Of a stretch of DNA of 44,150 nt, positions 1 to 44,150 are shown piece by piece. The notes below the pieces were generated by a model, which was given only the letters and a program-made list of their open reading frames with translations, searched no databases and was not told the DNA's origin. Source of the DNA: a virus. The position numbers and the translations under genes were made by a program. Position 1 is the first letter of the stretch. Every line of letters begins with the position of its first letter. The stretch spans positions 1-44,150 of the IMG/VR virus record IMGVR_UViG_3300035698_006860; one strand, written 5' to 3'.

Positions 1-125
1 GAAGTGCCGATCTCAATGGTGCCAATCTCAGTGGTGCCGATCTCAGTGGTGCCGATCTCAGAGGTGCCGATCTCAGTGGTGCCAATCTGACTGTAGGGAA
101 TGTGAATCGGAAAATCGAAAATTAA
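1..125 (+). CDS. Pentapeptide-repeat protein, 3' end only (continues from 44148)
   Basis: The reading frame is open from the first base and ends with TAA at 123-125. It encodes A(D/N)LxG pentapeptides followed by the tail [12 protein letters not shown]. It is the same gene end as 43714-44148, seen twice because the contig ends overlap. It should not be counted as a separate gene. Confidence 0.85.
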
Positions 126-127
126 TA
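1..127. repeat. Terminal 127-bp overlap, left copy
   Basis: Bases 1-127 are identical, base for base, to 44024-44150. Joining the two restores one continuous pentapeptide-repeat gene (43714 to stop at 123-125) followed by the leader of the next gene. A length of exactly 127 equals a k-mer size often used by short-read assemblers, so this looks like a circular-contig overlap rather than a biological terminal repeat. A caution is that the segment lies in repetitive pentapeptide DNA, so a repeat-driven join is possible. Confidence 0.9.
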
Positions 128-153
128 CCCCCTTTTAAACTGGAGACAAAACA

Positions 154-783
154 ATGACTAAAGATGAATTAGAAAAAGTATTAGCCGCTCATGCCAAATG
201 GACCTACAATTCATCGAGTGGTTTACGTGCTGATCTGCGTGATGCTAATCTGAGATGTGCTAATCTGAGATGTGCTAATCTGAATGGTGCTAATCTGAGT
301 GGTGCTGATCTGCGTCATGCTGATCTGCGTGATGCTAATCTGTGTGATGCTGATCTGCGTGATGCTAATCTGGGACGTGCTAATCTGAGATGTGCTAATC
401 TGATTGATGCCAATCTTAATGGTGCCGATCTCAATGATGCCGATCTCAGGAATGCCGATCTCAGAAGGGCCAATCTGAGTGATGCTAATCTGAGTAATGC
501 CGATCTCAGCGGTGCCAAGCTCAGAAGTGCCGATCTCAATGGTGCCAATCTCAGTGGTGCCAAGCTCAGAAGTGCCGATCTCAGAGGTGCCAATCTCAGT
601 GATGCTGATCTCAGTGGTGCCGATCTCAGAGGTGCCGATCTCAGTGGTGCCAATCTCAGTGATGCTGATCTCATTGATGCCAATCTCAGTGGTGCCAATC
701 TGACTGATGCCGATCTCAGAGGTGCCGATCTCAGTGGTGCCAATCTGACTGTAGGGAATGTGAATCGGAAAATCGAAAATTAA
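154..783 (+). CDS. Pentapeptide-repeat protein (209 aa)
   Basis: After a short N-terminal region of about 25 residues (MTKDELEKVLAAHAKW) the protein is an almost unbroken run of A(D/N)LxX pentapeptides to about residue 195, ending in the non-repeat tail [12 protein letters not shown]. Such repeats fold into a right-handed quadrilateral beta-helix, and some family members (Qnr, MfpA) mimic DNA and bind gyrase. That function is not shown here. The start has a good ribosome site, GGAG eight bases before ATG. It is a tandem paralogue of 43714-44148 across the circle junction, with a nearly identical leader and identical C-terminus. Early repeats are written GCTNATCTG and later ones GCCNATCTC, so the gene looks assembled from two separately amplified repeat blocks. 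Confidence 0.9.
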   Translation: MTKDELEKVLAAHAKWTYNSSSGLRADLRDANLRCANLRCANLNGANLSGADLRHADLRDANLCDADLRDANLGRANLRCANLIDANLNGADLNDADLRNADLRRANLSDANLSNADLSGAKLRSADLNGANLSGAKLRSADLRGANLSDADLSGADLRGADLSGANLSDADLIDANLSGANLTDADLRGADLSGANLTVGNVNRKIEN

Positions 784-811
784 TAACCTTTTTTTTTACG
801 GAGTATTCAAC

Positions 812-895
812 ATGATCCTATCAATCTTAATAATTACTGTTTATGCGTTTTTAACTGTCATCACACTGGACACTTACGAGGATTTATTTAAATGA
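812..895 (+). CDS. Small single-pass membrane peptide (27 aa)
   Basis: A 27-codon frame reads MILSILIITVYAFLTVITLD followed by TYEDLFK. It is almost entirely hydrophobic up to residue 19 and has an acidic tail, so it would make a single membrane helix. ACGGAG lies eight bases before the ATG. Its TGA overlaps the ATG of the next gene (ATGA at 892-895), the usual sign of translational coupling. Function is unknown. It is supported by context rather than similarity. Confidence 0.55.
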   Translation: MILSILIITVYAFLTVITLDTYEDLFK

Positions 896-1374
896 AAAAG
901 TATGAATTAACAAAAGAAACTAAAACTTACTCTGGCGTTACATTGTATCGCATTAAGGCAATAAGAAATTTTAGAGGTATTAAAAAAGGAGAAAAGGGTG
1001 GATACATTGAAAAGGAAGTAAATCTTTCTCATTATGGTAATGCGTGGATTTATGATAATGCGTGTGTTTATGGTGATGCGGAGATTTCTGGTAATGCGAA
1101 GATTTACAATGATACGAAGATTTGCAATGATACGAAGATTTTCGGCAATGCGAAGATTTACAACAATGCGAAGATTTTTGGCAATGCGTGGATTTTCGAC
1201 AATGCGAAGATTTACAACAATGCGAAGATTTTTGGCAATGCGTGGGTTTTCGGCAATGTGAAGATTTCTGACAATGCGTATGTTTTCGGTAATGCGAATG
1301 TTTATGGTGATGCGAAGATTTCTGGCAATACGTGTGTTTTTAGTGATGTGAAGATTGAAGGGGAAATTAAATGA
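892..1374 (+). CDS. GNAxI-repeat beta-solenoid protein (160 aa)
   Basis: The N-terminal 45 residues (MKKYELTKETKTYSGVTLYR, then IKAIRNFRGIKKGEKGGYIE) match a leader common in phage and bacterial proteins of this type. From about residue 48 to 155 there are about 17 six-residue repeats of the form GNAKIY/GNAWIF, a left-handed hexapeptide-type beta-helix pattern. No catalytic residues are evident, and the role is unknown. Start and stop overlap the neighbours by ATGA, placing it in an operon with the small membrane peptide and the recombinase. The DNA repeats have period 18 (tttggcaatgcgaagatt-like), suggesting slippage or recombination changes copy number. Confidence 0.8.
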   Translation: MKKYELTKETKTYSGVTLYRIKAIRNFRGIKKGEKGGYIEKEVNLSHYGNAWIYDNACVYGDAEISGNAKIYNDTKICNDTKIFGNAKIYNNAKIFGNAWIFDNAKIYNNAKIFGNAWVFGNVKISDNAYVFGNANVYGDAKISGNTCVFSDVKIEGEIK

Positions 1375-2084
1375 AAAGAACTGCCATATATATACGTGTA
1401 TCGACTACCGATCAGGAGAGCGGTCTGGAATCTCAACGAGCTACCCTCTTGTCCTGGGTGAAAAATCACGGCATAGAGAATTATAAAATCTATCAGGATA
1501 AAATTAGCGGAGCGAAAGATAAGCGACCAGGGTTGGATGAGTTAAAGGCTGATGTTTTTAATGGTGTTGTTGACACTATCATCACCTGGAAGCTTGACCG
1601 GATCAGCCGTGGTTCAATCGCCAGTGGTATAAATCTCCTGCATGGTTGGTTAAAGCATGGTATTCGCTTCGTGTCCATCCAGCAGCAGTTTGACTTCTCT
1701 GGGGCGGTCGGTGAAGTCGTCGCTGCTTTATTATTTGGGATTGCCCAGATGGAGCGAGAGAACATAATTGACAATGTAAAGCGTGGCCAAGCAAAAGCAT
1801 TGAATGCTCAGTGTCCAGTGTGTGGTAAAATGGTGACTCCGATTAATCGTGACATTCTAAAAAGTCCAGATTCGAGAGTGCATTATTATAATTGCTGCGG
1901 CCAAAGCTGGCAAGGTAAGCGGTGGGGGGGGTCGGAAAAAGGTCGACACTTGACTGTAACACAAAGCCAGGTAGAACAGGTCTTAAAGCTAAAGCAAGCT
2001 GGCTACTCTGTGAAGGAGATCGTTAAATTAAGTCACGTTAGTCAATCAAGTGTTTATCGATTAATACGTTACGCACGTTGTTAG
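1371..2084 (+). CDS. Small serine recombinase (resolvase/invertase family) with zinc-ribbon insert
   Basis: The N-terminal resolvase domain spans about residues 4-145: IYIRVST carries the nucleophile Ser11 with Arg9, then KRPGLDEL, LDRISR (77-80) and the QMERE(N) helix. It differs from textbook resolvases of about 185 residues by an insert containing CPVC (148-151) and CC (175-176), a likely four-cysteine zinc site. A helix-turn-helix (about 195-233, GYSVKEIVKLSHVSQSSVYR) follows. The start has AAGGGG upstream and overlaps the previous stop (ATGA). A run of eight G (1924-1931) lies between the zinc site and the HTH. It could resolve genome multimers, invert DNA or integrate. No partner sites were identified. 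Confidence 0.88.
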   Translation: MKRTAIYIRVSTTDQESGLESQRATLLSWVKNHGIENYKIYQDKISGAKDKRPGLDELKADVFNGVVDTIITWKLDRISRGSIASGINLLHGWLKHGIRFVSIQQQFDFSGAVGEVVAALLFGIAQMERENIIDNVKRGQAKALNAQCPVCGKMVTPINRDILKSPDSRVHYYNCCGQSWQGKRWGGSEKGRHLTVTQSQVEQVLKLKQAGYSVKEIVKLSHVSQSSVYRLIRYARC

Positions 2085-2210
2085 TACAGCCGCTGCTAGC
2101 CAATAAATACCTCGTTTATAATCACCCTGCCAGAAATAGACACCAGCGGCCCCGATGTCCAAAACAATCAACAATGTTGGAAATAATTGCTCTATTTTGA
2201 TTATCATCAT
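2061..2210 (-). CDS. Small two-helix membrane protein (49 aa)
   Basis: A 49-codon frame on the minus strand starts at ATGATG (2205-2210) and ends with TAA at 2061-2063. The protein has two hydrophobic segments, LFPTLLIVLDIGAAGVYFW (9-27) and YWLAAAVLTTCVTY (36-49), joined by the charged loop QGDYKRGI. Short phage membrane proteins of this pattern are common and usually uncharacterised; a holin-like role is possible but unproven. GGA lies 7-10 bases upstream. The 3' end overlaps the last 24 bases of the recombinase gene on the other strand. It is the last gene of the leftward unit. Confidence 0.65.
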   Translation of the reverse strand: MMIIKIEQLFPTLLIVLDIGAAGVYFWQGDYKRGIYWLAAAVLTTCVTY

Positions 2211-2273
2211 TTTATATCCATTTTATTTCGTCCATAACTATTATTACCGAACGTTGTAGCTTGTCCTTAATAA

Positions 2274-2462
2274 TTAAGTTTTATTTACATTTGAGTTTAA
2301 AAGCTTATCTTTAAGCAATCTTTTAAGCTCAGTAATTTTTGCGTTTTGTTTCATTCTGCAAACTTCACGTTGCTCTATTTCATGCTGCTGCATAATAATT
2401 TGATTTTCCATTTTATCTATTTCCGCTGCACATCTTTTAATTAGGTTCGTAAATTCACTCAT
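2274..2462 (-). CDS. Hypothetical coiled-coil protein (62 aa)
   Basis: The 62-residue product is largely charged and helical (EIDKMENQIIMQQHEIEQRE), with heptad-like spacing that suggests a short coiled coil. No domain is recognised. An AAGGG sequence lies about 11 bases before the ATG. It has its own upstream copy of a 42-bp element shared with the next gene upstream, so it may be separately transcribed. Function is unknown. Confidence 0.6.
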   Translation of the reverse strand: MSEFTNLIKRCAAEIDKMENQIIMQQHEIEQREVCRMKQNAKITELKRLLKDKLLNSNVNKT

Positions 2463-2479
2463 CTTTATTTATTCCCTTC

Positions 2480-2521
2480 AAATATATGTTTACATTGATA
2501 ATGTCAATGAAACATCATTAT
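2480..2521 (-). promoter_or_regulatory. 42-bp promoter-like repeat, copy 1
   Basis: The element consists of AAATATATGTTTACATT and TCAATGAAACATCATTAT on the plus strand with starts 24 bases apart. It recurs with the same spacing at 3028-3069. Read leftward it gives TTGACA then TATATT with a 15-base spacer, just upstream of the ribosome site of the 62-residue gene. A leftward phage promoter or a regulator site are the likeliest meanings. The short spacer makes a plain sigma70 promoter uncertain. Confidence 0.5.
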
Positions 2522-2576
2522 CTTTATCAGACGTTGCTAGAACACCCTTTATATAAGATGATTTTTACATTGCGTT

Positions 2577-3002
2577 TTATGCGTTTAAAATTTCGTCTTT
2601 CAGTAGAAGTTGCTTGAATGCCCGAACTTGGGTATCTGTCAATTCATCACTCACTTTAGCAACCGCTCCTCTCAAGTTTACAATCTCTTTTTCTTTGTCA
2701 TTTTCCTGCCCTTCAAGTTTTTCGTAGTCTTTATATAGTTCCCGGTACTGGTCATTAGCTGCCTGTAGTTCGCTTATTTTAGTTTTAAACCGCTTTTCTC
2801 GGTACTGTAGCTCTCTTATTACATCTACCACCAATTGTGGCCACCCTGACTCTCCTTGCAAATTTATAAATGATATATTCACGTTTTTCTTTCTTGGTAT
2901 TCTATTCAACTTAGAATTATAATAAATTATTTCATCCTCACGCTCCAAGCGATACGCAACACGAGTGTTTATCTCGCCCTTGTGAATTCTTGTTTCTATC
3001 AT
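2577..3002 (-). CDS. Hypothetical protein with C-terminal coiled coil (141 aa)
   Basis: The first half is basic and beta-prone. Residues about 62-125 are strongly helical and charged (ELQYREKRFKTKISELQAAN), a coiled-coil pattern. No known domain is recognised. AAAGGAAA precedes the ATG at proper spacing, and the second copy of the 42-bp promoter-like repeat lies just upstream. It sits downstream of the primase-helicase at the end of the replication unit. Function is unknown. Confidence 0.65.
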   Translation of the reverse strand: MIETRIHKGEINTRVAYRLEREDEIIYYNSKLNRIPRKKNVNISFINLQGESGWPQLVVDVIRELQYREKRFKTKISELQAANDQYRELYKDYEKLEGQENDKEKEIVNLRGAVAKVSDELTDTQVRAFKQLLLKDEILNA

Positions 3003-3027
3003 TAGATTTCCTTTCAGTTATTTGTTG

Positions 3028-3069
3028 AAATATATGTTTATATTTATTTCTTCAATGAAACATCATTAT
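3028..3069 (-). promoter_or_regulatory. 42-bp promoter-like repeat, copy 2
   Basis: This is the second copy of the element at 2480-2521. AAATATATGTTTATATT and TCAATGAAACATCATTAT have the same 24-base offset while the bases between them differ. It lies 14 bases past the primase-helicase stop and 25 bases before the ATG of the next leftward gene. The leftward reading gives TTGAAG and TATATT with a 15-base spacer. Conservation of both ends with a variable middle argues for protein recognition. Confidence 0.5.
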
Positions 3070-3082
3070 TATTGTAGGACGG

Positions 3083-5542
3083 TCAAAAGCGGTCAAAATC
3101 TTCGTCGTCATCAATATTCCCATATTTTCTTGCTTTGTAACTCGCTTCAATTCTTCCGGTGTATTCTACAGTGAGAGTGATTCCGTCAAAAATTCGTGAT
3201 CTTGTTCCGTCGTTCATCATTGCTCTCGTCATTCTTATCGCCGGAATTGCGGATCGCAACATTAAATTAAATGTATTAGCGGTGCCTGGCCGGCTTTTCC
3301 CTTGCTCGTATTTACACCAGAATTTCCACGCATGATACAACTCCGCCCTGGGAACCATTAAATCTGCTCCGGTATTACAGCAATCCAGGATGAAAGCGGC
3401 AATTGGACTACCAATCTCTTTCATGTCATTGATGGCCGCCTGAGACATCCTGGGTCGTGTGATATATCCTTGCTTCTTCAGTGTTGCCCAGCCGTCGATT
3501 GCCCAGTTTAGGATACCAGACAATTCAGAGGTTAAATCGTTTGACAGGTGGATATTCTCGCGGCCTTCATAGGAGTTGACCATTTGAATGACCGCGAATC
3601 TGTTATGCATCGCACCGCTAGAGTCGGCCAGTGATGGAATATCATTAGATAGTAACGTGATTTTGGTAGGAAGTCTCATCGTTTTCGATCCGCCTACGAA
3701 TTTCTTTTCGATTGCTACTTCATCCTCTCCAGAGATTGTAAGCAGCCGCTCCATGATCGCAGTTTTTGACTTACTGTTATCAATCCGACAATCTCCTACC
3801 AGCATTAATTGTTTTTCGATTAATTGTTCCAGGCCAAATCGGCTAGATAAGGACTCCAGAACTGGGGCACAAAAGTTCGTTTTGCCTACTATGCCTCCCA
3901 GTATCCGGCCAATTGTTCCTTTACCGCATCGCCTGGGGCCGAGTATGAGCATTATCTTGTGCAGATAGGTGTCCCAGGTCAGGCAGTAGCCAAACCATTG
4001 CTGGAGGGCTTCCATGGACTCTTCGTCGCCATTAAAAACGTCCAGCAGGAATTCGATCCACTTCGGGCACTTGGCGTCTGGTAAAAAAGAGTATGGTAGG
4101 CAATTTATCGCAAAAAACTCCTCAGTCTGCGGAATTAACCTCTTCTCAGGCAAATAGAGTATACCATTTTGCACGTTGATTAAGTCCATTGGATTCTCAG
4201 GGTGTTCATTTACCCAAAAAGGCGGGGCGGTATTCATATCGACTAAAACGCCATGGGCGACGGCGGCTCGTTTTACTTCATTAACTGATTGACTTGTTGC
4301 GATGATTTTTGCTGATTTTATCTCTCCCTTCTGGTCGCCAGAGTTGTAATTTCCGTTTGGATACCATAGCTTATTGATATGATTATAGACTTTGGCATTT
4401 AAATGATCTTCTGTGATCTCTTCGTAATGTGTATCAACGTATTGCCACCATCTGTTTGCGTACTTTCGAAGCGTTCGATGATATTTCATCGAAGTATATT
4501 TTGCATTGAGAAAATGAAGGCTCACTTCCAGTGGATCTTTCGATTTCACGAAATTGATACCCCGGCGCGGATTGTCAAGCTTCTGGCCTTTACCATTGCC
4601 AGTAGGCTGATTGGCCGGCTGATCGGTTAGCTTCTTACCTGCCTGGTGCTGTCCGTTACGTAGGGCGGATAGGAAGACAGTCTTTAATTCAGTCTCCGGT
4701 AGTGGTGGCATGTTTTTACCGATATTCCATGCGGATAGCATAATCCAAGCTTCTGACTCCTCCATGCAAAAATCCACTACCAAGTTCGTTGCCACTATGA
4801 ATGTATTCTTGTTCCGGTTTCCTTCTGTGTTACTTGGTATTGCATTGATATACGCCTGGGCTCGTTTGTTCATATTATGCCTGGCCTTCGGACCAGACGG
4901 TACGCCCACCTGTGTTATCTCGGGGTCAGGGGGCGAAATGTCCTCCGGGGCCATAGTTTCAATCAGCTTATTAAAATGATAGATGGTATTACTTCGTCGA
5001 AGTGTTTCGCAGGGGGCGATTGGCAGTTTACGATTCATAAAACCCGGCAGTCTCAGTAACCGGGGAGAATCATGGATTGCTTTGTCTGATTTTACGGTGC
5101 GAATTAGCCGTTTTTGGATGGAAGTCCAGAGGTCCATGTTCGTGATGGGTTCGGCGAGCTTCCAGTAAGCGTGACCGCCATGTCCGCTGGTCAATACAAT
5201 TGATGCTGGTGGCATACCACATTTTTCAATAATTCCTGGGATTCTTTCTGCATCTATATTATCAAAATCAGCGAATAAACATCTAGCCAGAGCAATGTTT
5301 TTCTTATTACCAGAGGCAACTTCTTTGCGAGGGTTAGCTCCGAAGAATATATTGTACCCACGTTTATTATCTACATTCATAATCTCATAAGACAGTGCGA
5401 CTTCCCTGGCAGGCATGAAGTTACTGAGCGATGGGAGTAGTCCACCCTTTACGGGATCAAGGCTGCGAATCTCAACAAGATCATCCGGCTGGAAGATAGT
5501 TGCGATGAAGGCTTTGAGTTCTTCTAATTTTTCATTGGCCAT
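3083..5542 (-). CDS. Primase-helicase: AEP-type primase plus SF3 (D5-like) helicase
   Basis: The 819-residue protein joins a DNA primase and a replicative helicase. The N-terminal archaeo-eukaryotic primase part shows ADFDN with Asp92/Asp94, TSGHGGHAYWKL (118-129) and SPRLLRLPG (159-167). The C-terminal superfamily 3 helicase has Walker A GPRRCGKGT (535-543, Lys541), Walker B LMLVGD (579-584), sensor LLSNDIP (630-636) and a likely arginine finger in HNRFAV (Arg648). Such proteins open origins and prime synthesis in phages and plasmids. Its ATG is preceded by AAAGGA in a sequence duplicated before the HNH gene immediately upstream. With no phage polymerase seen, the host polymerase probably extends the primers. 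Confidence 0.92.
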   Translation of the reverse strand: MANEKLEELKAFIATIFQPDDLVEIRSLDPVKGGLLPSLSNFMPAREVALSYEIMNVDNKRGYNIFFGANPRKEVASGNKKNIALARCLFADFDNIDAERIPGIIEKCGMPPASIVLTSGHGGHAYWKLAEPITNMDLWTSIQKRLIRTVKSDKAIHDSPRLLRLPGFMNRKLPIAPCETLRRSNTIYHFNKLIETMAPEDISPPDPEITQVGVPSGPKARHNMNKRAQAYINAIPSNTEGNRNKNTFIVATNLVVDFCMEESEAWIMLSAWNIGKNMPPLPETELKTVFLSALRNGQHQAGKKLTDQPANQPTGNGKGQKLDNPRRGINFVKSKDPLEVSLHFLNAKYTSMKYHRTLRKYANRWWQYVDTHYEEITEDHLNAKVYNHINKLWYPNGNYNSGDQKGEIKSAKIIATSQSVNEVKRAAVAHGVLVDMNTAPPFWVNEHPENPMDLINVQNGILYLPEKRLIPQTEEFFAINCLPYSFLPDAKCPKWIEFLLDVFNGDEESMEALQQWFGYCLTWDTYLHKIMLILGPRRCGKGTIGRILGGIVGKTNFCAPVLESLSSRFGLEQLIEKQLMLVGDCRIDNSKSKTAIMERLLTISGEDEVAIEKKFVGGSKTMRLPTKITLLSNDIPSLADSSGAMHNRFAVIQMVNSYEGRENIHLSNDLTSELSGILNWAIDGWATLKKQGYITRPRMSQAAINDMKEIGSPIAAFILDCCNTGADLMVPRAELYHAWKFWCKYEQGKSRPGTANTFNLMLRSAIPAIRMTRAMMNDGTRSRIFDGITLTVEYTGRIEASYKARKYGNIDDDEDFDRF

Positions 5543-5560
5543 TGTAATCCTTTACTTAGT
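5540..5560. repeat. 21-bp direct repeat flanking the HNH gene, copy 1
   Basis: The sequence CATTGTAATCCTTTACTTAG plus T recurs at 6002-6022 with one difference. Leftward it reads stop codon, AAAGGA ribosome site and ATG. This copy supplies the stop codon of the HNH gene and the ribosome site and start of the primase-helicase. The arrangement suggests that insertion of the HNH gene duplicated the translation-start region. Confidence 0.85.
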
Positions 5561-6004
5561 GCGGCATCCCTTACAGAGATTTTCTTTGCTCCATAATGGT
5601 TGTAAATTTGACAGTTTCCAGCATTGTTTAAAATTTTCATCTTCTATAGTTATAAAATGGAAATCTTTCACTGGGACAATATGGTCAATATGCCACTCCG
5701 TTCGATTAGCCCATTTCATCCCGGGTTTAAAATGCTTCTCAATGTGTCTTATTAGTTCTTGTCCTGTATATCCCAGATGCTTCAGTAATAAGCTAGAGCT
5801 ATTCGGATGTTTAATCGCATATCGAATGCAGTTCCTTGCGGATTCGCAAAGTTTAAATTTTAAATCTACCTTTATTCTTTCTTTGCGACGCTTGTTCTTT
5901 TTATCCTTATTGGCTTGGTGATATTCAGCATTCATAGCACTTCTGCATTTATTGCAATAGAATTGATTGTAAGATATTTTATTGCATTTTTTGCATAAGT
6001 TCAT
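5552..6004 (-). CDS. HNH endonuclease with N-terminal zinc ribbon
   Basis: The 150-residue protein begins with CKKC (4-7) and CNKC (17-20), a zinc ribbon, followed by a basic stretch (KDKKNKRRKERIKVD). It ends in an HNH domain: WHIDHIVPV (104-112, catalytic His in HIDH), then NLQPLWSKEN (133-142), the pattern of the Cas9/McrA-like HNH family often found as free-standing homing endonucleases. It lies between a terminator and the primase-helicase and is flanked by the duplicated start sequence, which points to a mobile insertion. ATG is preceded by AAAGGA. Confidence 0.88.
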   Translation of the reverse strand: MNLCKKCNKISYNQFYCNKCRSAMNAEYHQANKDKKNKRRKERIKVDLKFKLCESARNCIRYAIKHPNSSSLLLKHLGYTGQELIRHIEKHFKPGMKWANRTEWHIDHIVPVKDFHFITIEDENFKQCWKLSNLQPLWSKENLCKGCRTK

Positions 6005-6022
6005 TGCAATCCTTTACTTAGT
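6002..6022. repeat. 21-bp direct repeat flanking the HNH gene, copy 2
   Basis: CATTGCAATCCTTTACTTAG plus T matches 5540-5560 at 20 of 21 positions. Here it supplies the ribosome site and start codon of the HNH gene. The DNA between 6023 and the terminator at 6069 holds no convincing gene. An 11-codon frame (MSDGSRKSTKY) ends inside this repeat and may be a remnant of the pre-insertion arrangement. Confidence 0.8.
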
Positions 6023-6068
6023 ACTTTGTGCTTTTTCGTGATCCATCACTCATAATTTTATTCTTTCC

Positions 6069-6106
6069 AAAAAAACCCCCACCGGAACCACAAGTCCCGG
6101 TGGGGG
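6069..6106 (-). terminator. Rho-independent terminator (leftward)
   Basis: A perfect 10-bp stem, CCCCCACCGG at 6076-6085 and CCGGTGGGGG at 6097-6106, encloses an 11-base loop. On the minus strand it is followed by seven T. It lies about 60 bases past the stop of the lipoprotein gene and should end or attenuate leftward transcription before the HNH and primase-helicase genes. Confidence 0.93.
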
Positions 6107-6163
6107 CTTATAAATTATCTATCTAAACGAATCCCGAAAAGTACTCTTGTACAGTCGGAATGG

Positions 6164-6670
6164 TTAAGTTTTGTTTTTTTCGGTTGGTGACAGTAGCTTG
6201 TCTGGCATTATAGGTGGGATTATAAATGCTTTTTCGCCACCAGAGAGGATCGGCTTCATAATGTCCTTGAATATTGTAGAATTTTCCAGTGACTTCACTG
6301 CCTCGATGGCTTGAGCCCCTAATTTTGAGCCTCTGGCAATCTGGATATTCCGAGTCTTTATGAAGATATTCAATAGTCCTAATGCTCCGAGTGCTAACAT
6401 ATCGTATGGATATGGCAACACACCACTGGCTACTTCTAGCGTCTGAGTTACAATCCCTGTCGTGGGATCTACGTACTTCTTTATCGCTGCCTTGTCCCAG
6501 CCTGACACTTTTGTGTACAGGGTCTGATCTCCCGGGGGGAGTGCAGCATATTCCTCCGGGGTGATTGACGTTATCGTTCCGTCAGCATTCGGTTTCACGT
6601 AGTTCGCTACGCATCCTACCAGTGTAATCACCAGCATCAATGTAACAATAAGCCATGGTACTTTTTTCAT
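6164..6670 (-). CDS. Phage lipoprotein (168 aa)
   Basis: The start at 6670 is chosen because AAGGA lies seven bases upstream and the ATG overlaps the previous stop (ATGA). It yields the signal peptide MKKVPWLIVTLMLVITLVGC with lipobox LVGC, Cys20 being the lipidated residue. A second hydrophobic segment (MLALGALGLLNIFI) lies near residue 95-108. The mature protein would be anchored to the cell envelope. Lysis accessory (spanin-like) or superinfection-exclusion roles are possible; neither is shown. The strong terminator follows it. Confidence 0.8.
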   Translation of the reverse strand: MKKVPWLIVTLMLVITLVGCVANYVKPNADGTITSITPEEYAALPPGDQTLYTKVSGWDKAAIKKYVDPTTGIVTQTLEVASGVLPYPYDMLALGALGLLNIFIKTRNIQIARGSKLGAQAIEAVKSLENSTIFKDIMKPILSGGEKAFIIPPIMPDKLLSPTEKNKT

Positions 6671-6885
6671 TCTTTGGTCCTTTCCAAAAATTCGGCGAAT
6701 CTCAGTGGCCGTCCCGCGACGGACCAATCAAACAAAGATTCTTCTTCCGATGTTAAATGTCGTTCAAAATAGAAGCGGTCCAATTTAAAACTGAACCGTT
6801 TAATTCTTTCCATTTTTTTTAAGCCTGTTTCTCGTTGTTTGTTTGAGGAGGCTCGTTTGAAAGTGTCGAAAGTTCTGCGTGACAT
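6667..6885 (-). CDS. Hypothetical protein (72 aa)
   Basis: A small basic N-terminal half (SRRTFDTFKRASSNKQRE) is followed by an acidic, aromatic C-terminal half (LTSEEESLFDWSVAGRPLRF). No domain is recognised. AAGGA precedes the ATG. The gene overlaps the end of the VRR-NUC gene by 67 bases in another frame and the lipoprotein start by four bases, so it sits inside a tightly coupled operon. Confidence 0.6.
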   Translation of the reverse strand: MSRRTFDTFKRASSNKQRETGLKKMERIKRFSFKLDRFYFERHLTSEEESLFDWSVAGRPLRFAEFLERTKE

Positions 6886-7190
6886 AAATTTCCTTCAATT
6901 CTTTTAATTCCTTTAATGCAGTTCACAGCCTGTTTTACGTCGGTCCACACCCAAGACAGTCCTTCTGCGCGGGCAACTGCTTTGAGGTTTTCCTGCTGGA
7001 TTCGCGTAGGTTCTTTCCCGGGCAGTTTAACTTCACCTTCGAAGTATAATCCGAATCGACAGCCGTATATATCGGCATGTCCACGTCCTGTATACGCACT
7101 AGCAACATGGGCATGAACGCGAATATTACCAGGGTCGATTTTCTTGATGGCTTTCACTATCTTACCTTGTAGTTTAGATTCTTCACTCAC
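6819..7190 (-). CDS. VRR-NUC domain endonuclease (123 aa)
   Basis: The product matches the compact phage VRR-NUC fold of the PD-(D/E)XK superfamily: GRGHADIYG (35-43, Asp40), YFEGEVK (49-55, Glu53 and Lys55) and the helix Q65/Q66 that follows. Family members cleave branched DNA such as Holliday junctions. The C-terminal 30 residues are a polar tail. The start is GTG within a GTGA-type overlap with the preceding gene. It lies just after the SNF2-type helicase, a common phage pairing. Confidence 0.88.
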   Translation of the reverse strand: MSEESKLQGKIVKAIKKIDPGNIRVHAHVASAYTGRGHADIYGCRFGLYFEGEVKLPGKEPTRIQQENLKAVARAEGLSWVWTDVKQAVNCIKGIKRIEGNLCHAELSTLSNEPPQTNNEKQA

Positions 7191-7443
7191 TTTTTACCAG
7201 TATCCCTATTGGCACCATATTACACCGGGCGGCTGTGGCGACTTGCTCTCCAACCATTCCCGGTGTTGCTATATCGCCGGTATCAAATAACGCACAGCCT
7301 GCGTTGCAAAATGGTGCCATACTACTGTATGGACAGGTCAAGACTGTTAATTTGTCACCATCGATACGATGGAGAGCGTCGGGTATTGTGACAGCATTCT
7401 CATCCATTGATAGCTTAATCGGTTTAAGTGTTACTTTTTTCAT
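7183..7443 (-). CDS. Hypothetical cysteine-containing small protein (86 aa)
   Basis: The centre of the protein holds the cluster CPYSSMAPFCNAGCALF (37-53) and another Cys at residue 74, which could bind metal. No known domain is recognised. AAGGA lies about 12 bases before the ATG. The 3' end overlaps the VRR-NUC start by eight bases, so the two are probably translated together. Confidence 0.65.
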   Translation of the reverse strand: MKKVTLKPIKLSMDENAVTIPDALHRIDGDKLTVLTCPYSSMAPFCNAGCALFDTGDIATPGMVGEQVATAARCNMVPIGILVKSE

Positions 7444-7445
7444 AA

Positions 7446-7931
7446 TTATCGTACTTCCTTAATTAAAAATGGTTCTTCGTGATCTGACTCATAGCCAGGT
7501 AAATTATAGAATATATCCCTCACTGTTGAACGGAGATCTTTGGGTTTGGTGCGAGGTTGCCAGGGGATAGTCCAGGTGGTGGCATCTCTAGACGTCCATG
7601 TAGAAAAAAGCATTTCTTCCACAGTTAGCCAAGGATCCTCATCACCCAAAGGGAAACTTTCAATATAGTATGGAAGTTTTCTTATTCTTTGCCATGCCTT
7701 TAATGGTCGAACAGTAATAATCCTATGCCTATGTTGTGAATCTAACCCTTCTGTTAACATTGTCACTTCTACACGAGTTATTGTCTTATCCTTAAACCAT
7801 TCTTCTCCTATCTCTCCTAGTTTCACGATTAATGAACTGACATGTTGCTGAGTATAGGTTGTATGGCCCCGATTGAGGAATAACAAAATCGCCGGGAGGG
7901 TTTTTATTTTTTTAGGTTGTTTTTTATTCAT
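7446..7931 (-). CDS. Hypothetical protein (161 aa)
   Basis: A basic start (MNKKQPKKIK) leads into a mixed alpha/beta sequence rich in Trp, with WQRIRKLPYYIESFPLGD and WTSRDATTWTIPWQP. I do not recognise the family. The ATG overlaps the helicase stop by four bases (ATGA). Its position between helicase and nuclease suggests a role in DNA metabolism, but this is context only. Confidence 0.65.
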   Translation of the reverse strand: MNKKQPKKIKTLPAILLFLNRGHTTYTQQHVSSLIVKLGEIGEEWFKDKTITRVEVTMLTEGLDSQHRHRIITVRPLKAWQRIRKLPYYIESFPLGDEDPWLTVEEMLFSTWTSRDATTWTIPWQPRTKPKDLRSTVRDIFYNLPGYESDHEEPFLIKEVR

Positions 7932-9337
7932 AATTCACTTTTTAAATGCTTATATATAAGATTGCACATTTGTTGTTTACTAAGAGTTTTTCCTACGACT
8001 TGCTCTTCTATAGTATCGCGTGACACAATTACATAATTGGTTACTTTATTCTTTTGTCCAATTCGTGGCAGCCGGTCTCTACTCTGGCTTGTAAGTTCCC
8101 AACTCCAATCAGGATTTACCCAAATTGCTTCACTCGCATTATATTGAAAATTAAGTCCATGGGCTCCACTCATCGGGTTAATTATGATATATTTTACTTT
8201 CTCGTTTTTTTTGTCCTTGAATGCATCGATAGCCTTGTGTCTTTCTTCCTGACCCCCGCGTAACGCTACGGCAGAATCACCAAGTTCAATGCTTAATTGC
8301 TCGATGATATGTACCCAATTACTCCATATCACTACCTGGCGACCTTCCAAGTGGTCCAGAATTTCAACGACTGCTTTGATCTTTGAAGTGCCGAAAATGT
8401 GAGTTTCATCTTCGTTATATACGAATCCACAAGATAGTTGTCGAAGTTTCTGTTGACATGTTAAAATAAATTCAGCTATGACCACGTTACCGGACTCAAG
8501 TTTTATTACAAGATCTTTCTTCATACTATTGTATGCGTCCATTTCTTTCTTAGTCAAACTAATTTTCCGAGTCACGTTTATTACAGGTGGGAGGTCTATG
8601 GCCTCTTCTTTGCGCACAATGTCCACCACTGGAGCCATAAGCTCAGTAAATTGCTTTAGCATTCGCTTACGGAATACAAGCTTCTTCAATTGACCACCTA
8701 AAGGAATCATATTAAAGAACCTTGAACGGAACGAGAAGAATGATGGGACAATTCTGCCACACCGATTTTCTTCAGCGAATATTTTAGGTGCCACGAATGT
8801 GATTTGTGCCCAGTATTCGGATTCATTGTTCGGGGCTGGAGTGGCACTGAGGCAATATCGGAATGGAACGATGTCAGTTGCGTTCGATGGGTATTCTTTG
8901 CATGAGACACCGGCCAAAGAAAGTAGTGCTTTCGTGATCTGTGATTTATAAGATTTCATCATGCTGGATTCGTCTACAAAAATAATATTAAACTTCTTTT
9001 TCTTAATGTCTTCAAAAAGAATTTTGTACTGTTCTGGAGTGGTCATATATAAATCGTGATCTTCGGCAAGCTTCGGACGACGTTTCTTCTGGTTCTTATC
9101 CCAGAATACAATATAATCAATTTCAGGAGCGAATTGATTCAAGTCAGAGATCCACGCGTCTTCGATGATTCCTATCCTGCATACTATCAATGTCTTACAA
9201 TTTGGTACAAACTGCATAGCATACTGTATGAGCTTAATTGCTGTATAAGTTTTACCAATTCCGCAATCGTGGAAGAAGCACATGTTACGTTGTTTTCCTT
9301 TTTCGATTGCAATTAGTTGATGTTTAAATGGTTTCAT
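7928..9337 (-). CDS. SNF2/SF2-type helicase (469 aa)
   Basis: Superfamily 2 motifs appear in order: Walker A HDCGIGKTYT (23-32, Lys29), the DExx box as VDESSMM (121-127), motif III CLSATPAPNN (162-171), motif V GAHGLNFQYN and motif VI SQSRDRLPRIGQ, the SNF2-like arginine motif. The DESS form replaces DEAH, as in many phage members. It would use ATP to move on or remodel duplex DNA during replication or recombination. It overlaps both neighbours by ATGA and is followed closely by the VRR-NUC nuclease. Confidence 0.92.
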   Translation of the reverse strand: MKPFKHQLIAIEKGKQRNMCFFHDCGIGKTYTAIKLIQYAMQFVPNCKTLIVCRIGIIEDAWISDLNQFAPEIDYIVFWDKNQKKRRPKLAEDHDLYMTTPEQYKILFEDIKKKKFNIIFVDESSMMKSYKSQITKALLSLAGVSCKEYPSNATDIVPFRYCLSATPAPNNESEYWAQITFVAPKIFAEENRCGRIVPSFFSFRSRFFNMIPLGGQLKKLVFRKRMLKQFTELMAPVVDIVRKEEAIDLPPVINVTRKISLTKKEMDAYNSMKKDLVIKLESGNVVIAEFILTCQQKLRQLSCGFVYNEDETHIFGTSKIKAVVEILDHLEGRQVVIWSNWVHIIEQLSIELGDSAVALRGGQEERHKAIDAFKDKKNEKVKYIIINPMSGAHGLNFQYNASEAIWVNPDWSWELTSQSRDRLPRIGQKNKVTNYVIVSRDTIEEQVVGKTLSKQQMCNLIYKHLKSEL

Positions 9338-9543
9338 TTTCTCATCTTTGCTGCTGCTGCATTAGCGAACAAGGAGCGTAGCCAGGCGGGGACTGATGAA
9401 GGCTTTGTTGCTTTAATTTTTCCTTTAGTGCCTCTCGACTGTAGCCGGTTTACTTTCCGTGATTGCGGATTTAATTTTTTCTTTTGTTTCTTCTTTTGTT
9501 TCTTCATTTTTTTCTTCATTTTTTTCTTCATTTTTTTCTTCAT
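9334..9543 (-). CDS. Very basic lysine-repeat protein (69 aa)
   Basis: The first 23 residues are almost only Lys with spaced Met and Gln: MKKKMKKKMKKKMKKQKKKQ then KKK. The rest is also basic (NPQSRKVNRLQSRGTKGKIK) and ends AAAAKMRK. The coding DNA has 12-base repeats. Both ends overlap neighbours by ATGA, which supports real translation. A nucleic-acid-binding, histone-like role is plausible; nothing more can be said. Confidence 0.65.
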   Translation of the reverse strand: MKKKMKKKMKKKMKKQKKKQKKKLNPQSRKVNRLQSRGTKGKIKATKPSSVPAWLRSLFANAAAAKMRK

Positions 9544-9803
9544 TTTTTTCTTGCCATCTTTCTTGCTACTTTATATCCGGTAAGTTCATAAACTCGTTTC
9601 ATATTAGTAACAACGATCTCCGTTGGTTTTTTTTTACGTTTAATCATTGCAAGGATCACACCATCTTCTCTCGCTCTGACTACATACCCCTGGATGCTGG
9701 CAGTGCTACATTCACAATCTTCTGCTAAAGTTTCTTTAGTTCTACCGAATGATGAAATATTTTCTAAAAATGTGTCATATTTACTTTTTCTTCTTTTAAT
9801 CAT
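9540..9803 (-). CDS. Small winged-helix/HTH DNA-binding protein (87 aa)
   Basis: The start at 9803 is preferred over 9815 because GGAAG lies five bases upstream and the ATG overlaps the previous stop (ATGA). The segment DTFLENISSFGRTKETLAED followed by CECSTASIQGYVVRAREDG looks like a helix-turn-helix with wing, and the C-terminus is very basic (YKVARKMARKK). It may be a transcription regulator of the replication unit. No operator is identified. Confidence 0.65.
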   Translation of the reverse strand: MIKRRKSKYDTFLENISSFGRTKETLAEDCECSTASIQGYVVRAREDGVILAMIKRKKKPTEIVVTNMKRVYELTGYKVARKMARKK

Positions 9804-10042
9804 TTGTTCTTCCATCGTTGTATGAATAGCCCGGAAGCACGGTGCCCCCGGGTTATTGAAAAAGTTAATCCCTTGCCGTGATTCATACAGTTGCCGGGCA
9901 AGGACGTTATTGTTATATCACAAGGCAGCAAGCTTAATGGCTGTGATGGACAAATCGCACACTGCACTGGACTCAGCCCGATCATGAACGCTGCTGTTAA
10001 GCTACTTGTGATATATTTATTTTTAAAACTGATTTTATTCAC
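9800..10042 (-). CDS. Hypothetical small cysteine-containing protein (80 aa)
   Basis: The frame starts with GTG three bases after the stop of the SSB-like gene and ends with TGA overlapping the next ATG (ATGA), which argues that it is translated. It contains CAICPSQPLSLLPC (29-42) and SLPGNCMNHGKGLTF. The N-terminal 27 residues are mildly hydrophobic. No ribosome site is obvious, so coupling from upstream is assumed. The family is not recognised. Confidence 0.5.
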   Translation of the reverse strand: MNKISFKNKYITSSLTAAFMIGLSPVQCAICPSQPLSLLPCDITITSLPGNCMNHGKGLTFSITRGHRASGLFIQRWKNK

Positions 10043-10045
10043 TTT

Positions 10046-11221
10046 TTAATCGTTACAGCTAGCTGCCACTTCTTGTGATATGCTAGATGTAATGAAATTC
10101 TTAGTTTCCTTGTACGCTGGAAGGACGTGGCTATTGAGGAATTCAGAATTATACACCAAACCGCTCTTCTCTAATTGAAGAACACTACTGGACATAGAGC
10201 CGTATTCTTTTGTAGCAAGGGTGAATTTAACATTCAGAGCTTGATATTTTCCACCTGGAGCCGTTGATTTAGCACTCACTATAAAAGGTAGAATGCCTTT
10301 CGCAAGTCCTGGGTCCAATGATGTTGGTGGAAGCTTTAATACTACTGGCACCCGCTGGCTGTCAATCAGGATATACAACCATATCTTATTAGAACATAGT
10401 TTGCCTTTTTTATTACCGTGAATAGCCGTACCGAATCTATTGGCAACGCACTCCTTACAATAAGTTACGGGCTGGACATCAAATACATCGGATGGTAGGG
10501 CTGAAGAAGCGGTTCGATTATTCAATGCACACCAGGCATTCAGATGAACCTGCATCGCCATGGAATCAACGGACATACGCTGAAGTTCAATATCAGCCGT
10601 TATTTTTTTAATGATAGCTACATACTTCTCACTGGTCACACCATTCCGTAATTTTATCTTACAGAATGGAAAATCGCCACCATCTGGCATCTTGCCATTA
10701 GTCGAGCTACATACTGGTGGCTCATTTTCACTATCACCAAATTTTTTGTAAAATAAAGCATTGACATTATGAAGAAGCAAAATGTGCCCAGTGAAAGAGG
10801 GAGTTAATTCTCCGTCTGGCATTTTGAACTGAGCAGCCTCCTTCATAATTTCAACAACTGGTAGCTGTATTCCCAGGGGCATGTCATCAGCGTCGTCCCC
10901 GCCGAACATTTCATGGACTTCGGACTCGGAGAAAGGAGTAAGGACTTTAGTCTTTTCAATCTGTGTGTAGGTGTCTTTCAACGCTTCAGGTTCAGCATTC
11001 GTCGCTGCCCTCCATTCAACTTGTTTCTTCGCCGCTGTGTTCATTTCAACTTGCTTCTTCGTCATGTCAAACGCATCTTTAATCTGCTTGCCAATAGCTG
11101 AAGTTGGTTCGTCGGTTTCGATAGCAGCTTCTACGTTATCATTGGCTTCTTGTATTGCCTTTTCCTGTGCCGTCGTCAATGACATATCGCCAATAGGTTT
11201 CATTTTCTCAAACTGATCCAT
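10046..11221 (-). CDS. Probable OB-fold ssDNA-binding-like zinc protein (391 aa)
   Basis: The start at 11221 is chosen because AAAGGA lies six bases upstream; ATG at 11224 is also possible. An acidic, helical N-terminal third is followed by a domain with VCSS, FPFCK, YCKECVANRFGTA and KGKLCSNK, a cysteine arrangement seen in a phage family often placed with single-strand DNA-binding or recombination genes, then IWLYILIDSQRVPVVLKLPP, typical beta-rich OB-like sequence. I infer an SSB-like role from this and from its place in the replication unit. Confidence 0.6.
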   Translation of the reverse strand: MDQFEKMKPIGDMSLTTAQEKAIQEANDNVEAAIETDEPTSAIGKQIKDAFDMTKKQVEMNTAAKKQVEWRAATNAEPEALKDTYTQIEKTKVLTPFSESEVHEMFGGDDADDMPLGIQLPVVEIMKEAAQFKMPDGELTPSFTGHILLLHNVNALFYKKFGDSENEPPVCSSTNGKMPDGGDFPFCKIKLRNGVTSEKYVAIIKKITADIELQRMSVDSMAMQVHLNAWCALNNRTASSALPSDVFDVQPVTYCKECVANRFGTAIHGNKKGKLCSNKIWLYILIDSQRVPVVLKLPPTSLDPGLAKGILPFIVSAKSTAPGGKYQALNVKFTLATKEYGSMSSSVLQLEKSGLVYNSEFLNSHVLPAYKETKNFITSSISQEVAASCND

Positions 11222-11239
11222 CATAGTTCCTTTCAAAAG

Positions 11240-11632
11240 TTATCGTTCACGTAATATTCGTAATGCTTCCAGACACTTGCTGAGAGCTATTCTTTCTTGT
11301 TGGTTTTTGCAGTGACCTTGTAACCTGTCAATGATAATTGCCAGTAAAGTTTGTTCGTTTAGTCCGTCAACACCATTCTCACGTGCCACTGGGCCGTCGT
11401 GAAATGGTATGATTAAATTTGCGACATTTTCTACACCATCATCAACCATCGTCATTCCAACGACGTATCCACGACTTTGGCGATTTGATGCTCTGTACCT
11501 ATCGCCGTCAAGCACACCAAGAGATATGAAATGATAATGTTCTTTCTTTCCTTCATGTGATATGATACGTCGTATGACAGGAGTAATGACCGGCTTGTAG
11601 ATTATTTCTTCTTGTTTCTTGGGACTGTTCAT
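11240..11632 (-). CDS. Acb2-like protein (candidate anti-CBASS cyclic-nucleotide sponge)
   Basis: Residues about 73-130 read LIIPFHDGPVARENGVDGLN then EQTLLAIIIDRLQGH, followed by ERIALSKCLEALRILRER. This follows the pattern of the Acb2/DUF7681 helical-hairpin family (F-x-D-G-P, G-V-(N/D)-G, LLaiviDRL, helix ending eaLxxLxxR). Phage Acb2 hexamers bind cyclic di- and trinucleotide signals and block CBASS immunity. About 72 extra N-terminal residues of unknown nature precede it. AGGA lies about ten bases before the ATG. It sits in the early/replication unit, fitting a counter-defence gene. The call rests on remembered motif similarity, not a search. Confidence 0.65.
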   Translation of the reverse strand: MNSPKKQEEIIYKPVITPVIRRIISHEGKKEHYHFISLGVLDGDRYRASNRQSRGYVVGMTMVDDGVENVANLIIPFHDGPVARENGVDGLNEQTLLAIIIDRLQGHCKNQQERIALSKCLEALRILRER

Positions 11633-11634
11633 CG

Positions 11635-12495
11635 TTAAAATATCCTGTCAATGATTTCAATGATGTATGTATTCTCAAGCTTGTCACCACTATCTGCCTT
11701 TTCTTGCAATAACTCAAGTACTCGCATAAAATACAGACTATCCACACCAGCTACTTGATCCTGTAGGGTTGGAATATCTTTCAAATTCAGTTCATTCAAC
11801 TGAATACACATCTTGAGATATTGACCAGCATTGCATTTCCATCCGCGGTTGATAAACTTACGAGTTCGGATTATACTACATAACGGGTACAAACTACCAT
11901 TGTATCGGAGCTCCTTAGCTAAAAGGCTTTCCAATGAATCAGGTGGTAATACAAGATTGTTAAATGCAGATGTCCAGTAACACATACAATGGACGAAGTC
12001 GAAGTTTTTATGAACTTCTTCCGGCTCTCCATAAAATCGCACAATCAACTGAACACTTCCAGACAGACTGATAGCATTGTCAGTAAACCATCGAGGACGG
12101 AATGGAAATACTGCTTCTGCATCACTAGGAGCATCAAAGGCAAGATCTCCTTCTCCAGGAAGCTCTTCGTCGTCCTGCGGCATCGCTACCGGATTATTTT
12201 TAATGCTAATTCTTACCCTCGCCTCGTCAGGGCTGACTAACAATGTTGGTGAAACTTTCCCTGTTTCAGTATTATATCTTTTGATATAATACTCAGCAAC
12301 AGCAATGACAGTTTCTTTGTTGGTGAAATATAGATCAAAGTCATTGACTTCTTCACCTAATAACATAGATGCGATACATCCTCCGGTAATAATAGTATTA
12401 TCTTTCACTAGCTTTTTGACTGCTTTATCTTCAATCGACTCAATAAGTTGGTTGAGTTTCTTTCTTAGTACATTTTTAATTGCTTTACGATTCAT
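11635..12495 (-). CDS. Nucleotidyltransferase-like protein (286 aa)
   Basis: The segment TIITGGCIASMLLGEEVNDF then DLYF (34-57) has the GG...DxD signature of the polymerase-beta nucleotidyltransferase fold, with Gly38-Gly39 and Asp52/Asp54. A second acidic motif may be NFDFVHCMCYW, where the Asp follows a beta strand. The helical C-terminus (LNLKDIPTLQDQVAGVDSLY) is like those in tRNA-nucleotidyltransferase-related phage proteins. The substrate is unknown. GGTGAAAC precedes the ATG. It lies directly upstream of the Acb2-like gene. Confidence 0.72.
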   Translation of the reverse strand: MNRKAIKNVLRKKLNQLIESIEDKAVKKLVKDNTIITGGCIASMLLGEEVNDFDLYFTNKETVIAVAEYYIKRYNTETGKVSPTLLVSPDEARVRISIKNNPVAMPQDDEELPGEGDLAFDAPSDAEAVFPFRPRWFTDNAISLSGSVQLIVRFYGEPEEVHKNFDFVHCMCYWTSAFNNLVLPPDSLESLLAKELRYNGSLYPLCSIIRTRKFINRGWKCNAGQYLKMCIQLNELNLKDIPTLQDQVAGVDSLYFMRVLELLQEKADSGDKLENTYIIEIIDRIF

Positions 12496-12604
12496 GTTTC
12501 ACCATCCCATCTTCAATGATAATCAATGAGCCATCAGGGTTTATTTCAGCGACTTTGATTCGTTTGACGTTCTCGGTTCTTAATTGTACTATTTTTCTGT
12601 TCAT
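12485..12604 (-). CDS. 39-residue protein matching the N-terminus of SMC/RecF-like ATPases
   Basis: The 39-codon frame reads MNRKIVQLRTENVKRIKVAE then INPDGSLIIIEDGMVKHES. The pattern I-x-L-x(3)-N-x-K-R-(I/L)-x(3)-I-x-PDG-x-(V/L)-x-I is that of the first strands of SMC/RecF-type ATPases, but the frame stops where the P-loop (G-x-N-x-x-GKSS) would begin. It overlaps the coiled-coil gene upstream by 59 bases and the nucleotidyltransferase start by 11. GGA lies about ten bases upstream. It could be a remnant, or a small protein that kept only this part. Confidence 0.5.
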   Translation of the reverse strand: MNRKIVQLRTENVKRIKVAEINPDGSLIIIEDGMVKHES

Positions 12605-12836
12605 AATTTTTATTCCATTCAATTTCTTTTAGTCCAATTCCTATAGTTTTAATTCTATTTTTACAGTTTGCAATATTGATATAATGACGATTAATCGTCT
12701 TATTGGCTCTACTCATATCCTTTTGATTTTTTTTTTTAAATTCTAAACATCTAGCTAATTCCGATTCAATTTCTTTTAGCTTGGAGTTTAAATAATCAAG
12801 CTCGATATGAAGTAGTTGAGATAAACTTCCAGACAT
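12546..12836 (-). CDS. Hypothetical coiled-coil protein (96 aa)
   Basis: Residues 5-60 form a charged heptad-like helix (LSQLLHIELDYLNSKLKEIE, then SELARCLEFKKKNQKDMSR), a probable coiled coil. The rest is basic and Asn-rich. The ATG overlaps the previous stop (TAATG), indicating coupling. No known domain is recognised. Its last 59 bases are shared, in another frame, with the 39-residue SMC-like fragment. Confidence 0.6.
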   Translation of the reverse strand: MSGSLSQLLHIELDYLNSKLKEIESELARCLEFKKKNQKDMSRANKTINRHYINIANCKNRIKTIGIGLKEIEWNKNYEQKNSTIKNRERQTNQSR

Positions 12837-13648
12837 TAAAATGCCTCAACTCTCACTTGAACTGAATGGCCTTCGTTCCATTTTTTCTTACCACGAATAG
12901 TCACAGAAGGACGGGTGCAGATTTTAAAAATGCTATCAGGAACGGCGATTGGTGCATCATCTGGAAGCTGCTTACCAGTTTTTTTACACTCTTCCATGGC
13001 TGTTTCGACTTTTTCAATATGTTCCTTGATCGTTGCACCCATTGTTTGGAAGTGAACTGAATCCTTGACAAATTCCGTTAAACCCTGATTGTCAAGATAT
13101 TGTAGGAATTGCATCGGGTCAACGCCGGCAGCCTTAAACGCTTCAGGGTTGAACTCGATATTCGTTTTAATGATACTCTTGTATCCATGCTCTCGGAACC
13201 AGTCAACCATCTGAGGTTTCTTCTTAGCATCACAGTATACGTCTGTCTTCATAATACGAACAGGGTGCAAGCCAGATTCGTATTTCTTAGCATCACAACC
13301 TTCTTGTTGCATGTCCAATGCGAGAGCTTCACGCTTCGCGTCAATGGCTTTCTTTCGCTCACTGAGCAATTCCCCCATCTGGATGCAAATTTGCTCCTCT
13401 CGGAGTATTTCCATTGCTTGCACTTCAAACGACTGAGATGGGGGCTCGTCAATAATATCGGTATCATCAGCAAACACAGCAAACACATCGAGGACATCGC
13501 TCATTTCTGTAGCTTCTAAGGGGAGTGAGGAGGTTAAAGAGTCAGGATTATTGTCAAGTTCTGAAGACATTCGACACTGGTGTTTCTTGTCACCATATTG
13601 TTCATCTGGTGTGAAAGCTTTGCCACATTTTGTACACATTTTAGCCAT
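12836..13648 (-). CDS. Hypothetical protein with N-terminal zinc finger (270 aa)
   Basis: It begins MAKMCTKCGKAFTPDEQYGD with Cys5, Cys8, His23 and Cys25, a small zinc-binding motif. An acidic low-complexity linker follows, then a helical region (residues 85-120) and a mixed domain with MVDWFREHGYKSIIKTNIEF, ending in beta-rich sequence. I do not recognise the family. It is the first gene of the replication unit, with AAGGTG eight bases before the ATG and a terminator-like hairpin immediately upstream. Being first suggests an early role. Confidence 0.7.
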   Translation of the reverse strand: MAKMCTKCGKAFTPDEQYGDKKHQCRMSSELDNNPDSLTSSLPLEATEMSDVLDVFAVFADDTDIIDEPPSQSFEVQAMEILREEQICIQMGELLSERKKAIDAKREALALDMQQEGCDAKKYESGLHPVRIMKTDVYCDAKKKPQMVDWFREHGYKSIIKTNIEFNPEAFKAAGVDPMQFLQYLDNQGLTEFVKDSVHFQTMGATIKEHIEKVETAMEECKKTGKQLPDDAPIAVPDSIFKICTRPSVTIRGKKKWNEGHSVQVRVEAF

Positions 13649-13662
13649 TATTATATCACCTT

Positions 13663-13738
13663 AAAAAAAATCCCATCAACTTGGTATCTAAAAGAAGTAG
13701 CAAAACCCTTAATGACTGAAGAACCAAGCTGACGGGAT
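13663..13738 (-). terminator. Leader hairpin with U-run upstream of the replication unit (attenuator candidate)
   Basis: Sixteen-base arms ATCCCATCAACTTGGT (13670-13685) and ACCAAGCTGACGGGAT (13723-13738) pair fully in leftward RNA if two G-U pairs are allowed. The loop is 37 bases, and eight T follow directly on the minus strand. It lies between the promoter at 13789-13816 and the first gene (13648), so most transcripts would stop here unless antitermination or a switch operates. A small terminated RNA is the alternative. Confidence 0.7.
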
Positions 13739-13788
13739 GAAAAGAGAATTGTTTTATTTAATTGCATTTTGCTACTTAACATACTTAA

Positions 13789-13816
13789 AGCATATACCAA
13801 GTTTGGGAAAAAGCAA
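13789..13816 (-). promoter_or_regulatory. Leftward promoter of the replication unit
   Basis: On the minus strand TTGCTT (13811-13816) and TATGCT (13789-13794) are separated by 16 bases, a sigma70-like arrangement. The -35 surroundings (TTATTTGCTTTTT) closely match the late promoter at 41227-41255. Transcription would start near 13782, before the leader hairpin. Confidence 0.6.
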
Positions 13817-13894
13817 ATAACTTTTTTGAAATATTTTTTCAGTAATACGTAACTCACTGCAAATACACAAGTTATATTAAAAAAGTTTTTTTTA

Positions 13895-13944
13895 GAAAAA
13901 TCTCCCTGTCCCCATTGGCCGTAACCTTGTGACAGACAGGGAGA
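13895..13944 (-). terminator. Late-operon terminator (leftward)
   Basis: Arms TCTCCCTGTC (13901-13910) and GACAGGGAGA (13935-13944) form a perfect 10-bp stem with a 24-base loop. On the minus strand the stem is followed by TTTTTC. It begins about ten bases past the stop of the ATP-grasp-like gene, marking the end of the late unit. The AT-rich stretch 13740-13895 holds only the next promoter. A 110-residue open frame across it is rejected. Confidence 0.88.
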
Positions 13945-13954
13945 CCAATAAATA

Positions 13955-14977
13955 TTACAATAAGCCCATTTCACGGAGATCAATTATCTTACTATCAACG
14001 ACAGATGAAATGTCAGTTCGATGCTGCTTGACGTCCATGTCTATATTGCGAAGCGATCTATATACTCTGAGCCTGGCATTCTTTGTGACTTCTCCTGTGC
14101 CATTTCTTTCATCGCCCCACGCCGTTGCGTAAAAACATTGACCACTTTTCCCAGTAGTTTTGTAGGTATCACCATCCTTAAAAGTACCCAGCCAGCGAAC
14201 GTGTTTCACTGCTTGTTCCGTTATGCGAATATTAGTATTAAGATACTCTTTACCACCGAGCGGATACGGAGGGACACTCACTAGAACACCTACTGCAATG
14301 GTATCCATTAAATTCATTGGACTGTCCAGAATAGAATCCTTCTGTAATTCCAGAGAAGTGGCCAGCCAGGAGGGTTCGAAGCCAATTCTCGCATGTCGCA
14401 CCCAAATACCCTTACTCGTCACAGTCAGTCGCATACATATCGGTCCATTGTAAGATCCGAGGATTGGATCGAGTTTATCTAAAGACTCCTTAGCCAGTGT
14501 ACATTCATAAGGCATGACAGCAATAGTTATGCCCTGTGGCTCCAAGCATTCAATGCCGAGTTCGCGATTCATAAAACCGAACTGCTCAAAGACAGCGGCG
14601 CGTTTCCCTATCCAATGACCGTTCTCCCACCAGCCCATGACACCAACCTGTATTCCAGACTGCCCAACCTGGGCTATGTTTAATCCCTGACCCTCTAAGA
14701 TCGTCATAGCATAATTAGTATCTGTACCTATACGAATTGAAAGTGGGCTTGAACCATAGACCTTTTTGAATGGCAATTCACATTTACCTGTTAAGTCAAA
14801 TGCTACGTCCCAAACACTGCTATCAATTATATCAACTTGAGTTACGATTCCTTTACCGGATAATGGAGCCGGAGTCTTACCGTTCAAGCATAATTGCTTC
14901 TTATTAAACAGCGTACATCCTAAATGCTCAGCCAACCATGTCCCATTGTCATTATCAGAAATTACTAGTGTCTTCAT
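13955..14977 (-). CDS. Degenerate ATP-grasp / PurD-like protein (340 aa)
   Basis: The N-terminus MKTLVISDNDNGTWLAEHL resembles the nucleotide-fold start of phosphoribosylamine-glycine ligase. In the middle, AVFEQFGFMNRELGIECLEP sits where PurD-like enzymes carry the loop after the ATP lid. LGSYNGPICMRLTVTSKGIW then VRHARIGFEPSWLATSLEL parallels the metal-binding strand Y-x-G-x-x-x-x-x-x-x-x-x-x-G-x-x-x-x-E-x-N-x-R-x-G-x-P. Key acidic and Asn residues of that strand are replaced (RHARIGFEP), so catalysis is doubtful. It is the last gene of the late unit. AAAGGA precedes ATGATG; the second ATG is better spaced. Confidence 0.5.
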   Translation of the reverse strand: MKTLVISDNDNGTWLAEHLGCTLFNKKQLCLNGKTPAPLSGKGIVTQVDIIDSSVWDVAFDLTGKCELPFKKVYGSSPLSIRIGTDTNYAMTILEGQGLNIAQVGQSGIQVGVMGWWENGHWIGKRAAVFEQFGFMNRELGIECLEPQGITIAVMPYECTLAKESLDKLDPILGSYNGPICMRLTVTSKGIWVRHARIGFEPSWLATSLELQKDSILDSPMNLMDTIAVGVLVSVPPYPLGGKEYLNTNIRITEQAVKHVRWLGTFKDGDTYKTTGKSGQCFYATAWGDERNGTGEVTKNARLRVYRSLRNIDMDVKQHRTDISSVVDSKIIDLREMGLL

Positions 14978-15006
14978 CATAAAATCCTTTCGTCAGAGTT
15001 TTGTTA

Positions 15007-18000
15007 TTATTGTGAATCAAAAATTTGTTCCACCATCATATCATATTTTAGTTGTGTCTTAAATGCAAGCTTTGCTTTGTCCGGTTTTTTTTTTGCCAGG
15101 CTACCTAGAAGCCTCCATCTATCATCTTCGTTTATATTAAGTGGCTGCGTTGCAACTATTGACTGTCGTAAAAGTCCGACTTTCTTCATAACATCTTCAA
15201 CGCTTCCACCTTTATCCTTGACTTCTTGAGTTGTTTTTTTAACGAAATTCTTCAGCTCCTCCCTTGCTCCTTCCAGGTCAGCTCGCATGAAATGTTGACG
15301 CATTTTGTAATAATCTTCCTTCACCTTTCCAGGTATTGTCCCGGCGGAAGTTGTATCGCGATTCTCCTTTTTCCATTGACGCGTTGCTCGTCTTGCGAAA
15401 TACCAATCTTCAAGTTCTGGATACCTGATTCTATCCAACCATGTCTTCATGCCCTTTATCGCCGGTGTATTCTTAGTGGTCGCTTCACTTAATCTTTTCC
15501 AAACATCAAACTCATCATACTGACCACCAAATCCCATCAATGCAACACCGACATCTATTGCTGCACTAACCTTCGGTGCCAAGCCGAATAGTGCCATTTC
15601 CGCATCACCTTCAGAATAAGCTATTGCCTTGTTCAATCGTTCAACTGGACCAAGTATCCCCACTTCAAACAACCCTTTCAGTGCAATTTCAATCGCACTT
15701 TCATCCTCTTCAACGAGATTCCTCCCTTTAAAGGCTCGCCGTATCATCAATCCTACTGTTCCTGCGGAAACCATCGAAGCTGTAAAGGCGACAATCTGGC
15801 CACCGGCTTCAAATCTCTGAGCCATTCTAAGACTGGCCGTTTTTGCCTTGTTACCAGTGATGATTTTGGGAATGACCTCTCTCGTAAAATCAACTATGTT
15901 CCTGGCTGTGCCATACATATACTGATTGTACGATACAATAGCACTTAGAAATGGATTACTCTCGATCAATTGTCCCTTCTGCCACGGAAATTCAGTGATG
16001 AACTGAGTTTTTCGTACTATATTACCAAGAACTTTCCTTTCAGTCTGTATAGATACGAATCCCTCCATTGCCAAATCAATTTCTTCAGGAGTCATTCGCC
16101 ATGCTGACTTAGCTGCTGCCATTTCCCCTTTTGTCATTCCGTGTAATCGCCAAGATTTAATTTTTGATATACCAGCCTCTGTCACTGCAATGTTATTATT
16201 TTCACTGATCCATTTAAGTCCTGTAGCTCGTCCCATGAAGTCAGCACCAACTTTGCCAACATTCTCCGGGTCAACTCTCGCTAGTTGTTCTACCAGGTCA
16301 GTCACAGTCCCCACAGGTAACGCATGGCCAGGCGAGCCCGGAGCTACCGGCGCTTCCCTGGACGTTCTGAGAAGCGATTTAGAGAGTGGCTTTTGAGATG
16401 AAGCTCTTTTTTGGTTTAAAACTATTTTTTCATTCATCGACCTTGTATATGATCCAATACCAGCATGATCGGAAATAGTTGCTTTTCTGTTGAAATATGC
16501 TTTCTTCATTCCTTTTAATACATTACCAGCCCCCAGTCTGTAGGCTGACGCAAACGGCTGCGGAAGATTGACTGCCGATGAAAGAGAAGTCTGAGCCCCG
16601 CCAGCGAGGGCCGATCCACCTTTTGCGATTTTAGCGAGAGGATTTAACGGATCTAAATATCCGGTATCTTTCTTCTGTCCTGTGTAAAGTCGTAGAATGT
16701 CAGCAAAGTCACCTGGATTACCGCCCTCTTCACCGTGAGTTTTTGCAAGGGCAGAAATAAGATCCTCACTGAAATTTATACTTGGATCGTATTTTTCCAC
16801 AGCACCCTTAACGAGAGACTGCCGAGCAAGTGCATGCGCAGTCACGTCTGCTTCTGCTCCGAACTGTTCAATCAGATACATTCGACTGCCCATCTCACGG
16901 ACTGACTTATCGAATAATTTAAAAGGATCTGTTTCCTGGATAGCCCGCCAAGCCCCGCGAACATAGACGTGATCTGGTAAGTGCTTGATTTGTCTTACAT
17001 TCTCCAAAGTACCCACATTTTTTACAGCACCAGGGTCACGAAGCTCCTTGAGGAACAAGGATGCCTGCTCAAGAGTGAAATCTTCAGGATTAAACCTTAC
17101 TATTGCCTCCTGGATGCCTTCGTACAGCGGACCTGATCCATTCTGTATCGCAACCCTTGCGTTTCTATTGAGGGCACGTGGAAGTCTCTCATTGACAGAC
17201 CGTTGAAACAGAGCAACTTCACCATTAGGTGTTATTTCTCTGGGCACACCAATTCGCTCCGCCTCTTGCCCAGTTAATCGCATCATATCCTTCCAGACAT
17301 TATGATAAGCCTGAATCCCCGGGCTGGAAGCCGGCTTATTATATTCTTGCATTAGCCGAAGATTAGTGAACCCATTGTCATCAATGGCTGTCAACCATTT
17401 TCGTTCTTCTCTGCTCATTCCTTTGATAGCAGCCAGGAGAGGTTCACTGAATAGTCCCTGAATCTCAGCTGAACGCGCACCGGCTTCATTGAGCCCTATC
17501 TCAAATAATCGCCCAGAGGCCGTGCCTTTTACTTTGTTGACAGCAGGCATCCCCATTAAATCACTTCCCATCCTTGACAGCCAATACCAGGCACGGCCAA
17601 ATACATCGGGGTCAGGTGTTGGGCCAGCAGCTTCATTCCATAGAATGTCATTATACGCTTCCAGATTTTTAATGTAATATTTATTCTGGATTCCTATACC
17701 ATCTGGAGTGTCAATGTATAAATTAGTGTGACCAGGTTGAGTGGGAGCGAACAGCCTGATGTCAGTGGTTGATTGTGACACTACCTGGGCCGGTTCGCCA
17801 AATTTCAATGCAGGTGCATCGCCTTTAGCTATCTCAGCTAACTTCGTCTCAGTACCTCTGACTCCTTTTAATGGGTCAGATTTTAGCGTGAGCCTTTTTG
17901 GAAACGCAGCCTCACTCTTCAAAAATCTGGCTGCCTTACCGACTTTCTTGGTATACTCTCCCATCTTAACCGCTTTTAAAGCAGATCTCGTCTTGATAGC

Positions 18001-19044
18001 CCGAGACATTAAAGCAGGAGTCCTTGCAAGTCCTGCGGCCAGTGAGGGAGTGAATGCTACCATAAGTGTCATTTGGGCCTTCTCAAACTCCTCAGTATTC
18101 TCTATAAGAGCATTATACCAGTCACTACCCTCTATCTCTTGCGTCCTGGCCCAATCTCGGACATGTCCTATTTCTTCACTGGACAAAGTATCAGCACCCA
18201 GCCTATCAGCGAACCATGTGGCTACATGGGCAATCCCGGTAGGATCCAGCAAACTGGGCATCGTTACACCCTTAACGAGCATGTCTTTTTCATGCTTGCT
18301 CCACGTGTCAAGTTCCTCATTCCATTTTTGCTGAATTTCGCCAGCCATTCTCATCTTTGAATTACGCTTCTCCATCTTCTCCCACATGGTTCCGGCACGT
18401 TTATCATTTTCTTTATCAATGTTCCGCTGATCCTTTAATGCTTGCCCCCGCCGTACAGTGACTTCATTTTTAGTCAACCGCATCCCTGTCATTTCATCAA
18501 ATGCTCCCATGCCAACCTGTCCGGTCATTGGATCTACCCAACTAATTGACGGAGCGAGCGGATCCCTGAATGCCGACCGGAGAGTAATTGCATCATCTTC
18601 ACGCTGCTGTTCAGCCTGCCATTGTTTTCGCTCTTCAGGAGTGCCACTTCTTCTTTTGTCATAATTTGCTCTTTTACTCGGATTTGGATATAGTGACACA
18701 TCACCAGTCTGATTCGTGTTCGCTTGTCGTCGCATCTTAGCAGCAAGCATTGTCTTCGTATTTGAATCCATTCCGCCCAACCAGTCAGGACCAAGATGCG
18801 GAACATCACGAACGGTCGGCATAGAGGCAATCTCTTCTATTGGGTCGAAAAGTGAAGGAATACCAGTTGAAGTCTTAGGGGTATTTATCTCCTGTATGGT
18901 ATCCAGTGTGGGAGTGGGGGCATTAACCTCGAATCGATTAAATGCGTCACCGGCAGAATCGAATCTGTCAAATGCGTCGCCGGTAGAATCGAATCGATCA
19001 AATGCGTCACCGGCAGAATCGAATCTATCAAATGCATCTGTCAT
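15007..19044 (-). CDS. Large internal virion (ejection) protein (1345 aa)
   Basis: The ATG at 19044 overlaps the previous stop (ATGA); the longer reading would need TTG at 19056. The N-terminus has four copies of DAFDRFDSAG-like decapeptides, then a long mostly helical, charged body. Hydrophobic stretches include FTASMVSAGTVGLMI and LKGLFEVGILG near residues 1120-1180. Size, helicity and position after the tail proteins match the large internal proteins that podoviruses inject to carry DNA across the envelope. No lysozyme or transglycosylase motif is clear to me. Confidence 0.68.
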   Translation of the reverse strand: MTDAFDRFDSAGDAFDRFDSTGDAFDRFDSAGDAFNRFEVNAPTPTLDTIQEINTPKTSTGIPSLFDPIEEIASMPTVRDVPHLGPDWLGGMDSNTKTMLAAKMRRQANTNQTGDVSLYPNPSKRANYDKRRSGTPEERKQWQAEQQREDDAITLRSAFRDPLAPSISWVDPMTGQVGMGAFDEMTGMRLTKNEVTVRRGQALKDQRNIDKENDKRAGTMWEKMEKRNSKMRMAGEIQQKWNEELDTWSKHEKDMLVKGVTMPSLLDPTGIAHVATWFADRLGADTLSSEEIGHVRDWARTQEIEGSDWYNALIENTEEFEKAQMTLMVAFTPSLAAGLARTPALMSRAIKTRSALKAVKMGEYTKKVGKAARFLKSEAAFPKRLTLKSDPLKGVRGTETKLAEIAKGDAPALKFGEPAQVVSQSTTDIRLFAPTQPGHTNLYIDTPDGIGIQNKYYIKNLEAYNDILWNEAAGPTPDPDVFGRAWYWLSRMGSDLMGMPAVNKVKGTASGRLFEIGLNEAGARSAEIQGLFSEPLLAAIKGMSREERKWLTAIDDNGFTNLRLMQEYNKPASSPGIQAYHNVWKDMMRLTGQEAERIGVPREITPNGEVALFQRSVNERLPRALNRNARVAIQNGSGPLYEGIQEAIVRFNPEDFTLEQASLFLKELRDPGAVKNVGTLENVRQIKHLPDHVYVRGAWRAIQETDPFKLFDKSVREMGSRMYLIEQFGAEADVTAHALARQSLVKGAVEKYDPSINFSEDLISALAKTHGEEGGNPGDFADILRLYTGQKKDTGYLDPLNPLAKIAKGGSALAGGAQTSLSSAVNLPQPFASAYRLGAGNVLKGMKKAYFNRKATISDHAGIGSYTRSMNEKIVLNQKRASSQKPLSKSLLRTSREAPVAPGSPGHALPVGTVTDLVEQLARVDPENVGKVGADFMGRATGLKWISENNNIAVTEAGISKIKSWRLHGMTKGEMAAAKSAWRMTPEEIDLAMEGFVSIQTERKVLGNIVRKTQFITEFPWQKGQLIESNPFLSAIVSYNQYMYGTARNIVDFTREVIPKIITGNKAKTASLRMAQRFEAGGQIVAFTASMVSAGTVGLMIRRAFKGRNLVEEDESAIEIALKGLFEVGILGPVERLNKAIAYSEGDAEMALFGLAPKVSAAIDVGVALMGFGGQYDEFDVWKRLSEATTKNTPAIKGMKTWLDRIRYPELEDWYFARRATRQWKKENRDTTSAGTIPGKVKEDYYKMRQHFMRADLEGAREELKNFVKKTTQEVKDKGGSVEDVMKKVGLLRQSIVATQPLNINEDDRWRLLGSLAKKKPDKAKLAFKTQLKYDMMVEQIFDSQ

Positions 19045-20249
19045 TTGAGATCCCAACCATCTTTGATCGCGGCCGCCCTTGCCTCGTCAAGATTCATGTG
19101 TGCAGCTTTGTATTTCTCAAATGCCTCCCTTGTCAATGGTCCCTTACTGCCAGGGAGAACTTGAGTTTGTGTTTGCTGCTGAGCTTGCTGAGGAGCTTGC
19201 TGAGGAGCTTGCTGAGGAGCTTGCTGAGTTTGTTGAGGATTAGTCTGCCATTCAATAAGATCTTTAGTTGACATACCAAGCACAGTTTGACCAGGAGGAG
19301 GGAGCCTGAGATTATTGAACGCATCAGTAGGCAATCCAGCCTTGCCCTTGCCAACATATCCAACCAATCTATTTTTCATGCGATACATTTCACGGGCATT
19401 ATTGTAATCATCCAGATTCCCCTTTGTGACAAACGCCTTGTCCGTTGCCTCATTAGTTGCCTTCATGCCCATACTCTTCCTTACCGATAACTCTAATACG
19501 GATTTCATGTCCTCCATGTCGCCACTCTTGAATAATTCTGGATATTCTACATTGTTAATCTCAACGGTATCATCGTCAGATTTCATTTTATTACTAACCA
19601 TTGCTCGCATACTCTTGTTCAATGCGAGGAATTTCTGCTCAGATTCCTTCGTCGAAGCCTTTGCAAGACCAGTCTCATTAGTAAGAGCTTGTTCCCTTAC
19701 ATCCTCCTCTTGAGAAAACGCTTTTTTTTCGGCAGTTTGCTTTATTGAAAGATTCTTGTGATAACGATCTTCCACTCGGCCATAATAACTATCTGCCTTT
19801 TCGATTTCCTTCCGCCTTCCACCGTACTTATTCACTGCATATTCATGGAAAGCTGTTTGACCAACCGGAACACCGTCAAGGTCAAGTGCCTTTCCAGTCA
19901 CTTCGAGCCATGTCTGATCTTGACTCAAGTTAGACATATTCAACACTTCCTCCTTGCTAATTCCCATAGATTTAGAAAACGTCTCAGCAGCATTATCAGT
20001 CATCTTGTGACCGTTAGCAGCCATTTCGGCCAAGATAGAGTATCCCTGATACAATCCCTGCCTCTCAGCCGCCTCACGTAGCTGTACATTCCGCTCCATC
20101 GCTGCGACCTGATTAGTTTTAGTATTTTCCTGTTGATTCTTACTGTTCATAAAATTCTGAGCCAGTCCAGCAAGATTAATAAGACCAGAAAGATTATCCC
20201 TGGCAGTTGTATCTTTGGGAGCCCATCCCATAAATGGCATTTGTGGCAT
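19041..20249 (-). CDS. Internal virion protein candidate (402 aa)
   Basis: An Ala/Gln/Lys-rich, mainly helical protein with the low-complexity run QQTQQAPQQAPQQAPQQAQQ near residues 335-355, before a conserved-looking end (GPLTREAFEKYKAAHMNLDE). AGGAG precedes the ATG. It lies between two other long helical virion proteins, so a role in the internal ejection complex is likely by context. The family is not recognised. Confidence 0.65.
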   Translation of the reverse strand: MPQMPFMGWAPKDTTARDNLSGLINLAGLAQNFMNSKNQQENTKTNQVAAMERNVQLREAAERQGLYQGYSILAEMAANGHKMTDNAAETFSKSMGISKEEVLNMSNLSQDQTWLEVTGKALDLDGVPVGQTAFHEYAVNKYGGRRKEIEKADSYYGRVEDRYHKNLSIKQTAEKKAFSQEEDVREQALTNETGLAKASTKESEQKFLALNKSMRAMVSNKMKSDDDTVEINNVEYPELFKSGDMEDMKSVLELSVRKSMGMKATNEATDKAFVTKGNLDDYNNAREMYRMKNRLVGYVGKGKAGLPTDAFNNLRLPPPGQTVLGMSTKDLIEWQTNPQQTQQAPQQAPQQAPQQAQQQTQTQVLPGSKGPLTREAFEKYKAAHMNLDEARAAAIKDGWDLK

Positions 20250-20271
20250 TGTATTATCTCCTAATTATTTA

Positions 20272-22179
20272 TTAAAGAATTCCACCGAGTAATCCACCAC
20301 TCTCTCCAGGATCTCCGTATGATGCCATAGTCGTCATATCGGCCAACGCTAGAAGTGTGGCCATGACAGGATTCCCGAAAAGCCCCGCTTGATTTTGCAT
20401 ATAATTATTACTCATTACGGACAGTGTATTAGCGTCAAAACCACCTTCCGCCGCCGCTAACTGATACAGATTAAATAACGACTGAGTATCAACATACTGT
20501 GTCTGGGAATTGATGTAATTCATATTCGCTTCAGTCATTCCAAGTTGGGACCAGTTTTGTGAATCCTCAAGCGTCTGATCCCAGATAACATTCGCTGCAT
20601 CCGTCCTGATCTTATCAGTAGACGCCATGTTAACGCCTACTCTAGAATAAGCTTCTGCGACTTCAGCAGGTGTCTTAGCGTAAGTGAGTGCTGTTTTTAA
20701 ATATTCATTATTGGACGATTTTACCTGTTCCAAGTAACTGGTCTTTTGTGTCTTAATGTTCTGTTGCAATGTATTTCTATTTCCAATAGCATTCTCTTGA
20801 AGGGCTAATTGCTGAGAATTCCTATCAAACATCGCAGTATCAAATGACGATCTGGCCGCGAGACGGGAAGCATCTTGAGCAGATTGTTCCTTTTGAGACG
20901 CCGCAGCTCGTGCCCCGCCAAGACCACCACCCGTCATCGTTCCTAGAGCAGAAGCCTCTGGTCTTCCAAATGTTTCCCAAGCGTTCTGGGTAGGAGCATA
21001 GCTACCAGTGAAGAGTTTGTCAATCTCGTCATCGGATAATGTCGGGTAAGCTGCACGAATCTCTTCGTCCGTGCGAGAAGTGTCAGATCCCTGAATCTCA
21101 TCGAACTTAGCCTCTGCATCTTCAGGACTGGTGATTCCAGTATCTAAGGCCGCCTGGTAATTTTCATATCTATCTCCAGAGAAGTAATCTGTTATTGCCG
21201 CAATTGCATCATCAACATTAAGGTCATCGGCCACTACTGCATCGCCGCTCTCGCCTCCTGCTGCATCGCCACCCATAAGATTTTGCCCAGATTTCCAATC
21301 TGCAAAACTACCGAATAAATCATGCATAATATCGTCAGATATATTGCTGTCACCCCTGACTACGAACCCGGCAGGTCCAATTTCTGGGATCGTACCCACT
21401 GTACCGTAAAACTGTCTGTAAGTTTGATCCGTATCTCCAACATTGGAATCTAGGAAAGCTGTCCAATCGGCCCCCGCTTGAGCATATTCCGTTCCCGACA
21501 TTTTACCACTCGGATCATTCGCGTAAAATGATCCTAATGCAACTCCCTGGTCGCTAACCCCTTGACTCCAAATATCATCAGCATCATCTTGACTAAATCG
21601 AAGATCAAGTCGTTCCGTCTCGGCTACCTCAGCAGCATTAATAGCCGCCGCGCTGTCCAACTGTGATTGATCAAACTGACCTATTAACCCCTGATTAACA
21701 AGCCCGGCCTGATTCGGATCCATAAACTCACCAGAATCAGTGAATCTGATATTGTTAAGTTGAGGAGTGGAATCGCCACTACTTATTAATCCTGTAATGA
21801 AATCATTCCATTCCGTAGAATCCACATCACCAAGACCGGCAATATCTCTGGCACTTCCAAAATCTCCAAATTCAGCACCGAAGCCAGAAGGATTCCGTTT
21901 GACGTGTTTGAGATTGAATTGATTCGTCCCGCTCAAGAACCTATCCCCAAACTTTTCCTGCTTAGCCTGATTTTGGCTATTCCACCATTGTAGATCCTTA
22001 TTCAGCACGCCCAAGAATGGATCAGAAAACTCCTGATTCTGCATGGCAGTATTAATATCAAAAGTATCAGGATTAGGATCAAAGTACGTGTAATTACCTT
22101 CACCAGTTTGGTATCTGGCACCAAAATTCTTCCCAGTGTTTGTTGTTGAGCTGTTACCTAAGAACGAGTTAGTACCCAT
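20272..22179 (-). CDS. Internal virion protein candidate (635 aa)
   Basis: The first 200 residues are Asn/Asp/Gly-rich and the middle is acidic. Residues about 400-600 are Ala/Gln-rich helices (ASQKEQSAQDASRLAARSSF), and the C-terminus is Gly-rich and hydrophobic. A perfect AGGAGG formed by the end of the previous gene lies just before the ATG. Position and composition fit podovirus injection proteins. The precise counterpart cannot be assigned. Confidence 0.65.
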   Translation of the reverse strand: MGTNSFLGNSSTTNTGKNFGARYQTGEGNYTYFDPNPDTFDINTAMQNQEFSDPFLGVLNKDLQWWNSQNQAKQEKFGDRFLSGTNQFNLKHVKRNPSGFGAEFGDFGSARDIAGLGDVDSTEWNDFITGLISSGDSTPQLNNIRFTDSGEFMDPNQAGLVNQGLIGQFDQSQLDSAAAINAAEVAETERLDLRFSQDDADDIWSQGVSDQGVALGSFYANDPSGKMSGTEYAQAGADWTAFLDSNVGDTDQTYRQFYGTVGTIPEIGPAGFVVRGDSNISDDIMHDLFGSFADWKSGQNLMGGDAAGGESGDAVVADDLNVDDAIAAITDYFSGDRYENYQAALDTGITSPEDAEAKFDEIQGSDTSRTDEEIRAAYPTLSDDEIDKLFTGSYAPTQNAWETFGRPEASALGTMTGGGLGGARAAASQKEQSAQDASRLAARSSFDTAMFDRNSQQLALQENAIGNRNTLQQNIKTQKTSYLEQVKSSNNEYLKTALTYAKTPAEVAEAYSRVGVNMASTDKIRTDAANVIWDQTLEDSQNWSQLGMTEANMNYINSQTQYVDTQSLFNLYQLAAAEGGFDANTLSVMSNNYMQNQAGLFGNPVMATLLALADMTTMASYGDPGESGGLLGGIL

Positions 22180-22180
22180 T

Positions 22181-22720
22181 TTAGCCTCCTAAAAGGTTGT
22201 TTACCATCTGGGCGTAGCCCTGATTGAGCATTTGAGAATTCTTATCAGATGGAGTTTGCTTCTTACTTTGAAGAAGTTTCTGTACGGCCGAACTCTTCTG
22301 GCCACCAGCGATAAGAGAAGGAGCCTGGCCTTGTTGACCGCTTTGCTGTGCCTGATTGACTACGGCAGAAATTATAGTCTGCCATGGGACTCCACCTCCA
22401 CCTCCGCCATCGCCCGCTGAAGCTGGTGGTTCCGTCTGTCCAGCAAGTTCCGCTGGCGGTCCCATCTGTTCCACTGGTGGTTCCGTCTGCCCAGCAAGTT
22501 CCGCTGGTGGTCCCATTTGCTGATTATCAACTAAACGCTTTAATCCAGGACTTTTTTCTTGAGTTTGTATTTTCGTTAGAGTCCGTGGTACTTCTTGTTT
22601 ACTTAATACGGCTGACGCCGCTGCAATAACTAACGGCCAAAAATAAACTTGGGAGTGCGAAGTATTAGGCCTCATGCACATTGGATCGTTTAAATCACAT
22701 TTAAAATTAAGTTGTCGCAT
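22181..22720 (-). CDS. Low-complexity virion protein with duplicated PAELAGQTEPP segment (179 aa)
   Basis: It contains a hydrophobic segment VYFWPLVIAAASAVL (26-40), two copies of QMGPPAELAGQTEPP (68-99) and a run of six Gly. The end, SQMLNQGYAQMVNNLLGG, closely resembles the end of the neighbouring 22722-23147 product. GGAGG lies upstream of the ATG at the end of the preceding gene. A small ejection or scaffolding component is plausible. The function is unknown. Confidence 0.6.
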   Translation of the reverse strand: MRQLNFKCDLNDPMCMRPNTSHSQVYFWPLVIAAASAVLSKQEVPRTLTKIQTQEKSPGLKRLVDNQQMGPPAELAGQTEPPVEQMGPPAELAGQTEPPASAGDGGGGGGVPWQTIISAVVNQAQQSGQQGQAPSLIAGGQKSSAVQKLLQSKKQTPSDKNSQMLNQGYAQMVNNLLGG

Positions 22721-22721
22721 A

Positions 22722-23147
22722 TTAACTTCCCCCTCCGGAGCTTAAAAGCTTTTGAATCATTGACGAATAACCCTTACTGACAATCATCGACGGTGAATCA
22801 GGAGCCTTGGGACGCTCTCTACCCGCAGCTTGTTGAGCCTTCTGAAGATTAGCATTACCACCTGCCGATCGTTGTCCAATCTGATTAACCATAGAATTAC
22901 CACGATTAAAAACATTCTGCTCACCAGCCGTAGGCTGCATCCGCTGTGTTGCCCCTTGGTAGGGACGGTAGCTATTGAAACTCTTAATTGCTTCCATGAG
23001 CATGTCCGAAGTCAGCTCTTTCTGCATTGGATTCTGCGTCGAAACAGTCTTAATGCTCGAACCACTATCGTCATTATCTCCCATAACGTCATTAAAGAAC
23101 CATCCACCAGGGTCAATAGTCTTCTGTTGGTTAGTCATACTACTCAT
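22722..23147 (-). CDS. Low-complexity virion-region protein (141 aa)
   Basis: The start at 23147 has AAGGA eight bases upstream; an upstream alternative at 23180 lacks this. The protein is rich in Ser, Gln, Asn and Gly with few hydrophobic residues, then SMIVSKGYSSMIQKLLSSGG at its end. That tail matches the C-terminus of the next gene, suggesting a shared binding motif. No family is recognised. Confidence 0.6.
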   Translation of the reverse strand: MSSMTNQQKTIDPGGWFFNDVMGDNDDSGSSIKTVSTQNPMQKELTSDMLMEAIKSFNSYRPYQGATQRMQPTAGEQNVFNRGNSMVNQIGQRSAGGNANLQKAQQAAGRERPKAPDSPSMIVSKGYSSMIQKLLSSGGGS

Positions 23148-23239
23148 TGTATTGTTCCTTTCTTGACTTACTGAGTACACACATCGTACCAGCTACCGTC
23201 TAAATAACATTGTAATTTCATGTTTGCCAGTACCCTTTT

Positions 23240-24451
23240 TTAGCCGTGTCCAGCACTACTACTATTCGCAATCGTGGTGACAAGTCCATTTTTTGTAGTA
23301 ATCCTGAAATTTGTCCCATCATCAAACCAGCCTGAAACCCCGGCACTACCGTCATAAGATTTATATTCAGCCGCCTGGACCTTGCCAGCCGTAGTCTGGC
23401 CAATATCACAACGATCAATATCTATATTTTTCATATACGCATTGGTCTTGGTATAAATAGCAAGTTCTGGAATATCAGCATCGCCTGAATTGTCATAAAT
23501 ACAACTAAACGTACAAACCTCAGCTCCTGAAGCCCCACTGACTGCCGCATAGAACATAGTTGAATCTGAAACACTTTTTATAAATATATTACTAACGAAC
23601 GATACACTCCGACGCCTCAACTCCACCCCTTCCTTTTTTAACTCCACATACGGCGTACTACCACTAGCAGCACTATATACCCCTATAATACCCTGCTCGG
23701 CATAAGTGTATGCGTTACGACCGTCAGCATCATATAACTGTAACTTCCCATCAGTAATATTGAAGAAGGTAGTAGCATTTCCAAGAAAACCATAATCCGC
23801 ACGAATCTTAATGGTACTTGTCGTTGGATTGAAATACATATACGAGCCGCTGTCACCATCAAGTGTCGAATCAGAACCGCTAGTTCCAGCATAAAAAATA
23901 CCTGTACTGCTCATAAATATTTTAAATTCTTCGTCTGTCGTTTTATCAAAAAAACCAACGTATGTCGATGTCATCCATAACCCATCAGCATCAGGTGCAC
24001 CAGTAGTTAAACCTGTACCTTTTATTATACGCTTGAGATCAAGATTAGCATAACCATCACTATCCAATCCATCACCAGCCCGTTCCGAATACTCCCGAAT
24101 ATCATTGGCATCCCTCCCGTAGACCTTGGCAGTGTCCTCAGATGTATGCGTACTCGTTTTATCAGCACCATCTTCAACACCTGAAACCTCAGCAGCCGTA
24201 ATCTTAATAGTCCCATCGTCGAGATCAACATTACCAACCTTCACTCGTGCATACGTCACGCCATTCTTGACATCATCCAAACTTGATATTTCCTCTTCAG
24301 CATATTCTTGAGGAAAGAATGCATATCCGTCCAGTGAACCAATAAGTGAACGCAATGCGTTTTCAAGTTGCTCGATTCGAACTTCAGGTGATATGCTCGG
24401 ATCAGAAATAGGCACAGACGGAAAACTACCTTTTACTATAGGTATCGTCAT
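23240..24451 (-). CDS. Tail fibre-like protein (403 aa)
   Basis: A helical N-terminal segment (EVRIEQLENALRSLIGSLDG) is followed by long beta-rich sequence with Ser/Thr/Gly and Asp repeats, including YVGFFDKTTDEEFKIFMSST and YMYFNPTTSTIKIRADYG. The end, GVSGWFDDGTNFRITTKNGL, is typical of phage fibre tips. The ATG overlaps the previous stop (ATGA) with GGAAG upstream. Its place after the adaptor and stabilisation genes supports a fibre or tail needle role. Confidence 0.7.
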   Translation of the reverse strand: MTIPIVKGSFPSVPISDPSISPEVRIEQLENALRSLIGSLDGYAFFPQEYAEEEISSLDDVKNGVTYARVKVGNVDLDDGTIKITAAEVSGVEDGADKTSTHTSEDTAKVYGRDANDIREYSERAGDGLDSDGYANLDLKRIIKGTGLTTGAPDADGLWMTSTYVGFFDKTTDEEFKIFMSSTGIFYAGTSGSDSTLDGDSGSYMYFNPTTSTIKIRADYGFLGNATTFFNITDGKLQLYDADGRNAYTYAEQGIIGVYSAASGSTPYVELKKEGVELRRRSVSFVSNIFIKSVSDSTMFYAAVSGASGAEVCTFSCIYDNSGDADIPELAIYTKTNAYMKNIDIDRCDIGQTTAGKVQAAEYKSYDGSAGVSGWFDDGTNFRITTKNGLVTTIANSSSAGHG

Positions 24452-26148
24452 AATTCTTCCGCCTCCGATTCCGTAGGCTCAATCTCGAAACTTGTAATTG
24501 AGAATGCTTCAGCGGCTGAATTCATACTCACCCTAAATCTAGCCTTGTGATTAGCAATATTAAATATTGCAGATACCCGATCATTATGTGTTGTTACCAA
24601 TGATGTAATTTCAGTTGCCACCTGACTTACCCCTTCGTTGATTGACATACTAATACTAAGAGTTGGACTTGAGCCATATCCCTTACCGTCAACGTAAATC
24701 TTGAACCATGCTGTATCTTCACTCAACGTCCGAACAAAATCCTTTGTATCTGCCCATGCATATATTGGCCTGGACACAGAATTACCCGCCTCAGCAAATG
24801 TCGGTGATATATCATCCCTGGTTGAATAATCAAACTTTGCACATTTGAGATTATCAACAGTAGTGCCAGTGACTGCCGTTCGACATACTGTATAAAATGG
24901 AATCATATTAGCATCGTTGATCGTATTATCATGCTCATACTCTCCCCATCCTTGTACACCAAGATGATGAGACGCTGAAACGTCAGCATTGTCTGGTAGC
25001 TTCCACTTTGACCAAGACTTCTGTAAGACATTGTACACATACGCAACATTTGGCCATTCAGCCGTTCCAGTAACAATCCAAAATGCAATTTCACCAGTAT
25101 CACGGTGAACACTGGCAAAGCAACGATCTTTGTACAATTGAGTATTAGATACGCCACCATCTCGCATGTCAGAAACAAATTGCGACCAGATGGGATTGCC
25201 AATAGGATAAAGTTCAGAGCCACCCGAATACGCGTAAATATTATTCGTACCAACGAAAAAATGAGCCTGGCCATATTTCGCCAATAATCTGGAGGACATC
25301 AACCCCACATCAGGATACCTGGACTCCCAGCGAATAAAGGGAGTGGTTGATATTTTATATCCGGCATAGATCGAATCTTCCTTATAACAAATGATCTCAC
25401 CTTTGAGGAGTTCTCCATTAAGAATCGCACCACCAGTATCATAAGCATAATAATAATTAAATGCCTCGGCAGTGAGAATGTCATCATGGTCCCAAATTTC
25501 AGACCACATTATCTCAAACTTATTAGTGCCCAGTAGGATGAGACGACCATTATAGAACAGAACTCGCTTGCATCTATTCGTCCCAATTGCGGTAAATGCA
25601 CCAGAACCTATGTCTGTATTGTACTGCTGAATGTAACATCCATTAGAGACATTTGTTCCCGTTGGAGTTACGTTTAATATGAGAAATTCGGCATCTGTAT
25701 CCGGCGTGCCATCAGAATCTTCATCGTCAATGACCTCACAAACATTGAACCAATAGTCATAAGCACCCTCAGTCACCTCTCCAGCATTTGCAACAAGAGC
25801 CCATCGAGTGTTCGCAAGGTCATAATAATGTGATGTCACCCTATATTTCGCAGTATCGTCTATGAGGCCAAAATGAAAGAATAATTTGCTATCATTCTCA
25901 AAATCTTCATGATGATAATACCCAAGACGCTGAATATTCGGCGCAGAAGAGACGGATCCAGCAGCATCCTCCCACCCGCTCGTTGGATAGAAGTAAACGA
26001 GCCCCGTCCGACTACTAACCAGACCATCTTTAAGGGAAATGTTCTGACAATTCGGCATGTTAGATGGGTCAATTGCAAGCGAAGATTTATCCTGCTTCAA
26101 TCCTGCATCCCAAATCGTTACGGGTATATTTGTATTTGTTACTGGCAT
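24448..26148 (-). CDS. Tail stabilisation (tail tube B / P22 gp10-like) protein (566 aa)
   Basis: A long beta-rich protein with repeated Trp/Tyr strands such as CKRVLFYNGRLILLGTNKFE, AHFFVGTNNIYAYSGG and VAYVYNVLQKSWSKWKLP, the propeller-like style of P22 gp10 and T7 gp12 type nozzle proteins. The N-terminal LKQDKSSLAIDPSNMPNCQN resembles the usual start of this group. It follows the adaptor gene, matching the gene order of podoviruses. AAGAG is a modest ribosome site. Confidence 0.68.
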   Translation of the reverse strand: MPVTNTNIPVTIWDAGLKQDKSSLAIDPSNMPNCQNISLKDGLVSSRTGLVYFYPTSGWEDAAGSVSSAPNIQRLGYYHHEDFENDSKLFFHFGLIDDTAKYRVTSHYYDLANTRWALVANAGEVTEGAYDYWFNVCEVIDDEDSDGTPDTDAEFLILNVTPTGTNVSNGCYIQQYNTDIGSGAFTAIGTNRCKRVLFYNGRLILLGTNKFEIMWSEIWDHDDILTAEAFNYYYAYDTGGAILNGELLKGEIICYKEDSIYAGYKISTTPFIRWESRYPDVGLMSSRLLAKYGQAHFFVGTNNIYAYSGGSELYPIGNPIWSQFVSDMRDGGVSNTQLYKDRCFASVHRDTGEIAFWIVTGTAEWPNVAYVYNVLQKSWSKWKLPDNADVSASHHLGVQGWGEYEHDNTINDANMIPFYTVCRTAVTGTTVDNLKCAKFDYSTRDDISPTFAEAGNSVSRPIYAWADTKDFVRTLSEDTAWFKIYVDGKGYGSSPTLSISMSINEGVSQVATEITSLVTTHNDRVSAIFNIANHKARFRVSMNSAAEAFSITSFEIEPTESEAEEL

Positions 26149-26158
26149 TTATGTACTC

Positions 26159-26371
26159 TTATTTGACTATATATCGTATCAAGAATATAATACCTGTCAT
26201 TAGCGGCACAAGCATCACCATGCTAATTTTAGCCATTACGTTATGACATCTTTCAAGTCTGTCAATCCTAATCTTAACTCCTGGCTTACCATTTCCATTT
26301 ATGAATACATCCCATTCGTTGAATTTTTTTATCACATACTCTTGAAAATCATCATTAGTCATCTTTACCAC
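26159..26371 (-). CDS. Small C-terminally anchored membrane protein (70 aa)
   Basis: A charged N-terminal part with the typical phrase NGNGKPGVKIRIDRLERCHN leads to one membrane segment, ISMVMLVPLMTGIIFLIRYI, at the end. This layout is common in small phage proteins next to tail genes, sometimes annotated as holin-like, without proof. It lies between the adaptor and stabilisation genes. Confidence 0.68.
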   Translation of the reverse strand: MVKMTNDDFQEYVIKKFNEWDVFINGNGKPGVKIRIDRLERCHNVMAKISMVMLVPLMTGIIFLIRYIVK

Positions 26372-26381
26372 TTTCTAATAA

Positions 26382-27641
26382 TTAATAACATCCATAAAAG
26401 AACCCGGCAGCACTATCACGATCACCCGTCTGAGTATTCGCCGGCACTTCCAAGTCACCATATAACATACTCATTCCACTAGCACCGCTCATGGTAGGAT
26501 CCCAACCATCCATACCATCATCGTCAATTTCAATAGCTTTTAATAACTTAATAGATCTTGCTTCATAAGTTCCAGCACTTTTTCGATTCCTGACATTCTC
26601 AAATCCGGTTGTTGTGGCCATTGCTATCAATAAATCATCCATATCGACAAGTTCACTAAAAGCACCTGCATTGTTCGTATAATCAAGATTCGCAGGCCAT
26701 GCATAATAGCGAATCCATACCGGATAATTATCATCAGGAACCTGGTAACACTCAAATGACCTAACACGATCATTACCTGTGACCATCAGAACACTAGGAC
26801 GGCCTGTCGAAGAATATTCAGGATTCGGTACAATCTTATCTAATATCTTTGGCGTAGTTATCCTAAGTGGATAATTTGAACCGCCATACGACTGACTATA
26901 TAAATTGATCGCATCGATATACAACGTCCCTGCTACATTATCAGCATACTTAATACCAATGGACTTGCAAGCGTCAATGCTTGAGAAGTCAAGATCCTTA
27001 GAGATTGTCTCTGAATCTTTCGTAACTTTATGGTATGTCCATTTATAAGCATCAGTAGCAGGGACATTACACGTAATATAATTAGTACGAACAGTGCCAG
27101 TTTCAGCACCGGCAGTTGCCTCAGATATTACAATCTGAATATCACCAGCAGACAAAGCAGTTGTTGAATAGGCCCAAAAACCTAACGCACCTGAAGTGAT
27201 GCCAGAAAGGTCAACCACTGGCGATTTGTCAGCACTGTACGATATTTGACCCGTCGGATCATCTACTGACACAATCTTAACAGATTTAGATCCTTCATGC
27301 CGATAAGTTGAGTCATGTGTAGTTGTCAATCCAGCACCTGCATCGGCCCATCCTGATTCACAATTACTCAATACTACACACGTATTATCGATCAATCTCG
27401 CATTTAACATTCTCTGAATCTGAGGCGGCATTGAATACTTGAACTTATCCTCTTCCAATATGAGAGAAGAGTCAGTTCGTAACATGTATGAAAAACGAAC
27501 CTTGCGCACAATAAGCTTCTGTGCCCAGTTGAGCCAGGTTACTATACGGTCGCCCTTGGTTGAGCCAGCAGTAGTAGTACCAGTTTCGCCTAAGTTACTC
27601 GCAACTTCAGCCACTAATTCAGTTACTGTTAAATTGTCCAT
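26382..27641 (-). CDS. Head-tail adaptor (P22 gp4 / T7 gp11-like) with inserted jelly-roll domain (419 aa)
   Basis: The start (TVTELVAEVASNLGE ... RIVTWLNWAQKLIVRKVRFS) and end (SELVDMDDLLIAMATTTGFE then a helical EARSIKLLKAIEIDDDGMDG) match podovirus adaptor proteins that dock below the portal. Residues about 88-250 look like an inserted beta-sandwich: SGWADAGAGLTTTHDSTYRH, GALGFWAYST and TLYIDAINLYS are typical of carbohydrate-binding-like jelly rolls. Such an insert could decorate the neck. AAGG is about ten bases upstream of the ATG. Confidence 0.7.
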   Translation of the reverse strand: MDNLTVTELVAEVASNLGETGTTTAGSTKGDRIVTWLNWAQKLIVRKVRFSYMLRTDSSLILEEDKFKYSMPPQIQRMLNARLIDNTCVVLSNCESGWADAGAGLTTTHDSTYRHEGSKSVKIVSVDDPTGQISYSADKSPVVDLSGITSGALGFWAYSTTALSAGDIQIVISEATAGAETGTVRTNYITCNVPATDAYKWTYHKVTKDSETISKDLDFSSIDACKSIGIKYADNVAGTLYIDAINLYSQSYGGSNYPLRITTPKILDKIVPNPEYSSTGRPSVLMVTGNDRVRSFECYQVPDDNYPVWIRYYAWPANLDYTNNAGAFSELVDMDDLLIAMATTTGFENVRNRKSAGTYEARSIKLLKAIEIDDDGMDGWDPTMSGASGMSMLYGDLEVPANTQTGDRDSAAGFFYGCY

Positions 27642-27643
27642 AA

Positions 27644-27832
27644 TTATTCAACCTTGGCAGCCTTGGCAGCCTTGGCAGCCTTGGCAGCCTTGGTAGCCTT
27701 GGATTTTCCAGGGCACGATTTGTTCTTACATTTCGGAAGAGCGTTGCCCATTGAGAACTTAAGTACCTCAGATTTCTTGAGCCTTGGACGCTCTCCGCAA
27801 TATTCACACATAAATCTTTTAGTCTCAATCAT
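27644..27832 (-). CDS. Zinc-ribbon protein with KAA-repeat tail (62 aa)
   Basis: CEYC (9-12) and CKNKSC (35-40) form a probable zinc ribbon, followed by GKSKATKAAKAAKAAKAAKV, an Ala/Lys repeat like histone H1 tails. The DNA repeat is nine bases long (five near-exact units at 27653-27700). AAAGGA lies eight bases before the ATG. The very short gap to the adaptor gene suggests co-translation. The role is unknown; nucleic-acid binding is plausible. Confidence 0.65.
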   Translation of the reverse strand: MIETKRFMCEYCGERPRLKKSEVLKFSMGNALPKCKNKSCPGKSKATKAAKAAKAAKAAKVE

Positions 27833-27848
27833 CAGTCAATCCTTTCAA

Positions 27849-28247
27849 TTAATGTCCAGTACGGTTAGTACCAAAAGCTACGAACGAAACCGTTACCGCG
27901 ACCGCCGTACTTACGAGCGGCAACATTACACCGGAGGTGTCATCACCAACCGTCTCAGCGGTTTCAGCATAGACAACAATTGCATCATTGTCCATGTCAT
28001 AACTAAACAAATATTTAACAGTCGCAAAACCCACGGCGGGCTCTACTTGAATGTTTACGGTATGCAATACGCCAAAGAATTGACTTAACGTGCGACCAGC
28101 AGGGATGGACCCAACTGCCGCGGTTAGCGGCGATAGCTTTCCATTAGCATCAGTGGTCGCGTCAATTACAATTGTTCCTGTCAATATTGCAAGTTGTCTG
28201 CTGATACGTTCAGCCTTTGCCGAGTACGGCGTTAAAACAGTAGCCAT
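27849..28247 (-). CDS. Virion structural protein candidate (132 aa)
   Basis: A short beta-rich protein: ILTGTIVIDATTDANGKLSP, then VNIQVEPAVGFATVKYLFSY and VVYAETAETVGDDTSGVMLP. It follows the three paralogous capsid-region proteins and shares their leader (TTAGGAGATTTTA before the ATG). A minor capsid or decoration role is inferred from position. The family is not recognised. Confidence 0.6.
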   Translation of the reverse strand: MATVLTPYSAKAERISRQLAILTGTIVIDATTDANGKLSPLTAAVGSIPAGRTLSQFFGVLHTVNIQVEPAVGFATVKYLFSYDMDNDAIVVYAETAETVGDDTSGVMLPLVSTAVAVTVSFVAFGTNRTGH

Positions 28248-28322
28248 AATAAAATCTCCTAAGTGTCGATTATTGTTCGTTTACCTTAGTTTTCGTTTAA
28301 AAATATTAACCACAAGTCAATA

Positions 28323-29126
28323 TTAACGACTTATCATTAAAAATACAGCGCAGAAATCTGCAGCAGCAGTAGCTACAGTCATACGGATACCAACGAACCC
28401 ATCAGCAGTTTCATCACCAGCAGCAACGCCGCCATCGTGAGAGCCGCCATCTGAATGAATCAACGCATCGCCCAACGCGCCAGTATCTTCTGTATACACA
28501 GCACACGGTCCCCAGGTCTGTACCCAAGCATAAATATCGTGAGAAGAGTCTGGAGTTGTGCCAACAGTTGACGGAACAGTAGGAACGCCAAGGGTGTAAC
28601 CTACACTGTCAGATCCAGCATCACAAATGACAGGTATCCTGTATGGATCCTTCATAATAATGCAGTCTGACGCCGTAGTCAACGCCGTTGTTACTGCATC
28701 ATATAAAGTGAACGTGACCGCATTAGTAGTATCGGCAGTATTACTCTTAATATGCAATACCTGACCTTCACCTGCACCATTAGTAATAAAGATGAACCCA
28801 TTGGCATAATCGTCAATCGCCGTTGTACCAAGGGCTGTAGCATCAGTAAGAACGGCAACAGTTGCAGCAGCCGCGACACCTGCGAGGAATCCTACATCTG
28901 AGGCATTGCCAATTATTTCCGCAGAAGTTTCCGTTGCGGCAGTACTTGCACCATACAACTTGCCCACAGAGAAGGCAGCATTGAAACGGGCAAGCCTAAA
29001 ATGGCGATAACCCACTGTTTTTTTAATCCCAACATTCGCCGGAATGCAACCGTTGGTTGTACTTTCAATTGATGTTTCATGCAACCCCAAAGTACAAGGA
29101 TTGAGATAGCGATTTTTCTGAGTCAT
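28323..29126 (-). CDS. Capsid-region structural protein, paralogue C (267 aa)
   Basis: It shares with the two genes upstream the N-terminal core FRLARFNAAFSVGKLYG, the central ITFTLYD-like block (VTFTLYDAVTTALTTASDCI) and DIYAWVQTWGPCAVY. It is clearly homologous but much more diverged than the other two are from each other. All follow the major capsid gene. Head decoration or a major minor-capsid protein is the best guess. Confidence 0.68.
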   Translation of the reverse strand: MTQKNRYLNPCTLGLHETSIESTTNGCIPANVGIKKTVGYRHFRLARFNAAFSVGKLYGASTAATETSAEIIGNASDVGFLAGVAAAATVAVLTDATALGTTAIDDYANGFIFITNGAGEGQVLHIKSNTADTTNAVTFTLYDAVTTALTTASDCIIMKDPYRIPVICDAGSDSVGYTLGVPTVPSTVGTTPDSSHDIYAWVQTWGPCAVYTEDTGALGDALIHSDGGSHDGGVAAGDETADGFVGIRMTVATAAADFCAVFLMISR

Positions 29127-29157
29127 GTTAAAATCTCCTAAATATCGATTTTCTTTT

Positions 29158-29198
29158 GTTAAAACGAGGACCGACCTACCTATTAAAGGCCGATCCTC
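29158..29198 (-). terminator. Hairpin after paralogue B (weak terminator candidate)
   Basis: GAGGACCGACCT (29166-29177) and AGGCCGATCCTC (29187-29198) pair as a 12-bp stem in leftward RNA with two G-U pairs and a nine-base loop. Only TTTT follows after CG. It lies between paralogues B and C and may adjust their relative expression rather than end transcription. Confidence 0.5.
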
Positions 29199-29225
29199 TA
29201 CCTACAGGAAGACACTAATATTGTT

Positions 29226-30038
29226 TTACGGTGCAATTTTCAAATACACTGGAGTGTACGAAGCAATAACCGCAACAGCAGCAGCGGACATCCGTTGGCC
29301 AATATGGCCCACAGTGCCGTCACTCACCACAACGCCTCCATCATAACTGGCACTAGCCGAAACCATCAATGCTTCACCATGGGCACCCACAGCCTCACTG
29401 TAAACAGCACACGGTCCCCAAGTCTGGAGCCAGGCGTAAATATCAACAGTTGAAGTAGGAGTCGTGCCAGAAGTCGAATTTACCGATGGGACACCAAGAA
29501 TATAACCAGTATTAGTAGGTCCATCGCCAAGGCAAATCAATGGCTTGGAATACGGATTCTTCTGAACGATACAATCAGTAGTCGCCGCCAGGGCGACCGT
29601 AAGCGGATCATACAATGTAAATGTAATTGCATTAGCCGACGTCGCAGCAGTACTGCTCTTAATTCGGAGCGTCTGACCAAGACCCGTGCTGAAAGTTATA
29701 TAAATATAACCCTTAGCATAAGCATTCTCAGCCGCAGACGCGAAAGCCGCAGTACTGGTAATTGTTATTTCCGTGTCACCAACAGAAGCAGCAGTAATAC
29801 CATTGTCAATCTCGTCAGAGAATGACGCAGCATTTGCAGTATCCATGCCATATAATTTACCAAGCTCAAACGCAGCATTGAATTTCCCAAGTCGAAAGAC
29901 GCGGTCATCAATTTGTACTCGCGTTCCGATATTTCCAGGAACGCAGCCCTTCTCATTAAGTACAACAGAAGTTTCACCTAATGCCAATTTTACCGGAACA
30001 GTATCACCGTCGTTTGGGTATCTAAGTCCAGTTGCCAT
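29226..30038 (-). CDS. Capsid-region structural protein, paralogue B (270 aa)
   Basis: The start at 30038 has GGAG nine bases upstream and matches the leader of paralogue A. The product shares almost the whole sequence of A in residues 13-165 (VPVKLALGETSV, GCVPGNIGTRVQIDDRVFRL, and GQTLRIKSSTAATSANAITF) but diverges in the C-terminal third, apart from DIYAWLQTWGPCAVYSEA. Its role is unknown, probably decoration of the head. Confidence 0.7.
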   Translation of the reverse strand: MATGLRYPNDGDTVPVKLALGETSVVLNEKGCVPGNIGTRVQIDDRVFRLGKFNAAFELGKLYGMDTANAASFSDEIDNGITAASVGDTEITITSTAAFASAAENAYAKGYIYITFSTGLGQTLRIKSSTAATSANAITFTLYDPLTVALAATTDCIVQKNPYSKPLICLGDGPTNTGYILGVPSVNSTSGTTPTSTVDIYAWLQTWGPCAVYSEAVGAHGEALMVSASASYDGGVVVSDGTVGHIGQRMSAAAVAVIASYTPVYLKIAP

Positions 30039-30700
30039 AATATAAATCTCCAAAAAATTTAAAAAGTTATTTTTTTTTACGGTGCAAGCGTCAAGTTTAC
30101 TGGAAGGTATGAATAAGCAGCCTCTACAGCCGCAGAGATCATGCTAGTTCCAATTATCCCATCAGTACCATCATTCGCTAAAACAGCACCATCGTACACG
30201 TCAGTAACGGCGATCATCAATGCCGCACCGGAAGCCCCAGTCGCCTCACTATAAACAGCACATGGTCCCCAAGTTTGGAGCCAGGCATAAATGTCAACCG
30301 AAGAAGACGGAGTTGTGCCCAGTGTGGAGGAAATAGTTGGTACGCCAAGGAACCAGCCGAAGTTTGCACCCGCATGACCATCACAGAGTAATGGTACGGA
30401 ATACGGATTCTTCTGAACGATACATTCAGTAGTCGTCGCCAGGGCGACCGTAAGCGGATCATACAATGTAAACGTAATTGCATTAGCCGACGTCGCAGCA
30501 GTACTGCTCTTAATTCGGAGCGTCTGACCAAGACCCGTGCTGAAAGTTATGTAAATATAACCCTTAGCATAAGCATTCTCAGCCGCAGACGCGAAAGCCG
30601 CAGTACTGGTGATTGTTATTTTCGTGTTACCAACAGAAGCAGCAGTAATGCCATTGTCAATCTCGTCAGAGAATGACGCAGCATTTGCAGTATCCACGCC
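29547..30700. repeat. About 300-bp near-identical direct repeat within paralogues A and B
   Basis: Bases 29547-29849 and 30398-30700 (offset 851) differ at about nine positions by eye, close to 97% identity. Many differences fall at third codon positions. The flanking parts of the same genes are far less alike. This is the mark of a recent duplication or gene conversion restricted to the middle of the genes. Recombination between copies could delete one gene. Confidence 0.85.
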
Positions 30701-30889
30701 GTACATCTTACCAAGCGCAAACGCGGCATTGAATTTCCCAAGTCGAAAGACGCGGTCGTCAATTTGTACTCGCGTTCCAATATTTCCAGGAACGCAGCCC
30801 TTCTCGACACTCTCAACAGAGGTTTCACCCAATGCTAATTTTACCGGGACGGTTGTACCATTATTGGGGTATCTAAGTCCAATTGCCAT
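30077..30889 (-). CDS. Capsid-region structural protein, paralogue A (270 aa)
   Basis: First of the three paralogues downstream of the major capsid gene. It starts MAIGLRYPNNGTTVPVKLAL and carries the shared blocks GCVPGNIGTRVQIDDRVFRL, AKGYIYITFSTGLGQTLRIK and DIYAWLQTWGPCAVY. Its leader GGAGATTTATATT-ATG is the same as for B. No domain is recognised. A virion decoration or minor head role follows from position and the mainly beta composition. Confidence 0.7.
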   Translation of the reverse strand: MAIGLRYPNNGTTVPVKLALGETSVESVEKGCVPGNIGTRVQIDDRVFRLGKFNAAFALGKMYGVDTANAASFSDEIDNGITAASVGNTKITITSTAAFASAAENAYAKGYIYITFSTGLGQTLRIKSSTAATSANAITFTLYDPLTVALATTTECIVQKNPYSVPLLCDGHAGANFGWFLGVPTISSTLGTTPSSSVDIYAWLQTWGPCAVYSEATGASGAALMIAVTDVYDGAVLANDGTDGIIGTSMISAAVEAAYSYLPVNLTLAP

Positions 30890-30965
30890 AATATAAATCT
30901 CCTTATCGCCTATGGTCAGGCTTGAAGGTCACATTGTCTTGTAACCCAAGGATTGATGTAATTAT

Positions 30966-30990
30966 TGGCCCCGGCAATAAGCCGGGGCCA
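30966..30990 (-). terminator. Strong hairpin immediately after the major capsid gene
   Basis: TGGCCCCGGC (30966-30975) and GCCGGGGCCA (30981-30990) form a perfect 10-bp GC-rich stem with loop AATAA, five bases past the capsid stop. No T-run follows on the minus strand, so it is more likely to protect the 3' end of capsid mRNA or slow RNA polymerase than to terminate fully. Confidence 0.6.
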
Positions 30991-30995
30991 CATTA

Positions 30996-32009
30996 TTACG
31001 ATGTTAAGTTAATCCCAAACACGACAGCCGTGCCTTTGGGATTGTTATTGACAACCTGACCCTTGACTACCATCTGACGTGCTTTGTCAAACGGCTGCTG
31101 GGTAGGTTCCTTCCAGTCTGTGTTTCTGAACCACATTCGCGGTTCATAAACCATGCTCAGCGTATCCTTACCAATGAACCACATTCGATTCTTTGGTGAA
31201 TACGGACTCGTGATGAATGGAATTCCACCGTACTCAACGGAGCGAATCCTGACATCACCCAATTTGACCGTTACAGTACGAAGCGTCTCACCAACTTCAT
31301 CTTCGTAGAAGTTTTTAACTGTGCGATGGCAAATAATAGCCTCACAACCACTGGCCCAAGTTTCAACACCATCGACAGCGTCACGCATGAAAATCGTAAG
31401 CCACTGGGCTGGATCCAGGTCAGTCATATCGTAACCATAATTACACCACCAACCATAAGTACCACGGCTGAGGTTTCCAACAGTCTTTGTACTTGGCGTG
31501 GTCGCGTCCGTACCAGGCTCGTCGGTATCGTCCCAACTAATATCAATATCTTCAACAAGCCCACGAAGACCGCAGAATTTGTCAACGCCAACCGCCTCAG
31601 TTGAGAACAAGTCCTCTTCCAGTGTCTTGGCGAAAGATTTTTCAAGATTCTTTATATATGCCTGCATCATGTTAAATACAGCATATTTTCCAGTATTCTC
31701 AAGCTCGTCATCACGATACCGAATGATACCACCGGCATAAGAAGTCCAAGCATAATGCGCCTGCGTGATGATTTCATCCTGGGAAAGTGTAATCTTTCCA
31801 CCGCGTCCCATAGCGCGTTGAATAGAAGAATTCTCACCGAATTCCAAATTAACAAAAACATTCTTCCCACCGACCTGTTTCTTACGGTGGGCAGAAATAT
31901 ACTTCATCATGTCCGTACTTTTGAAAACTTGGTTTTCAATTTTCGACGCATGATCGTCCAATGTCGAGCTGACGAAAGTTGTCAGCGTTTCTGAATATGT
32001 CGCAGTCAT
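30996..32009 (-). CDS. Major capsid protein (337 aa)
   Basis: The sequence has features of HK97-fold capsid proteins of the P22 type: an N-terminal helical arm, then GKNVFVNLEFGENSSIQRAM-type strand, GGIIRYRDDELENTGKYAVF and MMQAYIKNLEKSFAKTLEED (the spine helix with a conserved ELEN/R pattern), and a C-terminal RIRSVEYGGIPFITSPYSP and GKDTLSMVYEPRMWFRNTDW. It follows the scaffold candidate and portal, as expected, and a strong hairpin follows it. The exact family is assigned from pattern and context, not search. Confidence 0.82.
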   Translation of the reverse strand: MTATYSETLTTFVSSTLDDHASKIENQVFKSTDMMKYISAHRKKQVGGKNVFVNLEFGENSSIQRAMGRGGKITLSQDEIITQAHYAWTSYAGGIIRYRDDELENTGKYAVFNMMQAYIKNLEKSFAKTLEEDLFSTEAVGVDKFCGLRGLVEDIDISWDDTDEPGTDATTPSTKTVGNLSRGTYGWWCNYGYDMTDLDPAQWLTIFMRDAVDGVETWASGCEAIICHRTVKNFYEDEVGETLRTVTVKLGDVRIRSVEYGGIPFITSPYSPKNRMWFIGKDTLSMVYEPRMWFRNTDWKEPTQQPFDKARQMVVKGQVVNNNPKGTAVVFGINLTS

Positions 32010-32028
32010 TTATATAATCTCCGAATGC

Positions 32029-32721
32029 CTAATCAGGAACAATCCCAATCCCTTCATCTTGAAGGTCAAAAGCATCCAAGTTAGCTTCTTGTTGTTGAAC
32101 AGCCGCATCCATACCCACAAGATCCCAGTTAGCTTGCATCGTCTCCGCAAGTCCTCTTTCTTCACTAACTTGAGGACTATTGACGGAAGTACTATTTGCA
32201 TTACCCATTGACGCTTGCTCCGCGTTCTTTTGGATTTGTAACTTAGCTACAGCAGCTTGCTCCGCAGCTTGTTTCGCTTTATCTTTCACCTGCCTTGAAT
32301 CAGCAAGCTCTAAAGCAATATCCAAAGAAATACCAGGAGTATCTCGCATCAACTTCTTAGCAACATCAGTCCGACTCCACGCAGGAGAATCCGGCACGAC
32401 ATTTCTCATTAAATGATTCATGCTTTCAGCAAGATGACCAATTTCCTGGTTAGTTTGCTCCCGCTCTTTAGCAAATTCATTCTTTAATGCAGCCATGAAT
32501 TTATCTTGTGAACTCATGTTCGGATCCGGTGCTACTTGTTGCTGGGATCGTTGAGGGCTTGGATTACCAACCAAAAGAGCTTGCTGCCGAGTATTCAAAT
32601 CACTTAAATTAGAATTCTGAGCAACCAGTTTCTCATTCGCTTGGCGAAGGCTTGTTATTTCAGCCGCAATGTCAATTTCAGGTTCAGTTGAAGTATTCAA
32701 TTGTGTATTCAATTTTGTCAT
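32029..32721 (-). CDS. Scaffolding-like protein (230 aa)
   Basis: A polar helical protein. Residues 15-50 (DIAAEITSLRQANEKLVAQN) are coiled-coil-like, there are Gln/Ser-rich linkers, and helices such as VKDKAKQAAEQAAVAKLQIQ. It is acidic at the C-terminus (DAFDLQDEGIGIVPD). A gene of this size and composition directly before the capsid gene is usually the assembly scaffold. AAAGGA lies eight bases before the ATG. Confidence 0.7.
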   Translation of the reverse strand: MTKLNTQLNTSTEPEIDIAAEITSLRQANEKLVAQNSNLSDLNTRQQALLVGNPSPQRSQQQVAPDPNMSSQDKFMAALKNEFAKEREQTNQEIGHLAESMNHLMRNVVPDSPAWSRTDVAKKLMRDTPGISLDIALELADSRQVKDKAKQAAEQAAVAKLQIQKNAEQASMGNANSTSVNSPQVSEERGLAETMQANWDLVGMDAAVQQQEANLDAFDLQDEGIGIVPD

Positions 32722-32754
32722 GTAATTATCCTTTATAAAGTTTCGATTCTAATT

Positions 32755-33471
32755 CTATTCACCAATTTCGTCATCACTATCTTCGGGTTGAGGTATGACA
32801 ATGCACTTCTCAAGTAGTTCCATCGTCGTACTAGTTTGCCCAGTAGGATCAGATAATATCTTAATCTCTCCAGGGTCAGTATTTTGTTTTTGCTCAAACT
32901 CTTCCACTTCTGACATTGCCTCTTCCAGTGTCTTCGCCCCTAGATTTATGTGTGGAATATCATCAACGCCACCTTTTATCTGTTCTACAATTTCGGAAGC
33001 TTGTACAGTTCGTATCTTGGCGCGTTCAGCCTGAGCTGCCTTCATTAACTCACGTTTCTTCTGTTTATGTGCCTTAACGTCACTTTTAGAAAGACTACTT
33101 ACGAATTTACCCATTTCACTTCCCTTTCTGAAAGAATCATTGTAAGCTTTAAGTGCTTTTTTACCACGCTCTCCCATAACTCTCATTGCGATTCCCATAA
33201 TCTTACCAGTCCAGACGCCGTACATTTTAACAGAAGCCTTCCCTTCCGAGGTGAATGATATGACGATTTTACGAACATGATTATCAAATGCACGAGAAAT
33301 TCCAAGCATTCGCAATGCCGAAATTTCCATATCACATGGGATCTGCTGAAAATTAACTTGAGGGTTCGTTCGATTTTTCTCTATATTTGCTTTTTCAGCC
33401 TCACCGGCAATATACTGTCTAATCATCGTAAGGTCAAGCTCTAACATCTTAGCTACTTCATTAAGTTTCAT
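32755..33471 (-). CDS. Hypothetical protein with HTH-like start (238 aa)
   Basis: The N-terminus MKLNEVAKMLELDLTMIRQY resembles a short helix-turn-helix. Residues 45-100 are beta-rich (VRKIVISFTSEGKASVKMYG), a basic helical region follows (KAHKQKKRELMKAAQAERAK), and the tail is acidic (IPQPEDSDDEIGE). No family is recognised. It lies between the zinc-ribbon gene and the scaffold, a place sometimes used for head-assembly factors. Confidence 0.6.
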   Translation of the reverse strand: MKLNEVAKMLELDLTMIRQYIAGEAEKANIEKNRTNPQVNFQQIPCDMEISALRMLGISRAFDNHVRKIVISFTSEGKASVKMYGVWTGKIMGIAMRVMGERGKKALKAYNDSFRKGSEMGKFVSSLSKSDVKAHKQKKRELMKAAQAERAKIRTVQASEIVEQIKGGVDDIPHINLGAKTLEEAMSEVEEFEQKQNTDPGEIKILSDPTGQTSTTMELLEKCIVIPQPEDSDDEIGE

Positions 33472-33483
33472 ACTATAGTCCCT

Positions 33484-33774
33484 TCATCGGTTTGTGAAAG
33501 ACGTCAGCCCGTCCGGTCGTCGATCAAGCTGTTTACATCTTTCTTTATACTGGTTTCTCGTAAAGTGTTGCGGACCCTCTTTATTTAAAAAGGTGGTCAC
33601 TAAGTCGTCATTTAGGACACATATCTGAGCAGGCTCACGCGGGATAATGTGTCGGGTTGCTTGTCTCTTACATTTAGGACAGAACGCAGGATCACACATG
33701 TGAGCCACTGTCCGTACTTCGTCAAAGTCAGTTATTTCACAATCTTCGTTTTTGCACTCAAACTCATATATCAT
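33484..33774 (-). CDS. FmdB-like zinc-ribbon protein (96 aa)
   Basis: The start IYEFECKNEDCEI with later MCDPAFCPKCKRQATRHIIP gives the C-x4-C ... C-P-x-C pattern of small FmdB-type zinc ribbons (Cys7, Cys12, Cys32/35). The C-terminal half is polar and basic. The ATG overlaps the portal stop (ATGA), so both are co-translated. Such ribbons are frequent beside phage structural genes, with unknown role. Confidence 0.72.
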   Translation of the reverse strand: MIYEFECKNEDCEITDFDEVRTVAHMCDPAFCPKCKRQATRHIIPREPAQICVLNDDLVTTFLNKEGPQHFTRNQYKERCKQLDRRPDGLTSFTNR

Positions 33775-35537
33775 GCTAATCGCCTCTGTTGTTGTTGCTG
33801 ACCCATCTGGTCCATCTGTCCCATTGACATGGGATTCTGTGCCGAATTAACCGGCGGGAATATCCTGTCAATATCAAATTGAGGAAAACCAGCCAAAAGC
33901 TGACGATTGAATTCCCGAAAATCGCCACCAGAGGCTTGAACTTGCTCGCCAAATCCAGCGAGCATCATAGATTCTTGTTTCTTTTTTGCCATATCTTCTT
34001 CTTTACTTCCAACAACCGTGACGGAATAATCGAAATCACCCCGAAGTTCACGGCCCTTAAACGTCACCCATACTTGCCGAGTAACATCAGCATCCTCTAT
34101 CTGGCCTGTTTCCGGGTTCCTTATTTTTTGCGTTACAGGTGATAATATATCAACCACCGTCTCCTCTGTCCAGAAAGTAAATATCATATTAGCAATATCT
34201 TTCGCAATGTCAACAGTCATGTCATTCACTATGTCACGTCGGTCATTAACAGGAACCATCGCGTCCCCTTGAGATCCTGAAACTTCAGCCCCGCCACGTC
34301 GAGATTGAGCATGTGTATCGAACGCCGCAGAACCAAAATGCCGTTTAATCGCCTGTTCAATCTCAACAATGTCACCATCGAGATTATTAGAATTCGGCAT
34401 TTGAAATGGCATAATATCCGTCTGTAAATTACCATTAACCTCCACGCCAGCACCTACCGTAGCGCTAACAAGTCGCGAAAGCTGACCACTCTTAATAACA
34501 CCCTTACGAAACAAAAACTTCGCAACACTTAATCGTCGATTTTTAGCCCGCTGACTTCTGACATCGAGTAATTCTCGAAGCTTAACTTCAACCAAGTCAA
34601 TATCACTGGTTCCCCAAGCATAATCCGTATTACCATTGAATACAAGATTATGAACGGGCAACTTACCACCAAGCACGGCCATTAAAATATCTTTTTCTTT
34701 ATACAATATTTTATGATGATCCTCAGCAAAGATATACATCATCCCAGATTCTTTATCACGAACTTCTGTACATAACACAGAATCCTTTGTGTTATTAAAA
34801 TGCGGGCCTGGAGTAATCATCCCAGGAGATATGTCAGAATATTGATACGATTGAGCTTTTAAATCTCCCGTATTAGAAAGCCGCTTATCACTTTTGCAAT
34901 CATCTAACTGTCGCCAGTATCTAAAAGCTACCCATCTAGCTTCTGAAAAATCATTTGTCATTTCAGGATAAACCACATTTCGCGGATGTTGCCAAGTCAC
35001 CCAAGGAATACCCGGAAAAATATCATCTCTAAATTCTTGTCGCTCACCCTTCGTCTTGAAAGCACCTTCAGAGAATCCTACGTCCATAATCTCTTTGTAC
35101 GATGGAACGTATTGAGAATCATATCCAATCTTTAACATAGACGTCCCATGCTGGATTGCACTTAATGCGGCAACTTTCAATTGATTTTTATATTTAATCT
35201 GCCTTAATATTCCGTTAATAACCCTCTCAAGCACCAATGCGTGCATGGTGGACCGCCCAGCAAGTGGGTTAATTTTAATATATGGTAAGTCCGGCACAAT
35301 CTTAGGAACTTGTCGCCTGGCTTCATCGTTCACAATAGGATCTGCCAAAATCGAACTACCGCGACCACCAGAATCATAAAACTCATCTCCACTACTATTC
35401 AATGAGAAATTATTACGAAAATATCCTTCATACCGCCGCCAAATACTATCAGGATAGAGTCGTTTTCGAAAATCTTCACCACGACGGATGATACCGGCCC
35501 ATTCACCTATAAGTTTTGAATCAGTCGTTTCTAGCAT
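33771..35537 (-). CDS. Portal protein (588 aa)
   Basis: Long alpha/beta protein with portal-like start (EWAGIIRRGEDFRKRLYPDS, WRRYEGYFRN), the stretch VPKIVPDLPYIKINPLAG, a helix with ALVLERVINGILRQIKYKN and the block FPGIPWVTWQHPRNVVYPEM, all typical of podovirus portals, and a Gln/Met-rich tail (MSMGQMDQMGQQQQQRR). It follows the terminase and precedes scaffold and capsid genes. The portal forms the dodecameric ring through which DNA is packaged. Confidence 0.82.
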   Translation of the reverse strand: MLETTDSKLIGEWAGIIRRGEDFRKRLYPDSIWRRYEGYFRNNFSLNSSGDEFYDSGGRGSSILADPIVNDEARRQVPKIVPDLPYIKINPLAGRSTMHALVLERVINGILRQIKYKNQLKVAALSAIQHGTSMLKIGYDSQYVPSYKEIMDVGFSEGAFKTKGERQEFRDDIFPGIPWVTWQHPRNVVYPEMTNDFSEARWVAFRYWRQLDDCKSDKRLSNTGDLKAQSYQYSDISPGMITPGPHFNNTKDSVLCTEVRDKESGMMYIFAEDHHKILYKEKDILMAVLGGKLPVHNLVFNGNTDYAWGTSDIDLVEVKLRELLDVRSQRAKNRRLSVAKFLFRKGVIKSGQLSRLVSATVGAGVEVNGNLQTDIMPFQMPNSNNLDGDIVEIEQAIKRHFGSAAFDTHAQSRRGGAEVSGSQGDAMVPVNDRRDIVNDMTVDIAKDIANMIFTFWTEETVVDILSPVTQKIRNPETGQIEDADVTRQVWVTFKGRELRGDFDYSVTVVGSKEEDMAKKKQESMMLAGFGEQVQASGGDFREFNRQLLAGFPQFDIDRIFPPVNSAQNPMSMGQMDQMGQQQQQRRLA

Positions 35538-35539
35538 GT

Positions 35540-36157
35540 TTAATAAACCGTGATCACGGCTCCAATATTATTAGCTTCATTAGCAGCAGAACCATCCGTT
35601 TTGACAATCTTCAACATTAAATGCCGAATTCCCAAAAGATCTGGAATATGAAGACTCGCCGCCCGGTTATTTGCGGAATCGTAAATCGCACACGTCCGGA
35701 TCCAGTAATTTGTAATCGCAAGCGTATCGGCCCACAACCCACCAACTGTAACCGCCGCCCCCGTAGCCGGGTTCGTCGCGACCTTCATGCTACCCAGAAT
35801 GCAAGACGTGGCACTTGACGACTGACAAAGCACCTCGCAAGGACTCTCCAGACTACTTCTGTAACCAAAAAGCTGAAACCCAAATGTGTCATTCGCAACC
35901 GGAGTGTAAGTCTCTGCATCATTCTTTAATGAATAAAACTTGATGACCGCCGCCCCGAACGAATTGCTAAAAAGTTTATTCAAATCAACGAATCCATTCG
36001 CAACGCTAGTCATTTCGCTCAAGCTACTTTTGGAATAAAGAGTTGAAAAATCTGTAATAAGCGCAGCTACATCCTCTGCCATGGGTATTCGTAATAATTT
36101 CCATGAATTTTGCGGAGTCAATAATGCCCCACCTCTTATATTCGGTCTATCAGTCAT
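35540..36157 (-). CDS. Virion structural protein candidate (205 aa)
   Basis: A beta-rich protein with NSFGAAVIKFYSLKNDAETY, FGFQLFGYRSSLESPCEVLC and a C-terminal NNIGAVITVY. It overlaps the terminase gene end by eight bases and is followed after two bases by the portal gene. AGGAG precedes the ATG. Overall style resembles the capsid-region paralogues, but no shared block is long enough to claim homology. Confidence 0.6.
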   Translation of the reverse strand: MTDRPNIRGGALLTPQNSWKLLRIPMAEDVAALITDFSTLYSKSSLSEMTSVANGFVDLNKLFSNSFGAAVIKFYSLKNDAETYTPVANDTFGFQLFGYRSSLESPCEVLCQSSSATSCILGSMKVATNPATGAAVTVGGLWADTLAITNYWIRTCAIYDSANNRAASLHIPDLLGIRHLMLKIVKTDGSAANEANNIGAVITVY

Positions 36158-38192
36158 AACTTTGTACTCCTATCGGATCCAGAAGGTCTTCAGAATCCAT
36201 GTCAAAAAATTCACGTTCTATATCCTCATAAGTGACAAAACTTGGTTCGTCAATATAAACTATTTCTTTCTTAGGCTCATCAGGGCCGATGAGTAATCTC
36301 GGTATATACGCCAAAGAATCTACCAAATCGCATATTCCGGTGCCATTTCGTCTATACCGAATCAATTCATTATATAATGCTTTCTGATTATGCTTTAGAT
36401 GAATCATGCCATTACGGAATCGCGGCTGAAGTGCCTCAATTCTCTGTACTTTTGCCTCATTCTTATATGGATGAATTCCAGTAAATCCAACTCCCCACTC
36501 ACATAATGACTTAAACCTAGCATCCATACGAACAATGTCAAGCATTTTAGCTTGAAAAAGTACATCCTCCATAGCGAATGTACTAGGTCGCCAATGTTCA
36601 GCAAGATTGAAGAACATATCCAACTGTCCTCCAGTATCAAACTGCCCCCGAACAGCGTCCAAGATGTACCAGTTATTCATAGCATCCACGCCGACGATGA
36701 GACCCGTCGTATAACACGCTGACTTATCCTGTGATAGCCCTAGATCCATCATGCCAACGATGTCAATCATTTCCGGTGCCTTTGCATAATGCAATATCCA
36801 TTCTTTCTTGAATACATTCTCAGCCGGATCAGTAGGAAGACACAAATATTGAGTATTGAAAATATACGAATTCTGAGACTCTTCCAATGCAACAATTTCA
36901 ACCATAGTTCCCAGAGTACCGCTGGGCCAGGACGGCTCACCTCGCATCTCCTTAACCGGGTAATCATCCGGCCAATAGACCGGCAAGACAAATTCCGTGA
37001 ATGACGAATCATTAGTTTCAATATAGTCCACGAAATCATTGTCCGCCCAGCGATTATTGAGATACATCCGCTTGGCTAAGAATAATTTATCCTTACTACC
37101 TCGATGCGTTGGCTTACGTTCAAGCAACCCGTAACTACTAACCTTATGCCAGCCAATCGCCTTGGCAATATCCTTTGGATTTGGTCGAATCTCCACATCA
37201 GATATATCATCCTTTTTTGCCGTCACAATATCATCGAGTATGATAATATTAAAATGTAAAGATGTTAAATTAGTCCCAGAACCAGCAGCCTTGTACGTTG
37301 GTTCCTTAAAATCCTGCTTCCTCTTGAGGCATAATTCTTCAGCACTCCATTTATACCCACGCCCCCGCTCTCCCGGCCCGGGAATGATCTCTGGAAATGC
37401 AGTCGAAATCCGCTCATTCCTCTCAAAAATCCCCTGTAACTGCTTAAGAGTACCCTTTGCATTTGTAAAATTATTCTGAACGTATAATATCCGAATATCA
37501 GGATTCTGTAACCCTAACTGTAATGCATAAGCCACCGCTATCGAAGATTTTAATGACCCTCGGAATCCAACCATAAGCTCATCAACCGGGACTAAATTAA
37601 AATTACTCCTATCCTGAAAATACTCCTGGGCGTCAATTACATCACCAGGATATTCAATGAATCGACACACATCACTATGAGGTTCAACCGATATATCAGG
37701 AAAAATTGCCTGGCACAACATGAACAGATCATTTACAAACCAATATTTATCGTCTGAAATCGGATGAGCGGCCAGGGTGGAAGAGAGTTCCTTATTGGTC
37801 CATTTTGCTGGTAAGAACGATCCGTCCGACATCACAACCGGATGCGTACACCGCTGAAGGTGATTGGAAATTCGCTCAGTAATATGCGGCTCAAATACCT
37901 GGACCATCATCTCCACCTGGCCACCGATTAAGATCGGACCCGCCGCCGCGATCTCATGCTCCCGTATCTTATCAAGAGCCTGCTTAATCGCCTTCTCAAC
38001 CTCTGGCTGCTCCAACCGAGTAATGACGTGATCATAATCAATTTCAAGCGTCTTGGCTATCTCTGAACATTGAATCTTCGCAAGACGAAGAGCAATAATC
38101 CTGAGATCCTCAATCTGCAAAGCTCGACGAACCGCAGGCGTCAGTAAATCGCGAACGTCATAGTTTTTTTGTTTTGCTTTCTGATTAGCCAT
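36150..38192 (-). CDS. Terminase large subunit (680 aa) with N-terminal HTH
   Basis: ATPase motifs: an atypical Walker A GFRGSLKSS (209-217, Lys215) and Walker B IIILDD (316-321). Nuclease motifs: MMDLGLSQDKSAC (Asp483), AMEDV (Glu542) and CDLVDSLAYI (Asp622/Asp625), with HPYKNEAKVQRIEALQPRFR before the last, all usual for phage packaging motors. Residues about 25-75 form a helix-turn-helix of the small-terminase style (LRLAKIQCSEIAKTLEIDYD). No separate small subunit is seen nearby. It translocates DNA into heads and cuts it. Confidence 0.92.
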   Translation of the reverse strand: MANQKAKQKNYDVRDLLTPAVRRALQIEDLRIIALRLAKIQCSEIAKTLEIDYDHVITRLEQPEVEKAIKQALDKIREHEIAAAGPILIGGQVEMMVQVFEPHITERISNHLQRCTHPVVMSDGSFLPAKWTNKELSSTLAAHPISDDKYWFVNDLFMLCQAIFPDISVEPHSDVCRFIEYPGDVIDAQEYFQDRSNFNLVPVDELMVGFRGSLKSSIAVAYALQLGLQNPDIRILYVQNNFTNAKGTLKQLQGIFERNERISTAFPEIIPGPGERGRGYKWSAEELCLKRKQDFKEPTYKAAGSGTNLTSLHFNIIILDDIVTAKKDDISDVEIRPNPKDIAKAIGWHKVSSYGLLERKPTHRGSKDKLFLAKRMYLNNRWADNDFVDYIETNDSSFTEFVLPVYWPDDYPVKEMRGEPSWPSGTLGTMVEIVALEESQNSYIFNTQYLCLPTDPAENVFKKEWILHYAKAPEMIDIVGMMDLGLSQDKSACYTTGLIVGVDAMNNWYILDAVRGQFDTGGQLDMFFNLAEHWRPSTFAMEDVLFQAKMLDIVRMDARFKSLCEWGVGFTGIHPYKNEAKVQRIEALQPRFRNGMIHLKHNQKALYNELIRYRRNGTGICDLVDSLAYIPRLLIGPDEPKKEIVYIDEPSFVTYEDIEREFFDMDSEDLLDPIGVQSYD

Positions 38193-38199
38193 TAGTTAA

Positions 38200-40134
38200 T
38201 TAAAATTCCTCATACCTTGGTCTGTATCCTGGGACGAAAGACGGAGTAATACTACTTCCACCTACACCAAATCCCGATTCAGAAATCAATACTTTTAAAC
38301 CGTTCGCCGGCAACGTCAACGTGCCTGCTTGCCCATCAGTTGTATCGCCACTATAAGTATTAGCGATTGATGGATAATCCAATGATCGATCAACCGCCCC
38401 AATCGTTTGCCCGCTGGAACCACCCTCAATTAGCAGGCTTTCATATCCAGGCTCATAATCTATTTCATCCTCAAGCAATGGATCTGCCTCAAAACTATTC
38501 ACATCATTATCACCCCAAATTAAATCGCTTGCCGCCCATGTTGCTATCTGTGCCAACCATGCGGTCAGGTCTGCGTAAGTCGTTGCCGTGTCTTCATCCC
38601 TTGCAAAACCAGATGATCCTACCTGATAACAATTGTAATCCAGGATATTATTGCCATGCGTACCATCTATGATATAAATCGCGTAAGTGCCACCTGAACC
38701 ATCAAGAACATTGTCTGTTATTATATTGTTATCAGGGTCATCAGTTGAAATTACCCACTGTAACGGATATAGCCCATCAGCAATCGCTGTATTGTTTTGG
38801 ATTTTATTACGCTGACCACCCTTAAGGTATAAGCATCGCCTGGCTTTGATTGTATTATGATGAACATTATTACCCTCTCCCTTCATCACAATACCAATAT
38901 TTAATGAACCCGTACCTGTAAATGATATATCATTCCCCCTACATTCAGCATAATTAACACCTGCACCTAAAAGAATACCATGCCCTGAATCTCCGGTTGA
39001 ATTGGCTATCGTATTACCATTGACTACAACCATGCCTAATGGATTCGCATTAGCATCCCCATCGACTCCAACAATAATACCATAACCAACACCTATGATA
39101 TTGATTATATTATTAGATACATTACAGAGAGTAGCAAATGTATCTATTCGTACCGCTTTGCCAGTTACAATATTGAACGTGTTACCTGTGACCTCAGCAG
39201 TGAATGCCGCTGTTTGCAGGTTGGTATCTATGCCAATACCTACCCCAGTAACAGTTATGTTTGGGCAATCAGTAATTGAAAGAGATGCCGTTGCCGCAAT
39301 ATCAGCCACCTGATCTGCATTTCCTGCTGTCATGCTGCTTGTCGTAACAACGATAGCATTAGCGGATATAATTCGCAACACATGACCACCGGCGGTTAAG
39401 GTTGAACCCGTAATAGTTAAATCCCTTGTCGTTGCACCACCTCCACTGAACTCTATCGCACTCTGAGTTCCAGAAGCCGTAGAAGCATTGAGCGTTGACC
39501 CCGTAATAACAATATTACATTCTACATCCGTATCAACGTGAATGCATCGTTCTGTCGTTGAATTTATTGTCGAATTAGTTATTGTGCATGTAGTACCAGA
39601 TTCTATTTTTATAGCACGAACAGTTCCGTTCAGCACAGAACCATTTATAACACTAAGATTTCGTGCATGAGCTGCATTGTTGAAAAATATAACAAACTGG
39701 TCAGCAACTGCCGAATCTCCAATAACTGTATTGTTAATCGTCGTAGTTACATTATTCTCCACCCGTATAAGTCCAGCAGATGCCGCGGCACTTGATGTAA
39801 TTGTTGTTATATCTTTTAATGTAATTGAACCAGACGTCATTGTACTGGCACAATAAAATACACCTGTCGTTGACGCACCTGTAATATTAACAGCACCGCC
39901 ATCACCCTCATAGATAATGTCCCATCCGATTTGAGTAGCATCATGTCCAACGTAGCCCCCTGAGCCTGATATATCTGCACCGGCATACGTTCCAGTAGCC
40001 AAGTGTATTGTTCCAGATCCACCCAGGTTATCAAGAGCGTATTGTATAGACATATAAGGATCGCCAACAGCGTCGCCGCGCCCAGCTGTCCCATCATCTG
40101 TTCCTGTCACTGGATTTACATATTTATCTGCCAT
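38200..40134 (-). CDS. Right-handed beta-helix tailspike-like protein (644 aa)
   Basis: It begins KYVNPVTGTDDGTAGRGDAV then YMSIQYALDN, the standard start of pectate-lyase-like/NosD-type helices. About 20 coils follow with strands such as ITNSTINSTTERCIHVDTDV and NNVHHNTIKARRCLYLKG and Asn ladders. The C-terminus is non-repetitive. Phage proteins of this type are receptor-binding spikes, often sugar-cleaving. No catalytic residues can be named. Its location upstream of the terminase, away from the other fibre gene, is unusual. Confidence 0.78.
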   Translation of the reverse strand: MADKYVNPVTGTDDGTAGRGDAVGDPYMSIQYALDNLGGSGTIHLATGTYAGADISGSGGYVGHDATQIGWDIIYEGDGGAVNITGASTTGVFYCASTMTSGSITLKDITTITSSAAASAGLIRVENNVTTTINNTVIGDSAVADQFVIFFNNAAHARNLSVINGSVLNGTVRAIKIESGTTCTITNSTINSTTERCIHVDTDVECNIVITGSTLNASTASGTQSAIEFSGGGATTRDLTITGSTLTAGGHVLRIISANAIVVTTSSMTAGNADQVADIAATASLSITDCPNITVTGVGIGIDTNLQTAAFTAEVTGNTFNIVTGKAVRIDTFATLCNVSNNIINIIGVGYGIIVGVDGDANANPLGMVVVNGNTIANSTGDSGHGILLGAGVNYAECRGNDISFTGTGSLNIGIVMKGEGNNVHHNTIKARRCLYLKGGQRNKIQNNTAIADGLYPLQWVISTDDPDNNIITDNVLDGSGGTYAIYIIDGTHGNNILDYNCYQVGSSGFARDEDTATTYADLTAWLAQIATWAASDLIWGDNDVNSFEADPLLEDEIDYEPGYESLLIEGGSSGQTIGAVDRSLDYPSIANTYSGDTTDGQAGTLTLPANGLKVLISESGFGVGGSSITPSFVPGYRPRYEEF

Positions 40135-40170
40135 GATTTATATTATTCTTTTATCTCCCCTACCACTCTA

Positions 40171-41097
40171 TTATGGTGCCTTGAACATCTTATCCACCGC
40201 GAAATGAAGATGAGCGTCCAGTATAATAATCTCACCGTCAATCTCCACCGCGTCCCCACCCTCTACCGCGATCCTCCGAAGTCGCATGGAGAGTAAATCA
40301 TGCGATAATATATCAACCCCTACATCCCAGTTGATTGTAAATTGAATCAAAAAATTGTTATATTGTGCCTTCCTTGCATCCGGAATATTCGTCTCCACCT
40401 CCACGTCCACCGGAGTATCACTAAGCACCACGGCAGTCTCCGCGCCCGATCCCTCATGCGTGCTACTCCATGATAATTGCAACCGAAAATCGTCCCCCGC
40501 CGTCTCCGCCGCAGAAAGAGCCACCAGCACATCGACAATTATATCACTCAAACCATCCCACCGGCCAGGCACATTTATAAAAAGAGGAACCTCTTCGTCC
40601 GCCGCGTAAAGCGGCAAAGAAAAACCCCGATAAACCCCTACCACAACTTCAGTCGGCTTGCCCTGACCCGTAATGTCCGTATGATCAAAGTCAGGCCGAA
40701 GCGTTAAAACCCGCTTGGCCGTGCCCACCATCGTGACAACGCCCGCCGCGCTGATCGCCGTGTAATTAGCAACAGCCCCAACCTGTAACGACCCGGCAGT
40801 CAATGCCCCTGTCACCGCCATAGTACCGGAACCCAGAAAATTAAAAGCAGGATTGTCCGTAGCGTTACCGAAATCTATCTTGTCAGATGCACCATTTACT
40901 GAAATCATTTCCTTAGTGACACCAACCGTAATAGTCAATGTGTCCGTAGCAGCACCCGCTCCAATAATTCCGTCACCAGTTCCCCAGGTTATTAAATTAC
41001 CATCTGCAAAAGTGATGGAAGAGCAAGACACACCACCAGAAGTATCGAAATCTTCCTGAGCATTCGTCCAGTCTATGATTTCATATCGTGGAGGCAT
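40171..41097 (-). CDS. Virion fibre-like structural protein (308 aa)
   Basis: The start at 41097 has AAGGA eight bases upstream; a GTG at 41115 would lie upstream of that site and is rejected. The N-terminal part has fibre-like beta repeats (DTLTITVGVTKEMISVNGAS, SGTMAVTGALTAGSLQVGAV), followed by a compact beta domain (PLFINVPGRWDGLSDIIVDV, FRLQLSWSSTHEGSGAETAV). It is the first gene of the late unit. It may form part of the tail spike apparatus with the next gene. Confidence 0.68.
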   Translation of the reverse strand: MPPRYEIIDWTNAQEDFDTSGGVSCSSITFADGNLITWGTGDGIIGAGAATDTLTITVGVTKEMISVNGASDKIDFGNATDNPAFNFLGSGTMAVTGALTAGSLQVGAVANYTAISAAGVVTMVGTAKRVLTLRPDFDHTDITGQGKPTEVVVGVYRGFSLPLYAADEEVPLFINVPGRWDGLSDIIVDVLVALSAAETAGDDFRLQLSWSSTHEGSGAETAVVLSDTPVDVEVETNIPDARKAQYNNFLIQFTINWDVGVDILSHDLLSMRLRRIAVEGGDAVEIDGEIIILDAHLHFAVDKMFKAP

Positions 41098-41120
41098 ATC
41101 ACATTTCCTTATCACATATC

Positions 41121-41171
41121 AAAAAGCTCCCAGTGGAGGAAAAGTATATCAAAATGGTGGCCACCTGGGAG
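41121..41171 (-). terminator. Leader hairpin with U-run upstream of the late unit (attenuator candidate)
   Basis: In leftward RNA CTCCCAGGTGG pairs with CCACTGGGAG (plus strand 41161-41171 and 41127-41136), with one bulged G. C and five T follow. The hairpin lies between the late promoter and the first late gene. The replication unit has the same arrangement, so both leftward units may need antitermination. Confidence 0.6.
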
Positions 41172-41226
41172 GGCAATGCACTTGGCACTTAAGCCAGTGG
41201 ATCGCGAGCCCCCAGATGACATTTAA

Positions 41227-41255
41227 ACTATACCACAAGATTCAGAAAAAAGCAA
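41227..41255 (-). promoter_or_regulatory. Late leftward promoter
   Basis: On the minus strand TTGCTT (41250-41255) and TATAGT (41227-41232) are separated by exactly 17 bases. Transcription would begin near 41220, about 120 bases before the first late gene. The -35 neighbourhood (TTATTTGCTTTTT) is shared with the promoter at 13789-13816. Confidence 0.72.
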
Positions 41256-41593
41256 ATAAAAAATATTAAAAAAAAAAAAACACATGAAAAGTGTGAATGG
41301 GATGCAGTTGAGGTAGAGGGGTCTGTTAGGACTATAAGGCCGTGGGGGGAATCAACCCTAACTGAACACACCATTTAAAAAACTCATTGGCACACATGAA
41401 ACACAATGACCCCACCCCCCCCCTTAATCATTACCAGGTCGTTGTATGTAAAAAGTGACCAGTGAAGAGGTGATATAAGCGTATTAAAGCACCTTTATTT
41501 TTGCCGGGTCAAGTATAATCGACTTAGAAACATCTAGCCACATCCAGCCACCCTAGAAAAAGATGGTAAGCCCATGAGTGTCCCTTACACGAG

Positions 41594-41928
41594 AAGCGGA
41601 CACGAAGTTGTAAGTGGATGCCCGGGGTAAGACTTATGAGTGCACGCCAATGGTTTCAAAAAACGGTGTCCGCTTTGAAGCGGACGTCGTCCGCTTATCG
41701 TCCGCGATAGGTTGCCTGTAAGTCGTTTGTTACCAGGGGTTTGGCCTGGTGTCCGCTTTGTTTTTGTAAACTACTCCTTTAGGCGCTTTTATATCATACT
41801 TAATTAGTATGATATATATACATTTTTTTTTTAACTCTATATAATAAAGAAGAAACGAAGTGGACACAAGGCCAAAACACTGGTAACAAAGGACTTACAG
41901 GAAAATAACAGTGGACGTAGTAGTGGAC
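41594..41928. repeat. Iteron-like cluster of AAGYGGAC
   Basis: Copies in both directions: AAGCGGAC at 41594-41601; GTCCGCTT 41668-41675 paired with AAGCGGAC 41678-41685 as a hairpin; GTCCGCTT 41689-41696; GTCCGC 41700-41705; GTCCGCTT 41751-41758; AAGTGGAC 41858-41865; and GTGGAC at 41911-41916 and 41923-41928. Nine sites in about 335 bases is far above chance for an 8-mer core. An initiator or repressor protein is the likely reader. Confidence 0.7.
41715..41901. repeat. Large nested inverted repeat
   Basis: Arms 41715-41765 and 41851-41901 are complementary at about 44 of 51 positions. The best part reads CTGTAAGTC, TTTGTTACCAG, TTTGGCCT and GTGTCC in the left arm. Almost concentric inside it, ATATCATACT (41791-41800) and AGTATGATAT (41806-41815) form a perfect 10-bp inverted repeat, followed rightward by ten T (41823-41832). 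It could be an origin palindrome, a structured RNA or a two-way terminator. Confidence 0.8.
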
Positions 41929-42005
41929 GTGGCCGCCTTGCTTGGCCATAATTTTGTTAAGATGGTAAAATAGGCAATATAGGTAATTCCATAGTGAATT
42001 CCTCC

Positions 42006-42068
42006 GGGCCTACCATCCCCCAACCCTGGACCTACCCTTCTTTGTCGTAAAAAGTAAATGGTAGGCCC
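42006..42068. repeat. Inverted repeat GGGCCTACCAT
   Basis: GGGCCTACCAT (42006-42016) and ATGGTAGGCCC (42058-42068) are perfect 11-base arms around a 41-base centre. The repeat lies just left of the two operator-like palindromes and the rightward promoter. Its function is unknown. Confidence 0.75.
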
Positions 42069-42071
42069 GAC

Positions 42072-42089
42072 ATTGTCATATATGACAAT
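42072..42089. promoter_or_regulatory. Perfect 18-bp palindrome (operator candidate 1)
   Basis: ATTGTCATATATGACAAT is a perfect palindrome. Its half-site ATTGTCA resembles ATTGTGA in the neighbouring palindrome, whose centre is 23 bases away. Two adjacent dyads about 60-75 bases before a promoter's -35 suggest a dimeric regulator of the rightward unit. Confidence 0.65.
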
Positions 42090-42093
42090 GTCA

Positions 42094-42113
42094 ATTGTGA
42101 TCTATGTCACAAT
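42094..42113. promoter_or_regulatory. CRP-like palindrome (operator candidate 2)
   Basis: ATTGTGA and TCACAAT enclose TCTATG. The core TGTGA-N6-TCACA is the classic CRP/FNR-family half-site arrangement, and TGTGATCTATGTCACA agrees with the CRP consensus at 14 of 16 positions. The centre is about 80 bases upstream of the predicted start near 42183, a range used by class I activation. A phage regulator with a similar site is the alternative. Confidence 0.65.
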
Positions 42114-42147
42114 CTCAAATTTTATTTTTGCCAAGTCAATTTTTTAT

Positions 42148-42176
42148 TTGACAACCACATAATAATGTAGTATAGT
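42148..42176 (+). promoter_or_regulatory. Rightward promoter
   Basis: Consensus TTGACA (42148-42153), a 17-base spacer and TATAGT (42171-42176) form a near-ideal sigma70 promoter. The predicted start near 42183 leaves a leader of about 44 bases to the first rightward gene. Two palindromes immediately upstream suggest regulation. It probably serves the whole early rightward unit through the circle junction to the recombinase. Confidence 0.85.
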
Positions 42177-42226
42177 TATAGTAGCAAACATATTTAATAT
42201 TTTAACCCTTTATTTCTGGAGTAATA

Positions 42227-42664
42227 ATGACAAATCAAAGCAAGAAAAAAACAGTAGTATATAATGGTACAACGTATGTTGCGACTACTCCCCGGGCGGT
42301 TATTGATATTTTGGAGCAATCCAGGCGGGATCGGAGTAATTATCGCCTGGTTATATTTTACGGTGATAGGGTGTCAGGAAGGGCCTGGGGTGACATTGTG
42401 GAGTGCTTCGTTGGCCGGTCAAGCGGCGATGTAAAAATACCATTAGAGATATATAATTCTCGCTCGCTTGGCGGCGGTGCTATTTTTGATGATTTTATCG
42501 TTAAAATTGTCAGCGCCGCCGGCAAGCGGACATTATATCAACATACTCACTATCACACTGGCAACGCTATTTTTCGCGGTAAAAATGCCAAATATGCCCC
42601 ATTCAACCACGACCAGCCGCTTCAACCTTTGGGAAAACAAGTAGCGCGAATTAAAATCTGGTAA
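42227..42664 (+). CDS. Conserved hypothetical protein, first gene of the rightward unit (145 aa)
   Basis: The product has YNGTTYVATTPRAVIDILEQ, YRLVIFYGDRVSGRAWGDIV and IYNSRSLGGGAIFDDFIVKI, blocks I associate with a widespread uncharacterised family found in phages and accessory bacterial DNA. There is no catalytic motif I can name. GGAG lies five bases before the ATG, directly after a strong promoter, so it should be among the first proteins made. Host takeover or counter-defence is conceivable. Confidence 0.75.
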   Translation: MTNQSKKKTVVYNGTTYVATTPRAVIDILEQSRRDRSNYRLVIFYGDRVSGRAWGDIVECFVGRSSGDVKIPLEIYNSRSLGGGAIFDDFIVKIVSAAGKRTLYQHTHYHTGNAIFRGKNAKYAPFNHDQPLQPLGKQVARIKIW

Positions 42665-42726
42665 TGCCAATCTTAACCGCCGATGTTCCAACTTCCGCCG
42701 ATATTCCAACTTCCAACCAAGGATAA
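42664..42726 (+). CDS. Possible 20-residue peptide with ADxPTS repeat
   Basis: A 20-codon frame MPILTADVPTSADIPTSNQG starts in a TAATG overlap with the previous stop. It contains a tandem six-residue duplication that comes from an 18-base direct repeat (42679-42714, 17 of 18 identical). Its end carries the AAGGA of the next tiny frame. Expression is uncertain; it may be only a leader. Confidence 0.3.
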   Translation: MPILTADVPTSADIPTSNQG

Positions 42727-42731
42727 AAAAA

Positions 42732-42785
42732 ATGACAAAACAAGAATTTATTTTGGCGATTCTCGCCTATTTGTCAATGTTATAA
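42732..42785 (+). CDS. Possible 17-residue hydrophobic peptide
   Basis: ATG with AAGGA eight bases upstream opens the frame MTKQEFILAILAYLSML. The peptide is mostly hydrophobic and could insert in the membrane. The good ribosome site is the main support. It may instead be a regulatory leader peptide for the gene at 42821. Confidence 0.35.
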   Translation: MTKQEFILAILAYLSML

Positions 42786-42791
42786 ACAATT

Positions 42792-42823
42792 AAGGCTATA
42801 AGCCAGAAATGAGAAATGAAATG
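42792..42823 (+). repeat. Duplicated gene leader, copy 1 (second copy 43435-43468)
   Basis: AAGGCTATAAGCCAGAAATG followed by AGAAATGAAATG recurs at 43435-43468 as AAGGCTATAAATAGCCAGAA followed by ATGAGAATGAAATG. Both stand immediately before gene starts and include a short GGCTATA(AAT)AGCC dyad. Comparison of the two copies places the start codon of the first gene at 42821. Confidence 0.7.
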
Positions 42824-43399
42824 AAAACAGCTAAAAAAAAAGTGATAAGTGAATACGATCAACAAGCTATTGATTTTATCGAAGCAACGGGAATCAAAAT
42901 AGTAAAGGTATATACCGGGCACCAAAAATACTTTGATGAAGATAAGAAACGCCGGGCATCATTCAGCGTCACTATAAAACGTGGTAACAAGTCATTTAAT
43001 TATGATTTCGGCACGTCAATTATGGACTCATACGAAGTTATTGGCTGGAGTAAGCCGCAAGATGTACACAGGGCATTTTGTAACTGGCGTAAAATCAACC
43101 ATGCTGATTTTAAATATATCACTATAAAGGAACACATGACAGAAGGAAACGGCGAAAGTGTTGATTGTGACAACAGAATAAGAGACGCCAAAACGTTGCC
43201 AAGTGATTACAGCCTTTTATCATGTATGTCAAGTGATAGCTATTGCGCAAACACTTTCGACGAGTGGTGTTCTGATTATGGATGTGACAATGATAGCAGG
43301 AAAGCACTTGAGACGTATCTGAAATGCCAAAAGATAGCATCTGATATAAATGGGTTATTTACAGCAAAAGAAATAGATGATTTACAAAAAATACAATAA
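42821..43399 (+). CDS. Hypothetical protein (192 aa)
   Basis: Start 42821 is preferred over 42809 by alignment with the duplicated leader before 43466. The protein is basic at the start, has a beta segment (ASFSVTIKRGNKSFNYDFGT) and a C-terminal part YSLLSCMSSDSYCANTFDEW with CSDYGCDNDSRKALETY, a pattern seen in uncharacterised phage proteins (N-T-F-x-E-W-C ... G-x-D-x-D-S-R-K-A). Six Cys residues lie in the C-terminal half. No function is known. Confidence 0.7.
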   Translation: MKTAKKKVISEYDQQAIDFIEATGIKIVKVYTGHQKYFDEDKKRRASFSVTIKRGNKSFNYDFGTSIMDSYEVIGWSKPQDVHRAFCNWRKINHADFKYITIKEHMTEGNGESVDCDNRIRDAKTLPSDYSLLSCMSSDSYCANTFDEWCSDYGCDNDSRKALETYLKCQKIASDINGLFTAKEIDDLQKIQ

Positions 43400-43401
43400 A
43401 T

Positions 43402-43424
43402 GCGATACATACAGTATGTATCGC
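43402..43424. promoter_or_regulatory. Perfect 23-bp palindrome (operator candidate)
   Basis: GCGATACATAC and GTATGTATCGC are perfect 11-base arms around one A. It lies three bases past the stop of the 192-residue gene and 11 bases before the duplicated leader. No T-run follows, so a protein-binding operator or an mRNA-stabilising hairpin is more likely than a terminator. Confidence 0.65.
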
Positions 43425-43465
43425 CGAAACCCACAAGGCTATAAATAGCCAGAAATGAGAATGAA

Positions 43466-43648
43466 ATGAATGAATTCAGAGTAATAATTGAGACTAAAAA
43501 CGCAGCTTTTACAGAATACGACAATACCTACGAGGAAATATCGCGTATTCTACGAGCTATAGCGGACAAGATGGAAAATGAAATCGAGATACCTTATGTG
43601 TTGCATGATATAAATGGAAATACAGTTGGCAGAATTGACACATTGTAA
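43466..43648 (+). CDS. Small conserved phage protein (60 aa)
   Basis: The sequence MNEFRVIIETKNAAFTEYDN, EEISRILRAIADKMENEIEI and LHDINGNTVGRIDTL follows a frequent small phage protein pattern (N-A-A-F, E-x-x-R-I-L-R, D-x-N-G-N-x-V-G). Role unknown. The ribosome site is unclear, lying in the duplicated leader (GAGAATGAA). Confidence 0.75.
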   Translation: MNEFRVIIETKNAAFTEYDNTYEEISRILRAIADKMENEIEIPYVLHDINGNTVGRIDTL

Positions 43649-43713
43649 TAATTTAAATGATTATACTAGACTATCTAAAAATTAATACCCCTTTTTAAAC
43701 TGGAGACAAAACA

Positions 43714-44148
43714 ATGACTAAAGATAAATTAGAAAAAGTTTTAAAAGATCATTTAGTGTGGCTGAATGATAATTCAAATGGTGCTTGTGCCAATCTCAGA
43801 GGTGCCAATCTCAGTGGTGCCGATCTCAGATATGTCGATCTCAAAAGTGCCAATCTCAGTGGTGCCAATCTGACTGATGCCGATCTCAGAAGGGCCAATC
43901 TCAGTGGTGCCAATCTCAGATATGCCAATCTCATTGATGCCGATCTCAATGGTGCTGATTTCAGAGGTGCCGATCTCAGAAGTGCCGATCTCAATGGTGC
44001 TGATTTCAGTCGTGCCGATCTCAGAAGTGCCGATCTCAATGGTGCCAATCTCAGTGGTGCCGATCTCAGTGGTGCCGATCTCAGAGGTGCCGATCTCAGT
44101 GGTGCCAATCTGACTGTAGGGAATGTGAATCGGAAAATCGAAAATTAA
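43714..44148 (+). CDS. Pentapeptide-repeat protein (144 aa)
   Basis: The N-terminus MTKDKLEKVLKDHLVWLNDN is followed by about 20 pentapeptides A(D/N)LxX (a few with F) and the tail [12 protein letters not shown]. The leader AAACTGGAGACAAAACA before the ATG is the same as that before 154-783. AATTAATACCCC upstream of this leader equals the end of a pentapeptide gene, hinting that a further copy once preceded it. The fold is a right-handed beta-helix; DNA mimicry is known for some relatives but not shown here. It continues seamlessly at base 1 of the window. Confidence 0.9.
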   Translation: MTKDKLEKVLKDHLVWLNDNSNGACANLRGANLSGADLRYVDLKSANLSGANLTDADLRRANLSGANLRYANLIDADLNGADFRGADLRSADLNGADFSRADLRSADLNGANLSGADLSGADLRGADLSGANLTVGNVNRKIEN

Positions 44149-44150
44149 TA
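44024..44150. repeat. Terminal 127-bp overlap, right copy
   Basis: Identical to bases 1-127. See the left copy. It includes the last 41 codons and stop of the pentapeptide-repeat gene plus two bases. Confidence 0.9.

Follow-up and report, generated by a model that had tools for sequence, protein, structure and literature searches.

The locus and its genes

The window, that is, the whole stretch of DNA analysed here, comes from IMG/VR as a virus record of 44,150 bases. Judged by its sequence, the phage is of an orphan tailed-phage lineage: no close relatives of its terminase, helicase or primase were found in the collections searched, and searches for whole-phage relatives through the helicase, primase, terminase and the gene downstream of the one studied here returned none near enough for a locus comparison. 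The gene of interest, P0001, its two parts and its neighbours are as follows.

10046..11236, minus strand: unknown downstream neighbour, phrog_23155-like
11240..11632, minus strand: divergent Tad1-fold protein P0001, 130 aa (open reading frame; Tad1-family profile; hhalign; PHROG 2428; PDB 8kbb)
11243..11419, minus strand: P0001 residues 72-130, the helical hairpin preceded by the last strand, the F-x-x-G-P turn and the G-V-D-G loop (hhalign, AlphaFold, superposition)
11420..11632, minus strand: P0001 residues 1-71, predicted beta-sheet part in the place of the Tad1 N-terminal sheet (AlphaFold models; alignments)
11635..12495, minus strand: nucleotidyltransferase, phrog_4400, CCA/poly(A) polymerase-type

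An earlier note on this DNA had placed a gene at 11240-11632 without giving its strand. We confirmed an intact open reading frame of 130 aa on the minus strand, preceded by an AGGA ribosome-binding site ∼10 nucleotides (nt) before the ATG. A gap of 2 nt separates the start codon from the stop codon upstream, and the genes here are closely packed.

Residues 72-130 are homologous to the Tad1 hairpin

Tad1 (Thoeris anti-defence 1) is a viral protein that sequesters bacterial alarm molecules. We built a Tad1-family profile from 48 Tad1-like phage proteins, leaving P0001 out. P0001 scored 43.2 bits against this profile, no other match appeared when the window was translated in all six frames, and the best score among 2,000 shuffled versions of P0001 was 8.1 bits. 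Comparison of P0001 with the 48-member family by hhalign gave 98.1% (E value of 1.2e-13), with 45% identity between residues 72-130 and the aligned family member over 58 residues. P0001 also matched PHROG 2428 (E value of 1.9e-7) and, when used alone to search the PDB, had Tad1 8kbb as its best match (E value of 0.0048); chromo-domain proteins returned by the same search were set aside as chance matches. The family profile matched the solved Tad1 structures 8kbb (4e-38) and CbTad1 7uav (5e-31), and no Acb2 was among its matches. With P0001 alone as the query, no full-length matches were found in IMG/VR, GTDB genomes, phages or plasmids. These comparisons show clear homology between residues 72-130 and the Tad1 helical hairpin.

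The earlier note had attributed the C-terminal pattern of P0001 to Acb2/DUF7681 proteins. The pattern is present, far above chance, but it is that of Tad1 (F-x-x-G-P, G-V-N-G and LLAI..DRL). T4 Vs.4, linked to Acb2 (PMC10419184) and identical to PDB 7uq2, lacks both F-x-x-G-P and G-V-x-G and gave no BLAST match to P0001; hhalign aligned it with the Tad1 family at a probability of only 13%. The Pfam hairpin family shared by Acb2 and Tad1 proteins, PF24729, did not match P0001 even at E≤10; the lack of an Acb2 profile match was one part of what the earlier note had said would refute its reading. Acb2 proteins (T4 Vs.4, phage PaMx41 gp24) have a helical hairpin in common with P0001, and both Acb2 and Tad1 are hexameric sponges (PMC12043709). 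However, the Acb2 protomer consists of helices alone, among them a short N-terminal one, and is about 90 residues long, whereas P0001 has 130 aa and a predicted beta N-terminus. Tad1 proteins (CbTad1 7uav, CmTad1 8kbb) are phage-encoded, as P0001 is, and are of similar size (120-135 aa), with a C-terminal helical hairpin, an F-x-x-G-P turn and a beta-sheet part, predicted in P0001, ahead of the hairpin. P0001 is a divergent Tad1-fold protein, neither a standard Tad1 nor an Acb2. The earlier note was right on the broad kind, a phage sponge for nucleotide signals that carries a helical hairpin, but the member to which the sequence and fold evidence points is Tad1, not Acb2.

The predicted fold of P0001

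The C-terminal motifs of P0001 are F77-H-D-G-P81, G87-V-D-G90 and L96-L...D102-R-L104. AlphaFold run with a 47-sequence alignment predicted strands and two helices (mean pLDDT of 74); run without an alignment, it predicted, at low confidence (pLDDT of 54), strands at 19-27, 30-38, 56-64 and 72-77 followed by two helices. Both models placed alpha1 at residues 93-107 and alpha2 at residues 111-129. The predicted order of strands and helices matches that reported for Tad1, beta1-beta4 and then alpha1-alpha2 (PMC12043709). The helical hairpin, which the earlier note had proposed to look for, is present in the predicted fold and superposes on residues 67-109 of CbTad1 with 0.4 Å over 39 residues (Z of 3.9), the P0001 chain ending at the equivalent of R109; the alpha1-alpha2 turn is shorter by 4 residues than its Tad1 counterpart. 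Conserved in the hairpin core are LLAIIxDRL, A116, E122-A-L124 and R130, and the 45% identity of this core is as expected if oligomerization has been kept.

Foldseek searches with the alignment-based model returned CbTad1 in all of the top ten places (E values of 0.012 and worse, with a whole-chain TM score of only 0.28), and those with the alignment-free model returned it in the top three (E values of 0.33 and worse). The viral structure library contained no significant match to the P0001 model. PURA and DDB1, found by VIA-align with Z of about 4, were set aside as common beta-sheet arrangements; Acb2 was absent from the VIA-align list, an absence that we do not count as evidence.

The N-terminal 72 residues had been described in the earlier note as an extension beyond the usual fold. 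They sit where Tad1 proteins carry a beta-domain ahead of the hairpin (PMC12043709), so the N-terminus of P0001 is predicted to occupy the place of an ordinary Tad1 domain and not to be an unusual extra one. Its strands, at about 19-27, 30-38 and 56-64, come from two AlphaFold models of moderate (pLDDT of 56 to 83 in the N-terminus) and low confidence, and alignments detected no sequence homology between residues 1-71 and the Tad1 N-terminus. Long N-termini are known in other Tad1 relatives, namely, L066 and gp184, a 230-residue phage protein (PDB 8y6v chain I) with about 110 residues before a Tad1-domain match at 111-227. Another divergent relative (L111:3818-4222) has a different N-terminus and no DEPGAGG loop but a normal tail; a change at the N-terminus alone is thus not unique to P0001.

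Pocket residues and the C-terminal tail are missing

The equivalents of CbTad1 F82, N92, R109 and R113, numbered by counting from the alignment to the solved structure, were invariant in 48 relatives. The roles that we give to these residues are based in part on this conservation; in CbTad1, R109 and R113 contact cyclic trinucleotides. P0001 retains only R109, as its last residue, with E113 at the N92 position and F82 falling in a deleted or changed turn. In the alignments, P0001 also lacks the glycine-rich beta1-beta2 loop of Tad1 (DEPGAGGANH) and the FQAGPFACREN turn. The C-terminal tail, RTxxRxxRGVEGT, is absent as well. The RLxxF phenylalanine and the VxG tail, neither of which P0001 has, were found in 80/80 and 77/80 viral relatives, respectively, in a sample biased to canonical Tad1s by search patterns taken from conserved stretches. 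An IMG/VR Tad1 relative of 110 aa (L049/L054), 41% identical to the P0001 hairpin, resembles P0001 in its reduced alpha1-alpha2 loop and in a tail that is short and degenerate; unlike P0001, it keeps about 10 residues of tail and the RLxxF phenylalanine, and its N-terminus is short.

The DNA downstream of P0001 does not encode the tail in any frame, and we therefore rejected its removal by a frameshift or an early stop. There is no room for a Tad1 tail behind P0001, since the likely ATG of the downstream gene lies within about 15 nt of the P0001 stop. As the searches turned up no close homolog, we could not show that the features altered in P0001 are conserved.

In Tad1, the gcADPR pocket is lined by the C-terminal tail and conserved loops, and cyclic trinucleotides bind elsewhere, at trimer interfaces (reviewed in PMC12043709). 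The residues lost in P0001 are mostly those on the ligand side. The trinucleotide site may be altered too, as the R113 equivalent is gone. P0001 is ordinary in kind, as a Tad1-fold phage protein, and unusual in detail, in the loss of pocket residues and tail.

The upstream nucleotidyltransferase

The nucleotidyltransferase-like gene that the earlier note had linked to signal-making enzymes does adjoin P0001 but is of the tRNA/poly(A) type. Its product matched phrog_4400 (E value of 1.5e-66), carries the signature GG...DFDLYF of the CCA/poly(A) class (GG...DxD) and has a weak match to the PolyA_pol head. The best matches in phage genomes were 34 to 46% identical over nearly the whole length, some of them annotated as tRNA nucleotidyltransferase. 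PADLOC gave no match for it and identified no defence gene among the P0001 neighbours tested. On the basis of the phrog_4400 assignment, the tRNA nucleotidyltransferase annotation, the weak PolyA_pol head and the PADLOC result, we rejected a CBASS CD-NTase. In the phages that we looked at, phrog_4400 nucleotidyltransferases were common without an adjacent Tad1: the gene is also present in L087, Sulfitobacter phage NYA-2014a and Lysinibacillus phage LysYB1, with no Tad1 match in the stretches scanned around it. The upstream nucleotidyltransferase does not strengthen the case for a role in signalling and is probably unrelated in function to P0001.

Possible functions of P0001

We tentatively favour, as something close to an even call, the reading that P0001 is a Tad1-scaffold counter-defence protein that sequesters a nucleotide immune signal and has lost the standard gcADPR pocket. 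Such a protein would combine an N-terminal beta-sheet with a C-terminal helical hairpin, and the hairpin would assemble into a hexamer able to capture an immune signal that is a nucleotide but not gcADPR. The ligand would most likely be a cyclic oligonucleotide, for example, a cyclic trinucleotide at the hairpin trimer interfaces, or else another signal. Homology to Tad1 alone, the kept hairpin core and the mostly ligand-side losses favour this reading; the moderate confidence of the N-terminal model, the low whole-chain TM score, the lack of close homologs and the PADLOC result for the neighbours weigh against it. It is unlikely that P0001 represents a Tad1-fold branch with a rebuilt pocket, in which the N-terminal sheet replaces the loop and the tail and the signal lies outside the range of known sponges.

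The main rival, somewhat unlikely in our estimate, is that the scaffold has been kept without binding an immune signal, in a phage protein given a new or structural role, or in a decaying remnant. The loss of most ligand-side residues and of the tail is consistent with this, as are the structural-protein annotation of some relatives in phage records and the orphan status of P0001, which has no close relatives. Against it stand the intact open reading frame, which has a ribosome-binding site and lies among closely packed genes, the lack of a frameshifted tail remnant in any downstream frame and the 45% identity that the hairpin core retains with its aligned family member. Next comes a functional Tad1 acting against Thoeris, one whose pocket has been rearranged but still captures gcADPR, with, for instance, residues of the longer N-terminus replacing the tail. 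Sequence and fold match Tad1 alone, and P0001 keeps the R109 equivalent and the F-x-x-G-P/G-V-x-G turn, but it is missing the equivalents of F82 and N92 along with the glycine-rich loop and the tail, and we consider this function doubtful. Very improbable is the reading of the earlier note, in which P0001 counters CBASS as an Acb2-like protein extended by an N-terminal domain: the hairpin domain common to Acb2 and Tad1 in Pfam and their shared nature as hexameric sponges speak for it, whereas neither T4 Acb2 nor PF24729 matched P0001, hhalign separated Acb2 from the Tad1 family, and Acb2 is a shorter, all-helical protein lacking F-x-x-G-P.

The pocket is highly conserved across Tad1 proteins. 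P0001 keeps the scaffold and drops most of the pocket residues, which suggests that sponge assembly is separable from ligand choice. The profile libraries that we tried, Pfam and PADLOC, missed P0001. If P0001 still works, Tad1-fold sponges extend past the reach of current annotation, and the protein could point to a new ligand.

Other features of the window

Pentapeptide-repeat genes lie at both ends of the window, at 1-800 and 43714-44150 (Pfam Pentapeptide, 7e-59 and 4e-42), and their 15-bp repeat array reaches both ends. This could reflect a circular genome opened inside the array, or the record may contain two related arrays. At 892-1374, a hexapeptide/beta-solenoid protein with 18-bp repeats adjoins a resolvase-family recombinase (1371-2084). 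Two genes duplicated in tandem, at 29226-30053 and at 30077-30889, share 94% identity across 300 nt and adjoin the major head protein gene. Finally, within a small frame on the minus strand, a 12-bp tandem repeat at 9475-9564 codes for a stretch rich in lysine (KMKK).
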